A DNA stretch of 64,000 nucleotides from positions 2,160,053 through 2,224,052 of the forward strand of contig NZ_CP019323.1 of the NCBI RefSeq assembly GCF_001971585.1, read 5' to 3'. Below are positions 1-64,000 of this stretch, piece by piece. The stretch comes from Companilactobacillus allii (GTDB lineage Bacteria > Bacillota > Bacilli > Lactobacillales > Lactobacillaceae). Both the position numbers and the translations under genes were made by a program. The notes below the pieces were generated by a model. That model was not told where the DNA came from, searched no databases, and was given only the letters and a program-made list of their open reading frames with translations. How positions within the stretch are numbered: the first letter of the stretch is position 1; every line of letters begins with the position of its first letter.

Positions 1-923
1 ATCGTTGTACTATGTAATTTTTGGTTAACTATTGTCAAATCACCAAATGGCTCAACACTATTATTAGATCGATTGGTTATTTCGATATTACCGCCCATTT
101 GCTTAATTACATCCAATAAGCCAATTCTAGTTGAGTTTAATCCTACATGTCGAAGTACTAAATGACTGTTTTCTGCTAACAAGGCACCAACGATATAAAA
201 CGCTGCTGATGAAAAATCGCCTGGAATCGTCAAATTTTGACCAATCAATTGAGTATTTTTTGGATTAACGGTAATAACATTTTGATCAGTTACAATATCT
301 GCTCCAAAATAATTTGCCAACACTTCTGTATGATTTCGTGTCGGCATTTTTCGCAGTATTTCAGTTTTTGAATCTGCATATAGACTGGCAAATATCAGTC
401 CACTTTTAATTTGTGCACTAGCTATATCTTGTTGATAAGTTATTCCTTGTAGCTTATTTGAACCTGTAATTTCTAGTGGCAAATAATCACTTGATAACCG
501 GTTTAAGCCAACGCCCATATCAGTCAATAACAATGCCAAGTTATCAAAAGGACGCTTATCTAGAAATTTTCCGCCACTTAAAGTGTATGTATCTGGAATA
601 GTCGATAACATCCCCATTATCAAACTTTGTAATTCTCCTACATTATTTAAATTCAAATTATGTGTAATTGGATTGAATTCATGATTTGACCCCTTAATAA
701 TCATGTCCTTAGTAGTGGGTTCAATATGCATTTTGACACCAAGGTCTTGAAATAACTTAACAGTCGTAGATAGATCCTCTGAAAAAGAAAAATTACTAAT
801 CTGCGTTACGCCTTTGGCTAATGCTCCTAGAATAATTGCTCGATGAGCAATACTTTTATCCCCGGGTACTGTCATTTCGCCCTGAAATCTATATTTCATA
901 GGCTGCGTATTAAAATTGAACAT
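1..923 (-). CDS. aroA: 3-phosphoshikimate 1-carboxyvinyltransferase (EPSP synthase), 3' end missing
   Basis: Joins phosphoenolpyruvate to shikimate 3-phosphate in the cytosolic shikimate pathway to aromatic amino acids. Reading the minus strand from ATG at 923 gives about 307 uninterrupted codons to the window edge, so the C-terminus is outside the window. Near the N-terminus is VPGDKSIAHRA, the family's phosphate-binding motif, with Ala where Ser is usual. SAQIKSGLIFASL and the LDKRPFDNL stretch also fit AroA. GGGTG lies seven bases before the chosen ATG; an in-frame ATG at 899 has no ribosome binding site. A 6-bp stem (934-939 with 947-952) sits just upstream of the start. The gene follows the terminator of the dipeptidase gene, so it should have its own promoter between 930 and 1065. 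Confidence 0.93.
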   Translation of the reverse strand, partial: MFNFNTQPMKYRFQGEMTVPGDKSIAHRAIILGALAKGVTQISNFSFSEDLSTTVKLFQDLGVKMHIEPTTKDMIIKGSNHEFNPITHNLNLNNVGELQSLIMGMLSTIPDTYTLSGGKFLDKRPFDNLALLLTDMGVGLNRLSSDYLPLEITGSNKLQGITYQQDIASAQIKSGLIFASLYADSKTEILRKMPTRNHTEVLANYFGADIVTDQNVITVNPKNTQLIGQNLTIPGDFSSAAFYIVGALLAENSHLVLRHVGLNSTRIGLLDVIKQMGGNIEITNRSNNSVEPFGDLTIVNQKLHSTT

Positions 924-1065
924 ATTATTCACCCGCAAGATAACACCTTGCGTATCCTTTCTGATAAGTTTGATCTTTTAAGATTTCAACGTTTTTTCTT
1001 ACCTTTAAACTAACCAATTTACTAATATAAGACAAATTTTTAGTCTTGATGATTAAAAAACGCAA

Positions 1066-1095
1066 GAAAAAAAGAACTGCTAAAGCAGTTCTTTT
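1066..1095 (-). terminator. Intrinsic terminator after pepV
   Basis: On the minus strand a 9-bp stem (AAGAACTGC with GCAGTTCTT, loop TTTA) is followed by seven or more T. It lies about 50 bases past the dipeptidase stop codon. Confidence 0.9.
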
Positions 1096-1145
1096 AGAAT
1101 ATAAAATATATTATAATACTTCTTTCATTTTTACAAAGTATTTGT

Positions 1146-2480
1146 CTAGACACATAAACGATATACAGCTTCAGCAATTATCTCCATTGCTTTTCTCATA
1201 TCTGCCTTGCTCCAATTTTCATTAACCTGATGCATGAAATCAGGAGTAGTTGGTAGCATTGCACCAAATGCAACACAATTATTCATAGTTCTAGCAAAGG
1301 TTGCACCACCTGAAATAGCTGGTTTAGATTTAGTATCACCTGTTACATCTTGATACGCTGACATTAATGTTTTTACAAGCTCAGTATCAGTTGGAACGTA
1401 CAAAGGTGCTACATAGTCAAAGTTCTCATATTTAATATCAAATGGTTTAACTGCTTCTTCGACTTTTTTAATTAATTCATCGTGGTCCACTTTTACTGGG
1501 ATTCTCATATCAATTTGCAGACGTGATCTTTTGGAATTTATCTCCAAACTCGAAATATTAAAGGTCAATTTACCAGATACATCATCGGATATATCACCCA
1601 ATAAGTTGGTAGCATTAGCATCTTCCCCGAATTTCTTCAAAAATTGAAGGATTTTTACATCTGGAAAAACATCTGCTAAAGCAATACCGAGTCTGACAGT
1701 CGCATTAGTTCCTTCTGGGGCATTCATTGCATGAACTGAGTTACCGTGAATCTCGATACCGTCAGAGGTCATATCAGCATCAAACTTATGATTTTGTAAT
1801 GCTTCAAATACCTCATCTTGCTTTGGACCATTGTAAATTGCTTTACCGGGCACAGCGTTGAAGGCATCTACAATATTAAGATTCAACTCATCAGAACCTT
1901 CACCAACCAAATAAGATTGTTGTAATCCTTTTTCAGCATATATCAATGGGAATTCAGCATCTGGTGCAATTCCCATGTCAATTGGAGATTCAAACTTGTT
2001 ATATTGTGCGAGACATCTCCAAAGTGTTTCTTCGTCAGTACCAAAGATAAAACGAATTTTTTTATTGAAAGTATAGCCAGCATCCATAATGGATTTAACA
2101 GCAAACATTGAGGCAACACTTGGACCTTTATCATCTTGTGTACCACGGCCAAATAACTTTCCATCTTTTTCAACCATCTTGAATGGTTCAGTATTCCAAG
2201 CATCAATATTTCCTGCCGGAACAACATCCATGTGACACACTAAACCAAATATCTGATCACCCTCACCAATATCGGCATAACCATAATAACCCTTAGGATC
2301 AATGTGTGTTGTAAATCCAATACTTTCAGCAATTTCCAAAACCTTTTCTAAGGCCTTTTTAGGACCAGGACCAAATGGTTCATTTTCCCCAGCCTCTTCA
2401 CAATATGAGGGAACTGCAATTACCTTACTTAATTCGTGAATTGCATCATTTTGAACTTTATCTGTGATAAATGTTTTCAT
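1146..2480 (-). CDS. pepV: M20-family dipeptidase, PepV-like
   Basis: Zinc-dependent cytosolic peptidase expected to cleave dipeptides and related short peptides. The 444 residues fit the PepV/Sapep branch of family M20. Metal-ligand motifs are in place: CHMDVVP with H83 and D85, GRGTQDDKGP with D116, GTDEET with E150 (catalytic) and E151, PDAEFP with D174, and H417 in HQVNE. SGGATFART is also typical of the family. The gene lies 38 bases after the YfcC-family carrier with no terminator between, so the two are probably cotranscribed as an uptake-and-hydrolysis pair. This pairing is inference; the carrier's substrate cannot be read from sequence. Confidence 0.92.
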   Translation of the reverse strand: MKTFITDKVQNDAIHELSKVIAVPSYCEEAGENEPFGPGPKKALEKVLEIAESIGFTTHIDPKGYYGYADIGEGDQIFGLVCHMDVVPAGNIDAWNTEPFKMVEKDGKLFGRGTQDDKGPSVASMFAVKSIMDAGYTFNKKIRFIFGTDEETLWRCLAQYNKFESPIDMGIAPDAEFPLIYAEKGLQQSYLVGEGSDELNLNIVDAFNAVPGKAIYNGPKQDEVFEALQNHKFDADMTSDGIEIHGNSVHAMNAPEGTNATVRLGIALADVFPDVKILQFLKKFGEDANATNLLGDISDDVSGKLTFNISSLEINSKRSRLQIDMRIPVKVDHDELIKKVEEAVKPFDIKYENFDYVAPLYVPTDTELVKTLMSAYQDVTGDTKSKPAISGGATFARTMNNCVAFGAMLPTTPDFMHQVNENWSKADMRKAMEIIAEAVYRLCV

Positions 2481-2518
2481 TATGGAACCCCTTTCAAGTT
2501 AATAACTCTATTATTTCA

Positions 2519-4021
2519 TTACAGCATCGAAACAACAACCAAATATCCAGCAACAACAACAAATAGTATTACCATTAACTTCCACATGTACTTCCACCAA
2601 GAAACGATATTAACGTGTCCGATGGCAAGTGCACCCATAACAACACCTGAAGTTGGTGTGATCAAATTGACCCAGCCAGAAGCTGCTTGATAGGCTGTGA
2701 TTACAAGAGATCCATCAACACCAGAGAATTTACCTAGTGGTCCCATAATTCCCATAGTAGCGGCAGCTAATCCCGATGTAGATGGAATCAAAAATGACAT
2801 AGGAATATAGAATATAAATGTTAACACAATGAATACAGCTGAAGATAAGTGTTGTAGTCCTGTTTCACCGAAGTGAAGTACAGTCGCTGTGATATAACCA
2901 TTGTTCATTATTACCTGAATACCACGAGCAACACAGACGATAATTGCTACACTCAAAAATTCTCCCATACCTTCCATGAATGCATTGATATATTCTGATT
3001 CACTCATATGGAATACAAACATGACAATAACTGACATTAAGAAGAACAATGTTGTTATTTCTGAGAAGTACCATGTACCCAGTGGTGCAATATCTTGACC
3101 AATTAATGCACCTAAGAAAGGTACATTTGTAAGCCACTTAGTAAAGCTGTCGAAAAATGTCCAACTTGAATTAAGGTTACTCCAAGGAATCAATCCAGCA
3201 ATCATAATTACAAAGGTTGCTCCAAATAACCAGATAACGATTTTTTGACCTCTAGACAATACATGATCATCAGACTCTTGTTTCATTGAGAAATCTTCAA
3301 GGTCCTTTTGACGATGTTCAAATACATATGACGCTGAGGGATCTTTTTTGACCTTAGCAGCATAGTGCATAACATAAAAGATACTAATAGCTGTGGTAAT
3401 TATTAATAGCACCAATCTAGAAATAAGTCCCTGTCCTGGTGAGATATTAATAGTCTGTGAAGCAACTCCAGTAGCAAATGGGTTAACTGTTGATGCCAAA
3501 CATCCCACCTGAGTACCTATAAGTGCAATTGAAATTGCCGTAATCGAATCATAACCAACGCTGATCATAACTGGGATTAAGATTGGATAAAAAGCAATCG
3601 TCTCTTCACCCATACCAAATGTTGATCCACCAATGGCAAACAATATCATTAAAATTGGAATAATGGCTTTTTCTTTACCATTATTATTTTTTATAATTGC
3701 AGAAATACCATCATCGATGGCTCTTGTCTTATTTACAACTCCCAAGAATCCACCGATCACTAAAATAAATAATGAAATTGAGATTGAACCATCTGTATTT
3801 GCTGTACCAACCATCCCATTGACTGGAGCCATAAATACATCCCAAATTCCTTGAGGACTGTTAGTACGTGCCCTATAAGTTCCCGAAATAATATTTCCAG
3901 CTTTTGTTGTTGCATATTGACCTGCAGGAATTATCCATGTCAATATGGCTACCAAAATAATAAGGAAAAACAAGATCGTGTATGCTGAAGGCATTTTAAA
4001 CTTCTTTACTGTTTTATTCAT
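2519..4021 (-). CDS. YfcC/ArcD/DcuC-family membrane carrier
   Basis: A 500-residue integral membrane protein with about 12 hydrophobic segments. It matches the YfcC group of the C4-dicarboxylate anaerobic carrier-like family, which also holds arginine/ornithine and dicarboxylate carriers. The short cytoplasmic N-terminus (MNKTVKKFKMPSAYT) leads into the first segment, which ends in WIIPAGQY, a family signature. GGSTFGMGEETIAFYP and LIPSTSGLAAATMGIMGPL resemble the re-entrant substrate motifs of the family. A charged loop around residues 225-255 splits the two halves. GGAGGAG precedes the ATG. It is the first gene of a probable two-gene operon with the downstream dipeptidase, so a peptide or amino-acid substrate is plausible but unproven. 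Confidence 0.85.
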   Translation of the reverse strand: MNKTVKKFKMPSAYTILFFLIILVAILTWIIPAGQYATTKAGNIISGTYRARTNSPQGIWDVFMAPVNGMVGTANTDGSISISLFILVIGGFLGVVNKTRAIDDGISAIIKNNNGKEKAIIPILMILFAIGGSTFGMGEETIAFYPILIPVMISVGYDSITAISIALIGTQVGCLASTVNPFATGVASQTINISPGQGLISRLVLLIITTAISIFYVMHYAAKVKKDPSASYVFEHRQKDLEDFSMKQESDDHVLSRGQKIVIWLFGATFVIMIAGLIPWSNLNSSWTFFDSFTKWLTNVPFLGALIGQDIAPLGTWYFSEITTLFFLMSVIVMFVFHMSESEYINAFMEGMGEFLSVAIIVCVARGIQVIMNNGYITATVLHFGETGLQHLSSAVFIVLTFIFYIPMSFLIPSTSGLAAATMGIMGPLGKFSGVDGSLVITAYQAASGWVNLITPTSGVVMGALAIGHVNIVSWWKYMWKLMVILFVVVAGYLVVVSML

Positions 4022-4082
4022 ATTTTCTCCTCCCTGAATAAAAGTACAAATTACAGCTTAAACAATTTATTCATTTAATACA

Positions 4083-4157
4083 ACGTTTTCAAAATGATTT
4101 TAAAACAAATTTACTTAAAAAATGCTAAAATAAATTTTATTTGTGAAAACGGTTGCT
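4083..4157. promoter_or_regulatory. Divergent promoter region with two inverted TGAAAACG boxes
   Basis: Between the carrier (minus) and the unknown membrane gene (plus), TGAAAACG occurs at 4144-4151 on the plus strand and at 4084-4091 on the minus strand. The first extends to TGAAAACGGTTGCT, which differs from the cre consensus TGWNANCGNTNWCA at two positions. The minus-strand copy overlaps a plausible -35 TTGAAA spaced 17 bases from TAAATT for the carrier gene. Assignment to CcpA is weak. Confidence 0.35.
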
Positions 4158-4197
4158 TACAGCTACAATTAAGATAATAGAAAATACGGGTGATAAG

Positions 4198-4737
4198 ATG
4201 AATAGCACGATTACGTTTGGTAGAGAAATAAATCATGGGCCTCTGTTCAGAAGTATCCTGATAAGCGCAATTTTGGGAATTGCCAGTTCATTTGCAAACA
4301 ACAAAATTGGAATAACAATATTTTTGATCATTTTATTTGTAATGCTCTTTATTTATTATCCTAGTTATCTGCCACTTTTATATGGTTATTGGATACTTGA
4401 AAAACACGGCATTACTTACTACGATATGAGTTCTTATCGTGCCAAATTAAAATTGATTTTTTTGGCAAAACAATCAAAATTACAATTCATCAGTTATTCG
4501 CAGATTCATAATTTTACAGTGAAAACAGAGAATAAAACTTATTCTGTTGAAGATATCACGACCTTAAATAATACTAAGCAATCACACTTTGTTTGGCTGA
4601 GAAAACCTTTAAACTTAGAGATTCAGTTAAAAAGCCACAATATAAATCTTGATATGTCTTTTGATCAGCTACATGATAATAAAAATATTCAAGCACGAGT
4701 AATGAATGTTTCTAATATATTGGAAGAAAAAATATAA
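4198..4737 (+). CDS. Unknown protein with N-terminal membrane segments
   Basis: I do not recognise the family. The 179-residue protein has a polar start (MNSTITFGREINHGP), then two or three hydrophobic segments between about residues 18 and 70, and a polar C-terminal domain rich in Lys, Asn and Gln. This resembles small membrane proteins with a cytoplasmic PH-like (YcxB/DUF304-type) domain, but I cannot confirm that. ATG at 4198 is preceded by GGGTGA; an in-frame TTG at 4153 would add 15 residues but lacks a binding site. It is monocistronic, divergent from the carrier operon, and shares a bidirectional terminator with the NADH oxidase gene. Confidence 0.7.
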   Translation: MNSTITFGREINHGPLFRSILISAILGIASSFANNKIGITIFLIILFVMLFIYYPSYLPLLYGYWILEKHGITYYDMSSYRAKLKLIFLAKQSKLQFISYSQIHNFTVKTENKTYSVEDITTLNNTKQSHFVWLRKPLNLEIQLKSHNINLDMSFDQLHDNKNIQARVMNVSNILEEKI

Positions 4738-4758
4738 TAATTTACTATTTCATCCAAC

Positions 4759-4788
4759 AAAAAAAGTCAGCTTAACCTGACTTTTTTT
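4759..4788. terminator. Bidirectional terminator
   Basis: AAAAAGTCAG and CTGACTTTTTT form a stem around CTTAAC, with A and T runs on the two sides. It serves the plus gene ending at 4737 and the minus gene ending at 4799. Confidence 0.9.
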
Positions 4789-4798
4789 AATTACATTC

Positions 4799-6154
4799 TT
4801 ATGTTCTTAGATATCCCTTTTCCTGATCAACTGCTTTTTGACCAGCCAGATTCAAGTAATCGAATGGTCCATTAAAATTAGGTGAAAATAACATATCTAT
4901 CATTGCCAATTGATCTATTGTGCCTCCGTATTGCATCAATACCGAAATCGTATTGGCTGATTGAGATACATCGTGTTGAGACATTAATTGTGCCCCTAGA
5001 ACTTTACGATTATTTTTATCATATATCAATTCAACAACTACATTATAAGAATCAGGCATAAATTCAAGGCGATATGGTCCTTCATATACAACGCTTGCAG
5101 CATTAAAATTGGCCTCTTTAGCCTGAGATAATGTCAAGCCTGTACTAGCCACGGTATTACCGAATACAAGTATTCCAGTCGTAGCTTGAGTCCCGATTGA
5201 CCTTAAACGACGTTCAAATATATTGATTCCCGCTAAAGTACCCTGTCGAACAGCATGAGATACTAATGGAGAATAGGAAGTCGAACTTGTTGGATTAAAA
5301 TGAATAACTGAAGCATCCCCTGCAGCAAGAATATCAGGATTAGATGTTTGCATATAATCATCAGTTATAATTGCATCATTTTCAGCCATATCAACTTGGC
5401 CCTGCAAAAGTTCCGTTTGTGGGATCATCCCTGCTCCAATAGCTGCTATATCAACTTCGTAATTACCATCTTTTGTAGTAATCAACAATTTATTGTTCGC
5501 TGTATCCTTAAAAGAAGTGACTTTTGAATTAGTTAATACTTGAACTCCGTTTGAAATCAATTCTTCTTTTATTTTATTAGAAATTAACGGCTCTACATAT
5601 TTATCCAACAAGTATGGTGACTTTTGGACTAATAACACTTTATGACCAGATTTAGAATATCCTTGTGCTAATTCAACACCCACATAACCACCGCCAATAA
5701 TGGCAATTTGTTGATTTTCACTTGTATATTCACATAAATTATTTGCTTGATCATATGTTTTACATAGTAAAACTTTTGGATTCTCAATCCCTGGAATAGC
5801 TGGAATAGCAGTAATTGATCCTGTAGCCATAATCAATTTGTCATATGTAGTGGTTTCCATTTCTTTAGTAAGCAAGTTTTGAACTAGTATTGTATGTTTA
5901 ACAGAATCTACTTGGATAACGTCATGATTGATTTCCATAGTGACCCCTTGTTCCTCAAAATCATCAGGCTCTACATAACGTGCATCAGAAAGCTTCTCTA
6001 CTGTACCTTCAATGTGTAAATATGTTGCACAAGATAAATAAGAAATATTACTTTGTCTCTCATAAACAGTAATTTTAGTATCAGGATAATATTTTAAGAT
6101 TTGTCTAACTGCCTCAATACCGGCATGCGTACAACCAATGACAACAACTTTCAT
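4799..6154 (-). CDS. nox: NADH oxidase-type FAD/NAD(P)-disulfide oxidoreductase
   Basis: Flavoprotein of the water-forming NADH oxidase, NADH peroxidase and CoA-disulfide reductase family. It likely reoxidises NADH with O2 in the cytosol, sparing pyruvate from reduction to lactate. With the ATG at 6154 the protein has 451 residues. It begins VVVIGCTHAG (FAD Rossmann motif) and carries the single redox cysteine C42 in SYLSCATYL. IIGGGYVGVELA is the NADH-binding motif and ILAAGDAS the second FAD motif, followed by a C-terminal dimerisation domain. An ATG four codons earlier (6166) is possible; neither start has a strong ribosome binding site. It is monocistronic. A peroxidase or CoA-disulfide reductase role cannot be excluded from sequence alone. 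Confidence 0.85.
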   Translation of the reverse strand: MKVVVIGCTHAGIEAVRQILKYYPDTKITVYERQSNISYLSCATYLHIEGTVEKLSDARYVEPDDFEEQGVTMEINHDVIQVDSVKHTILVQNLLTKEMETTTYDKLIMATGSITAIPAIPGIENPKVLLCKTYDQANNLCEYTSENQQIAIIGGGYVGVELAQGYSKSGHKVLLVQKSPYLLDKYVEPLISNKIKEELISNGVQVLTNSKVTSFKDTANNKLLITTKDGNYEVDIAAIGAGMIPQTELLQGQVDMAENDAIITDDYMQTSNPDILAAGDASVIHFNPTSSTSYSPLVSHAVRQGTLAGINIFERRLRSIGTQATTGILVFGNTVASTGLTLSQAKEANFNAASVVYEGPYRLEFMPDSYNVVVELIYDKNNRKVLGAQLMSQHDVSQSANTISVLMQYGGTIDQLAMIDMLFSPNFNGPFDYLNLAGQKAVDQEKGYLRT

Positions 6155-6246
6155 AAAATAAATCATTTCTTTCTATCATTTATTGGATAAACATAGTATA
6201 CTGTTCTTCTGCAAGATATTAAATAGTATATTACGGAGGCATTTTA

Positions 6247-6939
6247 TTGATTCCAACTTATCGTTACTTTGTTCAACCACAAATTGATGCAAAAACTAAT
6301 ACAATTGTTAGCTATGAACTATTGATGAAACAGCTAACTTCACAGGGATGGCGTCTGCCTGAATCATTTACATCAATTGACCCTCAAATAATTGCTGATC
6401 TTTTAGTAGAGACTACCAAAGTGCTTTCACTTAAGGTACGTCGCTGTTCAGTAAATATCAATCGTGAACAATTAATGACAACTCCAATTGCTGAGGCCAT
6501 AATTAAAAGTCAAAAACAATTATATCCAACTAAGCTTATTGTTGAATTAACTGAAGAAGATGGTCCACAAAAATACTCGATTGAAGATTTACTACCAAGA
6601 TTGAAATCATTTGTAAAAAAGGGAATGCAGCTTTCACTCGATGATGTTGGAACCGGTAATAATTACTTCCATGAAATCCAAGAGTTACTACCTCTTGCTT
6701 CAGAAATAAAGTTTGCCTTACAAAACTTCAATAAAGAATTTAAAGATCCCAAGATTCAGCAAAAAATCCACTTTTGGCACGCAATCAGTATCGAATATGG
6801 ATTACGTTTAGTACTTGAAGGAATTGAAGATCACTCTGATAATAAATTAAGCAATGAACTCGGTATAAAACTTAAACAAGGTTACTATTTTAGTAGACCA
6901 CAATTATTAAATTTACCGCAAGATTCTATTGCCGTATAA
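6247..6939 (+). CDS. Stand-alone EAL-domain protein
   Basis: The 230-residue protein is one EAL domain, the fold of cyclic-di-GMP phosphodiesterases, with no GGDEF, sensor or membrane part. Most catalytic positions are kept: E24 in YELLMK, N70 in SVNIN, E100 in VELTEED, D132 and D133 in LDDVGTG, K155, E191 in LEGIED and Q211 in QGYYF. The usual KID motif reads KFA, so a conserved metal-site Asp is Ala157. It could be a weak phosphodiesterase, a c-di-GMP-binding protein without activity, or a partner-binding EAL. The start is TTG at 6247 with GGAGG seven bases upstream. No c-di-GMP synthase is seen in the window. Confidence 0.85.
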   Translation: MIPTYRYFVQPQIDAKTNTIVSYELLMKQLTSQGWRLPESFTSIDPQIIADLLVETTKVLSLKVRRCSVNINREQLMTTPIAEAIIKSQKQLYPTKLIVELTEEDGPQKYSIEDLLPRLKSFVKKGMQLSLDDVGTGNNYFHEIQELLPLASEIKFALQNFNKEFKDPKIQQKIHFWHAISIEYGLRLVLEGIEDHSDNKLSNELGIKLKQGYYFSRPQLLNLPQDSIAV

Positions 6940-6944
6940 ACGAG

Positions 6945-7241
6945 AGTATGAAAATGCACGGATAATTTCCGAGCATTAAAAAAATAATGGGGTTGTGACA
7001 TAACTCCTTTTCTACTCAAACTTGCAGTGAAAACGCGTGCCAAAACACAATTTTCTCCCTATAAGTCCAAAAAACCGATATTTACTTACGTAAATACCGG
7101 CTCTTTGGACTTATAAACGAAAACTGAACGTGTTTTGTCACGCTCTCATTATTTTTTTTAAGCGGAAGAAATTGTGCATTTTCACACGTTTAGCTGCAAA
7201 TTTGGGTAAAAAAGGAGCCATGTCACAACCCTATTTTTTAA
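6945..7241. repeat. Nested inverted-repeat element, copy A of the TTTACGTAAGTAAA family
   Basis: A gene-free stretch between convergent genes. The outer arms are near-identical inverted copies: GGGTTGTGACAT near 6991 and ATGTCACAACCC near 7230, each continuing inward for about 40 bases (CTCCTTTT, CAAA, TTGCAG, AAACG). In the centre AAGTCC..GGACTT (about 7062-7113) folds around ATTTACTTACGTAAATACCGG-like sequence. Read on the minus strand, the central 120 bases match the repeats at 11405 and 53277. A further copy of TGAAAATGCAC..TTAAAAAAATAATG occurs at the left edge and again, inverted, inside the right arm. There is no ORF. It probably terminates both neighbouring genes. Confidence 0.8.
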
Positions 7242-8615
7242 TTAGTACAACTTAACTGCACCAGATAAAGCCCTTGCGTTAATCGTGTGAACTGGGTTAT
7301 CACCAATAAATCCATCTTTAAAATCAAAAGTATCATGATTAAGGATTGCACCTTCTGGTGAACGGACCGTTCCACTTTTAGCCTGTAGATCAAATTTATA
7401 GTTATCAGTAAGCATGTTAAGTTTTACAGCCCCACTATGAGAATCAATATTTAAATCTCCAGTAAGTTCACTAATACTTAATGTGACTGCACCTGAATGA
7501 CTTTCGATCGTACCACTACCGCCTAACTTTTCTCCACGTACCGAACCGCTGTGAGCTTTGATTTCAAACTCATTGCCAAGTACATTTTCGATCCTAATTG
7601 CTCCACTATGAGCTAACAGTTGTAATAAATCATCAGCTTTAACATTTTTGATTTTTATTTTGCCAGACTGCGCCTTAACTGAGAAATTATTAACTGAAAC
7701 ATTATTGAAGTATCCATTTCCACTATTGATTGTTGTCTTAATAATGCCCATATTACTAATACCATCAATATAAAGATTACCTGCAACACTTGTGATGCGC
7801 ATATCTCCTAAAAATGTCTTAGGGATAAGGATCTGAGTTCTAACCTTCAAATGTAAGAACTTAGGAAAACGTCCTTGCTTGATTTTTAGTGTACCCTCAT
7901 CAACTTTAGTTCGAGCAAAGTAATCTGGATTATTACGAGACATATATTCTCTCAAAATAACCTTGTCACCATTACTTGGAAGAATTTTAACAGTAGCGAA
8001 TCCATATGAGATATCTAGTCTTTTAATATCAGAAATTTCAAATGACTTTTCATTTACTAGATCAAGCGTCTCAACATAGATCTCTGTATCTACGTTGTGA
8101 TCAAATGACTCATCGAATTTAGAAAATGTATCATTAACTTTACTTTTATTTTTTTCGAAGTTTATTCCACGGCCATCAATTGTCATATTACCTACTTTGA
8201 CACCATTTTCATCCGCACGAAATACTTTACCATTGTTAATCGATACTCCAGAACCATCAGCCCTAAATGAATTACCTTTATTGATAAAAACACCTTTTTT
8301 ATCGATTTTTAGCTTATCACCACCATCAATGGTTATACCGGATTGATTAATATCAATATGATGACCTTCATTGCTATTTTCTTCAGGATCATCTTGCATC
8401 ACATCATCGATCAAGTCAGTAATATCACCGAATTCATCAAATGCTTTATCTACAGCACTTTCTTCAGACATTCCATCTTTAAATTTATCTTCTGCTGAGG
8501 AGATCAAGTCTGATTTCAATTCTGCTGCTAACTCATGAATATCAGATGTTTGGGGGTAATCCTCAAATATTTCGGATAGTTTTTCTTTTACTAAATCTAC
8601 AATTTTTTCGTTCAT
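7242..8615 (-). CDS. HAAS (DUF1700)-DUF4097 (toastRack) type protein
   Basis: Likely a membrane-stress or envelope-signalling partner of the PadR regulator encoded just upstream. Residues 1-80 form a helical HAAS/DUF1700-like domain (IHELAAELKSDLI, AVDKAFDEFGDITDLIDDV). Residues 85-165 are short degenerate repeats of the form IDxxGVxINxG. From about residue 190 the protein is a DUF4097-type beta-repeat domain with recurring HSGAV/HSGSV turns every 18-20 residues. No signal peptide or membrane span is visible, so it appears cytoplasmic or peripheral. Start ATG at 8615 follows the PadR stop codon by one base and has GGAAGG upstream, so translation is probably coupled. Its exact role is unknown. 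Confidence 0.85.
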   Translation of the reverse strand: MNEKIVDLVKEKLSEIFEDYPQTSDIHELAAELKSDLISSAEDKFKDGMSEESAVDKAFDEFGDITDLIDDVMQDDPEENSNEGHHIDINQSGITIDGGDKLKIDKKGVFINKGNSFRADGSGVSINNGKVFRADENGVKVGNMTIDGRGINFEKNKSKVNDTFSKFDESFDHNVDTEIYVETLDLVNEKSFEISDIKRLDISYGFATVKILPSNGDKVILREYMSRNNPDYFARTKVDEGTLKIKQGRFPKFLHLKVRTQILIPKTFLGDMRITSVAGNLYIDGISNMGIIKTTINSGNGYFNNVSVNNFSVKAQSGKIKIKNVKADDLLQLLAHSGAIRIENVLGNEFEIKAHSGSVRGEKLGGSGTIESHSGAVTLSISELTGDLNIDSHSGAVKLNMLTDNYKFDLQAKSGTVRSPEGAILNHDTFDFKDGFIGDNPVHTINARALSGAVKLY

Positions 8616-8616
8616 A

Positions 8617-8958
8617 TCAATCAATCCTTCCAAGAATCAAATCATCAATTACGTGCTTAGCGAAATTCCATTCTTTTATATTCTCTTTTAAAGTTGCTTT
8701 ACCTTGCTCAGTTATTTTGTAATATTTACGACGACCGCCTTGACTCTCGTCGCCCCAATAACTTTGTATATCATTATTTTTCTCAAGTCTTCTAAATACC
8801 GTATATAATGTTGCTTCGTTTAATTCATATGTCTCATGACTCATTTGTTTAATTGTCTTCGCAATTTCATAACCATAACTGTCATTTTGATTCAAAATAT
8901 TCAAAACGATAGTCGTTGTATGACCACGAATAATATCTTTAGAAATTATCGGCTTCAT
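8617..8958 (-). CDS. PadR-family transcriptional regulator
   Basis: A 113-residue winged-helix repressor of the PadR family. IIRGHTTTIVLNILNQNDSY and YGYEIAKTIKQ are the first helices, LNEATLYTVFRRLEKNNDI is the recognition helix region, and GGRRKYYKITEQGKATL is the wing, all typical. A short C-terminal helix serves for dimerisation. The ATG at 8958 has AAGGAAG six bases upstream; an in-frame TTG at 8964 is less likely. It is the first gene of a two-gene operon with the HAAS/toastRack protein and probably represses its own promoter at 8983-9011. The ligand is unknown. Confidence 0.92.
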   Translation of the reverse strand: MKPIISKDIIRGHTTTIVLNILNQNDSYGYEIAKTIKQMSHETYELNEATLYTVFRRLEKNNDIQSYWGDESQGGRRKYYKITEQGKATLKENIKEWNFAKHVIDDLILGRID

Positions 8959-8982
8959 ATTCAACTTCCTTTCGATAGGTAT

Positions 8983-9011
8983 AATGTATCATCAACTACT
9001 GTGTGTGTCAA
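8983..9011 (-). promoter_or_regulatory. Promoter of the padR operon
   Basis: Minus strand TTGACA (9011-9006), 17 bases, then TACATT (8988-8983) preceded by TG as an extended -10. Transcription would start about 15 bases before the padR ATG. Confidence 0.65.
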
Positions 9012-9033
9012 AGTAATTGAATTAAAAGTATAA

Positions 9034-9074
9034 TAAAAAGAGTTGAGATTCAATACAAATCTCAACTCTTTTTT
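9034..9074 (-). terminator. Terminator overlapping the acetyltransferase stop codon
   Basis: A 12-bp stem (AGAGTTGAGATT with AATCTCAACTCT) followed by TTTTT on the minus strand. The stop codon of the acetyltransferase (9062-9064) lies within the stem. An A-run on the other side allows bidirectional use. Confidence 0.9.
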
Positions 9075-9544
9075 AATTCCATTGTTAGTCTGACCATGTC
9101 TTTTAAGACAAAACCATTGAATGTTAAAAACTCTTCAATAATTTTTTTAGGATAATTTTTAGTGAAAAAATCTTTATCGATCCAAGACATTCTAAATCCT
9201 AGCTTTTGATAAAGATGTAATTGTTGATATGAATTACTTCCAGTACCGATCTCTAATGTAGAGTATCCTGCTGTTTTAGCGGCAAAAATCATTTTTTTAA
9301 GTATTTGTGTACCTATTCCAAGATTTTGTTGTTCTTTAGCTACAGCGATATTAACTATCTCCAAAGTATGTGGTCTTGTTGGTAATAAGGCCACGATCCC
9401 AACTAATTTATCAACATTGAATACTTCGAATACAGTTGAACGTGTAATATATTCATCAACAATCCCCTTATATGGATCAGCGTCCAATAATAATTCGTAA
9501 TCATCTGCGGTTACTTCTGTAATCTGTTTAAAGGTTAAATCCAT
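9062..9544 (-). CDS. GNAT-family N-acetyltransferase
   Basis: A 160-residue GNAT acetyltransferase that should transfer acetyl from acetyl-CoA to an unidentified amine. The acetyl-CoA motif reads QQNLGIGTQILKKMI (Q/RxxGxG/A), preceded by the beta-strand LEIVNIAVA and followed by LHLYQKLGFRMSWID, the usual C-terminal motif B. GGGG with an A-rich spacer precedes the ATG. It is monocistronic and divergent from the first lactate permease. The substrate cannot be predicted; small-molecule or protein acetylation are both open. Confidence 0.85.
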   Translation of the reverse strand: MDLTFKQITEVTADDYELLLDADPYKGIVDEYITRSTVFEVFNVDKLVGIVALLPTRPHTLEIVNIAVAKEQQNLGIGTQILKKMIFAAKTAGYSTLEIGTGSNSYQQLHLYQKLGFRMSWIDKDFFTKNYPKKIIEEFLTFNGFVLKDMVRLTMELKKS

Positions 9545-9666
9545 TTTTGTCCCCTTTTTAAATTAACTAAATTAATAATTTAAATTTACACCCTTTTTTA
9601 TAATTTGTAAAAAATCAAATCATCGGTCAAACTATTGTCATTATAGTATCCATGCCATATTTAATA

Positions 9667-9799
9667 TGCTAAAATATTAAGTGTCAAGAAACTTATAAAT
9701 GAATAAATTCTTTTTAATAACTTGAAGCTTCGAGGTGTTTCTCTCCAAATTATGGAAGAATCCTCGAAGCTTTTTTGAAAGATATTATTCAACTGGAGG
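9667..9799 (+). promoter_or_regulatory. Leader of the first lactate permease with terminator-like hairpin
   Basis: An extended -10 (TGCTAAAAT, 9667-9675) lies ahead of a leader with an 11-bp perfect stem, AAGCTTCGAGG (9725-9735) with CCTCGAAGCTT (9762-9772), and a T run to 9776. Inside it TTCTCTCCA pairs with TGGAAGAA. The upstream gene points the other way, so this plus-strand terminator can only belong to the permease leader. AAGTGTCAAG (9679-9688) can pair with CTTGAAGCTT (9721-9730), which overlaps the terminator's left arm, giving a candidate antiterminator. GGAGG at 9795-9799 is the ribosome binding site. Confidence 0.6.
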
Positions 9800-9806
9800 A
9801 CCGTGA

Positions 9807-11396
9807 ATGATTTTAGTCGCCTTATCGGCTGTTATTTTACCAATGATATTGTTAGGAATATTAAATCTCCCTGCTACTAAGGGGATGTCTATCAGTGCCA
9901 TTGTTGTTATGATCCTAGGAGCTATTTTTTGGAAAATGAATACCAAAATACTCTTGGCATCAATCTTACAAGCAATACACAAGTCACTACCAATTATTTG
10001 GATACTCTTTGGTGCATTGATTATGCTCAAGACTTTGGAGCACACTGGAGCCATAACCAGAATTAATATTGGTTTTGAAAAGTTGTCATCAGATATGCGT
10101 GTTCAAATTATCTTAATCGCGTATCTATTCGGTGGACTAATTGAAGGAGTATCTGGATTTGGAACTCCTGCCATGGTAACTGCACCTTTGATGATAGCCT
10201 TAGGATTTTCGCCAATTGCCTCTGTAACCTTAGCTTTAATTGCCGATTCAACGCCTGCTGCATTCGGAGCCGTTGGTACCCCATTAACTGTTGGATTAAG
10301 TAATGTTAGTGAGAGTACGAATTTCTTAAATAGTATTGGTAAGAGCTTAACTTCTATAGACTTATTTGCTGGTTCATTAATGCCAACAATGTTGGTATTT
10401 CTACTAATTTTTCTATTTGGTAAATCTGACGAACCAAAAATAAAAGAATGGATCCAATTTATTCCATGGACGTTGTTAATAGGTATATTCTATAGCGTAG
10501 CAGCCTTATTAACTGCAATGTTTGTCGGTTATGAATTTGTCTCCATCCTGGCACCATTTGTTACCATAATAGTGGCCATCATTACTATTCGTACCAAGTT
10601 CTTAATACCCAAATCAAGTTTTAATGATCCTTGGACAATGAAAGATTCCACTGGCGAAAAAGATGAAAAATCTGATATGTCACTTCTAACAGCCTGGTCA
10701 CCATATATCTTAGTTGTTCTACTATTACTATTATCTAGAACAATACCAGCCTTAAAATCGTTCATGACTTCATTCTTAAATTTATCATGGACAAACATTC
10801 TAGGAATCAAGGGACTCAATTCTGATTGGGAGTTCCTATATTCACCAGGAACAATTCTGACCATTGCTGTGTTATTGGGATTATTGATCCAAGTTAAATC
10901 TCTAAAAAGCTTCATCCCTACTTCTATCAACGTTATAAAATCAATGAAAAATACTGCGATAGCTTTGATCGTGACGTTGATCATGGTTCAAGTATTTACT
11001 AATTCCAATTTCAATAATGCCAATCTGGTAAGTATGCCAATGTATATCGCAGAATTTGTCTCCAAATACTTCTCTGCTGGATGGATCTTTATCGCACCAT
11101 TCCTTGGAGCGTTGGGTGCCTTTGTTACTGGTAGTTCAACCGTTTCAACCTTGACATTTGCTCAAATTCAATCAGATATTGCAAGTAATGCCAATATTTC
11201 ACAACAAATCGTATTGGCTGCTCAGTTAATTGGTGCGGCCGCTGGTAACATGATTTGTGTTCACAACATTGTAGCTGTTAGTTCTCTAGTTGGACTAAGT
11301 GGCCAAGAAGGTACCATTTTGAGGAAAACATTGGCGCCTTCACTGTTGTATTGTTTATTAGTTGGTATAATCGGATTTGTATTTATATCTCTATAA
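9807..11396 (+). CDS. lctP: L-lactate permease family transporter, copy 1
   Basis: A 529-residue membrane protein of the lactate/glycolate permease family (LctP/GlcA), expected to move lactate with protons. About 12-14 hydrophobic segments cover the chain. Family motifs include PIIWILFGALIMLKTLEHTG, LFGGLIEGVSGFGTPAMVTA, DSTPAAFGAVGTPL, and near the end GALGAFVTGSSTVSTLTF and AAGNMICVHNIVAVSSL. A hydrophilic loop lies near residues 265-295. ATG at 9807 follows GGAGG. It is a close tandem paralogue of the next gene and has its own leader and terminator, so the two are separately transcribed. Glycolate as substrate cannot be excluded. Confidence 0.92.
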   Translation: MILVALSAVILPMILLGILNLPATKGMSISAIVVMILGAIFWKMNTKILLASILQAIHKSLPIIWILFGALIMLKTLEHTGAITRINIGFEKLSSDMRVQIILIAYLFGGLIEGVSGFGTPAMVTAPLMIALGFSPIASVTLALIADSTPAAFGAVGTPLTVGLSNVSESTNFLNSIGKSLTSIDLFAGSLMPTMLVFLLIFLFGKSDEPKIKEWIQFIPWTLLIGIFYSVAALLTAMFVGYEFVSILAPFVTIIVAIITIRTKFLIPKSSFNDPWTMKDSTGEKDEKSDMSLLTAWSPYILVVLLLLLSRTIPALKSFMTSFLNLSWTNILGIKGLNSDWEFLYSPGTILTIAVLLGLLIQVKSLKSFIPTSINVIKSMKNTAIALIVTLIMVQVFTNSNFNNANLVSMPMYIAEFVSKYFSAGWIFIAPFLGALGAFVTGSSTVSTLTFAQIQSDIASNANISQQIVLAAQLIGAAAGNMICVHNIVAVSSLVGLSGQEGTILRKTLAPSLLYCLLVGIIGFVFISL

Positions 11397-11404
11397 TTAT
11401 TATA

Positions 11405-11515
11405 AGAGCGTGACAAAACGCGCTTAGCTTTCGAGTATAGTTACTAAAAAAGTCCAGTATTTACGTAAGTAAATGCGGGGCTTTTTTTGAACTAGACGGT
11501 CACGCGTTTTCATAG
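11405..11515 (+). repeat. Copy B of the TTTACGTAAGTAAA repeat, terminator of the first lactate permease
   Basis: Begins GAGCGTGACAAAACGCG, runs through TTTCGAGTATA to the core AGTATTTACGTAAGTAAAT (about 11456-11474), and ends AGACGGTCACGCGTTTTCA. AAAAAAGTCC before the core and GGGGCTTTTTTT after it make an intrinsic terminator. Flanking blocks match the copies at 6945 and 53277 at most positions. Confidence 0.8.
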
Positions 11516-11521
11516 CAAAAT

Positions 11522-11535
11522 AGTCAGCGCTTACA
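11522..11535 (+). promoter_or_regulatory. Candidate cre (CcpA) site before the second lactate permease
   Basis: AGTCAGCGCTTACA matches the cre consensus TGWNANCGNTNWCA at 13 of 14 positions; only the first base differs. It lies 20 bases before a -35 (TTAACT, 11555-11560) spaced 18 bases from TATAAA (11579-11584), a position used for CcpA activation in other Firmicutes. Confidence 0.5.
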
Positions 11536-11554
11536 TAGCTGATACATTAAAGTT

Positions 11555-11687
11555 TTAACTACAAAAATAATATGTTAGTATAAACGAGCAGATTGTGAAT
11601 TTTGCGTATCACAAGCTTCACAGTATTCTCCCCATTCAAAAATTGGAAGATATATTTTGGGGCTATTTTTTTTAGGAGGTCATTATT
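11555..11687 (+). promoter_or_regulatory. Promoter and structured leader of the second lactate permease
   Basis: TTAACT, 18 bases, TATAAA. The leader then holds TGTGAA..TTCACA and the competing TTGTGA..TCACAA pairs (about 11593-11622). Next is CCCC (11630-11633) plus AAAA pairing with TTTTGGGG (11655-11662), and a run of eight T (11666-11673). This terminator-like hairpin ends just before AGGAGG (11674-11679). It shares the TTCTC-CC..ATT-GGAAGA block with the leader of copy 1. Confidence 0.55.
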
Positions 11688-11738
11688 ATGGAATTATCAA
11701 ATATTTTTACAAACTCTAATTTGGGGGGATCATCATGA
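11688..11738 (+). CDS. 16-residue leader ORF before the second lactate permease
   Basis: ATG at 11688 has a perfect AGGAGG eight bases upstream, the strongest ribosome binding site at this locus. The ORF encodes MELSNIFTNSNLGGSS and stops with TGA, which overlaps the permease ATG (ATGA, 11735-11738). This arrangement suggests translational coupling or a regulatory leader peptide. The permease also has a G-rich stretch (11723-11728) that could bind ribosomes directly. There is no equivalent ORF before copy 1. Whether the peptide is made is unknown. Confidence 0.5.
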   Translation: MELSNIFTNSNLGGSS

Positions 11739-13327
11739 TACTTGTTGCACTATCGGCCGTAATTTTGCCGATGATATTATTAGGTGTATTAAATCTACCT
11801 GCTACAAAAGGAATGTCAATCAGTGCTGTAGTAGTTATGATTTTAGGAGTGATTTTTTGGAAGATGCACACTAAGATTTTAATCGCATCGGTTCTTCAGG
11901 CAATACATAAATCACTCCCAATTATTTGGATATTATTTGGTGCCTTAGTCATGTTAAAAACATTAGAACATACTGGCGCAATAACTAGAATTAATATTGG
12001 CTTCGAAAAACTATCATCCGATATGCGTGTTCAAACCATTCTAATAGCCTATCTATTTGGTGGACTAATTGAAGGTGTGTCTGGATTTGGAACACCAGCC
12101 ATGGTGACTGCCCCATTGATGATTGCACTGGGCTTTTCACCAATGTCTTCTGTCACACTAGCCTTAGTTGCTGATTCAACACCCGCAGCGTTTGGTGCGG
12201 TAGGAACTCCTTTAACTGTTGGACTGAGTAACGTAAATGATTCAACCAACTTTTTAAACAGTGTTGGTCAAAGTCTCACACAAATCGACTTATTTGCTGG
12301 TTCACTGATGCCCACAATGTTAATATTCTTACTAGTTTTTTTATTTGGTAAAAATAAAGAGCCCAAAATAAAATATTGGCTAGAATTCTTGCCATGGACA
12401 CTTTTCTTGGGAATCTGTTATAGTCTCATCGCCCTTTTATCTGCAAAACTTATCGGTTATGAATTTGTATCGATTCTTTCACCATTTACAACCATTATTA
12501 TCGCAATTATTACTATTAAAATTAAATTATTAATACCGAAATCAAGCTTGTCAGATCCTTGGACAATGAAACAAAAAAATAACACATCAGCTGAAGCCTC
12601 TGATATGTCACTATTTAAAGCATGGTCACCATATATTATCGTGGTCATTATGTTATTGCTATCTCGTGTTATCAAACCATTAAAGGCATTTTTAACTACT
12701 TTTTTGAATCTGTCATGGAGAAATATTCTAGGAATTAAAAACCTCAACTCTGATTGGGAATTCATGTATTCCCCGGGAACTCTTTTAACAATAGCCGTAA
12801 TATTGGGGCTATTGATCCAAGTTAAGTCAATAAAAAGTTTTATTCCAACCGGAATAACAGTTATTAAATCAATGAAATCTACTGCACTTGCCTTGATCGT
12901 TACATTGATCATGGTTCAACTTTTTACAAACTCCAATTACAATAGCGCTCACTTATTAAGTATGCCTATGTACATTGCTAGTTTTGTCTCAAAATACTTC
13001 TCAAAAGGATGGATCTTTGTTGCACCTTTCCTTGGTGCTTTAGGTTCATTTGTCACTGGTAGTGCAACCGTTTCGACTTTAACCTTTGGACAGATCCAAT
13101 CCGATATTGCTAATAATGCCAATATCTCCAAACAAATTGTTTTGTCTGCTCATTTAATTGGTGCCGCTGCTGGTAACATGATCTGTGTTCACAATATTGT
13201 TGCCGTTAGTTCCCTAGTTGGCATGAGTGGAAAAGAAGGAGCCATACTGAGAAAGACATTGACTCCATCTTTACTATATTGCCTATTAGTTGGTATTGTT
13301 GGCTTCGTATTTATTTCAATTCTTTGA
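11735..13327 (+). CDS. lctP: L-lactate permease family transporter, copy 2
   Basis: A 530-residue paralogue of the preceding permease, with long identical stretches in the membrane segments and most differences in the loop near residues 265-295 and in the C-terminal half. The same signatures are present: GGLIEGVSGFGTPAMVTA, DSTPAAFGAVGTPL, TGSATVSTLTF, and AAGNMICVHNIVAVSSL. It should transport lactate or a similar 2-hydroxy acid with protons. The ATG overlaps the stop of a short leader ORF. The 3' end overlaps the convergent pyrD gene by 17 bases and no terminator lies between, so transcripts of the two may collide or form antisense overlap. Confidence 0.92.
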   Translation: MILVALSAVILPMILLGVLNLPATKGMSISAVVVMILGVIFWKMHTKILIASVLQAIHKSLPIIWILFGALVMLKTLEHTGAITRINIGFEKLSSDMRVQTILIAYLFGGLIEGVSGFGTPAMVTAPLMIALGFSPMSSVTLALVADSTPAAFGAVGTPLTVGLSNVNDSTNFLNSVGQSLTQIDLFAGSLMPTMLIFLLVFLFGKNKEPKIKYWLEFLPWTLFLGICYSLIALLSAKLIGYEFVSILSPFTTIIIAIITIKIKLLIPKSSLSDPWTMKQKNNTSAEASDMSLFKAWSPYIIVVIMLLLSRVIKPLKAFLTTFLNLSWRNILGIKNLNSDWEFMYSPGTLLTIAVILGLLIQVKSIKSFIPTGITVIKSMKSTALALIVTLIMVQLFTNSNYNSAHLLSMPMYIASFVSKYFSKGWIFVAPFLGALGSFVTGSATVSTLTFGQIQSDIANNANISKQIVLSAHLIGAAAGNMICVHNIVAVSSLVGMSGKEGAILRKTLTPSLLYCLLVGIVGFVFISIL

Positions 13328-14336
13328 TCATTTGTTCTTCAGATAGAGAACGATTAATACGTTCAATCATAGTTGGTCCGTTATAAATGAAACCTGTATA
13401 GACCTCAACTAAGCTTGCCCCAGACTTTAGAGCAGTTTTCGCATCTTCTGGTGTAAACACACCACCCGAATAAATAATTGGCATATGAGGGAATTGTTCA
13501 TGAACTAATTTTGTCATAGCAATTGAAGTTTCAAATAACGGCTTACCACTAAGACCACCATTTTCTTTTTTATCAATTGAAACAAGATTATCTCGTTTCA
13601 TACCACTTGTATTAGTTAAAATAACTCCATCTAATAAATTCTCTACCGAATGTAGTGTAGCTATTAACTCATTAGTATCAATATCATTACCAAACTTACA
13701 AAATACTGGCTCATCAATATTCAGTTCTTTAATACCAGTTAATATTTGTGTTAAAAGTTCAACATGTTGCAGTGTTGCAACTCCTTTTTGATTAGGACAA
13801 CTAATATTCAAAGCAATATAATCGGCTTGATCATGGATTTCTTTTACACTTTCAATCATTTCAAGAACTTTTCCAGTATCATTCAATCCATGACTAGGTG
13901 CAATACTTAGGCCAATCTTCACATCATTAGCTGGTTGATTTTTTAATCTATCTTTTGTGATTTTTATTCCATCATTATTTAAACCCATTCGATTAATAAT
14001 AGCCTTATCTTCAGGAAGACGAAAAACTCGCTTCTTCTTATTCCCAGCTTGAGCTTTTTTAGTGACACTACCCACTTCGACGAACCCGGCTCCAAGTGCT
14101 CCAAGGCTATTGTAGAATTCAGCTTTTTTATCAAATCCAGCTGCAATTCCAATTGGTGAATCAAAAGTTAAGTTCTTAATTGTAACGCTTAAGTTAGGAC
14201 GTTTCTTAGTATAAAACATTTTACGTAAAATTTTGGGATTCTTATTGAATATTTTTAATCCATTGGCTACCAGATGATGGTCCTTTTCTGGATCAATTGA
14301 AAAAATAAGCGGTCTTGCAAGTTTATATAAGTCCAT
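13311..14336 (-). CDS. pyrD: Dihydroorotate dehydrogenase, class 2-like with catalytic Cys
   Basis: FMN enzyme oxidising dihydroorotate to orotate, fourth step of UMP synthesis. The 341 residues have the class 2 layout: an amphipathic N-terminal helix pair (MDLYKLARPLIFSID..) used for membrane and quinone contact, then IGIAAGFDKKAEF, GSVTKKAQAGN, and INRMGLNN. The base loop reads NISCPNQKG, with Cys170 where class 2 enzymes carry Ser and class 1 enzymes carry Cys. The ATG at 14336 follows the pyrE stop by two bases; an in-frame TTG at 14351 would add five residues. It is the last gene of the pyr operon and overlaps the convergent permease gene by 17 bases. Confidence 0.92.
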   Translation of the reverse strand: MDLYKLARPLIFSIDPEKDHHLVANGLKIFNKNPKILRKMFYTKKRPNLSVTIKNLTFDSPIGIAAGFDKKAEFYNSLGALGAGFVEVGSVTKKAQAGNKKKRVFRLPEDKAIINRMGLNNDGIKITKDRLKNQPANDVKIGLSIAPSHGLNDTGKVLEMIESVKEIHDQADYIALNISCPNQKGVATLQHVELLTQILTGIKELNIDEPVFCKFGNDIDTNELIATLHSVENLLDGVILTNTSGMKRDNLVSIDKKENGGLSGKPLFETSIAMTKLVHEQFPHMPIIYSGGVFTPEDAKTALKSGASLVEVYTGFIYNGPTMIERINRSLSEEQMIKELK

Positions 14337-14338
14337 TA

Positions 14339-14977
14339 TTATTTGCCCCAACTTTCTGGTTCTTTATACCACTGTCTTAATAATTCCATGTCACTTTCTT
14401 CAACGTAATCTTGTTTTTGAGCAACTTCTATCATGGTTGGATAATCTGTGAGTGTTACTAATTTTGTTTTAGCATCATCGAAATTCTTTGTACTTTCAGG
14501 TAAATTATAAGAAAATATTGCGGCTGTACCAATGACTTCTGCTCCAGCTTGTCTAACTGCTTCAACAGCTTTCAAAATACTACCACCAGTTGAAATCAAG
14601 TCATCAATTAACACGACTTTGTCACCTTTTTGACAGCGCCCTTCAATTTGACCTTTTTTACCATGATCTTTAGGTTGAGAACGAACATAATTTAGAGGTA
14701 GATTCAAAATATTAGAAACACCAGTGGCATGAGGAATTCCTGCGGTCGCTACACCACCTATAACCTCAACATCTGGATAAACTTCTTTTATCAAATCAGA
14801 TAGATCTTCAGCTATTTTTTGACGAAAATCTGGATATGCAATTGTTAATCTATTGTCTGTATATATTGGTGCATTGATTCCACTTGCCCAGACGAACGGT
14901 TTCTTAGGACTAAGTGTTACTGCCTTTATACTCAACAACTCACTTGCAATATTATTTGATACTTTAGTTTTATCCAT
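14339..14977 (-). CDS. pyrE: Orotate phosphoribosyltransferase
   Basis: Transfers phosphoribose from PRPP to orotate, giving OMP. The 212 residues contain the PRPP-binding motif VVLIDDLISTGGS at about residues 121-133 and the N-terminal FVWASGINAPIYTDNR stretch typical of OPRTases, with GGVATAGIPHA in the middle. The ATG shares one base with the pyrF stop (TAATG), so the two are translationally coupled. Length is normal for the family. Confidence 0.95.
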   Translation of the reverse strand: MDKTKVSNNIASELLSIKAVTLSPKKPFVWASGINAPIYTDNRLTIAYPDFRQKIAEDLSDLIKEVYPDVEVIGGVATAGIPHATGVSNILNLPLNYVRSQPKDHGKKGQIEGRCQKGDKVVLIDDLISTGGSILKAVEAVRQAGAEVIGTAAIFSYNLPESTKNFDDAKTKLVTLTDYPTMIEVAQKQDYVEESDMELLRQWYKEPESWGK

Positions 14978-15669
14978 TATTTATTCCACTCCTTAGAAAT
15001 ATTTTGATATGCAATAAATCCATTACTTGCTTGTGTAATTGGACGTCCGACCACGATTCCATCACTACCCAAAACTCTCGCCTTGGCCGGTGTTGCAACA
15101 CGCTTTTGATCTCCTACTTGAGCAGATTTCGGTCTGATACCTGGAGTAATACATAGAAAATCCTTACTAGTTGCTTCTTTTATTAATGGAACCTCTAGAG
15201 CTGATGAAATAACTCCATCAGCACCATTATTAAAGGCCAATTTTGCTAAATGTGTAACATAATCTTGTGATTTTAACGGAACTTGTAATTCATTTGCCAG
15301 TTCAACTTGTCCAAGTGATGTCAATTGTGTAACTGCTAGTAACTTTGTGCCTGATCCATCAAGGCCACTTTTTGCGGCAGCAATCATTTCAGCACCACCA
15401 CTGGCATGAACCGTCAACATTTGTACATCCCACTTAGAAATCATCTCACAAGTCCTACGAACGGTATTGGGTATGTCATGAAGTTTCAAATCCAAAAATA
15501 TATTGTATCCACGATTTCTCAAGCTTCTAACAAAGGGATAACCAAATTGACAAAACATTTCCAAGCCAATCTTGACAAATAACTCATCATTCTTGGGAAA
15601 TTGACTTAAGAATTCAATACATTCAAAATCATCAGCAAAATCTAACGCAACTATAACAGGTTTTTTCAT
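14977..15669 (-). CDS. pyrF: Orotidine 5'-phosphate decarboxylase
   Basis: Decarboxylates OMP to UMP, the last step of the pathway. The 230-residue TIM-barrel protein carries the catalytic DLKLHDIPNT with D60, K62 and D65, an early VALDFAD, and the phosphate-binding VVGRPITQA near the C-terminus. It lies 26 bases after pyrC and overlaps pyrE by one base. Confidence 0.95.
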   Translation of the reverse strand: MKKPVIVALDFADDFECIEFLSQFPKNDELFVKIGLEMFCQFGYPFVRSLRNRGYNIFLDLKLHDIPNTVRRTCEMISKWDVQMLTVHASGGAEMIAAAKSGLDGSGTKLLAVTQLTSLGQVELANELQVPLKSQDYVTHLAKLAFNNGADGVISSALEVPLIKEATSKDFLCITPGIRPKSAQVGDQKRVATPAKARVLGSDGIVVGRPITQASNGFIAYQNISKEWNK

Positions 15670-15695
15670 TACTACTCACTGCCTCCAAATTGTTC

Positions 15696-16964
15696 TTAAT
15701 ATATCTTTTCTCCATTTACATATGTCTGTTTAATTCGACCAGAAACTTTCCAATCTGCACCCGTAAATGGTGTATTTAATCCTTTAGATAGGAAGTCACT
15801 CTTATTGAAAAAATACTCATCATTTAAATCTATAATTGAAAGATCTGCAGTTTTTCCAATCTCAATTGTTCCTGCGTTCAAATTAAATATCTTTGCTGGT
15901 CTAGTAGACATAAGACTTATTAATCTCTCTACATTCATCAAGCCACTTTGCACAAATAACGTGTACATCAAAGGAAATGAAGTCTCTATTCCTGTGATTC
16001 CAAAAGCACTTTTTAAGAATCCCTTGTTCTTCTCATCCTTTGCATGCGGTGCATGATCAGTAGCAATCATATCAATCGTTCCATCCAGCACACCGGCAAT
16101 TAACGCTTCACGATCGGTTTCTGATCTAAGTGGTGGATTCATCTTGAAATTAGCATCATCAGTTAATATATCTTCATCACTCAACAACAAATGATGTGGT
16201 GTAACTTCACAACTAACATTTATCCCGGCATCTTTAGCAATCCTTATTAATTCGACACTATCTTTTGTTGAAATATGGCAAACGTGATAATGTACGCCAG
16301 TTTCTTTGGCTAATAACAAATCTCTAGCAAGTTGTGATGTTTCAGCAACTCGTTGTATTGCTGGTAAACCCAGTCTTGTAGCTGTTTTACCACTATTTAT
16401 TACACCTTTATTGAATAAATTTTGATCTTCAACGTGTGCTGCTAGATGGCTATTTAATTGGGATATTCTTTCCATAGCATCAAACATGGTTTTGGCATTT
16501 GCTATACCATGGCCATCATTTGAAAATGCGAATGCTCCGGCATTAGAAAGTTTTTCGATTGGACTCAATTGGTCCGATATTTCATCCAAGGTCACTGGTG
16601 CATATTGAACGATTTTAACTTTTGACCGTTCATTTAATTTAACTTGATGTTCAAACTTTTCAACATTGTCCGGTACTGGTATAACATTTGGCATTGCTCC
16701 AACAGTGGTAAATCCACCATGTGCCGCTGCCTCACTACCAGTTTTGATTGTTTCTTTATGAACTTGTCCAGGTTCTCTAAAATGAACATGAACATCGACT
16801 AACCCCGGAGTGACAAGGTTGTTCTTTGCATCAATTACTTCAGTTATTTTGTTATCAATTTGTGAAGTGATTTTTTTTAATTTTCCATTTTCAATTACGA
16901 GATTTTTTTTAATTAACTTATTATCGTAAAGCAGATTGGCGTTTTTTATTAATTTTATTGTCAA
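15696..16964 (-). CDS. pyrC: Dihydroorotase
   Basis: Zinc amidohydrolase closing carbamoyl-aspartate to dihydroorotate. The 422 residues carry DVHVHFREPG with H59 and H61, the HAPH stretch with its preceding ATD, and VTPHHLLLSD, matching the long Gram-positive dihydroorotases. The start is TTG at 16964, within the end of pyrB, with AAGGAG six bases upstream. That gives a 43-44 base overlap and suggests coupled translation with aspartate carbamoyltransferase. Confidence 0.95.
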   Translation of the reverse strand: MTIKLIKNANLLYDNKLIKKNLVIENGKLKKITSQIDNKITEVIDAKNNLVTPGLVDVHVHFREPGQVHKETIKTGSEAAAHGGFTTVGAMPNVIPVPDNVEKFEHQVKLNERSKVKIVQYAPVTLDEISDQLSPIEKLSNAGAFAFSNDGHGIANAKTMFDAMERISQLNSHLAAHVEDQNLFNKGVINSGKTATRLGLPAIQRVAETSQLARDLLLAKETGVHYHVCHISTKDSVELIRIAKDAGINVSCEVTPHHLLLSDEDILTDDANFKMNPPLRSETDREALIAGVLDGTIDMIATDHAPHAKDEKNKGFLKSAFGITGIETSFPLMYTLFVQSGLMNVERLISLMSTRPAKIFNLNAGTIEIGKTADLSIIDLNDEYFFNKSDFLSKGLNTPFTGADWKVSGRIKQTYVNGEKIY

Positions 16965-17862
16965 CGTTATCTCCTTGCAATACAGCTTCGATCATAGCCA
17001 TTCTTACAAATACTCCATTTTGCATTTGTTGGAAAATATAAGATTTATTGCATTCAACAACATCACTGGCAATTTCTACACCGCGATTAATTGGGGCTGG
17101 ATGCATGATCATGGCATCTGATTTCATCATATTAACTCGACGCATATCTAATCCGTATTTATTGAAATAATCTTCTTTTGAGAATTCTTCATTTTCCTCA
17201 GCGCTTAATCTTTCATGTTGAACTCTGAGTAACATTACGACGTCCATTTCCTGACAAAGTTCATCAACACTCATATGCGAACCAATTGGCTTGAACTCAT
17301 CTGTGTACCATGAATCTAAACCACCGAAACTTACATCTGCACCAAGTCTAGTCAATATTTCAGCATTAGAATGTGCAACACGTGAATGACTTAGATCACC
17401 AATGATTCCAACTTTTAATCCTTCAAAATGTCCAAAATGCTCATAAATTGTCATTAAATCTAGTAGTGATTGTGAGGGATGTTGACCTGTTCCATCACCA
17501 CCGTTGATAATGTGGATTTTCATATTATCATTGATAAGTTTCTCGTAATACTTATCTTGTGGATGCCTGATGACTGCAACACTGGCACCAATACTTTCAA
17601 CCGTTTTAACTGTATCGTATAAACTTTCACCCTTTGTTACTGATGAAGTAGATGCATCAAACATGATCTCCTTCATACCTAACTTCATTTCAGCAACTTG
17701 GAAACTTGATTTTGTTCTAGTACTATTTTCAAAAAACAAATTAATCGCAAATTTGTCTAATCCAATATCTGATTCCTTCCCAGCTTTAAAATCAATTGCT
17801 GTTTCCATAAGGTCGTAGACCTCATTGTTTGTTAATTGTGACATTGAAAGTATATTTTTCAT
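16921..17862 (-). CDS. pyrB: Aspartate carbamoyltransferase catalytic chain
   Basis: Condenses carbamoyl phosphate and aspartate in the first committed step of pyrimidine synthesis. The 313-residue chain has the carbamoyl phosphate motif FFENSTRTKSSF (S47-T50), DGTGQHPSQSLLD, and MHPAPINRGVEI. The start is ATG at 17862 with GGAGGA; an upstream in-frame extension to 17943 runs through the attenuator and is not credible. No regulatory chain is encoded, as usual for Firmicutes. It is the first gene of the operon, behind the PyrR attenuator. carA, carB, pyrR and pyrP are not next to it. Confidence 0.95.
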   Translation of the reverse strand: MKNILSMSQLTNNEVYDLMETAIDFKAGKESDIGLDKFAINLFFENSTRTKSSFQVAEMKLGMKEIMFDASTSSVTKGESLYDTVKTVESIGASVAVIRHPQDKYYEKLINDNMKIHIINGGDGTGQHPSQSLLDLMTIYEHFGHFEGLKVGIIGDLSHSRVAHSNAEILTRLGADVSFGGLDSWYTDEFKPIGSHMSVDELCQEMDVVMLLRVQHERLSAEENEEFSKEDYFNKYGLDMRRVNMMKSDAMIMHPAPINRGVEIASDVVECNKSYIFQQMQNGVFVRMAMIEAVLQGDNVDNKINKKRQSALR

Positions 17863-17874
17863 TGTTTTCCTCCA

Positions 17875-18037
17875 AATTAAAAGGGACACTGTCAGATTCA
17901 GTGTCCCAATGGAGTTAAATATATTACGCCTTTGGGATCTCACTGGATCCGATTAAAAGTCATCTTTTATTTTTAAGTTACCCGAAAACCATGTATAACC
18001 TTGCAGGCCTCTCTGGACTTGTTTAAAAGTTTTCGTT
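17875..18037 (-). promoter_or_regulatory. PyrR-type transcription attenuator of the pyr operon
   Basis: The leader contains AGTCCAGAGAGGCCTGCAAGG (on the minus strand, about 18020-17999), matching the PyrR-binding loop known from Bacillus and Lactobacillus pyr leaders. Downstream, GGGACACTG and CAGTGTCCC (17907-17883) form a 9-bp terminator ending in TTTT. An alternative antiterminator pairs TCCCAA (17937-17932) with TTGGGA (17909-17904) and CAGTG (17945-17941) with CACTG (17903-17899), which destroys the terminator. UMP-bound PyrR is expected to stabilise the anti-antiterminator and stop transcription. Confidence 0.92.
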
Positions 18038-18043
18038 GGAAAT

Positions 18044-18072
18044 ACTATATGTTAATTACTACTAATCGTCAA
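18044..18072 (-). promoter_or_regulatory. Promoter of the pyr operon
   Basis: Minus strand TTGACG (18072-18067), exactly 17 bases, then TATAGT (18049-18044). Transcription would start near 18037, just ahead of the PyrR-binding loop. Confidence 0.85.
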
Positions 18073-18094
18073 GTTGAAAATTATTTTTACAACA

Positions 18095-18140
18095 TAAAAA
18101 GAGACAATCTAAGTTATCATATCAACCTAACTTGTCTCTT
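18095..18140 (-). terminator. Terminator after the UvrA-like gene
   Basis: AGAGACAA pairs with TTGTCTCT, extended by partly paired TTAG/CTTA, then TTTTT on the minus strand, about 37 bases past the stop codon. Confidence 0.88.
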
Positions 18141-18176
18141 TATTTTATTTTAAATAACCAAATCATAAGATTAGTC

Positions 18177-20429
18177 TTAAACTTTTATAAATTTTCTCAA
18201 ATGCTTAGCTGTATATGAATCATAACAATTTAATAAATCTGTTACATAACCTGAAAATACAATATTGCCACCGTAGCGTCCACCATGTGGTCCCATATCA
18301 ATAATCCAATCAGCTTGAGAAATTATTTTTAAATTATGTTCCAAAATAATAAGTGTCTTATTTGCTAACAACAACTTGTTAAATAATTCTAGTAAGTTAG
18401 CAATATCTGCTTCATGTAAACCAGTACTTGGTTCATCCAAAATAAGAACATCATTATCCATTGAATTTAATAAGCTTTTTGCTATTTTTAACCTTTGTAG
18501 TTCACCACCAGACAATGTATCAAGCCGTTGTCCCAAATTCAAATAATCCAACTTTGCATCGATCAAGAACTGTATTTTCTTGGCAATTACTCCATCAAAT
18601 AAATCCAAAGCTTCTGATGCAGTTAACTGCAAAACATCGTAAATACTACGACCATTGAGCCTAATCTCTAATGCTTCACTATTATATTGCTTACCTTTGC
18701 ACAATTCACACTTTTGTTTAACATCCCCCATGTATGCCAAATCAAACTTAATATAACCTTTACCGTGGCATTCTGGACATGCACCTTGTCCATTGAAACT
18801 AAATAGCGAAACATTCTCATGTGATTTCTTCGCAAAAAGTTTTCTAATATCATCAAAAACACCTAAGTAAGTTAGGATATTAGACCGACTACTACCTTTT
18901 ATTTGGCTTTGATCAAAGACAATTGAATCAGGATACTTCCCCACGAATAACCTTCTAATAAGTGTACTCTTACCTGAACCTGCCACACCTGTTACCACAG
19001 TCATTGCATTTTTAGGAATCTTCACAGATGCATATTTTACATTAAATAGACTAACATCACTTAATTGATAGTATTTCTTAAAGTTCTTGCGTTGAGTATT
19101 AATTTGGTGTTTTTCAGACAAACTCTTTCCAGTAATAGTATTTGATTTCAACAATTCTTGATAAGTACCACTAAAAGTTATTCTTCCACCATTTTTACCT
19201 GATGATTCACCCATTTCAACCACATTATCGGCAATCTTGATAATATCTGGATCGTGGTCTACTAGTAATACTGTATTACCCTTGTCTCGTAACATTTTAA
19301 ATATCTTATTTATACCTATCAAATCTTCGGGATGTAGTCCAACACTTGGTTCATCAAATATATATAATACGTCTGACAATGCACTATTCAGATGCTTGGT
19401 CATCTTGATTCGCTGTGATTCTCCACCGGATAATGAATTCGTTGATCTAGATAATGTCAGGTAGTTCAAACCAACCATATTGAGACTTTGGAGTCTATTC
19501 AAAATATTTTTTAAAATCAGTGAAGTACTAGCATTACGTTTTATATGATTCAAAAAGTCAATCAACTCATCAATGGGCATTTCAACACAATCAGCAATTG
19601 ACTTATTATCTATCATTGCGGATCTAATCCTTTTATTAACACGTGTCCCCAAACATTCAGGACAAATATCAATATCCATAACCGATTTTAATTTATCTGT
19701 ATATTTATTCTTTGCTTTTTCAATAATAGACTTTTGAATTCTTTCAATCACACCAACATATAAAGCGGTTTTGGGCCATTTATCTGTCGGATTTAGTGGC
19801 TTACTTCCTTTATCGTACAGTAATAGTTTCAATTCCTCTGGCGTATAGTCTTCAATCTTTTTATCATTATCAAAATTACCTGATTCAGTATAACGTAACC
19901 ATCTGAATCCGCCCGGTTGAAACGTTGGAAAATTGATAGCACCATCATTCAATGACTTATCAAAATCAATTAATTTATCAATTTTTATATGATTGACTTC
20001 ACCAATCCCCTGACACACTTCACACATCCCATCAGGATTATTGAATGAATAAATCATGGAGTAACCAATAAACGGTTTAGCGAGTCGAGAATATAACAAT
20101 CGTAATCCAGTATATATTTCTGTGGCAGTTCCAACTGTAGATCGAATATTTCCACCGATCTTTTTCTGATCGACAATAATTGAAACCGGTAAATTTGATA
20201 TTTGATCTACTTTTGGTACTTCATACGTTGGCAACATTCTTTGGATAAATGATGAATATGTTTCATTCAAAAGTCGCTGGGATTCAGCAGCAATCGTATC
20301 AAACACCAAAGATGACTTACCAGATCCTGATAATCCAGTAAAAATAGTAATTTTATTTTTCGGTATTCTAATTGAAACGTTTTTCAAATTATTACTTCTG
20401 GCACCTTTTACTTCAATAAACTTATCCAT
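18177..20429 (-). CDS. UvrA-like dual ABC ATPase, short form
   Basis: A 750-residue relative of excinuclease subunit UvrA, about 200 residues shorter than UvrA itself (around 940). Both ATPase modules are complete: Walker A GLSGSGKSS (residues 32-40) and GVAGSGKST; signatures LSGGESQRIKM and LSGGELQRLKI; Walker B IFDEPSVGLHPED and ILDEPSTGLHEAD. CxxC zinc elements occur as CEVCQGIG, CPECLGTR, CPECHGKG and CELCKGKQ. The shortening falls in the first insertion region, consistent with loss of the UvrB-binding domain. Members of this group have been linked to drug tolerance or DNA-damage response. It is monocistronic, and its function here is unknown. Confidence 0.85.
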   Translation of the reverse strand: MDKFIEVKGARSNNLKNVSIRIPKNKITIFTGLSGSGKSSLVFDTIAAESQRLLNETYSSFIQRMLPTYEVPKVDQISNLPVSIIVDQKKIGGNIRSTVGTATEIYTGLRLLYSRLAKPFIGYSMIYSFNNPDGMCEVCQGIGEVNHIKIDKLIDFDKSLNDGAINFPTFQPGGFRWLRYTESGNFDNDKKIEDYTPEELKLLLYDKGSKPLNPTDKWPKTALYVGVIERIQKSIIEKAKNKYTDKLKSVMDIDICPECLGTRVNKRIRSAMIDNKSIADCVEMPIDELIDFLNHIKRNASTSLILKNILNRLQSLNMVGLNYLTLSRSTNSLSGGESQRIKMTKHLNSALSDVLYIFDEPSVGLHPEDLIGINKIFKMLRDKGNTVLLVDHDPDIIKIADNVVEMGESSGKNGGRITFSGTYQELLKSNTITGKSLSEKHQINTQRKNFKKYYQLSDVSLFNVKYASVKIPKNAMTVVTGVAGSGKSTLIRRLFVGKYPDSIVFDQSQIKGSSRSNILTYLGVFDDIRKLFAKKSHENVSLFSFNGQGACPECHGKGYIKFDLAYMGDVKQKCELCKGKQYNSEALEIRLNGRSIYDVLQLTASEALDLFDGVIAKKIQFLIDAKLDYLNLGQRLDTLSGGELQRLKIAKSLLNSMDNDVLILDEPSTGLHEADIANLLELFNKLLLANKTLIILEHNLKIISQADWIIDMGPHGGRYGGNIVFSGYVTDLLNCYDSYTAKHLRKFIKV

Positions 20430-20504
20430 TTATTCACCCTCCCAAACATGGTTCCCTGATCAAGATTATAAGTATAATACACTCTAAAACTTCCAGCAAG
20501 GTAC

Positions 20505-20551
20505 AAAAATATCCACGATCACTAGGCTTCACGCCTAATAATTGTGGATAC
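20505..20551 (-). terminator. Terminator after the tyrS-nhaC unit
   Basis: TATCCAC and GTGGATA close a two-part hairpin with an inner AGGC/GCCT helix, followed by TTTTT on the minus strand. Confidence 0.8.
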
Positions 20552-20576
20552 TTTAAGTGATTAATTTGCCCAATAA

Positions 20577-22013
20577 TTAATTATTGGATTTAAGAATCGA
20601 AGTATGGAAAAAGAGATTATGCTTAGTCTTTTGTGAATCCTTCATGTAGCTCTTACCGAATACAAATGCGAAGATAACCGTCAACAATGGATTGATCCAA
20701 ACGTAAAAGGCAAATGGTATAAAGGCAAATGGACTAACTCCAAGAATACCAGAAATAAATATACCACTGACACCCCAAGGAACTAACGCATTAATATCAG
20801 CACCACCACTAGCCAGAACACGTGATAGATATTGAGGTTTTATTCCAAGCTTTTCAAAGTTACCACGGAAAGTAGTTCCAGGTAGAATAATAGAAATATA
20901 TTGTTCACCAACTAAGAAGTTAACTCCAATAGCACTGATCATAGATGCACTGACCAATTTACCTGGTGTATTGACCTTGTCACTCAATTTACCGATCAGG
21001 TTATCAACGACACCTAATTTTAGTAACACGCCACCAAGCGTCAATGCGACCAATATCAAAGAGATACTGTCCAACATACTAGAAACGCCACCACCACTAA
21101 CAATAGTATTGATTTGCTTATCAGATGAATTCAGTTTGAAACCTTGCATTATAACTGTACTTATTGTTTTAAACGATGTGTGATTAATGAACATATCCAT
21201 TATGATGGCTGCTAAAGATCCACTCAAAAGAGTAGGAATAGCTGGAACTTGCATAATTGCACAACCGATCAAAATAATGATTGGTATTAACATCAATGGT
21301 GATATGAAGAAGTTGGATTGTAATGCATTAATAATATGATGAACAGAACTCATATCAACTTGACTTCTATTGTGACCGATAAACAAGAAGATAACAGCAG
21401 TTATTGTTGCAGAAATCAATGCCGTGTGGGAAATAGTTCTAATGTGACTGAACACATTTTTAACACCAGCAATACCAGTAGATAGATTAGTTGTTCCAGA
21501 TAATGGCGACATGTTGTTACCAAACAATGATCCTGAGACAATTGAACCTGCTGTAAGAACAGCGTCTATTCCCATGACTTGACCAATTCCCATAAAGATA
21601 ATTCCTAAAGTAGAAATTGTTGTAAAGGAACTTCCAACAATGACTCCAACTAAACAGCAACTAATGAAAACTGTAAGTAGGAAGAACTTAGGATTAAGTA
21701 TTTCCAATCCATAAACCATAATCGTTGGAATAACTCCTGAGATCAACCATGATGAAACCAAAACACCAATCATAACAAAAATTATCATTGGAATAATACC
21801 TGGTTTTACTCCATCTACAATTCCATCTTGTAATTCTGACCAACTGAAACCACGAAATTTACCATAAAAAAGTAATAATGTGAATGTTAATAATATTGGA
21901 ACCTGTGGTGTCATATTAAATCCAATCATCATTGTTCCTAATATTCCAAACATGACTATCATTACAATTAAACTTTCAAGTGTTGTTAACTTCTTCTCTT
22001 TTTTCATACTCAT
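20577..22013 (-). CDS. NhaC-family carrier, probably tyrosine-related
   Basis: A 478-residue, roughly 12-span membrane protein of the NhaC sodium/proton antiporter family. Typical stretches are GNNMSPLSGTTNLSTGIAGV and SGGGVSSMLDSISLILVALT, with FLVGEQYISIILPG towards the end. It follows tyrS by 21 bases without a terminator and therefore sits under the same tyrosine T-box. NhaC genes also occur with tyrS in tyrosine decarboxylase operons of enterococci and L. brevis, and T-box comparative studies proposed NhaC-like proteins as tyrosine transporters. A tyrosine-linked role is therefore likelier than housekeeping sodium export; this is inference. AGGG lies six bases before the ATG. Confidence 0.82.
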   Translation of the reverse strand: MSMKKEKKLTTLESLIVMIVMFGILGTMMIGFNMTPQVPILLTFTLLLFYGKFRGFSWSELQDGIVDGVKPGIIPMIIFVMIGVLVSSWLISGVIPTIMVYGLEILNPKFFLLTVFISCCLVGVIVGSSFTTISTLGIIFMGIGQVMGIDAVLTAGSIVSGSLFGNNMSPLSGTTNLSTGIAGVKNVFSHIRTISHTALISATITAVIFLFIGHNRSQVDMSSVHHIINALQSNFFISPLMLIPIIILIGCAIMQVPAIPTLLSGSLAAIIMDMFINHTSFKTISTVIMQGFKLNSSDKQINTIVSGGGVSSMLDSISLILVALTLGGVLLKLGVVDNLIGKLSDKVNTPGKLVSASMISAIGVNFLVGEQYISIILPGTTFRGNFEKLGIKPQYLSRVLASGGADINALVPWGVSGIFISGILGVSPFAFIPFAFYVWINPLLTVIFAFVFGKSYMKDSQKTKHNLFFHTSILKSNN

Positions 22014-22034
22014 TCATCGCCCTAATTAAAATTT

Positions 22035-23279
22035 TTATTTAATTTCGGCTAAGAAGTACTTTTTCTTACCACGACGAATAACAATATACTTGCCATCAAA
22101 CGAATCCTTAGGATTTATTAATTCTGTTGTATCAGTTAACTTCTCCCCATTAATTCTAATAGCACCATTTTGTATATCTTCACGAGCTTGACGTTTTGAC
22201 TTATCAACATTTGTAGCAATTAAAAGATCTACTAAATTGATTTCATCCGATGATATTTCTTCACTTGGTACGCCATGGAAAGCTTGTGTTACTTCATCTG
22301 TAGTAAGAGCCTGAATTTCACCTGAGAATAGTACTTCAGTAATTTTTTCTGCTGTTTTAAGTGCACTTTCTCCATGAACAAACTTAGTAACTTCTTGTGC
22401 CAAAGTCCTTTGTGCAACACGTTTTTCAGGTGCTGTTTTTACTTCTTGTGCCAATGCTGCTATTTCTTCTTGATTTAAGAAAGTAAATTTCTTAAGAAGA
22501 TTTATTACATCTTTATCATCTTGATTGAACCAGAATTGATAGAATTCATATGGTGATGTCTTTTTAGCATCAAGCCATACAGCTCCACCAGCAGTCTTAC
22601 CGAATTTAGTTCCATCAGCCTTCAATAACAATGGAATCGTCAATGCATAAACTTCAGCACTTTGACCTTCAGCTTTATGAATAAGATCCAAACCAGCTGT
22701 AAGATTACCCCATTGATCTCCACCACCGATTTGTAATTGGATATCATGGTCTCGATATAATGTTAGAAAATCCAATGATTGTAAAATTTGATAGGTAAAC
22801 TCTGTAAACGAAATGCCAGCTTCCAAACGACTTGAGATGATTTCTTTACCCAACATTGTGTTAACGTTGAATAATTTTCCATAATCTCTAAGAAAGTCTA
22901 AAATACCAATTGGTTCTGTCCAATCATAGTTATTAACCATTGTGAAATCTTTAAAAATACTTTTTGCTTGATTACTTAAGGCCTCAACATTGTGATTTAC
23001 TTGATCCATAGTTTGCATTGGACGTTCAGCCTTTTTACCACTTGGATCACCAATAGACCCTGTGGCTCCACCGATAACGATGTAGGGATGATGACCCATA
23101 TCACCAAAACGCTTCAATGTCATAAATGGAAGCAAGTGACCAATATGCATTGAGTCTCCTGTTGGATCCATCCCACAATAAAGTGAAATGTCTTTCTTGT
23201 CGACTAACTTCCTTAAGCCCTCCTCATCGGATTGTTGGTTGATCAAACCACGCCATGAAAGTTCATCAATAATATTCAT
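22035..23279 (-). CDS. tyrS: Tyrosyl-tRNA synthetase
   Basis: Class I aminoacyl-tRNA synthetase charging tRNA-Tyr. The 414 residues show HIGH at 45-48, KFGKT near residue 230 (the KMSKS equivalent), GGGDQWGN for tyrosine and tRNA binding, and an S4-type RNA-binding domain at the C-terminus (SKRQAREDIQNGAIRINGE). An ATG start is preceded by AGGAGG. It is expressed from a T-box leader and cotranscribed with the NhaC-family gene. Confidence 0.97.
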   Translation of the reverse strand: MNIIDELSWRGLINQQSDEEGLRKLVDKKDISLYCGMDPTGDSMHIGHLLPFMTLKRFGDMGHHPYIVIGGATGSIGDPSGKKAERPMQTMDQVNHNVEALSNQAKSIFKDFTMVNNYDWTEPIGILDFLRDYGKLFNVNTMLGKEIISSRLEAGISFTEFTYQILQSLDFLTLYRDHDIQLQIGGGDQWGNLTAGLDLIHKAEGQSAEVYALTIPLLLKADGTKFGKTAGGAVWLDAKKTSPYEFYQFWFNQDDKDVINLLKKFTFLNQEEIAALAQEVKTAPEKRVAQRTLAQEVTKFVHGESALKTAEKITEVLFSGEIQALTTDEVTQAFHGVPSEEISSDEINLVDLLIATNVDKSKRQAREDIQNGAIRINGEKLTDTTELINPKDSFDGKYIVIRRGKKKYFLAEIK

Positions 23280-23317
23280 TTAAATATCCTCCTATTTTTT
23301 TGCCCTAATTACTGGAA

Positions 23318-23535
23318 ATAAAAAGAGCGTCTCTGCAATATATGCAGGGACGCTCTTTGCGCGGTACCACCCAAATTCAGATAAATTAATTATCTGCTCT
23401 TTACTCCTGTAACGTCGGACACGTTATTTCAACTTGGTATTTCATCAAATTATCCTGCATGACTCGCACCAACCGTCAATTCTCTTAACACCCAGATAAA
23501 TGATTACTTATTGTGAAGCTGAAATTTACTTTATG
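23318..23535 (-). promoter_or_regulatory. Tyrosine T-box leader of tyrS
   Basis: The diagnostic T-box GGGTGGTACCGCGC is at 23372-23359, followed by a terminator of 13 or more base pairs (AGAGCGTCCCTGCA with TGCAGAGACGCTCT) and TTTTT at 23357-23318. About 65 bases upstream of the T-box, in the 3' side of stem I, GAAATACCAAG contains TAC (23439-23437), the tyrosine specifier. Uncharged tRNA-Tyr should promote antitermination and so raise tyrS and nhaC transcription when tyrosine is scarce. Confidence 0.95.
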
Positions 23536-23541
23536 AATATG

Positions 23542-23569
23542 ATACTAACAGACGTTAAAAATATTGCAA
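23542..23569 (-). promoter_or_regulatory. Promoter of the tyrS T-box transcript
   Basis: Minus strand TTGCAA (23569-23564), 16 bases, TAGTAT (23547-23542), giving a start near 23535 at the base of stem I. Confidence 0.65.
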
Positions 23570-23637
23570 GTGTTTTTATTAAAAAAAATTTAATTGATGT
23601 ATAATATTTCTAACATTTATACTTAGGAGATCAACTT

Positions 23638-24408
23638 ATGTTATTAGAAAATTTTGACGCTCATGGATCAGAGATCATTCAGCCAACACAGTTATTTCAA
23701 CCTTTAAATGATTTTCCAAAAATTATTATTGCAACATTTTTTGGCGATTTATTTAGAAAGTTTGTTTCTGATAATAAATTAGAAAAAATTATAAATCTTG
23801 GATCGATCAATGGCAATATGAATGTGTACAGATACCATTTGGACGGTATTGATCTGGGAATAATCATGGCACCGATCGGAGCCCCTTCTTGTGTGGCAAG
23901 ACTTGAAGAATTAAATGCATTAGGCGCAAAACACTTTATTACCTTTGGGACCTGTGGTGTTTTGGATAGTACAATTGATCGCGGACAAATAGTTATCCCG
24001 ACCACTGCAATTCGAGACGAAGGTACATCGTATCATTACCAACCAGCCAGTGATGAAATAGCGATTGATTCAGCATCACTAGCAATTTTAAGAAGTACTT
24101 TTATTAAAAACAATATTTCTTTTGAAGAAGGCAAAACATGGTCAACAGATGCCTTTTATAGAGAAACTACTCAAAAATTCGTAGAACGTAAAAATGCCGG
24201 TTGTAAATTTGTAGATATGGAAACTTCAGCAATATTTGCTTGGAGTAAATTCAGAAAAGTTAGCGCTTACCCTTTCTTTACAACCGCAGATAATTTAGAC
24301 TCAAGTGAGTGGGAGCGCCGATCTGATTTTGAAATAAATATTCCAACTTCACTGAAAGTTGCGTTTTGCATTGCCAAAGAAATAGTAGAGGGTGAAAGAA
24401 TTGAGTAA
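23638..24408 (+). CDS. Nucleoside phosphorylase
   Basis: A 256-residue member of the PNP/UDP phosphorylase superfamily that releases bases from nucleosides with phosphate. MAPIGAPSCVARLEELNALG and FITFGTCGVLD correspond to the phosphate- and ribose-binding loops; VDMETSAIFAW holds the conserved Met-Glu that binds ribose; TTADNLD follows. It resembles uridine phosphorylase-type members more than PNP, but base specificity is uncertain. ATG follows AGGAG. TATAAT at 23600-23605 is a probable -10. It overlaps the next gene and likely forms a two-gene operon. Confidence 0.85.
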   Translation: MLLENFDAHGSEIIQPTQLFQPLNDFPKIIIATFFGDLFRKFVSDNKLEKIINLGSINGNMNVYRYHLDGIDLGIIMAPIGAPSCVARLEELNALGAKHFITFGTCGVLDSTIDRGQIVIPTTAIRDEGTSYHYQPASDEIAIDSASLAILRSTFIKNNISFEEGKTWSTDAFYRETTQKFVERKNAGCKFVDMETSAIFAWSKFRKVSAYPFFTTADNLDSSEWERRSDFEINIPTSLKVAFCIAKEIVEGERIE

Positions 24409-24985
24409 AACTTTATATTTGATGCGTCATGGACAAACACTATTTAACGTTAGAAGAAAAATTCAAGGCTGGTGTGATTCGCCATTGACCGAGACTGGAA
24501 TTAAACAAGCAAAACTTGCTGGGAAGTACTTCAAAGATAATAATATTAATTTCAATGAAGCATATTGTTCAACTGCTGAACGTGCCAGTGACACATTGGA
24601 ACTTGTTACAAAATTACCTTATAAACGTTTAAAAGGTTTAAGAGAATTTGGATTTGGAGCATTTGAAAGTGAAAGTGAAGATTTAAATCCCCAATTTGAC
24701 CCATATAAGCACTATGGTGACTTCTTTGTTCAATATGGTGGAGAAGACAGTACTGCTGGTGAAGAACGCTTCAATAGCACTGTAGACCACATTATGGATA
24801 ATAGTAAAAATAATGACAATATATTAATCGTTGCTCATGCTGGTGTCATAACAGCCTTTTCTTCCAAATGGTATGATCCTGTAAAATTACACAGTGATGG
24901 ATTTACAAACTGTAGTATATTGAAGTTCACATACGATTCAGATAAATATCATTTCAAAGAATTAATTAATCCAACGGTGAAATGA
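24401..24985 (+). CDS. Histidine phosphatase (phosphoglycerate mutase-like)
   Basis: A 194-residue phosphatase of the branch-1 histidine phosphatase family. The N-terminal LMRHGQTLFN holds the phospho-accepting His, CSTAERASDTLE the second Arg pocket, LREFGFGAFE the proton-donor Glu region, and VAHAGVI the distal His. TTG at 24401 has GAGGGTG six bases upstream; a GTG at 24392 would add three residues. It overlaps the nucleoside phosphorylase gene by 8 bases, which hints at sugar-phosphate or nucleotide dephosphorylation, but the substrate is unknown. Confidence 0.88.
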   Translation: MSKTLYLMRHGQTLFNVRRKIQGWCDSPLTETGIKQAKLAGKYFKDNNINFNEAYCSTAERASDTLELVTKLPYKRLKGLREFGFGAFESESEDLNPQFDPYKHYGDFFVQYGGEDSTAGEERFNSTVDHIMDNSKNNDNILIVAHAGVITAFSSKWYDPVKLHSDGFTNCSILKFTYDSDKYHFKELINPTVK

Positions 24986-24988
24986 AAA

Positions 24989-25025
24989 AAGCCAGCATTT
25001 ACTTTACGTAAATGCTGGTTATTTA
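24989..25025. terminator. Bidirectional terminator with TTTACGTAAA core
   Basis: GCCAGCATTTAC (24991-25002) pairs with GTAAATGCTGG around TTTAC. The minus side carries TTTTTT and serves engB; the plus side has a weaker T-rich tail for the phosphatase gene. The stem apex resembles the core of the dispersed repeats at 6945, 11405 and 53277. Confidence 0.88.
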
Positions 25026-25055
25026 TTTAGTCTCAAAAAACTCATTAGTGCTCTT

Positions 25056-25637
25056 TTACATGTGAGCTTCGATCCAAGACCAAACTTCATCTTTACCATA
25101 TTTAGTTTCAGCACTAAATAATTGTAAATCATCGGTTTGATTTATTTGCATTGATTTGTTCACTTGGCTAATTGATTTATTCCATTGATTACGTTTGATC
25201 TTATCCATTTTAGTGGCAACAATCAAAGTTGGAATATGATAATAGCTAACATATTGATACATTGAAATATCATCATCACTTGGAGCATGTCTACCATCAA
25301 CTAATATGACTACCCCCTTTAATACATTCCGTGTAGATAAATACTCTTCAATCATCGTTCCGAATTCTTCACGTTGCTTTTTAGAAACCTTTGCGAATCC
25401 ATATCCGGGAACATCAACTAAATATAGTTGTTCTTCAATATTATAGAAATTTAACGTCTGGGTCTTACCAGGAGTACTAGACGTTCTCGCAAAGCTTTTT
25501 CGATTTATTAGTGTATTTATTAATGAAGACTTTCCAACGTTAGAACGGCCTAATAAGGCTATTTCAGGGTATCCTTCATCTGGATACTGTTTAGAACTTA
25601 CTGCGCTCAAGTTCATAGATACATTATTTACTTGCAT
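25056..25637 (-). CDS. engB: Ribosome-biogenesis GTPase YsxC/EngB
   Basis: A 193-residue GTPase needed for late assembly of the large ribosomal subunit. G motifs are in order: GRSNVGKSS (G1, about 31-39), TPGKTQT (G2), DVPGYGFA (G3) and TKMDK (G4), all typical of YihA/YsxC. It follows clpX and tig on the same strand, a conserved arrangement in lactobacilli, although clpX has its own terminator. Confidence 0.96.
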   Translation of the reverse strand: MQVNNVSMNLSAVSSKQYPDEGYPEIALLGRSNVGKSSLINTLINRKSFARTSSTPGKTQTLNFYNIEEQLYLVDVPGYGFAKVSKKQREEFGTMIEEYLSTRNVLKGVVILVDGRHAPSDDDISMYQYVSYYHIPTLIVATKMDKIKRNQWNKSISQVNKSMQINQTDDLQLFSAETKYGKDEVWSWIEAHM

Positions 25638-25696
25638 AATTCACCTCAATGTAAGTATTTTATCATAATTAATAGTATAAATAGACCTCTGTCCAT

Positions 25697-25722
25697 AAAA
25701 AAAGGTTGCCACTAGGCAACCT
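25697..25722 (-). terminator. Terminator with the clpX stop codon in its loop
   Basis: AGGTTGCC and GGCAACCT form an 8-bp stem around TAGT, followed by TTTTTTT on the minus strand. The TAG of clpX (25714-25712) is in the loop, so the last clpX codons form the left arm. Confidence 0.92.
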
Positions 25723-26965
25723 CCCCATCTTTAAGAATCAATTCTGGTTTTTTGATTTTACGAACGGCATCCTTTGTTACTTTAATGCGTTCAATATCAT
25801 CACGTCCAGGAACTTCAAACATTGTATCCAACATTGTCTCTTCAACAATTGAACGCAATCCACGAGCACCAGTATTACGTTCGATTGACATCTTAGCAAT
25901 CTCTTGTAATGCACCGTCTGTAAATTGTAGTTTCGCACCATCAAGTGACAATAGTTCTTGATATTGCTTAATAAGAGCGTTCTTTGGCTTAGTTAAAATA
26001 TTAACCAAATCTTCTTCAGTAAGCTTCTCTAGAGCAGTAACTATTGGAATACGACCGATAAATTCTGGAATGATACCAAACTTCATCAAATCTTCAGGAA
26101 TGATTTGTTGCATTAGACTTTCTTCTTCATCGATTGACTTAGCTTCTGTCTGTTCTGCACCAAATCCAATTGTCTTATCGCCTAAACGGTTCTTAACAAT
26201 TTGTTCGATTCCATCAAAGGCACCACCAACAATGAATAAGATATTAGTTGTGTCAATTTGAATAAGTTCTTGTTGCGGATGCTTTCTACCACCCTGTGGT
26301 GGCACACTAGCGATTGTTCCTTCAAGTATTTTTAACAATGCTTGTTGGACACCCTCACCTGAGACATCACGAGTTATAGATACATTTTCACTCTTTTTAG
26401 ATATTTTATCGATTTCATCGATATAGACAATACCATGTTCTGCTTTTTCAACATCAAAGTCAGCATTTTGCAATAACTTAAGCAAGATATTCTCAACATC
26501 CTCACCAACATAACCAGCCTCAGTTAATGTTGTTGCATCAGCTATAGCAAATGGAACCTTTAAGATACGGGCTAATGTTTGAGCTAAGAATGTTTTACCT
26601 GAACCAGTAGGTCCAATTAAAGCAATATTACTCTTTTGAAGCTCAGTATCTCCATCCTTTGAATGTTCCATTTTATTAATTCTCTTGTAGTGATTATAAA
26701 CAGCAACTGAAAGTGCACGCTTAGCGTCAACTTGTCCAATAACATAATCATCAAGAATTTTTTTAATTTGTAATGGTGTTGGGATATTATCTAGGTCCAA
26801 TGGAGCGCTATCTTTTAGTTCTTCATCTATAATCTCTTTACATAAATCGATACATTCGTTACAAATGTATACGCCAGGTCCAGCAACGATCTTTTTAACT
26901 TGATCTTGTGTCTTTCCACAGAAAGAACAACTGATTGTACCCGTAGTTTCTGTACTATCAAACAT
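25712..26965 (-). CDS. clpX: ATP-dependent Clp protease ATP-binding subunit ClpX
   Basis: Hexameric AAA+ unfoldase feeding proteins to ClpP. From the ATG at 26965 the chain has 417 residues: a zinc-binding domain with C13, C16, C35 and C38 ([14 protein letters not shown]), Walker A GPTGSGKT (118-125), GYVGEDVE pore-loop region, Walker B VYIDEIDK, and sensor 2 GARGLR. AAGGAG lies upstream; an ATG at 26971 is also possible but is very close to that site. The gene is monocistronic or weakly linked to tig, which has its own terminator. Confidence 0.96.
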
Positions 26966-27048
26966 ATGCATATTCTCCTTCAATAGTTCCGATACTTTGA
27001 AAGTCTAGCATTTAAGACGATTCTAGTAAAGTAATTAGTTTAATGAAT

Positions 27049-27071
27049 AAAAAAAGAGGCCTACGGCCTCC
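27049..27071 (-). terminator. Terminator after tig
   Basis: GAGGCC, GTA, GGCCTC then seven T on the minus strand, directly after the tig stop codon. Confidence 0.88.
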
Positions 27072-27079
27072 ACATAAAC

Positions 27080-28366
27080 TTATTTTTCTTCAGCGGAATC
27101 AACGATCATTTCAATTGCATTCTTAGCAGCAATATCATGAGCCAACATATCATCTGTCAAAGCTTTTCTAACAGCAGATTCTTCCATGTTGTATTCATCA
27201 GCTAATGACTTGATTTCAGACTTGATCTCATCTTCAGAAGGTTTGATGTTTTCTTTAGCAACAATTGCTTCGATAACCAAGTCAGTCTTAACACGTTCTT
27301 GTGCATCACTAGCAAATTGTTTCTTCAAATCATCTTCACTTGTACCTGTCATTTGATAGTACAATTTAGGATCGATACCTTGACGTTGCAAATTAGCCAT
27401 GTATTGGTTCATTTGGTTATCAACTTCTGTATCAATCATTGCTTGAGGAATGTCATCAATCTTAGCATTCTTAACAGCAGCAGAAATTACTTCTTCTTGA
27501 ATAGCATCTTCAGCAGCTTGTTTCTTTTGATCCTTTAATTCATCATGAATCTTCTTCTTAAGATCATCAAGTGTGTCAACATCTTCGTCAACGTCTTTGG
27601 CAAAGTCATCATCTAATTTAGGTAATTCCTTTGTTTTAACTTCATGAATCTTTGTCTTAAAGATTGCATCCTTACCAGCAAGTTCCTTAGCTTGATAGTC
27701 TTCTGGGAATGTAACTTTTACATCAACATCCTCATCAGCACTATGACCAACTAAAGCTTCTTCGAATCCAGGAATGAATGAGTTTGAACCCAATTCTAGT
27801 GAGTAGTTTTGTGCACTACCACCATCGAATTCTTCACCATCAACTGTACCGACATAGTCAATAACAACTGTGTCGCCATTTTCAGCTTTACCATCTTTAA
27901 GAATCAATTCAGCTTGTTGCTTTTGTAATTCTTCAAGACGAGCATCAACATCAGTCTTCATAACATTTCTTTTTTGCTTCTTAACTTCTAGACCTTTGTA
28001 ATCGCCAAGTTCAACTTCTGGTTTAACAGTGATTGTTGCACTGATAGCCCATGGTTGATCTTTATCCATTGAATCAACACTGATTTCTGGTTGATCAACT
28101 GGTTCTACTTTAGTCTCATCGACAGCTTTTTGATATGCATCTGGTAAAACGCTATTCAAAGCATCTTCATAAAGTGCTTCTTCACCGTACATACGGTTAA
28201 AAATTTGACGAGGAACGCGACCCTTTCTGAATCCAGGAACGTTCAAGCTCTTCTTTACACGATTAAAGGCAGTATCTAAGCCCTTCTTAATTGTGTCTTG
28301 GTCAATTTCAAATTTTAATTCACCAGTATTATTTTCTTTTTTTGTAAATTTAGCCTTAGCAGACAT
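27080..28366 (-). CDS. tig: Trigger factor
   Basis: Ribosome-associated chaperone and peptidyl-prolyl isomerase. The 428 residues have the ribosome-binding signature [12 protein letters not shown] at about residues 41-52, an FKBP-type domain near 150-245 ([20 protein letters not shown]), and a long acidic and helical C-terminal chaperone domain. GGAGG precedes the ATG. It heads the tig-clpX-engB neighbourhood. Confidence 0.97.
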
Positions 28367-28405
28367 TTTATCCCTCCGGTATATTTCACGATCTCATACT
28401 TTGTA

Positions 28406-28434
28406 ATATTACCCTAAAATGGCAACATTGTAAA
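28406..28434 (-). promoter_or_regulatory. Promoter of tig
   Basis: Minus strand TTTACA (28434-28429), 17 bases, TAATAT (28411-28406). A second TATAAT on the same strand at 28483-28478 may be an additional upstream promoter. Confidence 0.6.
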
Positions 28435-28516
28435 TATTTCACGTTAATTCTAAGTCTTTTTAGACAACTCCATAGTATTATAGAATACTTTGACCCATTT
28501 TGTACAAAAATTATAC

Positions 28517-28552
28517 AAAAAAAAGAGCTGAGAATTGTCTCAACTCTTTTTT
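28517..28552 (-). terminator. Terminator after tuf
   Basis: An 11-bp stem (AAGAGTTGAGA with TCTCAGCTCTT) and loop CAAT, followed by TTTTTTT on the minus strand. Confidence 0.92.
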
Positions 28553-28568
28553 AACAGTCTCAAAGAGA

Positions 28569-29759
28569 TTAGTCTAAGATATCTGTAACAACACCAGCAC
28601 CAACAGTACGTCCACCTTCACGAACAGTGAAACGTGTACCACTTTCAATGGCAACTGGAGCAATCAAGTCAACTTCAAAAGTCACTTGGTCACCAGGCAT
28701 AACCATTTCAACGCCATCTGGTAATTCGATAACACCAGTAACGTCAGTAGTATGGAAGTAGAATTGAGGACGGTAGTTTGAGAAGAATGGAGTATGACGT
28801 CCACCTTCTTCTTTAGACATGATATAAACTTCACCCTTGAATTTTGTGTGAGTTTGAATTGAACCTGGCTTAGCAAGAACTTGTCCACGTTCAACTTGAT
28901 CACGGTTAATACCACGAAGAAGAACACCAACGTTATCTCCGGCTTCACCAAGATCCAATGTCTTACGGAACATTTCTAGTCCAGTAACAGTTGATTTTTC
29001 AGCTTCTTCTTTCAAACCAACAATTTCAACTTCATCACCGACTTTAACTTCACCACGGTCGATACGACCAGAAGCAACAGTACCACGTCCAGTGATTGTA
29101 AATACGTCTTCAACAGGCATCATAAATGGCTTGTCTGTTTCACGTACAGGAGTTGGGATATATTCATCAACGACATCAAGTAGTTCTTCAACATGCTTGA
29201 TTTCCTCAGGATCGCCTTCAAGAGCCTTCAAAGCTGATCCACGGACAACAGGAGTGTCATCACCAGGATAATCGTATTCTGAAAGTAATTCACGAACTTC
29301 CATCTCAACAAGGTCAACAAGTTCGTCATCATCAACAAGATCAGTCTTGTTTAAGAATACAACGATGTATTCAACACCAACTTGGCGAGCCAATAAGATG
29401 TGTTCACGTGTTTGTGGCATAGGACCATCAGTAGCAGCAACAACAAGGATGGCACCATCCATTTGTGCAGCACCGGTGATCATATTTTTAACGTAATCAG
29501 CATGTCCTGGAGCATCAATATGTGCATAGTGACGCTTTTCAGTTTCATACTCAACGTGAGCTGTGTTGATAGTAATCCCACGTTCTTTTTCTTCTGGGGC
29601 CTTATCAATATCAGCATAATCCTCAGCCTTAGCTAAACCTTTATCAGCTAAAACCTTTGTGATTGCTGCTGTAAGTGTAGTCTTACCGTGGTCAACGTGA
29701 CCAATTGTCCCAATATTTACATGGGGCTTAGTTCTCTCATAATGTTCTTTTTCTGCCAT
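28569..29759 (-). CDS. tuf: Elongation factor Tu
   Basis: GTPase that delivers aminoacyl-tRNA to the ribosome. The 396 residues contain GHVDHGKTT (19-27), the effector region [25 protein letters not shown], and the C-terminal beta-barrel domains ending in VVTDILD. AGGAGG precedes the ATG. It is monocistronic here with its own strong promoter and terminator. Confidence 0.99.
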
Positions 29760-29837
29760 TACAAAGAATCCTCCTAAAATTTCATTTCATAAGATTTATC
29801 CAAAGAAAATGTTCTTTAGATGGCTCTTTACTGAAAA

Positions 29838-29865
29838 ATTATACTACTTTCAGAGGCGAAAGCAA
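29838..29865 (-). promoter_or_regulatory. Promoter of tuf
   Basis: Minus strand TTGCTT (29865-29860), 16 bases, TATAAT (29843-29838). The leader of about 75 bases ends at AGGAGG. Confidence 0.75.
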
Positions 29866-29965
29866 AGTAATTCAGTATAACTCGCCTACTAAAAATATAC
29901 TCTTTGGATTATACGGGGCGCAGTTAAAATTGTAAATACTATTCTTGAAAAAAGTTTACATAATT

Positions 29966-30916
29966 TCACTGTTGAAAGGTATTAATCAAAGAATCAAACC
30001 TTTTTATCCATTTTTTCACTTTTGGAAGCTCCGGACTGTCTCCTACTTGAGACTCATCTAGTAAACCATACCTCAAAAGGAATACTTTTGTCCAGAGTGC
30101 AGGTGTTTTTATAATATTTTCTCCAAAAGGATACACCATTGCTGCATATAACGATAGTTCACTGCGCATATTTTCAAGCTGAACTTCATTTTCACTATTT
30201 ATCAGAATCTTTTCCAATTCGTCACACATTTCTAAATAAACATTTGTTGATAAAATTGGTTTTAATTTTGATGGATTAAATTTGTTGTTATCACCATAAA
30301 AAGAAATATCCATATCCTTATCAATACCCAATTTAAAAAGATTTTCAACAGTTTCACTTTTCAATAGTGGATGTAGTAGTGGATTATTCAACAAAGTCTG
30401 GGCGGCTTTTAAATAATTCTTATTATCAAACTCTCTTAAACTACGCAGTAATTGAATCTGATCAATCACTGGTTGAGTAACAATTGAATTCAATGAGGCC
30501 TCTATTTTATTCATACGAGGTTTAAAAGAACGATTATGCCTATTTTCAGATAATTGTACTCTGTTACCAAACTCATCAATAAATGCCTTTTTAATAGTTG
30601 AAAGCGGATTCGTTGCATAAAAATAAAGCATCTGGTTAGCCAATAAATAATCATTATTTTCAATAACAATATCAGTCGCCAAATTTGCAGCATCAGGATC
30701 ACTCAAATAATAATTGAAATAATCCAAAATGACTGCCTCAGCTTCATCTGCTCGCTTAGAATTCAACAACGAAGAAGCAAGCCCTTGATTGATTTCAAAA
30801 GATTGCTCTATCCCATATGCTTGAGAATATAAATCAGTGGCATCATCCCAATTTCCCTTATCACAGGCCTCATCTGCCTGATCCAAAATACGTTTCAAAT
30901 TATCTGAGTCGTCCAT
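29966..30916 (-). CDS. Tetratricopeptide-like protein of unknown function
   Basis: A 316-residue soluble protein. Residues about 1-95 read as TPR-like helix pairs (ILDQADEACDKGNWDDATDLY, GLASSLLNSKRADEAEAVI), and residues 145-200 look like a further degenerate set. The rest is helical and acidic. No catalytic motif, signal peptide or membrane span is visible. It follows rnjB by 39 bases and probably shares its transcript, which could link it to RNA turnover. TPR proteins usually serve protein-protein contacts; no specific role can be assigned. Confidence 0.75.
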   Translation of the reverse strand: MDDSDNLKRILDQADEACDKGNWDDATDLYSQAYGIEQSFEINQGLASSLLNSKRADEAEAVILDYFNYYLSDPDAANLATDIVIENNDYLLANQMLYFYATNPLSTIKKAFIDEFGNRVQLSENRHNRSFKPRMNKIEASLNSIVTQPVIDQIQLLRSLREFDNKNYLKAAQTLLNNPLLHPLLKSETVENLFKLGIDKDMDISFYGDNNKFNPSKLKPILSTNVYLEMCDELEKILINSENEVQLENMRSELSLYAAMVYPFGENIIKTPALWTKVFLLRYGLLDESQVGDSPELPKVKKWIKRFDSLINTFQQ

Positions 30917-30938
30917 AAAGTACCTCTTTATAATAATA

Positions 30939-30956
30939 GATCGACCGAAGTCGACC
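30939..30956 (-). other. UUCG-tetraloop hairpin between rnjB and the TPR gene
   Basis: GGTCGAC, TTCG, GTCGATC on the minus strand: seven pairs including one G-U closed on a C(UUCG)G tetraloop, overlapping the rnjB stop codon. There is no T run after it, so it is more likely an RNA stability or processing element than a terminator. Confidence 0.5.
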
Positions 30957-32653
30957 TAATTTTTGGATTTTCTATGCCTATTTTGGTTAACTTCCATAAT
31001 TACGGGCAATATAACTGGATGACGGTTAGTTTGTTCATACAAGAAATGGTTCAACTTATCACGAACACCTTGTTTCAAATCTGACCAATCAAAGTCCTTA
31101 CTATTTTGAAGATAATCAACGATTGTATCAACAATAATATCTGAGCTTTCGCTTAATAGATCACGACTAGCACGCATGTAAACAAATCCACGTGCCGTTA
31201 TTTTAGGCTTAGCAACGACTTTTTTCTTTTTACGATCAATCGTAGCTACTGCGATGAAAACACCATCTTCGGCCAATAATTCACGATCACGCAATACAAT
31301 ACTACCAATATCACCTACACCAATACCATCAATCATTGTATCTCCGGCGTCTACACCTTTACCTTGATAAAATTGTCCGTTTTCATAATTCAAAACGTCA
31401 CCTTTTTTAGTAAGGAAAATGTTTTGGTAAGGAATACCTGTTTCATGTGCGATTTTTGCATGTGCATCTAATAGTCTATATTCGCCTTGAATAGGCACAA
31501 CGTTTTCTGGAGTTAATAAATTAATCATCAACTGTAAATCGGATTTGTTAGCATGTCCTGAAGAATGCTTCTCATCCCCTAATGATTTAACCTCTGCACC
31601 AGTACGATAAATAGCATCACGTGTTTTAGCAAATGTTGTATCCATAGCGTGTGAAGGAGTTGTAGCAATAAATACTAGATCTCCTTCTACAATTTGGAAC
31701 TTAGTCTTAGCGGCTGGATTAGCCATTTTTTGCAATAGCTTAATTGGCTCACCCATTCGTCCAGTTTCAATCACAACCAATTTATTTTGATCAATATCTT
31801 TTAATTCTTGTGTATTAACAAGTAAATTTTCATTAGGAATTTTTAAATAGCCCAATTTCATAGCCGTTTTAAGAATCTTTTCTGCATCAGTTCCTGATAA
31901 ATAAACACGATGATCAGTCTTATCAGCGGCATCCATTACTTGTTGCATTCTTTGGATATTTGAAGCCACTTGAGCAACAATTATACGTCCATTATGATAA
32001 CTGAAAGTATCCAAAATATACTCATAAATATCACGTTCACTTGAATTTTCATAGGGTGATTCAGCGTTTGCAGAGTCACTTAACAATGCAAGAACCTTCT
32101 CGTCACCTATCTTAGCGATTCGAGCGTAATCAGTCTTGTAGGTTGGAACAGCAGCTTGATCAAACTTGAAATCACCAGTGTAAACAATCTGTCCTTCAGT
32201 AGTCTTAACGACGATACCTAAAGATCCTGGGATTGAGTGCGTAGTTTTAAAGAAAGATACTGTTGCTTCATCAAAGTCAATGGCTGTACTTTCGTCAATA
32301 ACATGGAAATTATCAAATTTTTTGCTTCTTTTATCATTAAAACAAACAATTTTTGCTAATTCGATAGTCATTTCAGATCCAAATACTGGAATATCATAGT
32401 CACCTATTAAATATGGCAATGCTCCTATTGCGTCAGCATGTCCGTGTGATAAGAAAATTCCAACGACTTTATCGATATTTTGCTTGATGTAAGTCATATC
32501 AGGTACAACTACATCTATCCCATATAAGTCATTATCAGGATACTGTAGTCCAATATCCAAAATATAAATCTCATCATTCACTTCAACAGCATACATATTT
32601 TTGCCGTTTTCACGTACTCCACTTAAAAGTACAATCTTAATCTTTTTGCTCAT
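30956..32653 (-). CDS. rnjB: Ribonuclease J2 (degenerate active site)
   Basis: Second RNase J of the cell, a metallo-beta-lactamase/beta-CASP protein of 565 residues. In this copy the HxHxDH metal motif reads HGHADA (H70, H72, D74, A75), and a later motif that is PIHGEYR in J1 reads PIQGEYR. In Bacillus, J2 has low activity and acts mainly in a complex with J1; the changes here fit that. Motifs TTHSIPGSLG and SSGHANKSD are otherwise kept. The ATG at 32653 is preferred over one at 32668 because GAGAG lies nine bases upstream. It is probably cotranscribed with the downstream TPR gene. Confidence 0.9.
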   Translation of the reverse strand: MSKKIKIVLLSGVRENGKNMYAVEVNDEIYILDIGLQYPDNDLYGIDVVVPDMTYIKQNIDKVVGIFLSHGHADAIGALPYLIGDYDIPVFGSEMTIELAKIVCFNDKRSKKFDNFHVIDESTAIDFDEATVSFFKTTHSIPGSLGIVVKTTEGQIVYTGDFKFDQAAVPTYKTDYARIAKIGDEKVLALLSDSANAESPYENSSERDIYEYILDTFSYHNGRIIVAQVASNIQRMQQVMDAADKTDHRVYLSGTDAEKILKTAMKLGYLKIPNENLLVNTQELKDIDQNKLVVIETGRMGEPIKLLQKMANPAAKTKFQIVEGDLVFIATTPSHAMDTTFAKTRDAIYRTGAEVKSLGDEKHSSGHANKSDLQLMINLLTPENVVPIQGEYRLLDAHAKIAHETGIPYQNIFLTKKGDVLNYENGQFYQGKGVDAGDTMIDGIGVGDIGSIVLRDRELLAEDGVFIAVATIDRKKKKVVAKPKITARGFVYMRASRDLLSESSDIIVDTIVDYLQNSKDFDWSDLKQGVRDKLNHFLYEQTNRHPVILPVIMEVNQNRHRKSKN

Positions 32654-32793
32654 CTTTTCATCTCTCATTTCATATAAATAGCATAGATCATAATATCTGA
32701 ATGTGTTTTTTTAAGTCTTAAATCAACTTAAGACTACTCGAGCTATACCTATGGTTTATTCTATCACACCAGTATGCAATAATGAAATTATGT

Positions 32794-32829
32794 AAAAAAA
32801 ATAGGAGGTCCCATAAAGGAACTTCCTAT
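32794..32829 (-). terminator. Terminator after rpsO
   Basis: ATAGGAAGTTCC and GGGACCTCCTAT form an imperfect stem followed by seven or more T on the minus strand. Confidence 0.9.
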
Positions 32830-32839
32830 CTAATTATTA

Positions 32840-33109
32840 TTAACGACGTAGACCAAGTGATTGGATCAATTCACGGTAACGTTGAACATCATTATCTCTA
32901 AGATATTTAAGTAAGTTACGACGGTGACCAATTTTCTTTAACAAACCAACATATGAATGGTGGTCTTTCTTGTTAACTTTCAAGTGATCGTTCAATGAGT
33001 TAATATCGTATGTTAAAACAGCAATTTGTACTTCTGGAGAACCTGTGTCTCCTTCTTTACGAGCGTATTGCTTAATAATTTCTGTTTTCTTTTCTTTTGA
33101 AATAGCCAT
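32840..33109 (-). CDS. rpsO: 30S ribosomal protein S15
   Basis: An 89-residue protein of the 30S platform binding 16S r[34 protein letters not shown], and [21 protein letters not shown] are characteristic. The ATG at 33109 has AAAGGTG upstream; an in-frame GTG three codons earlier lies inside that binding site and is rejected. It is monocistronic. Confidence 0.98.
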
Positions 33110-33137
33110 TTCATTCACCTTTTCCTATAAGATTTAG

Positions 33138-33180
33138 CCAAACTATGCAATACGTTGGTGAATCGCATAACAGAGTATGG
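33138..33180 (-). promoter_or_regulatory. Candidate S15 autoregulatory leader structure
   Basis: On the minus strand CCATACT and ATGC pair with GCAT and AGTTTGG across an internal loop, 30-70 bases before the rpsO ATG. S15 represses its own mRNA through leader structures in several bacteria, and the structures differ between lineages. The function here is inference. Confidence 0.4.
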
Positions 33181-33251
33181 TTAATACAACTAAATAATTT
33201 ACTACACTTACGCAACATTTTCAAGTATAATAAAAAAAGTCAAACAATTCA

Positions 33252-33280
33252 TTGCATTGAAACTATTGATTATGTATAAT
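33252..33280 (+). promoter_or_regulatory. Promoter of rpsT
   Basis: TTGCAT (33252-33257), 17 bases, consensus TATAAT (33275-33280); start near 33287, about 40 bases before the ATG. Confidence 0.75.
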
Positions 33281-33326
33281 TCTATGTATTGAGTTTAAGT
33301 TTAAAAGGTAATCGGAGGTGAAATAT

Positions 33327-33575
33327 ATGCCACAAATTAAATCAGCTATCAAGCGTGTAAAGCAACAGGAAAAGGCCAGCCTTCGCAACACTTCACAAAG
33401 AAGTGCAATGCGTTCAGCTATCAAAAACTTTGAAACATCAGCTACTAACAACGCTGATAACAAGGACGACTTGTTCCGTACAGCAGTTCGCGCAATTGAT
33501 ATGGCTAAGTCAAAAGGCCTAATCAAAGCAAACAAAGCAGCTCGTGATAAGTCAAGACTTGCTAAGATGAACTAA
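33327..33575 (+). CDS. rpsT: 30S ribosomal protein S20
   Basis: An 82-residue, Lys/Arg/Ala-rich helical protein of the 30S subunit. It begins [18 protein letters not shown] and ends [14 protein letters not shown], both typical. The ATG at 33327 has GGAGG eight bases upstream; an earlier in-frame GTG at 33318 overlaps that site. It is monocistronic on the plus strand, convergent with holA. Confidence 0.97.
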
Positions 33576-33632
33576 TTAATCTAAGTAATTAATGTAAGCA
33601 GCTATTATGTTGCTTATTTTTTTACTCAAAAT

Positions 33633-33677
33633 AAAAAGAACTGGTATTTTACGAAAGTAAATATCAGTTCTTTTTTT
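33633..33677. terminator. Bidirectional terminator between rpsT and holA
   Basis: AAGAACTGGTATTTTAC and GTAAATATCAGTTCTT form a long stem on a GAAA tetraloop, with T runs on both strands. The upper stem (TATTTTAC/GTAAATA) resembles the dispersed TTTACGTAAGTAAA core. Confidence 0.9.
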
Positions 33678-33694
33678 GCTTTATTAATAATTTT

Positions 33695-34708
33695 TTAGGC
33701 GTATTTTGCAATAAACAGATCAAATAACAACTCTTTATCACCCTGGCCAGATTTGATTTGATAATCCAAGTTAACAATGGCATCAAACATCTCAGTTAAT
33801 TGCCCTAGTTGAATATTTTGACCTTGTTTTAAAGTCATTTTTACTCTATAAGGATTAACCTTTAGATTTTTAGCAATAGTGCCCTCAGTTAACCCTCGAC
33901 TGCTCAATACTTTAGTTTGGATCAGAATTCTTAATTGTGACATAATAATTGCCACCAACAAGATTGGATCAATTTTTTGAAGTAAAAATTGACTGTACAA
34001 TTCCTCTGCTTGATAAATATTCTTATTCAAAATCTGATTCATTAAATCAAAAATATCATCATCCAAACTCTGAGGAACTAACTCATTCACAGCCTTAATA
34101 TCTATCTTTTTAGATTTTAAAGCATAGATTTTTAATTTATCCATTTGATTTATGATTTGTGAGTAATTTGACTTAGTTTTATTAATCAATAATTCTAACG
34201 CATCTTGATTTATTTCATACCCAGATCTCTTCAAATCAGCTTTAACTGTACGAACTAATAGGTAACTATCCATTTGGCTTGCATCTACATTGGTTGCAAG
34301 CTTCTTTAATTGCTTAACTACTTTTTTACGCGCATCTAATTTGTCATATGTCGCAAATATAACCAATATTGTCGATGGTGTTGGATTTTGAATATAACGT
34401 ATTAATAAATCAGGATTCTGTTCTACTGCATTCTTAGTTTTTTGTGATGACATAAAATATGGTCTATCGACAAAGACTAGCCTTCGTTCACCAAAGAAAG
34501 GAGCTGAAATAGCTTCATTTATCATATCTTCTAATGATGACTCTTCCAAATCAAAACTAGAAAAATTCATATCTTGTTCTTCAGGCGACATCAAATTTCT
34601 AAAAAGTTCTTTAATTTGTTTTATAAATACCTGTTCATTTCCTGTCACCAAATAAACATTATCAATATTGTTACTATTTAGCTTTTGTGTTAATTCTGCT
34701 ATCTTCAA
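33695..34708 (-). CDS. holA: DNA polymerase III subunit delta
   Basis: Clamp-loader subunit that opens the sliding clamp. The 337 residues match the HolA family: VYLVTGNEQVFIKQIKELF at the start, the FFGERRLVFVDRPYFM segment, a middle AAA-like fold without Walker motifs, and a helical C-terminal collar domain ending LLFDLFIAKYA. It overlaps the end of comEC by 35 bases, the usual comEC-holA arrangement in Firmicutes. Confidence 0.93.
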   Translation of the reverse strand: MKIAELTQKLNSNNIDNVYLVTGNEQVFIKQIKELFRNLMSPEEQDMNFSSFDLEESSLEDMINEAISAPFFGERRLVFVDRPYFMSSQKTKNAVEQNPDLLIRYIQNPTPSTILVIFATYDKLDARKKVVKQLKKLATNVDASQMDSYLLVRTVKADLKRSGYEINQDALELLINKTKSNYSQIINQMDKLKIYALKSKKIDIKAVNELVPQSLDDDIFDLMNQILNKNIYQAEELYSQFLLQKIDPILLVAIIMSQLRILIQTKVLSSRGLTEGTIAKNLKVNPYRVKMTLKQGQNIQLGQLTEMFDAIVNLDYQIKSGQGDKELLFDLFIAKYA

Positions 34709-36950
34709 CTACTTCACCCTTTAAAAAAGTTGTTATCTTATTTTTATTACTAAATGGATAATAATACCAAGTAATCATACCATATTCAGCCGTATTCATA
34801 TGAGGGACATGCAATTTATCTAAGGTCTCAATTGTTTCCTTATTAGGGTGGCCATAACGATTATTGACGCCAGCAGATATCAAGGCCATTTTTGGTGAAA
34901 TACTTTTTATAAAGTCATATCCACTAGAAGTTTTAGATCCGTGATGACCAACTTTTAAATAATCTACATCAAATTTTTGACTAGCCAATATCTTTTTTTC
35001 ACCTTCAATATCTAAATCCCCCGTAAATAACCAATTATTACCCTGGATATTAGCTAAAATTGTTAACGAGTCACCATTTTCTCCAATTGACTTATCTTTT
35101 GGCCAAATGATATTCCAATCAATATTACCATCCCTAAATCTGTCTCCTGTATGAAATTTATTAAATTTAATTTTAGGATTATCTTTTATAATTTGATATA
35201 TCCTAAAGTTTTCTTCTAAACCAGTTCCAAAATCAATTTCATCAACTGGAAATTTTTTAATCAACGTTTCTAAATTGCCAATATGATCTACATCTTTGTG
35301 TGATAAAAATACCTTGTCAATTTTACTTATACCATGTTGCTTCAAGTACGGAATAGTCGAAACCTCAACTTGATTCAATTGTTTTCTCTTTTGCCATTCC
35401 TTTTTTGGAAAATCTAATTTCCCACCCGTATCAACTAAGTAAGTTTTACGATTTAAAGGTGTAGTAATCAATATACTATCCCCTTGACCAACATCAATTA
35501 TTGACACTTGTCCGCTAATGGGATGCTTATTAAGAAATATAGCAAAACACAAAATAATTAAATAAGATACCAGATACCTGTTTATAAGAAATTTACTTTC
35601 AATAATAAAAAGTGCGACAAACGTTAGAATAAATACTATCGCTACTGGAAGAGTCCCAGTAATAAGAGAATATGTATCATTGCTTGAAAATAAGGCAATC
35701 ATACTATAAATCCTATCGAACAAATTATTGAATAAATTCCAAAATAACATCCCACTTTCAACAAAAATAGCTGAAATAAGTGTCACCGGTAAAATTATAT
35801 ACTCAAATATCGGGACAAATACTAAATTGGCAAGTAATATAAGCCAGCTGAATTGGTAAGTTTTAAATAAAATCAAAGGTAGGCTAACTAAATTGATTTT
35901 TAAGGTTTGTACAATAACGTTGCCACTATTAATAAATAACAAGGAAAATGATAGTAAAAAGCTCAATTGTCCTCCCATATCCATCAAAGAATATGGATTT
36001 AGTAATAAACAAAAAAATATAGTTAGACCAAAAATATCAGTTTTACTACAAGTAATATTCATTTTTTGGAGAATAATACCTACAATTGCCAGAATGATTG
36101 CTCTCCAAATGCCTGGCTTTGATCCAACCAGTATCCCATAAAGTGGCAGCATAAATAACATAGAAAGATCTACAAATTCTCTTGTTATTCGTAAAAATGA
36201 ACATATCTTTCTGAATATTGAAAGAAAAATCAGTACATGTAACCCAGATAAACTAAAGAGATGAATGATCCCCAACGTACTTAAATTACTAAAGAGATTT
36301 TCATCTGCATTATCGTTGTATCCCAGCAACAAACTATGAGCATGTATTTTTAACCATTTAGGAAGTTTGTTGAATTTTTGAATTAGATGTATTCGTAAAA
36401 CATTTATCTTATCTTTTATAGATAAATTTGTCTTAATATTTGTTTGTTCAAATTTATCGATTGTAATACCGTAATATATTTTTCTGTGTTGTAAATATTT
36501 GGCATAGTCAAATTCACCAGGATTTCTTGCTTCTTTTATCGTTTCAATATTTTTTGTTTTGATCCTGACTTCAACAACATTATTCAAATTTGTCCAGAAT
36601 CTTTTTTCACGTTCATCTGGTATACGATAGTAAACTTTAAATTTTTGTTTATCATCGGATGCTATGCTTGACAATAAATCACCAGATACCTTTATATCGT
36701 CAGATGCTATATACAACTTAGTTACATTATCTGGAATTCTAGGAATGGAATGTAACTGAAACTGTGCATATCCAGTCATGAATCCACCAACGATCAGTGC
36801 CAAAAGTAACAATTTGACATTTTTCAGCAATATAATTCTGATAAAAATTAAAATCATCAATAAAAGTAATGCATATTCATGCGTATTAAACACCAACGCA
36901 ACAGCTAAACAACCAATTAGAGCCGGAAATATTAACAGGTCCTTTATCAT
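34674..36950 (-). CDS. comEC: DNA-uptake channel protein ComEC
   Basis: A 758-residue polytopic membrane protein forming the channel for transforming DNA. Residues 1-50 hold membrane segments; a soluble ComEC N-domain covers about 55-190; the Competence domain (about 200-470) includes LFSLSGLHVLIF; the C-terminal metallo-beta-lactamase domain has LSHKDVDHIGN and VGHHGSKTSSG. The reading frame is intact, so the gene could be functional, although natural transformation is rarely seen in lactobacilli. ATG overlaps the comEA stop (ATGA). Operon order is comEA-comEC-holA. Confidence 0.95.
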   Translation of the reverse strand: MIKDLLIFPALIGCLAVALVFNTHEYALLLLMILIFIRIILLKNVKLLLLALIVGGFMTGYAQFQLHSIPRIPDNVTKLYIASDDIKVSGDLLSSIASDDKQKFKVYYRIPDEREKRFWTNLNNVVEVRIKTKNIETIKEARNPGEFDYAKYLQHRKIYYGITIDKFEQTNIKTNLSIKDKINVLRIHLIQKFNKLPKWLKIHAHSLLLGYNDNADENLFSNLSTLGIIHLFSLSGLHVLIFLSIFRKICSFLRITREFVDLSMLFMLPLYGILVGSKPGIWRAIILAIVGIILQKMNITCSKTDIFGLTIFFCLLLNPYSLMDMGGQLSFLLSFSLLFINSGNVIVQTLKINLVSLPLILFKTYQFSWLILLANLVFVPIFEYIILPVTLISAIFVESGMLFWNLFNNLFDRIYSMIALFSSNDTYSLITGTLPVAIVFILTFVALFIIESKFLINRYLVSYLIILCFAIFLNKHPISGQVSIIDVGQGDSILITTPLNRKTYLVDTGGKLDFPKKEWQKRKQLNQVEVSTIPYLKQHGISKIDKVFLSHKDVDHIGNLETLIKKFPVDEIDFGTGLEENFRIYQIIKDNPKIKFNKFHTGDRFRDGNIDWNIIWPKDKSIGENGDSLTILANIQGNNWLFTGDLDIEGEKKILASQKFDVDYLKVGHHGSKTSSGYDFIKSISPKMALISAGVNNRYGHPNKETIETLDKLHVPHMNTAEYGMITWYYYPFSNKNKITTFLKGEVVEDSRINTKAK

Positions 36951-37579
36951 ATTGTTAATTGATCACTCAATGATTCTAAAGTCTTATCACCTATCCCTGA
37001 AACTTTAGTTAAATCTTCTAATACTTCAAAATTACCATTTTGTGTACGGTAATCTATTATTTTTTCAGCCTTTTTAGGTCCAATTCCGGACACATTTTGA
37101 AAATCATCCACTGTAGCAGTGTTTATGTTAACTTTACTGGTCTTACTAGGACTAGACTGCATAGGAGAATTCTGAGGTACTTCACCTACACTAGGGACAG
37201 AAATTTGCATCTCATCGGTTACATGTTGAGCCTGGTTGATTTGTTTTAATTCAGCATCATCGTTTACACCTCCAGCGAGATTGATAGCATCCTTCACTAT
37301 AGATGTGTTCTTCATTCTATAAACTCCTGGTGATTTAACAGCACCTTGAACATCGACCATCACAAATTCAGGTTCTTTTTTACCTTTGATATTCTTTTCA
37401 GTTCCTTCCTTTTTTGACTCCACAGGCAAGACCTCACTTGATTTAACCTGAGCATTATCATTTGATGGCATTGTAGTGGGTTTTTGAAACAGATAATGAA
37501 ATAATCCTAAGCTTATCAACCCAACAACTAATATCGTTAATATTTTATTCTCATAAATGTAATCCAAAATTTTATCCAT
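36947..37579 (-). CDS. comEA: DNA receptor ComEA
   Basis: Membrane-anchored DNA-binding protein of competence, 210 residues. One membrane span lies near residues 13-31, a Lys/Glu-rich linker follows, then an SLBB domain (VDVQGAVKSPGVYRM..), then a C-terminal helix-hairpin-helix pair (VNINTATVDDFQNVSGIGPK..VSGIGDKTLESLSD). ATG at 37579 has GAGGTGA five bases upstream; a GTG at 37588 lies within that site. Confidence 0.95.
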   Translation of the reverse strand: MDKILDYIYENKILTILVVGLISLGLFHYLFQKPTTMPSNDNAQVKSSEVLPVESKKEGTEKNIKGKKEPEFVMVDVQGAVKSPGVYRMKNTSIVKDAINLAGGVNDDAELKQINQAQHVTDEMQISVPSVGEVPQNSPMQSSPSKTSKVNINTATVDDFQNVSGIGPKKAEKIIDYRTQNGNFEVLEDLTKVSGIGDKTLESLSDQLTI

Positions 37580-37604
37580 AATTATCACCTCAAATAAAAT
37601 TACG

Positions 37605-37639
37605 AAAAAAAATAGACCAGATTTTTAATCTGATCTATC
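37605..37639 (-). terminator. Terminator after the SepM-type protease gene
   Basis: ATAGATCAGAT and ATCTGGTCTAT form an 11-bp stem followed by eight T on the minus strand. It separates the ftsW-to-protease unit from comEA; comEA may rely on readthrough or a promoter in the protease gene. Confidence 0.9.
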
Positions 37640-37643
37640 AATA

Positions 37644-38693
37644 CTACTTAGAGGTCTTTTCCAAATACTTGATTGCTTCATTCAAATTCTTTACTGGAAC
37701 AATCTTCATCTTGGTATGAATCTTCTTAGCAGCACGTTTTGCTAAATGATAATTATTTACATACGTTGGATCATACTTCTTAATTAACTTGGTTACTGGA
37801 TCATCTGGAGCAAAGAAGATTGTTGCGCCTTGTGCATCAGCGGCATACACTTTCTTCTCAATCCCACCAATTGGACCAACAGTACCATCTGGAGAAATTG
37901 TACCGGTTCCGGCAATTATTCTTCCATCTTTTAAATCCTTATTTGCAATTTGAGAATAAACTTGCAAGGTAAACATCAAACCTGCAGATGGTCCACCAAT
38001 ATTACCAGCATTTATCTTTGTAGGTGGATTACCCTTGGCCTCTGTATTATCAGTCAGTGTAATTCCTAATCCGTATCGCTTAGTTTGCTTCAATTTCACA
38101 AGTTTACCGCTGACAGTTTTATGCTTACCATCCCTGATATAACTAATTTTAACTGTTGCAGTCTTTTTTTGCTTTTTAACATAATTTATAAACTGATTTG
38201 CATTTTTGAACTTATATCCATTAATGGAATTGATAGTATCACCAATTTGAAGTTTCCCTTTAAAATCGGAATTATCCAAAACATCCATTATGTATACACC
38301 CAAATACTTCTTAGTAAATGGCTTATTAGCAGCAGAATATGCTGCCTGAATAGCATTATTAGTTGCAGACTTCATGTAGTACTGTTGCACTTGGAAATAT
38401 TCTTGACTATTTTCATCCCCCATTAAATCTTCACGAGAATAGATAGTTTCAAAATCATTTCCCATCGACTTCAATAACTGAAACGGTGAACCTTGAACAA
38501 TACCAACAGTAGTTAAAAGAAAGTCACCTTTCTTTTTATCTTTTTTTCCGTTAACTTTTACAAAGCTTGAAGTAGCCTCTGCACTACCGGGTATCTCTAA
38601 ATAATATCCCGTTGGTAAATAGAAAAAAGCAACTACCATGACAAAAATAAATAAGGCACCGAGTATCTTATTTCTGGTTTTATTGAATTTCAA
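37644..38693 (-). CDS. sepM: SepM/YlbL-type PDZ and Lon-like serine protease
   Basis: A 349-residue membrane-anchored protease. The N-terminal span is about residues 9-27; a PDZ domain lies around 125-215 (LGVYIMDVL, LQIGDTINSINGYKF); the S16 Lon-like domain follows with catalytic Ser236 in GGPSAGLMF and Lys281 in GGIEKKVYAA. Streptococcal SepM trims a competence pheromone outside the cell; YlbL of Bacillus acts on cell-division control. Which role applies here is unknown. It lies five bases after coaD. Confidence 0.9.
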   Translation of the reverse strand: MKFNKTRNKILGALFIFVMVVAFFYLPTGYYLEIPGSAEATSSFVKVNGKKDKKKGDFLLTTVGIVQGSPFQLLKSMGNDFETIYSREDLMGDENSQEYFQVQQYYMKSATNNAIQAAYSAANKPFTKKYLGVYIMDVLDNSDFKGKLQIGDTINSINGYKFKNANQFINYVKKQKKTATVKISYIRDGKHKTVSGKLVKLKQTKRYGLGITLTDNTEAKGNPPTKINAGNIGGPSAGLMFTLQVYSQIANKDLKDGRIIAGTGTISPDGTVGPIGGIEKKVYAADAQGATIFFAPDDPVTKLIKKYDPTYVNNYHLAKRAAKKIHTKMKIVPVKNLNEAIKYLEKTSK

Positions 38694-38698
38694 TAGCT

Positions 38699-39190
38699 TT
38701 ATTCCTTCCGCAATCTTTTTGTCAATTCAGTTGCTACCGAATTAGGTACTAGATGACTAATATCACCATTGAATTTAGCAACTTCTTTAATCATTGATGA
38801 TGATATATTAGCATATTTTACGTCAGCCAATAAAAAAATTGTCTCGATATTTTTATCGAGTACTTTATTTACAGAAGCAATCCCTGCTTCGTAGACAAAA
38901 TCGTCTCCACTACGCATAGATCTAACTAAAACATTTGCATGATATTTTTGTGCCAACTTAGTAGTTAATTGTTCACTACCATCTATAACAACAACATTGG
39001 AGAGATCTTTAATTTCATTTTCAATGAATTCTTTCTTCTCTTCATAACTGAACATATACTCTTTTGAAGTGTTTGTCATCGTTGCTACGATCAATTTATC
39101 AAATAACTTTGATGAGCGACGAATAATATCCAAATGTCCATTAGTAACTGGATCAAAACTTCCAGCATATATTCCAATTCTTTCTGCCAT
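38699..39190 (-). CDS. coaD: Phosphopantetheine adenylyltransferase
   Basis: Fourth step of coenzyme A synthesis: joins ATP and 4'-phosphopantetheine to give dephospho-CoA. The 163-residue protein has the nucleotidyltransferase motif GSFDPVTNGHLDII (TNGH at 16-19), LVRSMRSGDDFVYE and the ISSSMIKEVA motif. The ATG at 39190 has GGAG upstream and is set two bases after the rsmD stop. Confidence 0.96.
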   Translation of the reverse strand: MAERIGIYAGSFDPVTNGHLDIIRRSSKLFDKLIVATMTNTSKEYMFSYEEKKEFIENEIKDLSNVVVIDGSEQLTTKLAQKYHANVLVRSMRSGDDFVYEAGIASVNKVLDKNIETIFLLADVKYANISSSMIKEVAKFNGDISHLVPNSVATELTKRLRKE

Positions 39191-39191
39191 T

Positions 39192-39743
39192 CTAATCTCC
39201 AAACCTATATATAGCTACTTTAGTATCTTTATATTTCTTTTCTTTTATCAAATTAACATTTTCTAAACTACTTAAATCAACATCATAATCAGTCTCATCC
39301 ACGATAATGGCATTATCAGTTAAAAGATTATTATCGATCATATCCATAATAAGTTGTTCAGTTATTTTCATTCGATATGGAGGATCTAAAAATACCAAAT
39401 CAAATTTAACTCCGTCTGCCGCAAACTTTTTTAAAGCTTCTGTGGCCGCAGACTTCATAATTACAAATTGATTTTCACTATGAGTCTTCTCGACGTTCTC
39501 TTTTATTGTATTGATAGCTTTATACGCCTTATCAACTAAATAAGAGGCTTCATAACCGCGCGAAACTGATTCAATACCTAGACTACCTGTTCCTGCAAAT
39601 AGATCCAAGGAATTGCCATATTCCATATATGGCGTAATCATACTGAACATAGCTTCTTTGACTTTTGCAGATGTTGGTCGTGTATTGTTCCCGGGAACTG
39701 GTTTCAAATTCAGTCCGCCAAACTTTCCAGATACAACTTTCAT
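39192..39743 (-). CDS. rsmD: 16S rRNA (guanine966-N2)-methyltransferase
   Basis: A 183-residue Rossmann methyltransferase modifying G966 of 16S rRNA. It has the SAM motif LDLFAGTGSLGIES (about 46-59) and the catalytic DPPY at 120-123, with the N-terminal GGLNLKPVPGNNTRPTSAKVKEAMF of the family split by normal spacing. The order ylbG-rsmD-coaD-sepM is conserved in Firmicutes. Confidence 0.95.
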   Translation of the reverse strand: MKVVSGKFGGLNLKPVPGNNTRPTSAKVKEAMFSMITPYMEYGNSLDLFAGTGSLGIESVSRGYEASYLVDKAYKAINTIKENVEKTHSENQFVIMKSAATEALKKFAADGVKFDLVFLDPPYRMKITEQLIMDMIDNNLLTDNAIIVDETDYDVDLSSLENVNLIKEKKYKDTKVAIYRFGD

Positions 39744-39749
39744 TAGTAA

Positions 39750-40022
39750 TTACTCCTCTAATTTATCTTTTCTTTCAGCGTTGTCTTTTAATACATAGTG
39801 TTCATCTAATTCTTTTCGGTGAGCCATTGTGACACGCTTAACGTAATTTTTAGAAACCAATTCCTTTTTAACTTCAGCAACACGATTAGAATTAACATAA
39901 AGCATAATATATTTCATTTTTGGAGAAACATATCTAACGGTACCGAAGTGTTGAAGTTTCTTTTTCCATTTCATTGAGTAGACCCAGACGTACATAGCCT
40001 GACGCTCCACTTTTTTATACAT
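39750..40022 (-). CDS. ylbG: YlbG/UPF0298 family protein
   Basis: A 90-residue basic protein of the DUF2129 (YlbG) family with unknown function. RQAMYVWVYSMKWKKKLQHF and GTVRYVSPKMKYIMLYVN are recognisable, with a charged C-terminus. The ATG at 40022 follows AAAGGTGA. It sits between ftsW and rsmD, as in many Firmicutes. Confidence 0.85.
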   Translation of the reverse strand: MYKKVERQAMYVWVYSMKWKKKLQHFGTVRYVSPKMKYIMLYVNSNRVAEVKKELVSKNYVKRVTMAHRKELDEHYVLKDNAERKDKLEE

Positions 40023-40032
40023 AAAATCACCT

Positions 40033-41208
40033 TTATTTTTCTTTTGAAAATTTTGCAGTTGCTTCAAGATTAAGAACAATTCCTAATCCCATTGATAATA
40101 CCAGCATACTAGAACCACCATAACTAATAAACGGCAAGGTAACACCTGTAAGTGGAACCAATCCTAATAAACCACCAACGTTCAAAATAGTCTGTGATAA
40201 AAGCATGGTTGCAATACCATAATAAACCAAAGAATTATAATTACTTTTTGATCTTATACCTAAGAGTATCATTCGAGAAACTATTAAAAAAATCAGTCCT
40301 AAAACAACGATATCACCGACTAATCCTAATTCCTCACTAATAATAGCCAAAATAAAATCAGTATGTGGTTCTGGAAGATAACCACGTTTTTGAATACTGT
40401 TACCTAATCCAACTCCAAATATTCCACCGTTACTTATCGCATAAAACGAATTAACCAGTTGTGCACCAGATGTTCGCTCCAATTGAAAAGGATGCTGCAT
40501 AGCTAAGACTCTGGCATATTGATAATTTTTAACGATAAAAGACGGTTGAAATTTAACAATTGATACTATCGCTAAAGTGAATAATCCCACAAGTCCGCCG
40601 TTGAATCTCCAAATGTATTTAAACGGTATTGTAGATGCCGAAATTAAAATCAAAGTTATAAAACCAAGAATTGCCGCACCACCCATATCAGGTTCAAATA
40701 ATACTAATCCAATCATAAACATAATTGTTATTACGGGTTGTTGAATTTCTTTCCAAACCGTCTTTCCGGTTTGTTTAGCCATTAATTTTGCTTGTTTGTT
40801 AGTTAAAAATAAAGCCAAATACAAAACCAATGATAACTTCGCCATTTCTAAGGGTTGATAATTAAAGAACTTCAAGTTGATCCAAGCAGAAGCACCATTT
40901 ATTCTACTAGCCGGATTTATAACTCCCTTAACAATTAAAAGGCCAAGTGGAAGTATGGTTAATCCTCCTAGAAAAATGACAACGAATCCTTGCTTTTTAA
41001 AAAGCTTTTCTTTAAGCATAAAAAATAACAAGCAAAGAATCAAACCCATTACAGCAAATATTCCTTGTTTGATCAAATATTGGCTAGAACTACCACCATT
41101 CATCATAGCATTATAGAAACTTGCGGAGTAAACCATAACTACACCAATACCAAGAAGTAGGATGTACGGAATTACAATCCATAAATCTATTTTTCTTAAT
41201 TTTTCCAC
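40033..41208 (-). CDS. ftsW: FtsW/RodA-family peptidoglycan polymerase
   Basis: A SEDS-family glycosyltransferase of about ten membrane spans that polymerises lipid II at the septum. The 391 residues contain YQPLEMAKLSLVLYLA, LLFEPDMGGAAILGFITL and PLTGVTLPFISYGGSSM, the family signature. The start is GTG at 41208 with AGGAG seven bases upstream; the longer in-frame extension to 41295 is not credible because it runs into the typA terminator. The linkage to ylbG, rsmD and coaD favours FtsW over RodA. Confidence 0.92.
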   Translation of the reverse strand: MEKLRKIDLWIVIPYILLLGIGVVMVYSASFYNAMMNGGSSSQYLIKQGIFAVMGLILCLLFFMLKEKLFKKQGFVVIFLGGLTILPLGLLIVKGVINPASRINGASAWINLKFFNYQPLEMAKLSLVLYLALFLTNKQAKLMAKQTGKTVWKEIQQPVITIMFMIGLVLFEPDMGGAAILGFITLILISASTIPFKYIWRFNGGLVGLFTLAIVSIVKFQPSFIVKNYQYARVLAMQHPFQLERTSGAQLVNSFYAISNGGIFGVGLGNSIQKRGYLPEPHTDFILAIISEELGLVGDIVVLGLIFLIVSRMILLGIRSKSNYNSLVYYGIATMLLSQTILNVGGLLGLVPLTGVTLPFISYGGSSMLVLSMGLGIVLNLEATAKFSKEK

Positions 41209-41279
41209 ATTTTTACTCCTAAAATCTAATACTAAGATTATACCACTGATGAAAAAACTGGTGTGAAAAACAAGACACA

Positions 41280-41323
41280 CAAAAAAGGCCATCAAAATCC
41301 ACTTAAGATTTTAATAGCCTTTA
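41280..41323 (-). terminator. Terminator after typA
   Basis: AAAGGCTATTAAAATC and GATTTTGATGGCCTTT form a long imperfect stem followed by TTTTT on the minus strand. Confidence 0.88.
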
Positions 41324-41332
41324 AATTCAGTT

Positions 41333-43183
41333 TTAAGCTTTTTTAGACATTTTTCTTTGTTTGTCATACTTCTTACGTTCGTTAGTATCCAAGATCTTCT
41401 TACGTAATCTGACACTCTTAGGAGTTACTTCACATAATTCATCGTCATTTAAGAACTCAATTGATTGTTCTAGTGACATTTCCTTAGGAGTCTTGATTGC
41501 AGCAGCATGATCTTTACCAGCGGCACGTGTATTAGTAAGGTTCTTACCCTTTGTAACAGTAACAGCGATATCTTGATCACGATTACTCTCACCAACGATC
41601 ATTCCCTCATATACTTCAACTGGAGCACCAATGAATAATTTTCCACGGTCTTCAACTGATTGTAAACTATATGTTGTTGATGAACCTCTATTGATTGAAA
41701 CCAAAGCACCAGTTCTTCTACCTGGTTCCCAATTCTTAACAACAGGTTTGTATTCTGAGAATGTATGGTTCATAATACCATAACCACCTGTCATTGATAA
41801 GAACTCTGTTGAGTAACCAATCAAACCACGTGAAGGTGCTGAGAAGATCAATCTAGTTTGACCATTTCCAGTACTTTCCATGTTTGTCATGTCACCTTTT
41901 CTTTGTGACATAGAATCAATAACTGAACCAACATATTGGTCAGGTGTATCAATTGTTACTTCCTCATAAGGTTCTGAGTTAACACCGTCGATATTCTTGT
42001 AGATAACTTCTGGACGTGAAAGTTGTAACTCAAATCCTTCACGACGCATTTCTTCAACAAGAATTGATAAATGAAGTTCACCACGTCCAGAAACTAACCA
42101 AGAACCAGCTTGATCAGTATTCTCAACTTTTAGTGAAACATCTGTATGAAGTTGTTTTCTTAAACGTTCTTCAATCTTTCTAGCAGTAACTTCTGTACCT
42201 TCACGGCCAGCAAATGGTGAATCGTTTTGTAAGAATGTCATTTGTAGTGTTGGTTCATCGATACGTAGTAATGGAAGTGCTTCTTCATGGTCAACCGGTG
42301 TAACTGTCTCACCAACATAGATATCTTCCATACCTGAAACGGCGATCAAATCTCCAGCTTTAGCTTCTTCAACTGGTACACGATCAAGACCTAAGAAACC
42401 AAATATCTTAGTTACTCGGAAGTTCTTAGTTGAACCATCAAGCTTCATAACCGTAACGTTATCACCGATCTTGATTGTTCCACGGAATATACGTCCAATA
42501 CCGATACGACCAACGTAGTCATTATAATCAAGTAAAGCAACTTGGAATTGTAATGGTTCGTCTGAATTATCAATAGGAGCTGGAATTGTCTTAAGAATAG
42601 TATCAAACAATGGATCCATAGTATGTTCTTGCTTTGCAGGATCTGAGTCATAGCTTGATGTACCATTGATTGCTGAAGCATAGATAACTGGGAAGTCCAA
42701 TTGTGAATCATCAGCACCCAATTCGATAAATAGTTCAAGAACTTCATCAACAACTTCTTCAGGTCTAGCACCTGGTCTATCAATCTTGTTGATAACAACG
42801 ATTGGTGTAAGGTGTTGTTCCAAAGCTTTCTTCAAAACAAAACGTGTTTGTGGCATTGTTCCTTCATAAGCATCAACAACTAATAAAACACCATCAACCA
42901 TCTTCATGATACGTTCAACTTCACCACCGAAGTCAGCGTGTCCTGGTGTATCCAAAATATTAATTTTCTTGCCATCATAATCAACAGCAGTATTTTTTGA
43001 AAGAATTGTGATACCACGTTCTTTTTCAATTGCGTTAGTATCCATAGCACGATCTTGAATTTGGTAATGTTCGCCAAGTGTATCCGATTGTTTTAGCATT
43101 TCATTAACTAAGGTAGTCTTACCGTGGTCAACGTGGGCGATAATGGCAATGTTTCTAATATCTTCTCTTCTTTTTTCAGTCAA
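41333..43183 (-). CDS. typA: Ribosome-associated GTPase TypA/BipA
   Basis: A 616-residue translational GTPase related to EF-G, involved in ribosome assembly and stress growth. The G domain shows [10 protein letters not shown] near residue 15, [22 protein letters not shown] and NKIDRPGA, followed by domain III/V repeats and the TypA-specific C-terminal domain. A TTG at 43183 is preferred because GGAAGGAAG lies seven bases upstream; the ATG at 43201, adding six residues, has no binding site. It is monocistronic. Confidence 0.95.
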
Positions 43184-43226
43184 AGTATTTCTTCCTTCCA
43201 TAAACGACAATAATAATCATTTGCAA

Positions 43227-43254
43227 TAAAAAAACTGTGATTGTAATTCACAGT
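43227..43254 (-). terminator. Terminator after the inositol-phosphatase-like gene
   Basis: ACTGTGA, ATTACAA, TCACAGT then seven T on the minus strand, adjacent to the stop codon. Confidence 0.9.
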
Positions 43255-44037
43255 TCAGTCACAATTTTTAACCGTCTTAAGCACTTCAGAAACTACTTTC
43301 TGTGTGCCAGCTATTACGACTTGTGATTTTAGCATATTTACAGGGGTATCGTCAACACTTGTGACCTGTAAACCTGCACCTTCACACAATACTCGTCCAG
43401 CCGCTAAATCCCACGGAGCCAAATATGACATGTACATTACTTCTTTTCCTAACAATAAATGTTCAAAGATAATTCCCGCACTACCGTACACTCTAAGGCC
43501 ACTACTGTTCTTTACGATTTCTTTAGTATTGAGCCAATCACTGAGTACCATTCGCGCACTAATATCGATCAAACCTTCACGTAAGGATTTATTTTGAGGA
43601 TTAGGCAATTTTTTATCATTACAATAAATTCCCAATTCTGGTCCTCCATGAAAAACTCTTTTTTGCATAACGTCAATAATTCCACCAACAAAAGGTTTGC
43701 CATCTAAATAAACACCGATCATCGAGGCGAAATCATCACCACGTTTAACAAAATTCATTGTTCCATCAATGGGATCGACAAAAAATACTAGTCCATCCAT
43801 ATTTTTAACATCGTCACCAAATCCCTCTTCACTGACAATAGTAGAATTTGGATATCCCTCTTTAATCATAGAAACAATAAACTTCTCAGTCGATTTGTCA
43901 AAATTAGTTACTAAATCATTCCGATCACGTTTAGTATCAACCAATTTATCCTTTGTTGTATCAATAATCAGGCTGTTACCAACCTCTTCTAAAATATTTA
44001 CAACGAATTTATCAATTGTTTTGGCTGTTATTTCCAT
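43255..44037 (-). CDS. Inositol monophosphatase-family protein
   Basis: A 260-residue Mg/Li-dependent phosphatase of the IMPase superfamily. Metal-ligand motifs are EEGFGDD (E70, E71), DPIDGTMNF (D88, D91) and APWDLAAG near the C-terminus. The substrate could be inositol phosphate, a sugar phosphate or 3'-phosphoadenosine 5'-phosphate. The ATG at 44037 has AGGATC upstream and lies inside the end of the preceding UPF0223 gene (26-base overlap); the longer in-frame extension is rejected. Confidence 0.88.
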   Translation of the reverse strand: MEITAKTIDKFVVNILEEVGNSLIIDTTKDKLVDTKRDRNDLVTNFDKSTEKFIVSMIKEGYPNSTIVSEEGFGDDVKNMDGLVFFVDPIDGTMNFVKRGDDFASMIGVYLDGKPFVGGIIDVMQKRVFHGGPELGIYCNDKKLPNPQNKSLREGLIDISARMVLSDWLNTKEIVKNSSGLRVYGSAGIIFEHLLLGKEVMYMSYLAPWDLAAGRVLCEGAGLQVTSVDDTPVNMLKSQVVIAGTQKVVSEVLKTVKNCD

Positions 44038-44314
44038 TATAGATCCTGACTTTCCTACTACCTGAAGTTTTCTGGCACTGTTTAAATACTTGGTAAATTG
44101 AATATCCAGATTCAAACTCAAAATCTTTATCCAATTGTTTCTGATCCATTTTCATTGGGACAACTTGCTGAAATAATCGATACTTCTGTAAGAAATCATC
44201 GCGTTTAATCCCATGTTCATACGCAGTCTCAACTGCTCTATACAAATCGATAACTTTAACAATTTCATCTTGTGTCCATTTTGGATTTAACGGGTAACTA
44301 TAATTCTCCTGCAT
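44012..44314 (-). CDS. UPF0223 family protein
   Basis: A 100-residue acidic, helical protein of the UPF0223 (YktA-like) family. YPLNPKWTQDEIVKVIDLY and FQQVVPMKMDQKQLDKDFE are characteristic. Function is unknown; in many Firmicutes it precedes an inositol-phosphatase-like gene and typA, as here. GGAAG is about nine bases before the ATG. Confidence 0.85.
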   Translation of the reverse strand: MQENYSYPLNPKWTQDEIVKVIDLYRAVETAYEHGIKRDDFLQKYRLFQQVVPMKMDQKQLDKDFEFESGYSIYQVFKQCQKTSGSRKVRIYNGNNSQNN

Positions 44315-44361
44315 TTGTATGATCTTCCTTTCAAGATTTTATCCACTATAACTAATATAAC

Positions 44362-44386
44362 AAAAAAAGCGATGCAAATGCATCGC
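44362..44386 (-). terminator. Terminator after the pdh operon
   Basis: GCGATGC, ATTT, GCATCGC with seven T on the minus strand, 16 bases after the pdhD stop. Confidence 0.9.
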
Positions 44387-44401
44387 CAAGTATTATTTCT
44401 G

Positions 44402-45829
44402 TTAAATATGTGTTGGATAACCAATTAAAATATCTGCAGCTTCTTGAATTGGCTCACCTAGTGTTGGATGTGGGTGAATAGTCAATGCAATATCTTCTGC
44501 ATTCAATTGACAATTTACAGCAACACTTAATTCAGAGATCAAGTCACTTGCTCCAGGTCCAACGATTTGACCACCTAATAATGTCCCAGTCTCTTTATCA
44601 GCAATTAGTTTAACGAATCCTTCAGCAGCATCCAAACTAACAGCACGAGCATTACCAGCAAATGGGAATTTAGCAACATTTACTTCAATTCCCTTATCCT
44701 TAGCTTCTGTTTGAGTAATTCCAACTGTAGCTAATTCTGGATCTGTAAAGCAGACTGCAGGAACACCAATATAGTCGTTCTCAGTGTTCTTATCTGAGAT
44801 AGCACCAGCTACAGTCTTTGCCTCAAAGAATGCCTTATGAGCCAAAGCTGGGCCTGCTACGATGTCACCAATAGCCCAAATGTTATCAACAGATGTACGT
44901 CCTTGTTTGTCTACTTCAACTAAACCTTTATCTGTCAATTTAACGTTTGTTAATTCTAGACCAAAGTTATCAGTATTAGGACGACGACCAACTGTAACCA
45001 TGCAATAATCTGCATCAATAGTTGTTGGTTTACCATCAATTTCATAAGTCACTTTAACACCATCATCAGATTCTTCACTATTCTTAGCCATGGCATTAGT
45101 AATAATTGTTACACCTTTTTTCTCAAGGTTCTTCTTAACAATCGATACCATATCTTTTTCAAAGTTAGGAATAATTTGTGGTGATCCTTCAAGAATAGTT
45201 ACATGTGCACCCAAATCAGCATATGCTCCTGCTAATTCAGTACCTACATAACCACCACCGATGATTACAAATTCCTTTGGTACTGCAGGAAGGTTCAAAC
45301 CACCAGTTGAATCAATAACACGTGTACCAAACTTAAATCCTCTGATCTCAATTGGACGACTTCCAGTTGCCAAAATCAGATTCTTGAACTTAATTGTTTG
45401 TCCGCCACCATTGTCCATAAATTGACGAGGACCACTTGGCATAACACGTAATTGCTTGTCATTGTCTAGATAAGCTTCACCATTGATAAGCTCCACATGA
45501 TGCTTTTTAAGAAGCATTTCAACACCACTTGTCATACGAGCAACAACTTTTTCGTCTTTCCAAGCTTGTGTCTTAGCAAAATCAATAACAGCATCACTTG
45601 TTGTAATACCATATGTTGCTGAGTCTTTAGCTTGTTGTAATCTATGTCCGGCAGTAATTAGAGCCTTTGAAGGAACACATCCAACATTTAGACATACTCC
45701 ACCAACAGTATCTGATTTCTCAATAACCGTAACGTTTTGTCCTAATTCTGAAGCTCTAATAGCGGCAACGTAGCCACCAGGGCCTGAACCAATAATAACA
45801 GTATCTTTTTCAATAACATTCTCAGCCAT
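44402..45829 (-). CDS. pdhD: Dihydrolipoyl dehydrogenase (E3)
   Basis: Reoxidises dihydrolipoamide of the PDH complex with NAD. The 475 residues begin with the FAD motif VIIGSGPGGYVAA and have the redox disulfide GGVCLNVGCVPSK (C46, C51), the NAD motif IIGGGYVGTELA, ATVGITQTEA, and the catalytic HPHPTLGE at the C-terminus. It is the last gene of pdhABCD; two bases separate it from pdhC. Confidence 0.96.
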   Translation of the reverse strand: MAENVIEKDTVIIGSGPGGYVAAIRASELGQNVTVIEKSDTVGGVCLNVGCVPSKALITAGHRLQQAKDSATYGITTSDAVIDFAKTQAWKDEKVVARMTSGVEMLLKKHHVELINGEAYLDNDKQLRVMPSGPRQFMDNGGGQTIKFKNLILATGSRPIEIRGFKFGTRVIDSTGGLNLPAVPKEFVIIGGGYVGTELAGAYADLGAHVTILEGSPQIIPNFEKDMVSIVKKNLEKKGVTIITNAMAKNSEESDDGVKVTYEIDGKPTTIDADYCMVTVGRRPNTDNFGLELTNVKLTDKGLVEVDKQGRTSVDNIWAIGDIVAGPALAHKAFFEAKTVAGAISDKNTENDYIGVPAVCFTDPELATVGITQTEAKDKGIEVNVAKFPFAGNARAVSLDAAEGFVKLIADKETGTLLGGQIVGPGASDLISELSVAVNCQLNAEDIALTIHPHPTLGEPIQEAADILIGYPTHI

Positions 45830-45831
45830 AA

Positions 45832-47106
45832 CTAGCCCTCCATTAGTAACATGTCTGGTTCATGCAACAATTTCTTCAATAAATTCAATGCATTTTGTGC
45901 TAAAGCACCATCAATCAATCTATGATCATATGACAATGACAATTTCAACATCTTACCTACTTGAATGTTTCCATCTTCGTCAACATATGGTTCATTAGCT
46001 ATTTTACCAACACCCAAGATTGCAACTTCAGGTTGGTTAATAACTGGTGTAAACCATCCTCCACCGATTGATCCTACGTTACTAATAGTAATTGATCCGC
46101 CTGACATGGCTTTACTATTTAATTTATTATCATATGCAGCTTGAGTATTTTCAGTGATTTCTTTGGCAATTTCAAACATTCCCTTAGAATCAGCATTCTT
46201 GATATTTGGTACATACAAACCATGTTCTGTATTTGTAGCAATACCAACATTGTAATAATGCTTGTAAACAATTTCATCAGTTGAATTATCAATTGATGCA
46301 TTGAATTCTGGATATTCTTTCATTACTGCAACTAATGCCTTAACAATATAAGGTAAGAATGTTAATTTAATACCTTTATCAGCAGCCACTGACTTATATT
46401 TCTTACGGTTAGCCATTAATACTGAAACTTCAACATCATCAAAACTTGTAACGTGTGGAGCGATGTCTTTACTATTACGCATTGCTTTAGCAATTGCTTT
46501 TCTAGTCATACTCATCTTTTCACGTGTTTCAAGTTCTGGTTCATCAGACTTGTAAGGTTTAACTGCTGGACCACTTGCTTTAGCAGGTGTCTCTTCAGTC
46601 TTACTTGCTTTTGCTGGTGCTCCAGCTTTATATGAATCAATATCTTCTTTAGAGATTTGACCATGTTTACCACTTGGAGTAACTAGTGATAAATCAACGC
46701 CTTCATCCCTTGCATATTGACGGACTGATGGCATAGCCAAATAATTATCATTTGCTGAACCAGTTGCTTGTGATGGGGCCTTTTCAGCACTTTTATCTGC
46801 TGGAGCATCTGCTTTTTCAGGAGCTTTGTCGGCCTTAGGAGCTTCTTCATCGTCCCCTGTATCGGCCGATCCATCATCAATAACGATTAATGTATCACCA
46901 ATCTCTACTGTGTCACCCTCTTGAGCAACAATTTGTTTAACGGTACCTGATACAGGTGAAGGCAATTCCTCAACTGATTTATCATTTTGGATTTCAACAA
47001 TCGAGTCATCCTCTTTGATTGTATCTCCTTCTTTGACAAGCCAGCTAGCAATCTCACCTTCTGCCATTCCTTCGCCTAATTCTGGTAGTTTAAATTTATA
47101 AGCCAT
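45832..47106 (-). CDS. pdhC: Pyruvate dehydrogenase E2, dihydrolipoamide acetyltransferase
   Basis: Core of the PDH complex, transferring acetyl from lipoyl to CoA. The 424 residues contain one lipoyl domain (1-80, lipoylated Lys43 in NDKSVEELPSP), an Ala/Pro/Asp/Lys-rich linker, a peripheral subunit-binding domain (MPSVRQYARDEGVDLSLV..), a second Ala/Lys linker, and the catalytic domain with YDHRLIDGA near the end. Many E2 proteins carry two or three lipoyl domains; one is common in lactobacilli. Confidence 0.96.
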   Translation of the reverse strand: MAYKFKLPELGEGMAEGEIASWLVKEGDTIKEDDSIVEIQNDKSVEELPSPVSGTVKQIVAQEGDTVEIGDTLIVIDDGSADTGDDEEAPKADKAPEKADAPADKSAEKAPSQATGSANDNYLAMPSVRQYARDEGVDLSLVTPSGKHGQISKEDIDSYKAGAPAKASKTEETPAKASGPAVKPYKSDEPELETREKMSMTRKAIAKAMRNSKDIAPHVTSFDDVEVSVLMANRKKYKSVAADKGIKLTFLPYIVKALVAVMKEYPEFNASIDNSTDEIVYKHYYNVGIATNTEHGLYVPNIKNADSKGMFEIAKEITENTQAAYDNKLNSKAMSGGSITISNVGSIGGGWFTPVINQPEVAILGVGKIANEPYVDEDGNIQVGKMLKLSLSYDHRLIDGALAQNALNLLKKLLHEPDMLLMEG

Positions 47107-47137
47107 GGCTGGAATCCTTCCTTTCTATCTATAAGCC

Positions 47138-48115
47138 TTAGTAATTAAGAATTTCTTTTACTTTTTCTTCAATTTCATCTGCACCCGGAATCCAATAATC
47201 TTCACTTTGGGCAAATGGATAAACACTATTTGGAGCAGCCACTCTACCAACTGGTGCATCTAGTGAAAGTACAGCACCTTCAGAAATTGCGGAAGCTACT
47301 TGTGCTCCAACTCCAGCCATCTTTTGTGCTTCTTGTACAATGACAACTTTGTGTGTCTTTTCAATTGACTTGAAAATTGTTTCTGAGTCAATTGGTGAAA
47401 CTGTTCTAAGATCAATAACTTCTACTGAAATATTATCTTCTGCTAATTTATCAGCAACTTTAATGGACTCATTAACTTCAGCACCATAAGCCACGATAGT
47501 AATATCACTACCTTCGCGGACTACGTTTGCTTTGTCCAATGGAACTGTATACTTGCCATCTGGAATATCGTCTTTCATTGAACGATATAACTTCAAATTT
47601 TCCATAAATAAGACTGGGTCATTATTTTCAACTGATGAAATCAATAAGCCTTTAGCATCATATGGATTACTTGGCATAACAACACGTAAACCAGGTGTAC
47701 CAGTGAAGTAACTTTCTAGATTATCAGCATGCATCTCGGCAGTATGTGTACCACCACCATAAGGTGTACGGATTGTTACTGGAGATGTCTTCGTTCCATC
47801 GAAACGAAAGCGCATTCTAGCTTCTTGTCCGACAATTTGATCAACAGCCTCAAATGAGAATCCCATAAATTGAATTTCAGGAATTGGACGCCAACCAGTT
47901 AATCCTAAACCAGTAGCTAATCCTAAAATACCTGACTCAGCTAACGGAGTATCGAAGACACGATCTTCACCGTATTTTTCTTGAAGGCCTTGTGTGGTTC
48001 TGAATACACCACCATTTTTACCAACATCTTCACCGAAGATCAATGTCTTAGGATCGTCTTCCAAAACAATATCTAAAGCATCAGTAATTGCTTGAATATA
48101 GGTTTTCTTTGCCAT
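47138..48115 (-). CDS. pdhB: Pyruvate dehydrogenase E1 beta subunit
   Basis: Forms the E1 heterotetramer with PdhA and binds the pyrimidine of thiamine diphosphate. The 325 residues include [50 protein letters not shown], and [11 protein letters not shown], all typical. It lies two bases after pdhA. Confidence 0.96.
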
Positions 48116-48117
48116 CT

Positions 48118-49221
48118 TTACTTCGACTCCTTTTCAACAAACTTTTCAATTTCTTTTCTCATTTCCGGAGTTGGAATTTCAAAAGTACGTTTTAACATAT
48201 CAGAAACCTTATCTGGAGCTACTTTATCGGCTTCTTTAATTGAATCTTTAAATGATGCTTTATATTCTTCAACCATCTTATCTTCTTGTTCGTCTGACCA
48301 TAATCCTTTATCTTCAAGAACTTTTCTCAAACGAATAAGTGGATCTTTATCAAACCAAGGTTGTGTATCTTCCTTAGTTCTGTAACGTTTAGGATCATCA
48401 CCAGCACTTGAGTGAGCACCGTAACGATATGTAAGTGTTTCAATCATTACTGGTCCATTTCCTGCTGTGATGTAGTCACGTGCAGCCTTTGCAACTGCGT
48501 AACAAGCCAAAATATCCATACCATCAACTTGTACACTTGGAATACCAGCAGCAACAGCCTTTTGAGCTAATGTAGGTGCAGCTGTTTGTTTCTTACGAGG
48601 TGTCGAAATGGCAAATCCATTATTTTGAACAATGAACAAAGCAGGAACTTGGAATGCTCCAGCAAAGTTCATTCCCTCATAACTATCACCTTGAGAAGTA
48701 CCACCATCACCTGTATAAGTGAATGCGATAGCATCTTCTTCTTTGTTTTTCTTGATTCCCATAGCAACACCGGCAGCTTCATTATATGCAGCACCAATAA
48801 TAATTTGTGGCATCAATGAACGCGCCTTGAACTTATTGCCTATTACATGTCCTCTTGACCATAGATATGCCTCAGTAACAGTGGCTCCGTGTTGAATCAA
48901 TTGAGGAACATCACGATATGCTGGCAACAAATAGTCTTGTTTCTTCATTGCCAAAACAGTACCCATCTCAGATGCTTCCTCACCTTCAGTAGGTGCATAA
49001 AATCCCATACGTCCTTGACGTGAGAAATTCATTGTCTGTTCGTGTAAAGCACGCTCCCATACCATTTTCTTCATAAATTCAACTAAGTCATCATCAGAAA
49101 ATGAATCAAATACTTCTTGATCTGTTACTTCAGCGCTTTCATTCAAAACTTGAATAGGCTTCGGTACATTTGTTAAATCGTTTTTAATCGCTTCAAAATC
49201 AACAATCGGTTCGTTTGCCAT
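48118..49221 (-). CDS. pdhA: Pyruvate dehydrogenase E1 alpha subunit
   Basis: Thiamine diphosphate-binding half of E1, decarboxylating pyruvate. From ATG at 49221 the chain has 367 residues with [20 protein letters not shown], the ThDP motif [22 protein letters not shown], and [17 protein letters not shown], the phosphorylation-loop equivalent. AAAGGA lies upstream; the longer in-frame start at 49239 is less likely. It is the first gene of the operon and is preceded by a leader hairpin. Confidence 0.95.
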
Positions 49222-49249
49222 TCTCCACAGTCCTTTCATAAAGAAACTT

Positions 49250-49313
49250 GCCCTTGTGAATCTGTAAGGGCTTTCATATATTTTTAGTTTACCATTGATG
49301 TGTGAAAAAACAA
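49250..49313 (-). promoter_or_regulatory. Promoter and leader hairpin of the pdh operon
   Basis: Minus strand TTGTTT (49313-49308), 16 bases, TAAACT (49291-49286). Just after the expected start GCCCTT and AAGGGC form a stem with a 10-base loop (49271-49250), followed by a weak T-rich stretch. The hairpin's role is unclear. Confidence 0.5.
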
Positions 49314-49370
49314 GGAATTTCAGACGTTTCTGTAAAAAAAATCCATAAATAACTTTGTGAAAATATTAAC

Positions 49371-50369
49371 TTATTTGTTCAAATCAATTTCAGTTGCTGA
49401 TTTACCACTCTTTAGCTCTTCCACCATTGAATTCAAGGAAATTGTTGCCATGTTCTTTACTGCCTTAGTAGTATAAAAGGCAATGTGCGGTGTGACTATG
49501 ATTCTTGGACTTTTGATCATATTTTCTAATAATTTATCACCAAGATCTTGGTCCATTAGATTTTCATTGAAAACACCCACTTCATTTTCGTAGACATCCA
49601 ATACAGCACCATAAAGCTTACCTGATGCTACTCCCTCAAAGAGATCAGCCGTATTTACTAAGTCTCCACGGCCGGTATTTACTACTATTGCATTATCTTT
49701 CATTTCTGAAATTGTCGACGAATTAATGACAGTGTTTCCAATTCCTAGACTAGGTAAATGTAATGTGACCACATCAGATTCTTTTAACAATTCATCTAAT
49801 GTATCTACATACATGCCCTTTTTGTCTAATTCTTCATTACGATATTTATCAAAAGCAATAACTTTTGCTCCAAAACCTTCATATATCTTAATTGCTGCTT
49901 GGCCAATTCTTCCAGTTCCTGCAACACCAACTGTTAATTGGTTCAATTCACGGCCAATATCTGGTGCCCATTTGAAATCATGCTTGTCTACTTTACGAAT
50001 CATGTGCTTCATATTTCTTAATAATGCCATTAATCCAGTAACTGAGTATTCAGCAATAGCCTCAGGCGAATAGCTTGGAACGTTAGTCAATCTAATATTA
50101 TTTTTCTTCAATGCCTCAAATGGAACGTTATCAACTCCAACATTTCTTAATGAAAGAACATGAATACCATACTCATTCATTTTGTCAAAGATAGATGATT
50201 CGTATGGTAACTGTTGATATGCCACTATTCCGTCAAAACCGTTGGCTAATTCAACCGTCTTTGGCGTTAATAGATCCGATACAATTTTAACTTCGATATT
50301 GTTATCTTCTGCCCATTCTTCAATATACTTACGTTCGTCTTCTCTAACACCATAATCGATAAGCTTCAT
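49371..50369 (-). CDS. ldhD: D-lactate dehydrogenase
   Basis: NAD-dependent 2-hydroxyacid dehydrogenase reducing pyruvate to D-lactate. The 332 residues match the lactobacillar D-LDH group: SLRNVGVDNVPFEALK, YSPEAIAEYSVTGLMALLRN, NAD motif VGVAGTGRIGQAAI, catalytic Arg in VNTGRGDLV, Glu in DVYENEVGVF, and His in VTPHIAFYTT. CGGAGGA precedes the ATG. A perfect cre lies 29 bases upstream, suggesting CcpA control. It is monocistronic. Confidence 0.95.
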   Translation of the reverse strand: MKLIDYGVREDERKYIEEWAEDNNIEVKIVSDLLTPKTVELANGFDGIVAYQQLPYESSIFDKMNEYGIHVLSLRNVGVDNVPFEALKKNNIRLTNVPSYSPEAIAEYSVTGLMALLRNMKHMIRKVDKHDFKWAPDIGRELNQLTVGVAGTGRIGQAAIKIYEGFGAKVIAFDKYRNEELDKKGMYVDTLDELLKESDVVTLHLPSLGIGNTVINSSTISEMKDNAIVVNTGRGDLVNTADLFEGVASGKLYGAVLDVYENEVGVFNENLMDQDLGDKLLENMIKSPRIIVTPHIAFYTTKAVKNMATISLNSMVEELKSGKSATEIDLNK

Positions 50370-50397
50370 AATTTTTCCTCCGATAATATCAGTTTAT

Positions 50398-50411
50398 TGA
50401 TAGCGCTAACA
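50398..50411 (-). promoter_or_regulatory. Candidate cre (CcpA) site of ldhD
   Basis: TGTTAGCGCTATCA on the minus strand fits the cre consensus TGWNANCGNTNWCA at all 14 positions. It lies 29-42 bases before the ldhD ATG, close to the expected transcription start. Confidence 0.75.
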
Positions 50412-50613
50412 TACAGTGCAAATATTATCATGAATCTTCCATTAATACCTAGTTTTTTGCTGATAAATCTTAAGGATAAGTCTAGCTTTAAAATAAATTT
50501 GAAGTTAAATAAAATTTTTTCTACGTTTTACTCAAAATTTTCAGGAAATTAATTTATAATAGTAGTATTAGATTTAAATAAACAAAACTCAGCATTTTAT
50601 TTTGGAGGAAAAT

Positions 50614-51174
50614 ATGTATTTGATGAAAGACATCGTCCGTGATGGCGACCCAGTTTTAAGAAAAGTTTCAAAAGAAGTAACATTCCCATTGAGTGACAAA
50701 GATAAAAAATTGGCTGATGACATGATGGAATATTTAATTAACAGTCAAGACGAAAAGTTTGCCGAAAAACATCAACTCAGAGCCGGTGTTGGTTTAGCTG
50801 CACCACAAGTTGGAGTGTCTGAAATGATGGCATCAGTTTTAGTACCTAATGATGATGATCCAGACAAACCCCTACTAAAAATCACATTGATCAATCCAGT
50901 CATAATTAGAAACTCAGTTCAAAACGCTGCACTATCTGAAGGTGAAGGATGTTTATCAGTAGATAAAGATGTTACTGGATTTGTTCCTAGATCAGATCGT
51001 ATTACAATTAAGTACGATGATTTTGATGGTAATTCTCAAACATTGCGCTTGAGAGACTATCCAGCAATTGTTTGCCAACATGAAATAGATCATTTGAATG
51101 GTCATCTTTATTACGACAAAATCAATAAAGAGAAACCTTTTGATATTGATCCAAGTACAGTCGTTATCTCATAA
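50614..51174 (+). CDS. def: Peptide deformylase
   Basis: Removes the N-terminal formyl group of nascent proteins. The 186 residues contain motif 1 [10 protein letters not shown], motif 2 EGCLSV with metal ligand C113, and motif 3 QHEIDHLNG with H156, E157 and H160. The insertions match the type 2 deformylases of Gram-positives. The ATG at 50614 has GGAGG five bases upstream. TATAAT at 50555-50560 is the likely -10. It is monocistronic. Confidence 0.96.
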
Positions 51175-51275
51175 TTCCACTCATGTCAAGGTTTTGAAAG
51201 TATACTTAAACAATCATATATGTTAAAATTGATTTAACTTTGATGTTTCAACTAATGGACTGGTAAATACAATAA

Positions 51276-51359
51276 CGAAACAGCTCTTTCGTTAATTTGA
51301 GATAAAAATGAAACCGCGATTACTGACTTTTTGTGCTTAATCGTGGCTACTAAAGGAGA
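51276..51359 (+). promoter_or_regulatory. Structured leader before rpoY-rnjA
   Basis: Two hairpins lie between def and rpoY: AACGAAA with TTTCGTT (about 51275-51295), and CCGCGATTA with TAATCGTGG (about 51313-51348), nine pairs including one G-U, ending just before AAGGAG. No T run follows, so they are not terminators. They may control translation or stability of the RNase J1 mRNA. Confidence 0.4.
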
Positions 51360-51367
51360 AATTACTA

Positions 51368-51580
51368 TTGATTTATAAAGTTTTGTACCAAGATAGCGAA
51401 TTAGATAACCCCCGTCGTGAATCTACAAAGTCACTGTACGTGAACGCTGACTCAAGTATCATCGTTCGTCAAGCAGTTGAAAATAATACGAACTACCATA
51501 TTGAGTTCATCCAAGAATTGGATGAGGAACATCTTGAATATGAGAAAAAAAATCCCGATTTCAAACTTACGGAGTTTTAA
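51368..51580 (+). CDS. rpoY: RNA polymerase epsilon subunit (DUF1447/YkzG)
   Basis: A 70-residue small subunit of Firmicutes RNA polymerase. It begins MIYKVLYQDSELDNPRRE and contains TKSLYVNADSSIIVRQAVE and YHIEFIQELDEEHLEYEK, matching the family. The start is TTG at 51368 with AAGGAG nine bases before. It is joined to rnjA with only three bases between, the conserved rpoY-rnjA operon. Confidence 0.94.
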   Translation: MIYKVLYQDSELDNPRRESTKSLYVNADSSIIVRQAVENNTNYHIEFIQELDEEHLEYEKKNPDFKLTEF

Positions 51581-51583
51581 TTA

Positions 51584-53275
51584 ATGACCGTAAAAGTAAA
51601 GAATAATGAAGTTTCCATTTTTGCCATCGGGGGCCTTGGTGAAATTGGTAAAAATATGTACGGTGTTCAATATCAAGATGAACTTGTTGTTATTGATGCC
51701 GGTATCAAGTTTCCAGAAGATGAACTACTAGGTATCGATTATGTCATTTCTGACTATAGCTACCTAGTAGAGAATCAAGATAAGATAAAGGGTTTGTTTA
51801 TTACCCATGGTCACGAAGATCATATCGGTGGTATTCCTTACCTACTACAACAGCTTCCAAATATACCAGTTTATGCCGGTCCATTAGCTTGTGCATTGAT
51901 TAACGGTAAGTTGGAAGAACATGATTTACTTAAGTCTACTAAGATGAATGTTATTAATGAAGACACTGTTATTAAGTTTCCTAAACTCAGTGTTTCATTC
52001 TTTAGAACGACTCATTCAATTCCAGATACACTAGGTATTGCAGTTCATACACCTCAAGGTATTATTGTTGAAACTGGTGACTTCAAGTTTGACTTAACAC
52101 CTGTTGCTGGTTTGCCAGCACCCAACTTACAACGTATGGCACAGCTTGGACAAGAAGGTGTTTTGTGCTTAATGTCCGATAGTACGAACGCTGAAATACC
52201 AACTTTCTCTAAGTCAGAACGTTCAGTTGGTTTAACTATTCATCAAATATTTGAAACAATTCAGGGAAGAATCATCTTTGCTACCTTTGCTTCAAATATC
52301 TATCGTGTTTCTCAAGCCGTTGATGCCGCAATACAGCAAGGCCGAAAGATCGCCGTATTCGGACGAAGTATGGAGCAAGCTATTGCCAATGGTCGTGAAT
52401 TGGGATACTTAAATATTCCAGATGAAATGTTCATTGACCCACATGCTCTTAACCGTACTCCTGCCAGTGAAACATTGATTCTGTGTACTGGTTCCCAAGG
52501 TGAACCATTAGCTGCTTTAAGTAGAATTGCTAACGGTACTCACCGTCAAATTACAATTCAACCTGGTGATACAGTTATTTTCTCAAGTAACCCTATCCCC
52601 GGTAACACAATAAGTGTTAACCATTTGATAAACCAACTTTCTGAAGCTGGTGCTGAAGTTATTCATGGTAAAGTTAATAATATCCATGCTTCTGGTCATG
52701 GTGGTCAAACAGAACAAGAATTAATGCTTCGCTTGATGAAGCCTAAGTTCTTTATGCCAATTCACGGTGAATACAGAATGTTAAAGATTCATACCGAATT
52801 AGCTCAATTGTGTGACGTTCCGTTAGATCATTCATTCCTACTTGAAAACGGAGACGTCTTAGCTTTAACTAAGGATTCAGCTCATGTTGCTGGACACTTC
52901 CCTGCTGGAGACGTTTACGTTGATGGTAAAGGTGTTGGTGATATTGGTAACGTTGTTATCCACGATCGTCAAGTTCTTTCAGAAGAAGGAATGGTCGTTG
53001 TTGTAGCAACAATCGACTATCAAAAACATATTGTTTTAGCCGGTCCTGATATTCTATCCAGAGGATTCGTATATATGCGTGAATCTGGAGAATTGATTAA
53101 TCAAGCTCAAAAACGTGTTTTCCATTTAATTAAGAATGCTTTTGATGACGATGAAAACAAAGTAACCGAAGCACTTCTAAAACGTATTATCATTGAAGGA
53201 TTACAAGAATTCCTATACAAGCGTACAGCTAGAAATCCTGTTATCTTACCAATGTTAATTTCAACTTCAATTTAG
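51584..53275 (+). CDS. rnjA: Ribonuclease J1
   Basis: Main 5'-3' exonuclease and endonuclease for mRNA decay and 16S rRNA maturation. The 563 residues carry the full metal motif [10 protein letters not shown] (H75, H77, D79, H80), [10 protein letters not shown], the beta-CASP motif ASGHGGQ and PIHGEYRM, all intact, in contrast to the J2 copy at 30956. Its ribosome binding site (ACGGAG) lies within the end of rpoY, so translation is probably coupled. It ends at repeat copy C. Confidence 0.96.
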
Positions 53276-53276
53276 T

Positions 53277-53405
53277 GAGTGTGACAGAACACGTTTAGTT
53301 TTCGAGTATAATGCAAAAAGAAGCTAGTATTTACGTAAGTAAATATCGGCTTCTTTTTTTTATTAGACGGAGAAAATCGTGTTTTGACACACGTTTTCAC
53401 AACCC
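53277..53405 (+). repeat. Copy C of the TTTACGTAAGTAAA repeat, bidirectional terminator
   Basis: Starts GAGTGTGACAGAACACG, passes TTTCGAGTATA, core AGTATTTACGTAAGTAAATATCGG (positions about 53327-53350), then AGACGGAGAAAATCGTG, and ends CACACGTTTTCACAACCC. GTGACAGAACACG and CGTGTTTTGACAC are inverted, so the whole unit folds. AGAAGC..GCTTCTTTTTTTT ends rnjA, and the opposite strand has TTTTT for the BspA-like gene. Confidence 0.82.
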
Positions 53406-53407
53406 AT

Positions 53408-55894
53408 CTAAATGCTATTTACCATAGTCCAATCAAGCGTTGAAGAATAAATTGACATACGTGTATTGTTGTCATGAAGATTCATTAAGAAACCATGCTT
53501 ATCATCCCACGTAATGACTTGACTGCCATTTTTAACCGTTCCGTCATAAACTTGTGTTGGTGAGTCCCCAATGGCTACATATTCTCCATCGCTTCCTCGA
53601 AACACAAGCGTATCATCTAACTCTGAATTTCCATCACTCGAAGTCAATGGAGACTCTAGTGAAACTGAAATTTTAGAGCTAATAGTTTGGCTTGGAAAGA
53701 CATCATTAGTCACGGCTATTCCCCAATTTTCATTTTGACGTCCCACTATTCCTTGATTTGGAGAAACTCTACCATAATCCAAGTCTGGAACTTCAAAAGA
53801 AACATTCCCATATGGCTGTTGCTGCCAAACATAGGTGGTATTGCTATCCCTAGTAGTGGTATTTAGTTCAGAACTAGTTAGTAAAGTTCCACCTGGATCA
53901 TGGTCTGTACCTCCATTAGCATAGTCAACCACTTGCCATCTATCACTAATACTATAATATTGTCCCTCAGAATTAGGATCACTCAACTCCGTATTGTTAG
54001 ACGGTGGTGTAGGAATTGCTGTGCTAATACTTGATTCACTACCAGTATCTATTGTTAAGAACTTAGTCTTTTGTCCTAATGAAAGTTTCCACAATTTAGA
54101 ATTGTTTGCGAACATACTGCCCATATTAGTGACTTTACCTGTATCCCAATTAGACAGATCTAACTCCAACAAATTGCTTGCACCACTGACCATGCTTCTC
54201 ATATCAGTGACTTTACTAGTATCAAAACTTGATAAGTCTAAACTCTCTAGTGCTTTATCATCAGAAAAAAGACTATTTACATTTGTTAACTTAGGAGTAT
54301 TCCAAGTGGATACATTAACACTTTTAAGATTTGGATCATTACTAAATAAACTATCAATAGCTGTTGCATTGGAAACATCCCAATTAGACAAATCTAAAGA
54401 AGTTATGGGAATCTTACTAAATGCAGAGGAGAAACTTGTACATTTTAAGACATTCCAATTCAAAACATTTAAGTCAATTTTTTCAAAATTAGATATTGCA
54501 GATCCACTAAAAATACTATTCATCCTTGTTACATTAGAGGTATCAAAATCACCAATAACATTTGTAGCCGACGAATTCATAAACATTGAACTCATAAGCG
54601 TTACCTTACTAGTATTAAAACTACTTAAATCTAGTAAGTCTACATTACAATTAAAAAACATTGAACTCATATTTGTTACCTTACTAGTATTAAATCCTGT
54701 AATACCTTTGATATCCGTTAAATTCAATGTATATTCAAACATAGATGACATATCAGTGACATTTGAAGTATCCCAATTTGATAGATCAATATAATCTAAA
54801 TTAGTACAACTACTAAAAACACCTCTCATACTTGTTATCTTAGATGTATCCCAACTTTCAATATCATGAATGTTCTGATTAGCGACGTTGTAATAAAATA
54901 GCGTAGAAATATCAGTTACATTACTAATATTCAATTCCTTGAGTCCATAGACATGTGCCAACCTTTGACAATTATAAAATAGCGAACCTATATTAGTAAC
55001 GCTACTTGTATCCCATTTTGACAAATCAAGTGATGTTAAATTTTTCATATTTTTGAACATATTAGTGAGAGCTAAAGCACCAGACATATCCCAATTTTCA
55101 ACATCAGTGAAACTTGTTTGTGGTAAGGAATCAAACATCGAAGTAAATTGTTGTACCTGTCCTGTATCCCATTCACTTAGGCCAACTAGATCTAAAAGAC
55201 TCGCATCTTCCGAAAACATGTAAGTCATGCTAGTAACGTTTTTAGTATCAAAGCCTGAAACATCCAAACTACTTAAACTTCTATCACTTTTAAACATTTT
55301 ATCCATCTTAGTTACTTTACTAGTATCTAAGCTCGTTAATCCAATAATAGTGGTTAGAGATGAATTCTTACTCTCAGTAGAAGTTGACGTAGACCTATAC
55401 ATACAAGAAAACATCCCTGACATAGTAGTAACATTACTTGTATCCAAATTGCTTACATCAATTGTTTGGACATTTTTTAAACCATAAAACAAATTACTTG
55501 AATCAGTATTTGCTACTACTCCCGGATCACAAACAATTTTTGTAATGGTGTCATTAAATTTACCATCAGTAACCCAATTTCCCGTTCCATTTCCTAATAC
55601 TCCTGCATGAATCGTCAAAACACCTTCATCATCAATGTCCCAATTAGCCGTTCCAAAAGTACCACTATCAGTTATAGTGGCTGCTAATGGCATAATTGTT
55701 TCTGTGGTAGTTTGATTATTAAGCACTAGAGCACTATTTTGGTTTAATATATCCTGTACATCGCTGGTTGTATCAATTGTTGAAGCCTTTACCATATTTG
55801 GCAAAAGTAAAAACGCTAAACCAATACCAATTAACCCATTGAGACCCAAAATATATTGTTTTTTTTGTGTTGAATTAACTCTTCTCATTATCAT
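53408..55894 (-). CDS. BspA-like repeat surface protein with WxL-like C-terminus
   Basis: A secreted protein of about 828 residues. An N-terminal signal peptide (basic MRRVNSTQKKQ, hydrophobic core to about residue 37) is followed by a non-repeat region, then 17 tandem repeats of 22-26 residues modelled on LDLSNWDTSNVTDMSSMF, the BspA/DUF285 leucine-rich type. The last 140 residues lack LPXTG but end YSSTLDWTMVNSI and contain NENWGIAV, similar to WxL domains that bind peptidoglycan without covalent linkage. Start codons at 55888, 55894 and 55900 are all possible. Likely role is adhesion to host, food matrix or other microbes. No DUF916 or other WxL partner is nearby. Confidence 0.85.
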   Translation of the reverse strand: MIMRRVNSTQKKQYILGLNGLIGIGLAFLLLPNMVKASTIDTTSDVQDILNQNSALVLNNQTTTETIMPLAATITDSGTFGTANWDIDDEGVLTIHAGVLGNGTGNWVTDGKFNDTITKIVCDPGVVANTDSSNLFYGLKNVQTIDVSNLDTSNVTTMSGMFSCMYRSTSTSTESKNSSLTTIIGLTSLDTSKVTKMDKMFKSDRSLSSLDVSGFDTKNVTSMTYMFSEDASLLDLVGLSEWDTGQVQQFTSMFDSLPQTSFTDVENWDMSGALALTNMFKNMKNLTSLDLSKWDTSSVTNIGSLFYNCQRLAHVYGLKELNISNVTDISTLFYYNVANQNIHDIESWDTSKITSMRGVFSSCTNLDYIDLSNWDTSNVTDMSSMFEYTLNLTDIKGITGFNTSKVTNMSSMFFNCNVDLLDLSSFNTSKVTLMSSMFMNSSATNVIGDFDTSNVTRMNSIFSGSAISNFEKIDLNVLNWNVLKCTSFSSAFSKIPITSLDLSNWDVSNATAIDSLFSNDPNLKSVNVSTWNTPKLTNVNSLFSDDKALESLDLSSFDTSKVTDMRSMVSGASNLLELDLSNWDTGKVTNMGSMFANNSKLWKLSLGQKTKFLTIDTGSESSISTAIPTPPSNNTELSDPNSEGQYYSISDRWQVVDYANGGTDHDPGGTLLTSSELNTTTRDSNTTYVWQQQPYGNVSFEVPDLDYGRVSPNQGIVGRQNENWGIAVTNDVFPSQTISSKISVSLESPLTSSDGNSELDDTLVFRGSDGEYVAIGDSPTQVYDGTVKNGSQVITWDDKHGFLMNLHDNNTRMSIYSSTLDWTMVNSI

Positions 55895-56152
55895 ACCCAT
55901 CCCAAAAAAAGTGTATATTTTCTCATAGAAATAATTATATAGGAAAAATTTTCTATTTCTACCCATTTTTTGTAAATTCTGTCTACATAAATAGACAATC
56001 AGTAACTATTTAAACCAAATAATGAATATTACAACAAAAATAATAAACAAATCGTATTTATTCCAGAAGTAAACTTACAATCCTCTTACCAAACTGGCAC
56101 GTTTTATGATTTAATGGAAACATAGTTTTTATTTTAAGGGGAATATATTTTC

Positions 56153-57103
56153 ATGGCAAAAGTTAAGAAATTAGAAATATTATTGAACCAAAAAGCTGGT
56201 AATGGACAATCGTTAAGTATTTGGAAAACCATAAAAAACTACTTGGAATCAAATAATATCAACTACGAGGTTCATACAACTAAGAAAAACGGTGATGGAG
56301 TTAGAATTGCTCAAGAAATAGCTAACTCACTGCAACCATTTACAAGAATCATCGTTTTAGGTGGTGACGGAACGCTTAACCAATCACTGAATGGTATAAA
56401 AATTTCTAACAAGCCAAATACCCCTATTGGATATATTCCCTGTGGATCTGGTAATGACTTCAGCCGTGGTATTAAAATACGTAAACAAAGTCCTGTTGTA
56501 TTGCTTCAAAAGATATTATCGATGAATACACCGGAAACAATCGATATCGGCAAAGCTACATTTCCTGATAAAATAAAATATTTTGTAAATAATATTGGAA
56601 TTGGCCTTGATGCATACACCGTTTATGAAACTAATCATTCTAAACGCAAGGATTTTTTAAATAAAATGAAGTTAGGTACCTTAGCATATATAACTAGTCT
56701 AGTAACAGTAATCAAAAATCAGGATTCTTTTCCATTAGACGTAACAATCAATGGAGAAACTAAACATTTTGAAGATGCATACATTGTCTCAGCCACTAAT
56801 CACCCCTACTTCGGTGGTGGTGTAGCGATCGATCCACTAGCAACGCCATTCGATCAATTATTAGATTTAGTTGTTGTTAAAAAGATTTCTGGAATGGTCT
56901 TTGTTAAACTGTTTGTAAAACTATTTACTAATGGGTCACATTTAAACGACAAGAATGTTTGGCACACACAAGTATCAAGTTATCACTTAACAAGTAATGC
57001 TCCTGAACAAGGCCAAATGGATGGAGAAGAGCTAGGTAAAGGTGAATTCGATATAGACTTTACAGTTGATCAACATCTTTTTTGGATACCTATCAATTTA
57101 TAA
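56153..57103 (+). CDS. Diacylglycerol kinase-family lipid kinase
   Basis: A 316-residue soluble or peripheral kinase of the DagK/YegS family, likely phosphorylating diacylglycerol released during lipoteichoic acid synthesis. LLNQKAGNGQ starts the fold; the ATP motif VLGGDGTLNQSLNGI is at about residues 68-82; IPCGSGNDFSRGI, NNIGIGLDAYTVYE and EQGQMDGEEL complete the family pattern. AAGGGG lies 11 bases before the ATG. It is monocistronic. Confidence 0.92.
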   Translation: MAKVKKLEILLNQKAGNGQSLSIWKTIKNYLESNNINYEVHTTKKNGDGVRIAQEIANSLQPFTRIIVLGGDGTLNQSLNGIKISNKPNTPIGYIPCGSGNDFSRGIKIRKQSPVVLLQKILSMNTPETIDIGKATFPDKIKYFVNNIGIGLDAYTVYETNHSKRKDFLNKMKLGTLAYITSLVTVIKNQDSFPLDVTINGETKHFEDAYIVSATNHPYFGGGVAIDPLATPFDQLLDLVVVKKISGMVFVKLFVKLFTNGSHLNDKNVWHTQVSSYHLTSNAPEQGQMDGEELGKGEFDIDFTVDQHLFWIPINL

Positions 57104-57132
57104 TTAAATAATAAGTAAATTTTGACCCAAAC

Positions 57133-57163
57133 AAAAAGTCAGCATATTGTGCTGGCTTTTTTT
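57133..57163. terminator. Terminator between the lipid kinase and recD2
   Basis: AGTCAGCA, TATTG, TGCTGGCT then seven T on the plus strand, with a shorter T run on the minus strand. Confidence 0.88.
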
Positions 57164-57172
57164 GTTTAGAAA

Positions 57173-59548
57173 TTATTTGTTTTCCATAAAATCAAACGGT
57201 GTACTATCTCTCATACCAATCATAGGATCGATAGCATTATTCATTATCATATCAAGTGTTAATGTATAGTCCTTTTTCTCTTCTGGTGTAGGTTCTTCTT
57301 TGTTTGTAACTTTTATTTCAAAAGTAGCAAATATTCGTTCTTTTAATGTAGTATTTCGTTCTGAAGATTGGTCCGTAATTGATCTCTCAAATGCGGAACG
57401 ATCCCCTACCATAATCAATAATTTTTTAGATCTAGTAATGGCTGTATACAACAAATTACGGCGTAACATTCTCGACTCTTCATTTACCAAAGGTAAGATG
57501 ACCATTTCAAACTCTGAGCCTTGAGCCTTATGTATCGAAGTACAATAAGCTAATGCAATATTCAGCCAATCTTTACGATCTAGAGTGACTTCATTGCCAT
57601 CAAAATCAATGACTAATTTATCCACATGATCAACATTTTCTTTGGCCAAAAGGATACCAATTATTTTCCCTATTTCGCCATTAAAAACATTGTCTTCCGG
57701 AGTATTTACTAAATAGACCACCTTATCCTTGATCCTATAATGCACATTTCCCATTACAACTTCTTTTCTTTTCGGAGTCATTGGATTAACGACATTTTGA
57801 ATAGTCGCATTTAGATTATCAATTCCTGCAATACCACGATACATCGGAGCTAAGACTTGAACGTCTGCTATATCAAATCCACGTTCATCGGATTTTGTAA
57901 TTATCTGGGATAAAATCTCCGGGACATTTCTACTGTTACTTCTGATATAAGAACGATCAGATCGATTCTGAAAGAAATCGTCATTAACTATTCCTTCATT
58001 AACATCATGTGCTAATTGAATAATAGTCGAATTTTCATCTTGTCGATGAATATCTGTCAAAATCGTAGTTGGAAATGCTCCACTATTAATTAAATCTGAG
58101 AATATTTGACCTGGGCCAACCGAAGGTAATTGATCTTTATCACCCACCAAAACAACCTGTGTTCCCGGTTGAACGGCTGTGATTAAAGTTCTAAATAATT
58201 TTGTATCTACCATCGACATCTCATCAATTATGAGTAACTTACAATCTAGCGTTGGTTCAGCAAGCTCATCGTCTTCTGTACCTGTTAACCCTAATAATCG
58301 ATGGATCGTCATAGCTGGTAACCCAGTAGACTCACCCATATGTTTTGCGGCACGTCCAGTAGGTGCAGCAAGCGCAATCGCATAGTCTTCTGAGGCAGGG
58401 TCAAGAGTGGCATCATTTAACTTTGCATATGCGGCCACTATTCCGTTTATAATGGTCGTTTTACCTGTTCCTGGTCCACCTGTAAGTAGAAACAAAGAAT
58501 GCGTTAGAGACTGCTTAATTGCCTCCTCTTGAGAAGGGTCATATGAAACTTTGAATTGCTTCTCAACGTGCTTCAATTCTTTCTTAAAGGCTGAGTTCTT
58601 CCAACTTACACCTTTATAAGTATCCGTGATCATCTTCAATGATTGTGATATTGCCCATTCAGCATCAAAAAACGACTTATCATAGACTCTTTCATCCTCG
58701 ACTAATAAAACACCATCATTTACTAATTCACGTAAACATCCCTCAATTTTTTGTTTTAATTCATTAATATTTTCATTTCCATTTTGTAATAGTGCTATCG
58801 TGCGTTTTAACAGCTCTTCACGAACAATATAGGTGTCACCTGAACTCTGTACCAGAACAGATATAAATTGCACTAAGGCACCTTTTATACGTCTTGGATC
58901 GTCCTCAGGAATACCCAGTCTTCTAGCAAGTTCATCGGCTCGTTTGAAACCGACCCCTTTGACGTGAGTAACTAGACTATATGGATCTTCATTTATAACT
59001 TCTAGTGTTCTAACTCCATATTTCTGATAAATTCTTGCACCAAGTACATTACCAAATCCAAAATTACTAAGTTGATACAAAACTTGTTCAGTCTGATGAT
59101 TCTTTGAAATCTGCTCAACAATCAGATCAGTTTTTTCCTTACCCAATTTTAAGAAATCTAGTGCATTAGGATCTTGCAATATTTTATCAATTGCATCGGT
59201 ACCCAATTCATCAACAATCTTCTCAGCCTTTTTCTTACCAATACCTGGGAATTCCTCACCAGAAAAGAAATTAATTAATTCCTTTCTACCACTTGGTCGG
59301 CTGTGTTGATAAGTATCTGCTTGAAATTGCTTGCCGTATTTGGGGTGGTCGATCATTTTACCCTCAAATTTATATTCTTCTTCTTCGGAGATCTCACCAA
59401 AGCTACCGGTAATAACAATATCTTTTCCATCCCAATCAGTATTAGTCTTTTTAATTTTGATTGTAAAAATTTTAAATAGATTTTCGGGATTTTCAAAAAA
59501 AATAGCTTTGACAGTTCCAATGAAATATTGCTTTTCACTTTCTGCCAT
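57173..59548 (-). CDS. recD2: RecD2-type ATP-dependent DNA helicase
   Basis: A 791-residue 5'-3' superfamily 1B helicase acting without RecB/RecC in DNA repair and replication stress. It has an N-terminal OB-like domain, helix-hairpin-helix motifs (FPGIGKKKAEKIVDEL, VKGVGFKRADELARRLG), motif I LLTGGPGTGKTTI, motif II IDEMSMVDT, GDKDQLPSVGPG, and LLYTAITRSKKLL near the C-terminus. It overlaps the upstream TPR gene by 14 bases. Confidence 0.95.
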   Translation of the reverse strand: MAESEKQYFIGTVKAIFFENPENLFKIFTIKIKKTNTDWDGKDIVITGSFGEISEEEEYKFEGKMIDHPKYGKQFQADTYQHSRPSGRKELINFFSGEEFPGIGKKKAEKIVDELGTDAIDKILQDPNALDFLKLGKEKTDLIVEQISKNHQTEQVLYQLSNFGFGNVLGARIYQKYGVRTLEVINEDPYSLVTHVKGVGFKRADELARRLGIPEDDPRRIKGALVQFISVLVQSSGDTYIVREELLKRTIALLQNGNENINELKQKIEGCLRELVNDGVLLVEDERVYDKSFFDAEWAISQSLKMITDTYKGVSWKNSAFKKELKHVEKQFKVSYDPSQEEAIKQSLTHSLFLLTGGPGTGKTTIINGIVAAYAKLNDATLDPASEDYAIALAAPTGRAAKHMGESTGLPAMTIHRLLGLTGTEDDELAEPTLDCKLLIIDEMSMVDTKLFRTLITAVQPGTQVVLVGDKDQLPSVGPGQIFSDLINSGAFPTTILTDIHRQDENSTIIQLAHDVNEGIVNDDFFQNRSDRSYIRSNSRNVPEILSQIITKSDERGFDIADVQVLAPMYRGIAGIDNLNATIQNVVNPMTPKRKEVVMGNVHYRIKDKVVYLVNTPEDNVFNGEIGKIIGILLAKENVDHVDKLVIDFDGNEVTLDRKDWLNIALAYCTSIHKAQGSEFEMVILPLVNEESRMLRRNLLYTAITRSKKLLIMVGDRSAFERSITDQSSERNTTLKERIFATFEIKVTNKEEPTPEEKKDYTLTLDMIMNNAIDPMIGMRDSTPFDFMENK

Positions 59549-60179
59549 TGCTATCTCCAGTTTCTTTTATGAATTTTTGTAAATTTGCCAACTTTTTCTC
59601 ATTCTTCAAATAATACTTGGCATCTAACTCTTTTGATTTATTTAAATACTCTTGATAGTCAACTTTAAGATTCATTGCACATAGTGCCATATTAAAATAA
59701 TACTTGGCTTGTGGCTTAATATCATTAGCTTTTTGATAATAATCCTTTGATTCAGAGAAGTTACCATTTGCCAACAACAAATCAGCCATCAATTCATTAG
59801 AAGCTATATCTGAAGGCTTTTTTTCTACGGCCGTCAATGCATAAACAATTGCCATTTGACGCTTGCCTTGTTCATCTAGTGTTTTTGCCAGCATAAAATA
59901 TGCTTCAAATCCATAATCATCTTTGATCAATCTTTGAAATAAATCATTAGCCTTATCATACTTACCAGCTAAGTAATACACATTACCCAGATTATATAGT
60001 AAGTCTTTATCATTTGGAAATAGTGTCATCGATTTGATCAATAGCTCCTCAGCCTGCTCCAAATCATTAACTTCAACTAAATAAGCCGATAATTTTAATA
60101 TTTTACCTAGCTGTTTACTATTGCTACTTAAATCATCGACTAATTTTTTGATTTCTTTTTCATTTTGTTCTTTATTCAT
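59535..60179 (-). CDS. Tetratricopeptide repeat protein
   Basis: A 214-residue soluble protein of about five TPR units, for example DLLYNLGNVYYLAGKYDKAN, AYFMLAKTLDEQGKRQMAI and NELMADLLLANGNFSESKDY, with charged ends. It has no signal peptide or catalytic motif. It is set between the phosphatase gene (8-base gap) and recD2 (14-base overlap), a cluster conserved in lactobacilli with mnmA. Function unknown. Confidence 0.85.
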   Translation of the reverse strand: MNKEQNEKEIKKLVDDLSSNSKQLGKILKLSAYLVEVNDLEQAEELLIKSMTLFPNDKDLLYNLGNVYYLAGKYDKANDLFQRLIKDDYGFEAYFMLAKTLDEQGKRQMAIVYALTAVEKKPSDIASNELMADLLLANGNFSESKDYYQKANDIKPQAKYYFNMALCAMNLKVDYQEYLNKSKELDAKYYLKNEKKLANLQKFIKETGDSNGRK

Positions 60180-60187
60180 TTAATACC

Positions 60188-60838
60188 TCAAATCGTATCT
60201 GTACTTGAAAGCTTTTTATCAAGATATGAAGTTTCATTCCACTTAACCAAGCTATAGTGCCCATCAGTATATCTCAAATGTGTCAAACTCGTATTGGACA
60301 ATCCACCATCTTTACGAATATCAGCAATCTTAGTACCTAATAATGACTGAATACACGTAACTAAAGCTGCTCCATGACTAACTATCAAAACAGCTCCATT
60401 TTCATCATTATTTTCTACAATATCATTAACTGCTTGATTAGTCCGCATAGCTACTTGTTCAAATGTCTCGCCTTTAATACGTTTAGCATCATATTCACTT
60501 GGTTCAAATCTAAACGCATGAATTACTTCTGGTATCTCTTTTTCTAATTTAACAAACTTCTGACCTTCCATAATGCCAAGGTCAAATTCACGTAATCCAT
60601 CAATAATAGTCAATGGTATTGACTTGTTCAAATCTTTCAACAAAGTTTCTGCAGTCATCTTGGCTCGTGGAAGTGGACTAGTATATGCATTATTTATCTG
60701 TATATCCTCTAGCCTTTGCGCAAGTAGTTTAATATCATGAATGCTCTCTGGTAACAATGGAGAATCACCATGTCCGCCTTGATATTTACCTTCTAAATTC
60801 CATTCAGTTTTTCCATGTCTGACAAAATACAGATCCAT
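60188..60838 (-). CDS. Histidine phosphatase (phosphoglycerate mutase-like)
   Basis: A 216-residue histidine phosphatase. LYFVRHGKTEWNLEGKYQG holds the catalytic His, AYTSPLPRAKMTAETLL the second pocket, LREFDLGIMEGQ the acid/base Glu, and VLIVSHGAALVTC the distal His. The length and motifs fit the broad-specificity phosphatases rather than glycolytic mutase. It starts a probable operon with TPR and recD2. Substrate unknown. Confidence 0.88.
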   Translation of the reverse strand: MDLYFVRHGKTEWNLEGKYQGGHGDSPLLPESIHDIKLLAQRLEDIQINNAYTSPLPRAKMTAETLLKDLNKSIPLTIIDGLREFDLGIMEGQKFVKLEKEIPEVIHAFRFEPSEYDAKRIKGETFEQVAMRTNQAVNDIVENNDENGAVLIVSHGAALVTCIQSLLGTKIADIRKDGGLSNTSLTHLRYTDGHYSLVKWNETSYLDKKLSSTDTI

Positions 60839-60921
60839 ATTATTTTCACCTTACAAAGTTAGTTAACTACTATTATGATGATTTATTAACATTTTTTCAA
60901 GTTGTTAAAAATAGTATATAC

Positions 60922-60950
60922 AAAAATAGACCAGGTTTTCACCTGATCTA
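60922..60950 (-). terminator. Terminator after mnmA
   Basis: TAGATCAGGT, GAAA, ACCTGGTCTA then TTTTT on the minus strand. Confidence 0.9.
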
Positions 60951-60979
60951 CTAAATTACGTTTCTTAATTTGTATTTAA

Positions 60980-62454
<1,475 letters not shown>

Positions 62455-62506
62455 AGTAAAAACCTCCTAAGTGAAATTCTTCATAATTAAGTTTGAATAA
62501 ATAAGA

Positions 62507-63655
62507 CTAATTAGTCAAGTCCTTAATTATCTCAACCATTTTATTGGAGAATTTAACAACATCTTCTTCAGTATTGTCTTTACCAAAACTGATTCTGATC
62601 GAGTCATTGACTCTAGGACTGTCTTTACCAAACATAGCAATCAGCACATGTGAAGGTTCAAGACTTCCGGCAGTACATGCTGAACCACCAGAAACGGCGA
62701 AATGTTCCAAATCTAATCTGGTCAATAATACCCCACGATCAATCCCAGGCAGATAGAGATTGAATACATGATTTAAGGCATTTTCGTCCGTTGGTCCATT
62801 TACTTTAAATGTAACCTTGTTTGTCGTTAAAACTTCTTGTATTGTTTGCTTAAATCCAAAATAACGATCACGGCGAACTTCTTTTACTTCTGGAGTAATC
62901 AGTTGAACCGCTTTAGCGAAACCAGCGATTGCTGGTACATTTTCAGTTCCAGCACGACGCTTAGTTTCTTGATCGCCACCCTTTACAAAAGAAGGGATAT
63001 GGATCTCATCATTTATATATAGGAAACCAATAAATTTTGGACCATTGATCTTATGAGCTGAAGTAGACATCATATCAATATTTTGAGCTTTAACATCAAT
63101 ACTTTCTTGGCCATATGCTTGAACAGCATCAGTATGAAAGAATGCCTGATGGTCCTTTAATAACTCACCAATTTCAGTAATTGGGTTTTTAGCACCGGTT
63201 TCATTATTACCATACATAATTGAAACCAAAATTGTATCATCAGTCAAAGCATCTCTTACTTGATCAACAGTTATTTCACCACGTTCATTGGGCATAAGAT
63301 AAGTAATGTTAAAGCCTAAGGTTTCAAGATAAGCCATAGACTTTAAAATAGCCTCATGTTCAATTGCAGTTGTAATAATATGTTTACCTAATTTTTGACG
63401 TGATAAAGCTGTTTCGATTACGGCAGTATTATCACTTTCAGTTCCACCACTTGTAAAAATAATTTCTGAATCCTTAGCATTAATACTTTGGGCGATAGTG
63501 TGACGACTTTCATCTAACACTTTACGTGCTTGACGACCAAAATAATTAGTTGCCGAAGCATTTCCAAAATTATTTGCCATTTGATCAGTTATTACATCAA
63601 CGACCTCTTTGGCCATTGGTGTGGTGGCAGCATTATCTAAATAAGTAAACTCCAA
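62507..63655 (-). CDS. Cysteine desulfurase (NifS/IscS-like)
   Basis: PLP enzyme taking sulfur from cysteine, probably for MnmA. The 382 residues include YLDNAATTP at the start, GGTESDNTA, HTDAVQAYG, the PLP lysine K202 in STSAHKINGPK, and the persulfide Cys in GGSACTAGSLEPSHV. The start is TTG at 63655 with AAAGGGA upstream. It follows the mtn stop by 15 bases, so nucleosidase, desulfurase, DUF1831 and mnmA likely form one operon. Confidence 0.95.
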   Translation of the reverse strand: MEFTYLDNAATTPMAKEVVDVITDQMANNFGNASATNYFGRQARKVLDESRHTIAQSINAKDSEIIFTSGGTESDNTAVIETALSRQKLGKHIITTAIEHEAILKSMAYLETLGFNITYLMPNERGEITVDQVRDALTDDTILVSIMYGNNETGAKNPITEIGELLKDHQAFFHTDAVQAYGQESIDVKAQNIDMMSTSAHKINGPKFIGFLYINDEIHIPSFVKGGDQETKRRAGTENVPAIAGFAKAVQLITPEVKEVRRDRYFGFKQTIQEVLTTNKVTFKVNGPTDENALNHVFNLYLPGIDRGVLLTRLDLEHFAVSGGSACTAGSLEPSHVLIAMFGKDSPRVNDSIRISFGKDNTEEDVVKFSNKMVEIIKDLTN

Positions 63656-63670
63656 TTTAAAAATCCCTTT

Positions 63671-64000
63671 CTATACTTCTTGATCCAAGAAGTTTAATAA
63701 CATACGTACAGACTTTCGACCAGCTTCTTTGACGAAGTCATCAAAGTTAACACTAGCTTCTTCGTCTCCCACATCACTCATTGAACGAATTACAACAAAT
63801 GGTGTCTTGAATTGTGCACATACCTGAGCCACAGCTGCACCTTCCATTTCAGATGCTAAAACATCTGGGAACGACCTTTTAATTGTAGCAATTTTTTCTT
63901 TTCCGTCAATAAATTGGTCTCCGGTAACAATTAAACCTGTGTGCGATACTAGTCCAGTAGCCTTTGCAGCATTTTCAATTTTTGTTACATAACTTGAATC
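63671..64000 (-). CDS. mtnN: 5'-methylthioadenosine/S-adenosylhomocysteine nucleosidase, 5' end missing
   Basis: The last 109 codons of MTA/SAH nucleosidase (Pfs), which hydrolyses methylthioadenosine and S-adenosylhomocysteine in methionine salvage and the LuxS pathway. The visible part has GLIVTGDQFID, the substrate-binding ASEMEGAAVAQVC with the conserved Met-Glu, and VIRSMSDVGDEEA with the catalytic Asp. The N-terminus is beyond the right edge. It is upstream of and close to the cysteine desulfurase gene. Confidence 0.95.
   Translation of the reverse strand, partial: DSSYVTKIENAAKATGLVSHTGLIVTGDQFIDGKEKIATIKRSFPDVLASEMEGAAVAQVCAQFKTPFVVIRSMSDVGDEEASVNFDDFVKEAGRKSVRMLLNFLDQEV

Follow-up and report, generated by a model that had tools for sequence, protein, structure and literature searches.

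Background

Carriers of the NhaC family under a tyrosine T-box have been predicted to be tyrosine transporters in lactobacilli and enterococci (Wels et al. 2008, PMC2494555, in the excerpts available), so the reading of such an NhaC as a tyrosine importer is a published prediction and not a new one. The second described setting is the tyramine (tdc) cluster, with the gene order tyrS–tdcA–tyrP–nhaC. According to excerpts of PMC3315439, the tdc tyrS of E. durans possesses a Tyr T-box with a UAC specifier which answers to tyrosine experimentally, and the expression of tdcA/tyrP rises with tyrosine. The nhaC of tdc clusters is presumed to encode a Na+/H+ antiporter, its role being called uncertain in the accessible parts of PMC6856193 and PMC12607914; in the same parts of the former, nhaC-2 of Enterococcus tdc clusters is co-transcribed with tdcA and not with the T-box-controlled tyrS.

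The tyrS–nhaC locus described here lies in a window of Companilactobacillus allii DNA, i.e. the whole stretch of 64,000 nucleotides that was analysed. It has in common with the published carriers (hereafter TyrT) the NhaC family, the Tyr T-box and the predicted transport of tyrosine, but its nhaC belongs to another NhaC branch and its T-box is common to tyrS and nhaC. With the tdc clusters it shares a sister clade of NhaC and the position of nhaC next to a tyrS. In contrast to these clusters, the locus is formed without tdcA and tyrP, its tyrS is the sole TyrRS gene of the genome, and the T-box leads into nhaC.

Organization of the tyrS–nhaC locus

The layout of the locus, its T-box with a Tyr codon and both terminators were established computationally (Table 1). 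The initial annotation had placed tyrS and an NhaC-type gene 21 bases apart with no terminator between them, behind one T-box with a TAC specifier, and this arrangement was confirmed. The gap contains no terminator-like site and its fold z is only -0.3, against the values listed for the T-box terminator and the strong terminator 3' of nhaC. The synthetase exceeds the cut-off of its profile (113.8 bits), and the carrier reaches 163.3 bits with PF03553 (cut-off 23). The sigma-70-like promoter is a single match to a loose pattern, that is, a resemblance to the consensus and no sign of function.

Table 1. Features of the tyrS–nhaC locus (positions in the window)
Feature	Position	Strand	Basis
NhaC-family carrier (proposed tyrosine importer)	20577..22013	-	478 aa; TIGR00931 376.9 bits, PF03553
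tyrS, tyrosyl-tRNA synthetase	22035..23279	-	414 aa; TIGR00234 417.5 bits
tyrS–nhaC gap, 21 nt, contains nhaC Shine-Dalgarno (AGGG)	22014..22034	-	no terminator
T-box leader RNA (tyrosine)	23343..23523	-	RF00230, 88.2 bits, model 1-219
Specifier codon UAC (Tyr) within GAA-A-UAC	23437..23439	-	sequence
T-box core GGGUGGUACCGCG	23360..23372	-	sequence and alignment to RF00230
Intrinsic terminator of T-box	23312..23358	-	15 pairs, one mismatch, T run; fold z -7.4
Intrinsic terminator closing tyrS–nhaC unit	20502..20554	-	fold z -6.8
Sigma-70-like promoter TTGCAA-N19-TATCAT, 5' of T-box	23539..23569	-	consensus match only

The RF00230 match covers the full length of the model (E 4.2e-19) at a score under the gathering value of 93 bits, and an Rfam scan of the window at that threshold returns nothing; of the 24 T-boxes detected in this genome, 18 score below it as well. 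The specifier agrees with the gene regulated, UAC standing ahead of tyrS. The overlapping reading AUA was ruled out by comparison with the TyrT leaders, where 63 of 64 rows were readable: the codon is fixed (UAC 61, UAU 2) while the base 5' of it varies (T 30, A 28, G 3, C 2), and therefore the codon read is that of tyrosine.

The next best TyrRS candidate of the genome reaches 36.8 bits, below the cut-off. A profile search of the genome revealed no tdcA. A second NhaC gene, of the TyrT type, forms a separate unit with its own Tyr T-box. No prephenate dehydrogenase was found above the cut-off in this genome (best 19.7 bits, cut-off 26.5), whereas all 14 control genomes exceeded it, which indicates that tyrosine probably has to be imported.

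Distribution and origin of the genes

Orthologues of the window nhaC are present in 30 of the 36 Companilactobacillus genomes; the gene is missing from the other six and is thus dispensable. The tyrS–nhaC adjacency, which had been proposed for a search among relatives, occurs in 16 genomes, and in the remaining 14 the gene sits at another site under a separate Tyr T-box. The adjacency is seen in C. metriopterae, the deepest branch. This distribution has not been reported before. Every one of the 14 relocated copies carries such a T-box (72-83 bits) with an AAATAC specifier. Compared within one genome (G004), this leader resembles the T-box ahead of tyrS (175/219 identities, score 108) more closely than the one ahead of TyrT (138/185, score 17.5). 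Above the family cut-off, tdcA is found in only two of the 36 genomes.

The phylogenetic tree of NhaC, which includes the C. metriopterae protein (read-through stop), places the window NhaC as sister to the tdc-cluster NhaC of Lactobacillaceae (support 100/96), with TyrT on the other side of a 100/99 branch. This sister relation to the lactobacillar tdc nhaC, and not to the widespread TyrT, is likewise new, and its evidence is the sequence tree. The TyrT clade excludes the window NhaC, yet the latter may function like TyrT. Within the branch of tdc and solo NhaC, one member is preceded by a T-box (L153, GAATTAC).

The initial annotation had linked the locus to the tyramine cluster, with tyrS and nhaC remaining together as its outer genes after the loss of tdcA and tyrP. 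The link holds for NhaC and does not extend firmly to tyrS. A FastTree run grouped Companilactobacillus tyrS with tdc tyrS; the more careful tree gave no resolved placement between tdc and housekeeping genes, and AU tests rejected neither a tdc origin (p 0.367) nor a housekeeping one (p 0.175), so a survival of the outer genes is possible but not established. A decayed tdc cluster, in which tyrS and nhaC were inherited and tdcA and tyrP deleted, would be compatible with the function proposed below and can be put forward only tentatively. It agrees with the position of NhaC, with the AU test, which tolerates a common clade of Companilactobacillus and lactobacillar tdc tyrS, and with the adjacency on the deepest branch. 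However, the only TyrRS gene keeps one syntenic place in the genus (engB/hisPhos – tyrS – pyr genes) even where nhaC lies elsewhere, its housekeeping grouping survives the same test, and a plain move of nhaC behind tyrS fits the data equally well.

Predicted fold of the carrier

Sequence search gave no solved relative of the window NhaC. Its structure was compared as a predicted model (pLDDT 81.8), whose nearest solved match is MleN of B. subtilis, a member of the NhaC family (PDB 9a59; Z 39.1, rmsd 4.8, 460 residues, 30% identity). MleN is an organic-acid carrier with malate/lactate as substrate. The likeness is one of fold and says nothing on function; the substrates need not agree, and malate or lactate is not implied for the window NhaC. 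The next matches are carriers of the DASS, TRAP, ArsB and AbgT types. NHA2, which exchanges Na+ for H+, matches only weakly (TM 0.17, E 0.02), and no CPA-type Na+/H+ exchanger occurs among the strong ones, although a missing match proves nothing.

A putative second tyrosine-reading element in related leaders

In all 14 relocated nhaC orthologues a conserved Tyr-rich ORF of 36-40 codons, with the motif NYLYRPY or NYYYRPY, follows 3' of the T-box. Its RPY codons are able to pair with the nhaC Shine-Dalgarno, it is under purifying selection (pN/pS 0.22; the two alternative frames give 0.93 and 1.24), and the accessibility of the Shine-Dalgarno is 0.06, compared to 0.26 in shuffles. A derivation of this ORF from the TyrS N-terminus is suggestive only and is not claimed: start-anchored shuffles gave about 0.002 for four of the five cases tried and 0.016 for the remaining one, shuffles with gaps gave 0.07-0.43, and the profile comparison gave E 0.028 at a probability of 1.7. 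Four mini-ORF peptides were compared with Pfam and NCBIfam, and neither database knows any of them, apart from one chance match at E 0.044.

Among the TyrT-type loci fetched, 64 of 72 possess a T-box; the 64 leader rows represent 61 genes, those of L162/L300, L165/L304 and L154/L303 being present twice. A mini-ORF encoding C/N-GG-x-x-R-Y together with a covarying hairpin was identified in 40 rows; the other 24 rows, from 21 genes, lack the motif. The GGxxRY pattern gave 42 matches in 395 Lactobacillales genomes, and NhaC is the next gene in all 30 matches inspected. The stronger signals of the hairpin come from fold energy (mean z -2.33; 23/40 at p <=0.05) and from the arm-swap test (L160 excluded due to a short segment), not from accessibility, by which closure of the Shine-Dalgarno is weak (0.41 versus 0.48; 11/40 at <=0.1). 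Within Companilactobacillus TyrT the arm-swap test gave no signal (6011/20000).

These leaders somewhat favour a model in which tyrosine-controlled NhaC genes of Lactobacillales pass two successive gates, the T-box and then a tyrosine leader, and in which the tdc nhaC would be an importer too. The Tyr codons of a translated mini-leader, either the GGxxRY peptide before TyrT or the 36-40-residue Tyr-rich peptide before relocated nhaC, would begin the hairpin arm covering the carrier Shine-Dalgarno, and a ribosome waiting at a Tyr codon would open the carrier gene. The conservation of the GGxxRY peptide is so strong that the peptide itself may influence the ribosome, as an arrest peptide that perhaps senses free tyrosine.

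The nearest parallel is the rtpA leader of B. subtilis, in which Chen and Yanofsky (in 2003) reportedly described a tandem of a Trp T-box and a leader peptide with Trp codons. Both arrangements consist of a T-box followed by a mini-ORF of cognate codons able to control a downstream Shine-Dalgarno. The leaders of TyrT and relocated nhaC differ in the amino acid, the carrier as target, the Shine-Dalgarno hairpin and the GGxxRY peptide. This logic is missing at the window nhaC, where tyrS stands between T-box and gene and no cognate-codon mini-ORF is found. Closure of the Shine-Dalgarno is unsupported there (accessibility 0.50 versus 0.27 in shuffles) and mixed at the other 15 tyrS–nhaC loci, being clear only in L031. 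The putative second gate of several relatives, absent from the window copy, is apparently undescribed; the open-access literature searched yielded no account of a leader peptide that separates nhaC from its T-box.

Proposed function of the unit

The T-box, tyrS and nhaC probably act together as a two-gene unit controlled by tyrosine starvation and closed by its own terminator. In tyrosine shortage, uncharged tRNA-Tyr would pair with the UAC specifier and the antiterminator would form, allowing tyrS and nhaC to be read; TyrRS would charge tRNA-Tyr, and the carrier would bring tyrosine into the cell. With no tdc genes involved, this NhaC would serve Companilactobacillus as a second importer of tyrosine beside TyrT. 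Because relatives keep the Tyr switch wherever the gene moves, the carrier is most likely a tyrosine importer; we infer its substrate, direction of transport and coupling ion, as well as the co-transcription of tyrS and nhaC. The rise of tdcA/tyrP expression with tyrosine is the opposite of starvation control and counts against this explanation, as do the co-transcription of Enterococcus nhaC-2 with tdcA and the lack of this nhaC in six Companilactobacillus genomes.

A carrier linked to tyrosine in another way, handling tyrosine peptides, other aromatics or tyramine, or left as an exporter relic of the tdc cluster, is unlikely. The nearest relatives beyond the genus do sit in tdc clusters and the fold family is broad in substrate, but tdcA is rare in the genus, the genome of the window without it has no tyramine to handle, and starvation control fits import.

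Operon partners may have unrelated functions. Nevertheless, a housekeeping Na+/H+ antiporter merely co-transcribed with tyrS, its T-box control a by-product of position, is quite improbable: the TIGR00931 equivalog match just above the cut-off of 370 bits, by which NCBIfam names the protein a Na+/H+ antiporter, counts against an importer, as does the presumption made for tdc-cluster nhaC, but copies away from tyrS keep their own Tyr T-box and Tyr-rich leader ORF, the distant paralogue TyrT is also under a Tyr T-box, and the predicted fold is not close to CPA-type exchangers. The earlier proposal of a tyrosine carrier rather than a housekeeping sodium antiporter is well supported on comparative grounds.

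If the two-gate model is true, the nhaC of tyramine clusters, whose role is uncertain, would encode a tyrosine importer too. The sister clade of tdc nhaC functions with no decarboxylase and is tyrosine-controlled at both of its genomic locations, so that the proposed import can be tested directly, with relevance for the tyramine of fermented foods. The T-box with the GGxxRY leader is a short, easily cloned element, in which the nascent peptide and the Tyr codon may be compared as tyrosine sensors.

Organization of the tyrS–nhaC unit

The arrangement put forward in the initial annotation, a T-box with a UAC specifier followed by tyrS and, 21 nt further on, by nhaC, has been confirmed by the sequence, by the RF00230 match and by inspection of the gap in the window, where no terminator was found. 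The T-box scores 88.2 bits over the full model length, which is below the gathering score of 93, as are 18 of the 24 T-boxes detected in the window genome. Its specifier is GAA-A-UAC. For the sister type of NhaC (TyrT, a widespread solo NhaC under a tyrosine T-box), 64 leader rows show a variable base before the codon (T 30, A 28, G 3, C 2, one unread) and a near-constant codon (UAC 61, UAU 2). Because the preceding base varies while UAC/UAU stays, the codon read is that of tyrosine.

Elements of the tyrS–nhaC unit in the window
Feature	Position	Strand	Remark
Promoter-like site	upstream of T-box leader	minus	first element of unit
T-box leader	23523-23343	minus	RF00230
T-box terminator	between T-box leader and tyrS	minus	intrinsic terminator
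tyrS	23279-22035	minus
tyrS–nhaC gap	21 nt	minus
NhaC-family gene	22013-20577	minus
Strong terminator	about 20554-20502	minus	3' of nhaC

Immediately past the nhaC terminator lies a gene for a UvrA-like ABC protein of 750 aa (18177-20429, minus strand; 675.5 bits to UvrA, below the cut-off of 729.8), absent from the corresponding place in G004 and G026, two genomes of the genus.

The window genome (2.53 Mb) encodes one TyrRS and two NhaC proteins, and no tdcA was found in it. No prephenate dehydrogenase scored above the family cut-off, and all 14 control genomes have one; judged by gene content, the organism is probably unable to make tyrosine. The second NhaC, a TyrT outside the window (L001 1405-1449 / L018; G000:C1:723658-725347), shares 41% identity and has its own tyrosine T-box, separated from the gene by a 16-codon GGNPRY mini-ORF, MIMNNTSGGNPRYWSN, with only a weak hairpin.

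The AlphaFold model of the window NhaC (pLDDT 81.8, pTM 0.76) is closest in fold to MleN (Z 39.1 over 460 residues, 30% identity), followed by DASS, TRAP, ArsB and AbgT-type carriers (Z 13-27). The predicted fold fits a solute carrier and gives no substrate.

Distribution and relocation of nhaC in Companilactobacillus

All named relatives of the window NhaC at 64-91% identity belong to Companilactobacillus, where an orthologue is present in 30 of 36 genomes (own copy counted) and absent in six. The search for tyrS–nhaC neighbours suggested earlier found nhaC directly 3' of tyrS in 16 of these 30; in the remaining 14 no tyrS lies within reach. Each relocated nhaC is preceded by a T-box (14/14, 72-83 bits) with the specifier AAATAC. 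In both such genomes checked, G004 and G026, tyrS has stayed where it usually lies, between engB and the pyr genes; the nhaC of G004 stands among different neighbour genes, about 120 kb away, and its T-box is far nearer to that of the tyrS in the same genome (score 108) than to that of TyrT (17.5). Relocated-nhaC and tyrS leaders share 78-82% identity in five genomes. The relocated form makes up a single clade of the genus tree (100/99), and the deepest branch, C. metriopterae, to which a long-branch warning applies, has the tyrS–nhaC form. The simplest history is an ancestral tyrS–nhaC pair and one later move of nhaC with a copied tyrS T-box, the tree counts being no proof of direction.

Further tyrS sequences include a very distant second tyrS in G001 (L094 3602-4699; 25% identity, above the family cut-off) and a short, stop-containing C-terminal remnant just 3' of a TyrT-type nhaC (L093 5890-6018; G028:C53:45889-46017; E 3.3e-4).

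NhaC phylogeny and tyramine clusters

A tree of 57 NhaC proteins has two sides (split 100/99): (i) TyrT and the Paenibacillus-type NhaC of tyramine (tdc) clusters; (ii) the window clade, the lactobacillar/enterococcal tdc-cluster NhaC and the solo NhaC of Limosilactobacillus. The window clade is sister (100/96) to the tdc-cluster NhaC of Levilactobacillus, Secundilactobacillus, Furfurilactobacillus and Lentilactobacillus, a group that includes one solo Paucilactobacillus gene. Cluster neighbours were verified by search and, for representatives, by family match (TIGR03811, 1192 bits; TyrP NF040513, 690 bits). Within the genus, tdcA exceeds the cut-off only in G007 and G009, whose clusters contain a second tyrS and a different NhaC; the full-length homologues of G011 and G034 score below it.

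Complete clusters in the order tdcA–tyrP–nhaC–tyrS were seen at L091 and L092, in two Companilactobacillus genomes; their NhaC (43% identity) belongs to another branch, and their tyrS is a second copy. Ligilactobacillus ceti (L241 / L139) has a tdc cluster with a tandem nhaC pair and a second tyrP-like gene. A tdc/solo-branch NhaC (L153 2877-4415) has its own tyrosine T-box (GAATTAC) and a mini-ORF containing NGGKGYYF, apparently one more gain of T-box control.

Leader peptides between T-box and nhaC

An ORF of 36-40 codons with its own Shine-Dalgarno sequence (consensus MKFIEKLRMQATFSQILNENEV..AKRNYLYRPYWS) lies between the T-box and relocated nhaC. Since its pN/pS is low in frame (0.22, against 0.93 and 1.24 for the two remaining frames; 13 distinct copies), the peptide is evidently made and kept. 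Its R-P-Y codons, with CCC and UAU invariant in 13/13 copies, are predicted to pair with the nhaC Shine-Dalgarno UAGGGUG, whose mean predicted accessibility is 0.06 vs 0.26 in shuffles (below the control mean in 13/14, individually significant at <=0.05 in 5/14). The arm-swap effect is slight (native -12.0 vs swapped -11.0 kcal/mol; 186 of 20000 permutations, n=12).

Before TyrT, a mini-ORF with the motif C/N-G-G-x-x-R-Y, mostly of 10-19 codons, occurs in 40 of the 64 leader rows (61 distinct genes); rows lacking it mostly have a short T-box-to-gene distance. All 32 distinct cores have G, G and Y, 28 of them have R, and the third positions of the G codons are free; a stop codon immediately follows Y in 15/40. 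Folding of the segment that runs from the Tyr codon as far as the start codon is stronger than in shuffles (mean z -2.33; 23/40 rows at <=0.05, the rows not being independent). Swapping arms weakened pairing from -8.45 to -5.54 (0 of 20000, n=38), also with a single member per close group (0 of 20000, n=21); within Companilactobacillus alone there was no signal.

A search of 395 Lactobacillales genomes from 80 genera with a pattern of T-box core, ATG and GGxxRY codons, and nothing else, gave 42 matches, spread over 42 genomes and 12 genera; the reversed pattern gave none. Of the 42 matches 30 were checked, and all 30 have the mini-ORF in frame and an NhaC gene at the locus, starting 127-185 nt past the T-box core in 29; the match at L350 is out of register. 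Among all other loci retrieved up to that point, the motif occurred once outside the T-box/NhaC setting (L276). No T-box was found upstream of NhaC in L329-L336, more distant class-level TyrT relatives; L333-L335 at least have a common conserved leader there, about GCTTTAGTGCTTGAAAGCGTATAAGCGTTAAAGTAATAC.

Proposed regulation

The observed layout, specifier, conservation and pairing signals most likely reflect a two-gate mechanism. Uncharged tRNA-Tyr would allow transcription past the T-box, a response that has been measured with E. durans tyrS (PMC3315439). In relatives, a ribosome paused at the mini-ORF Tyr codons would hold the hairpin open and leave the nhaC Shine-Dalgarno free; at the window copy the T-box is the only gate. 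Conservation of GGxxRY suggests that the peptide itself, and not just its Tyr codon, matters. Two-step control by a tryptophan T-box and a leader peptide operates at B. subtilis rtpA, and the leaders of relocated nhaC and TyrT resemble it in this logic, T-box then leader peptide. No description of either peptide (the 36-40-codon ORF or GGxxRY) was found in the open-access literature searched.

NhaC proteins under tyrosine T-boxes were predicted to be tyrosine transporters in 2008, in B. anthracis, O. iheyensis, L. plantarum (two), L. acidophilus, L. johnsonii and E. faecalis (PMC2494555). The window nhaC, located behind tyrS, is an additional, phylogenetically separate one.
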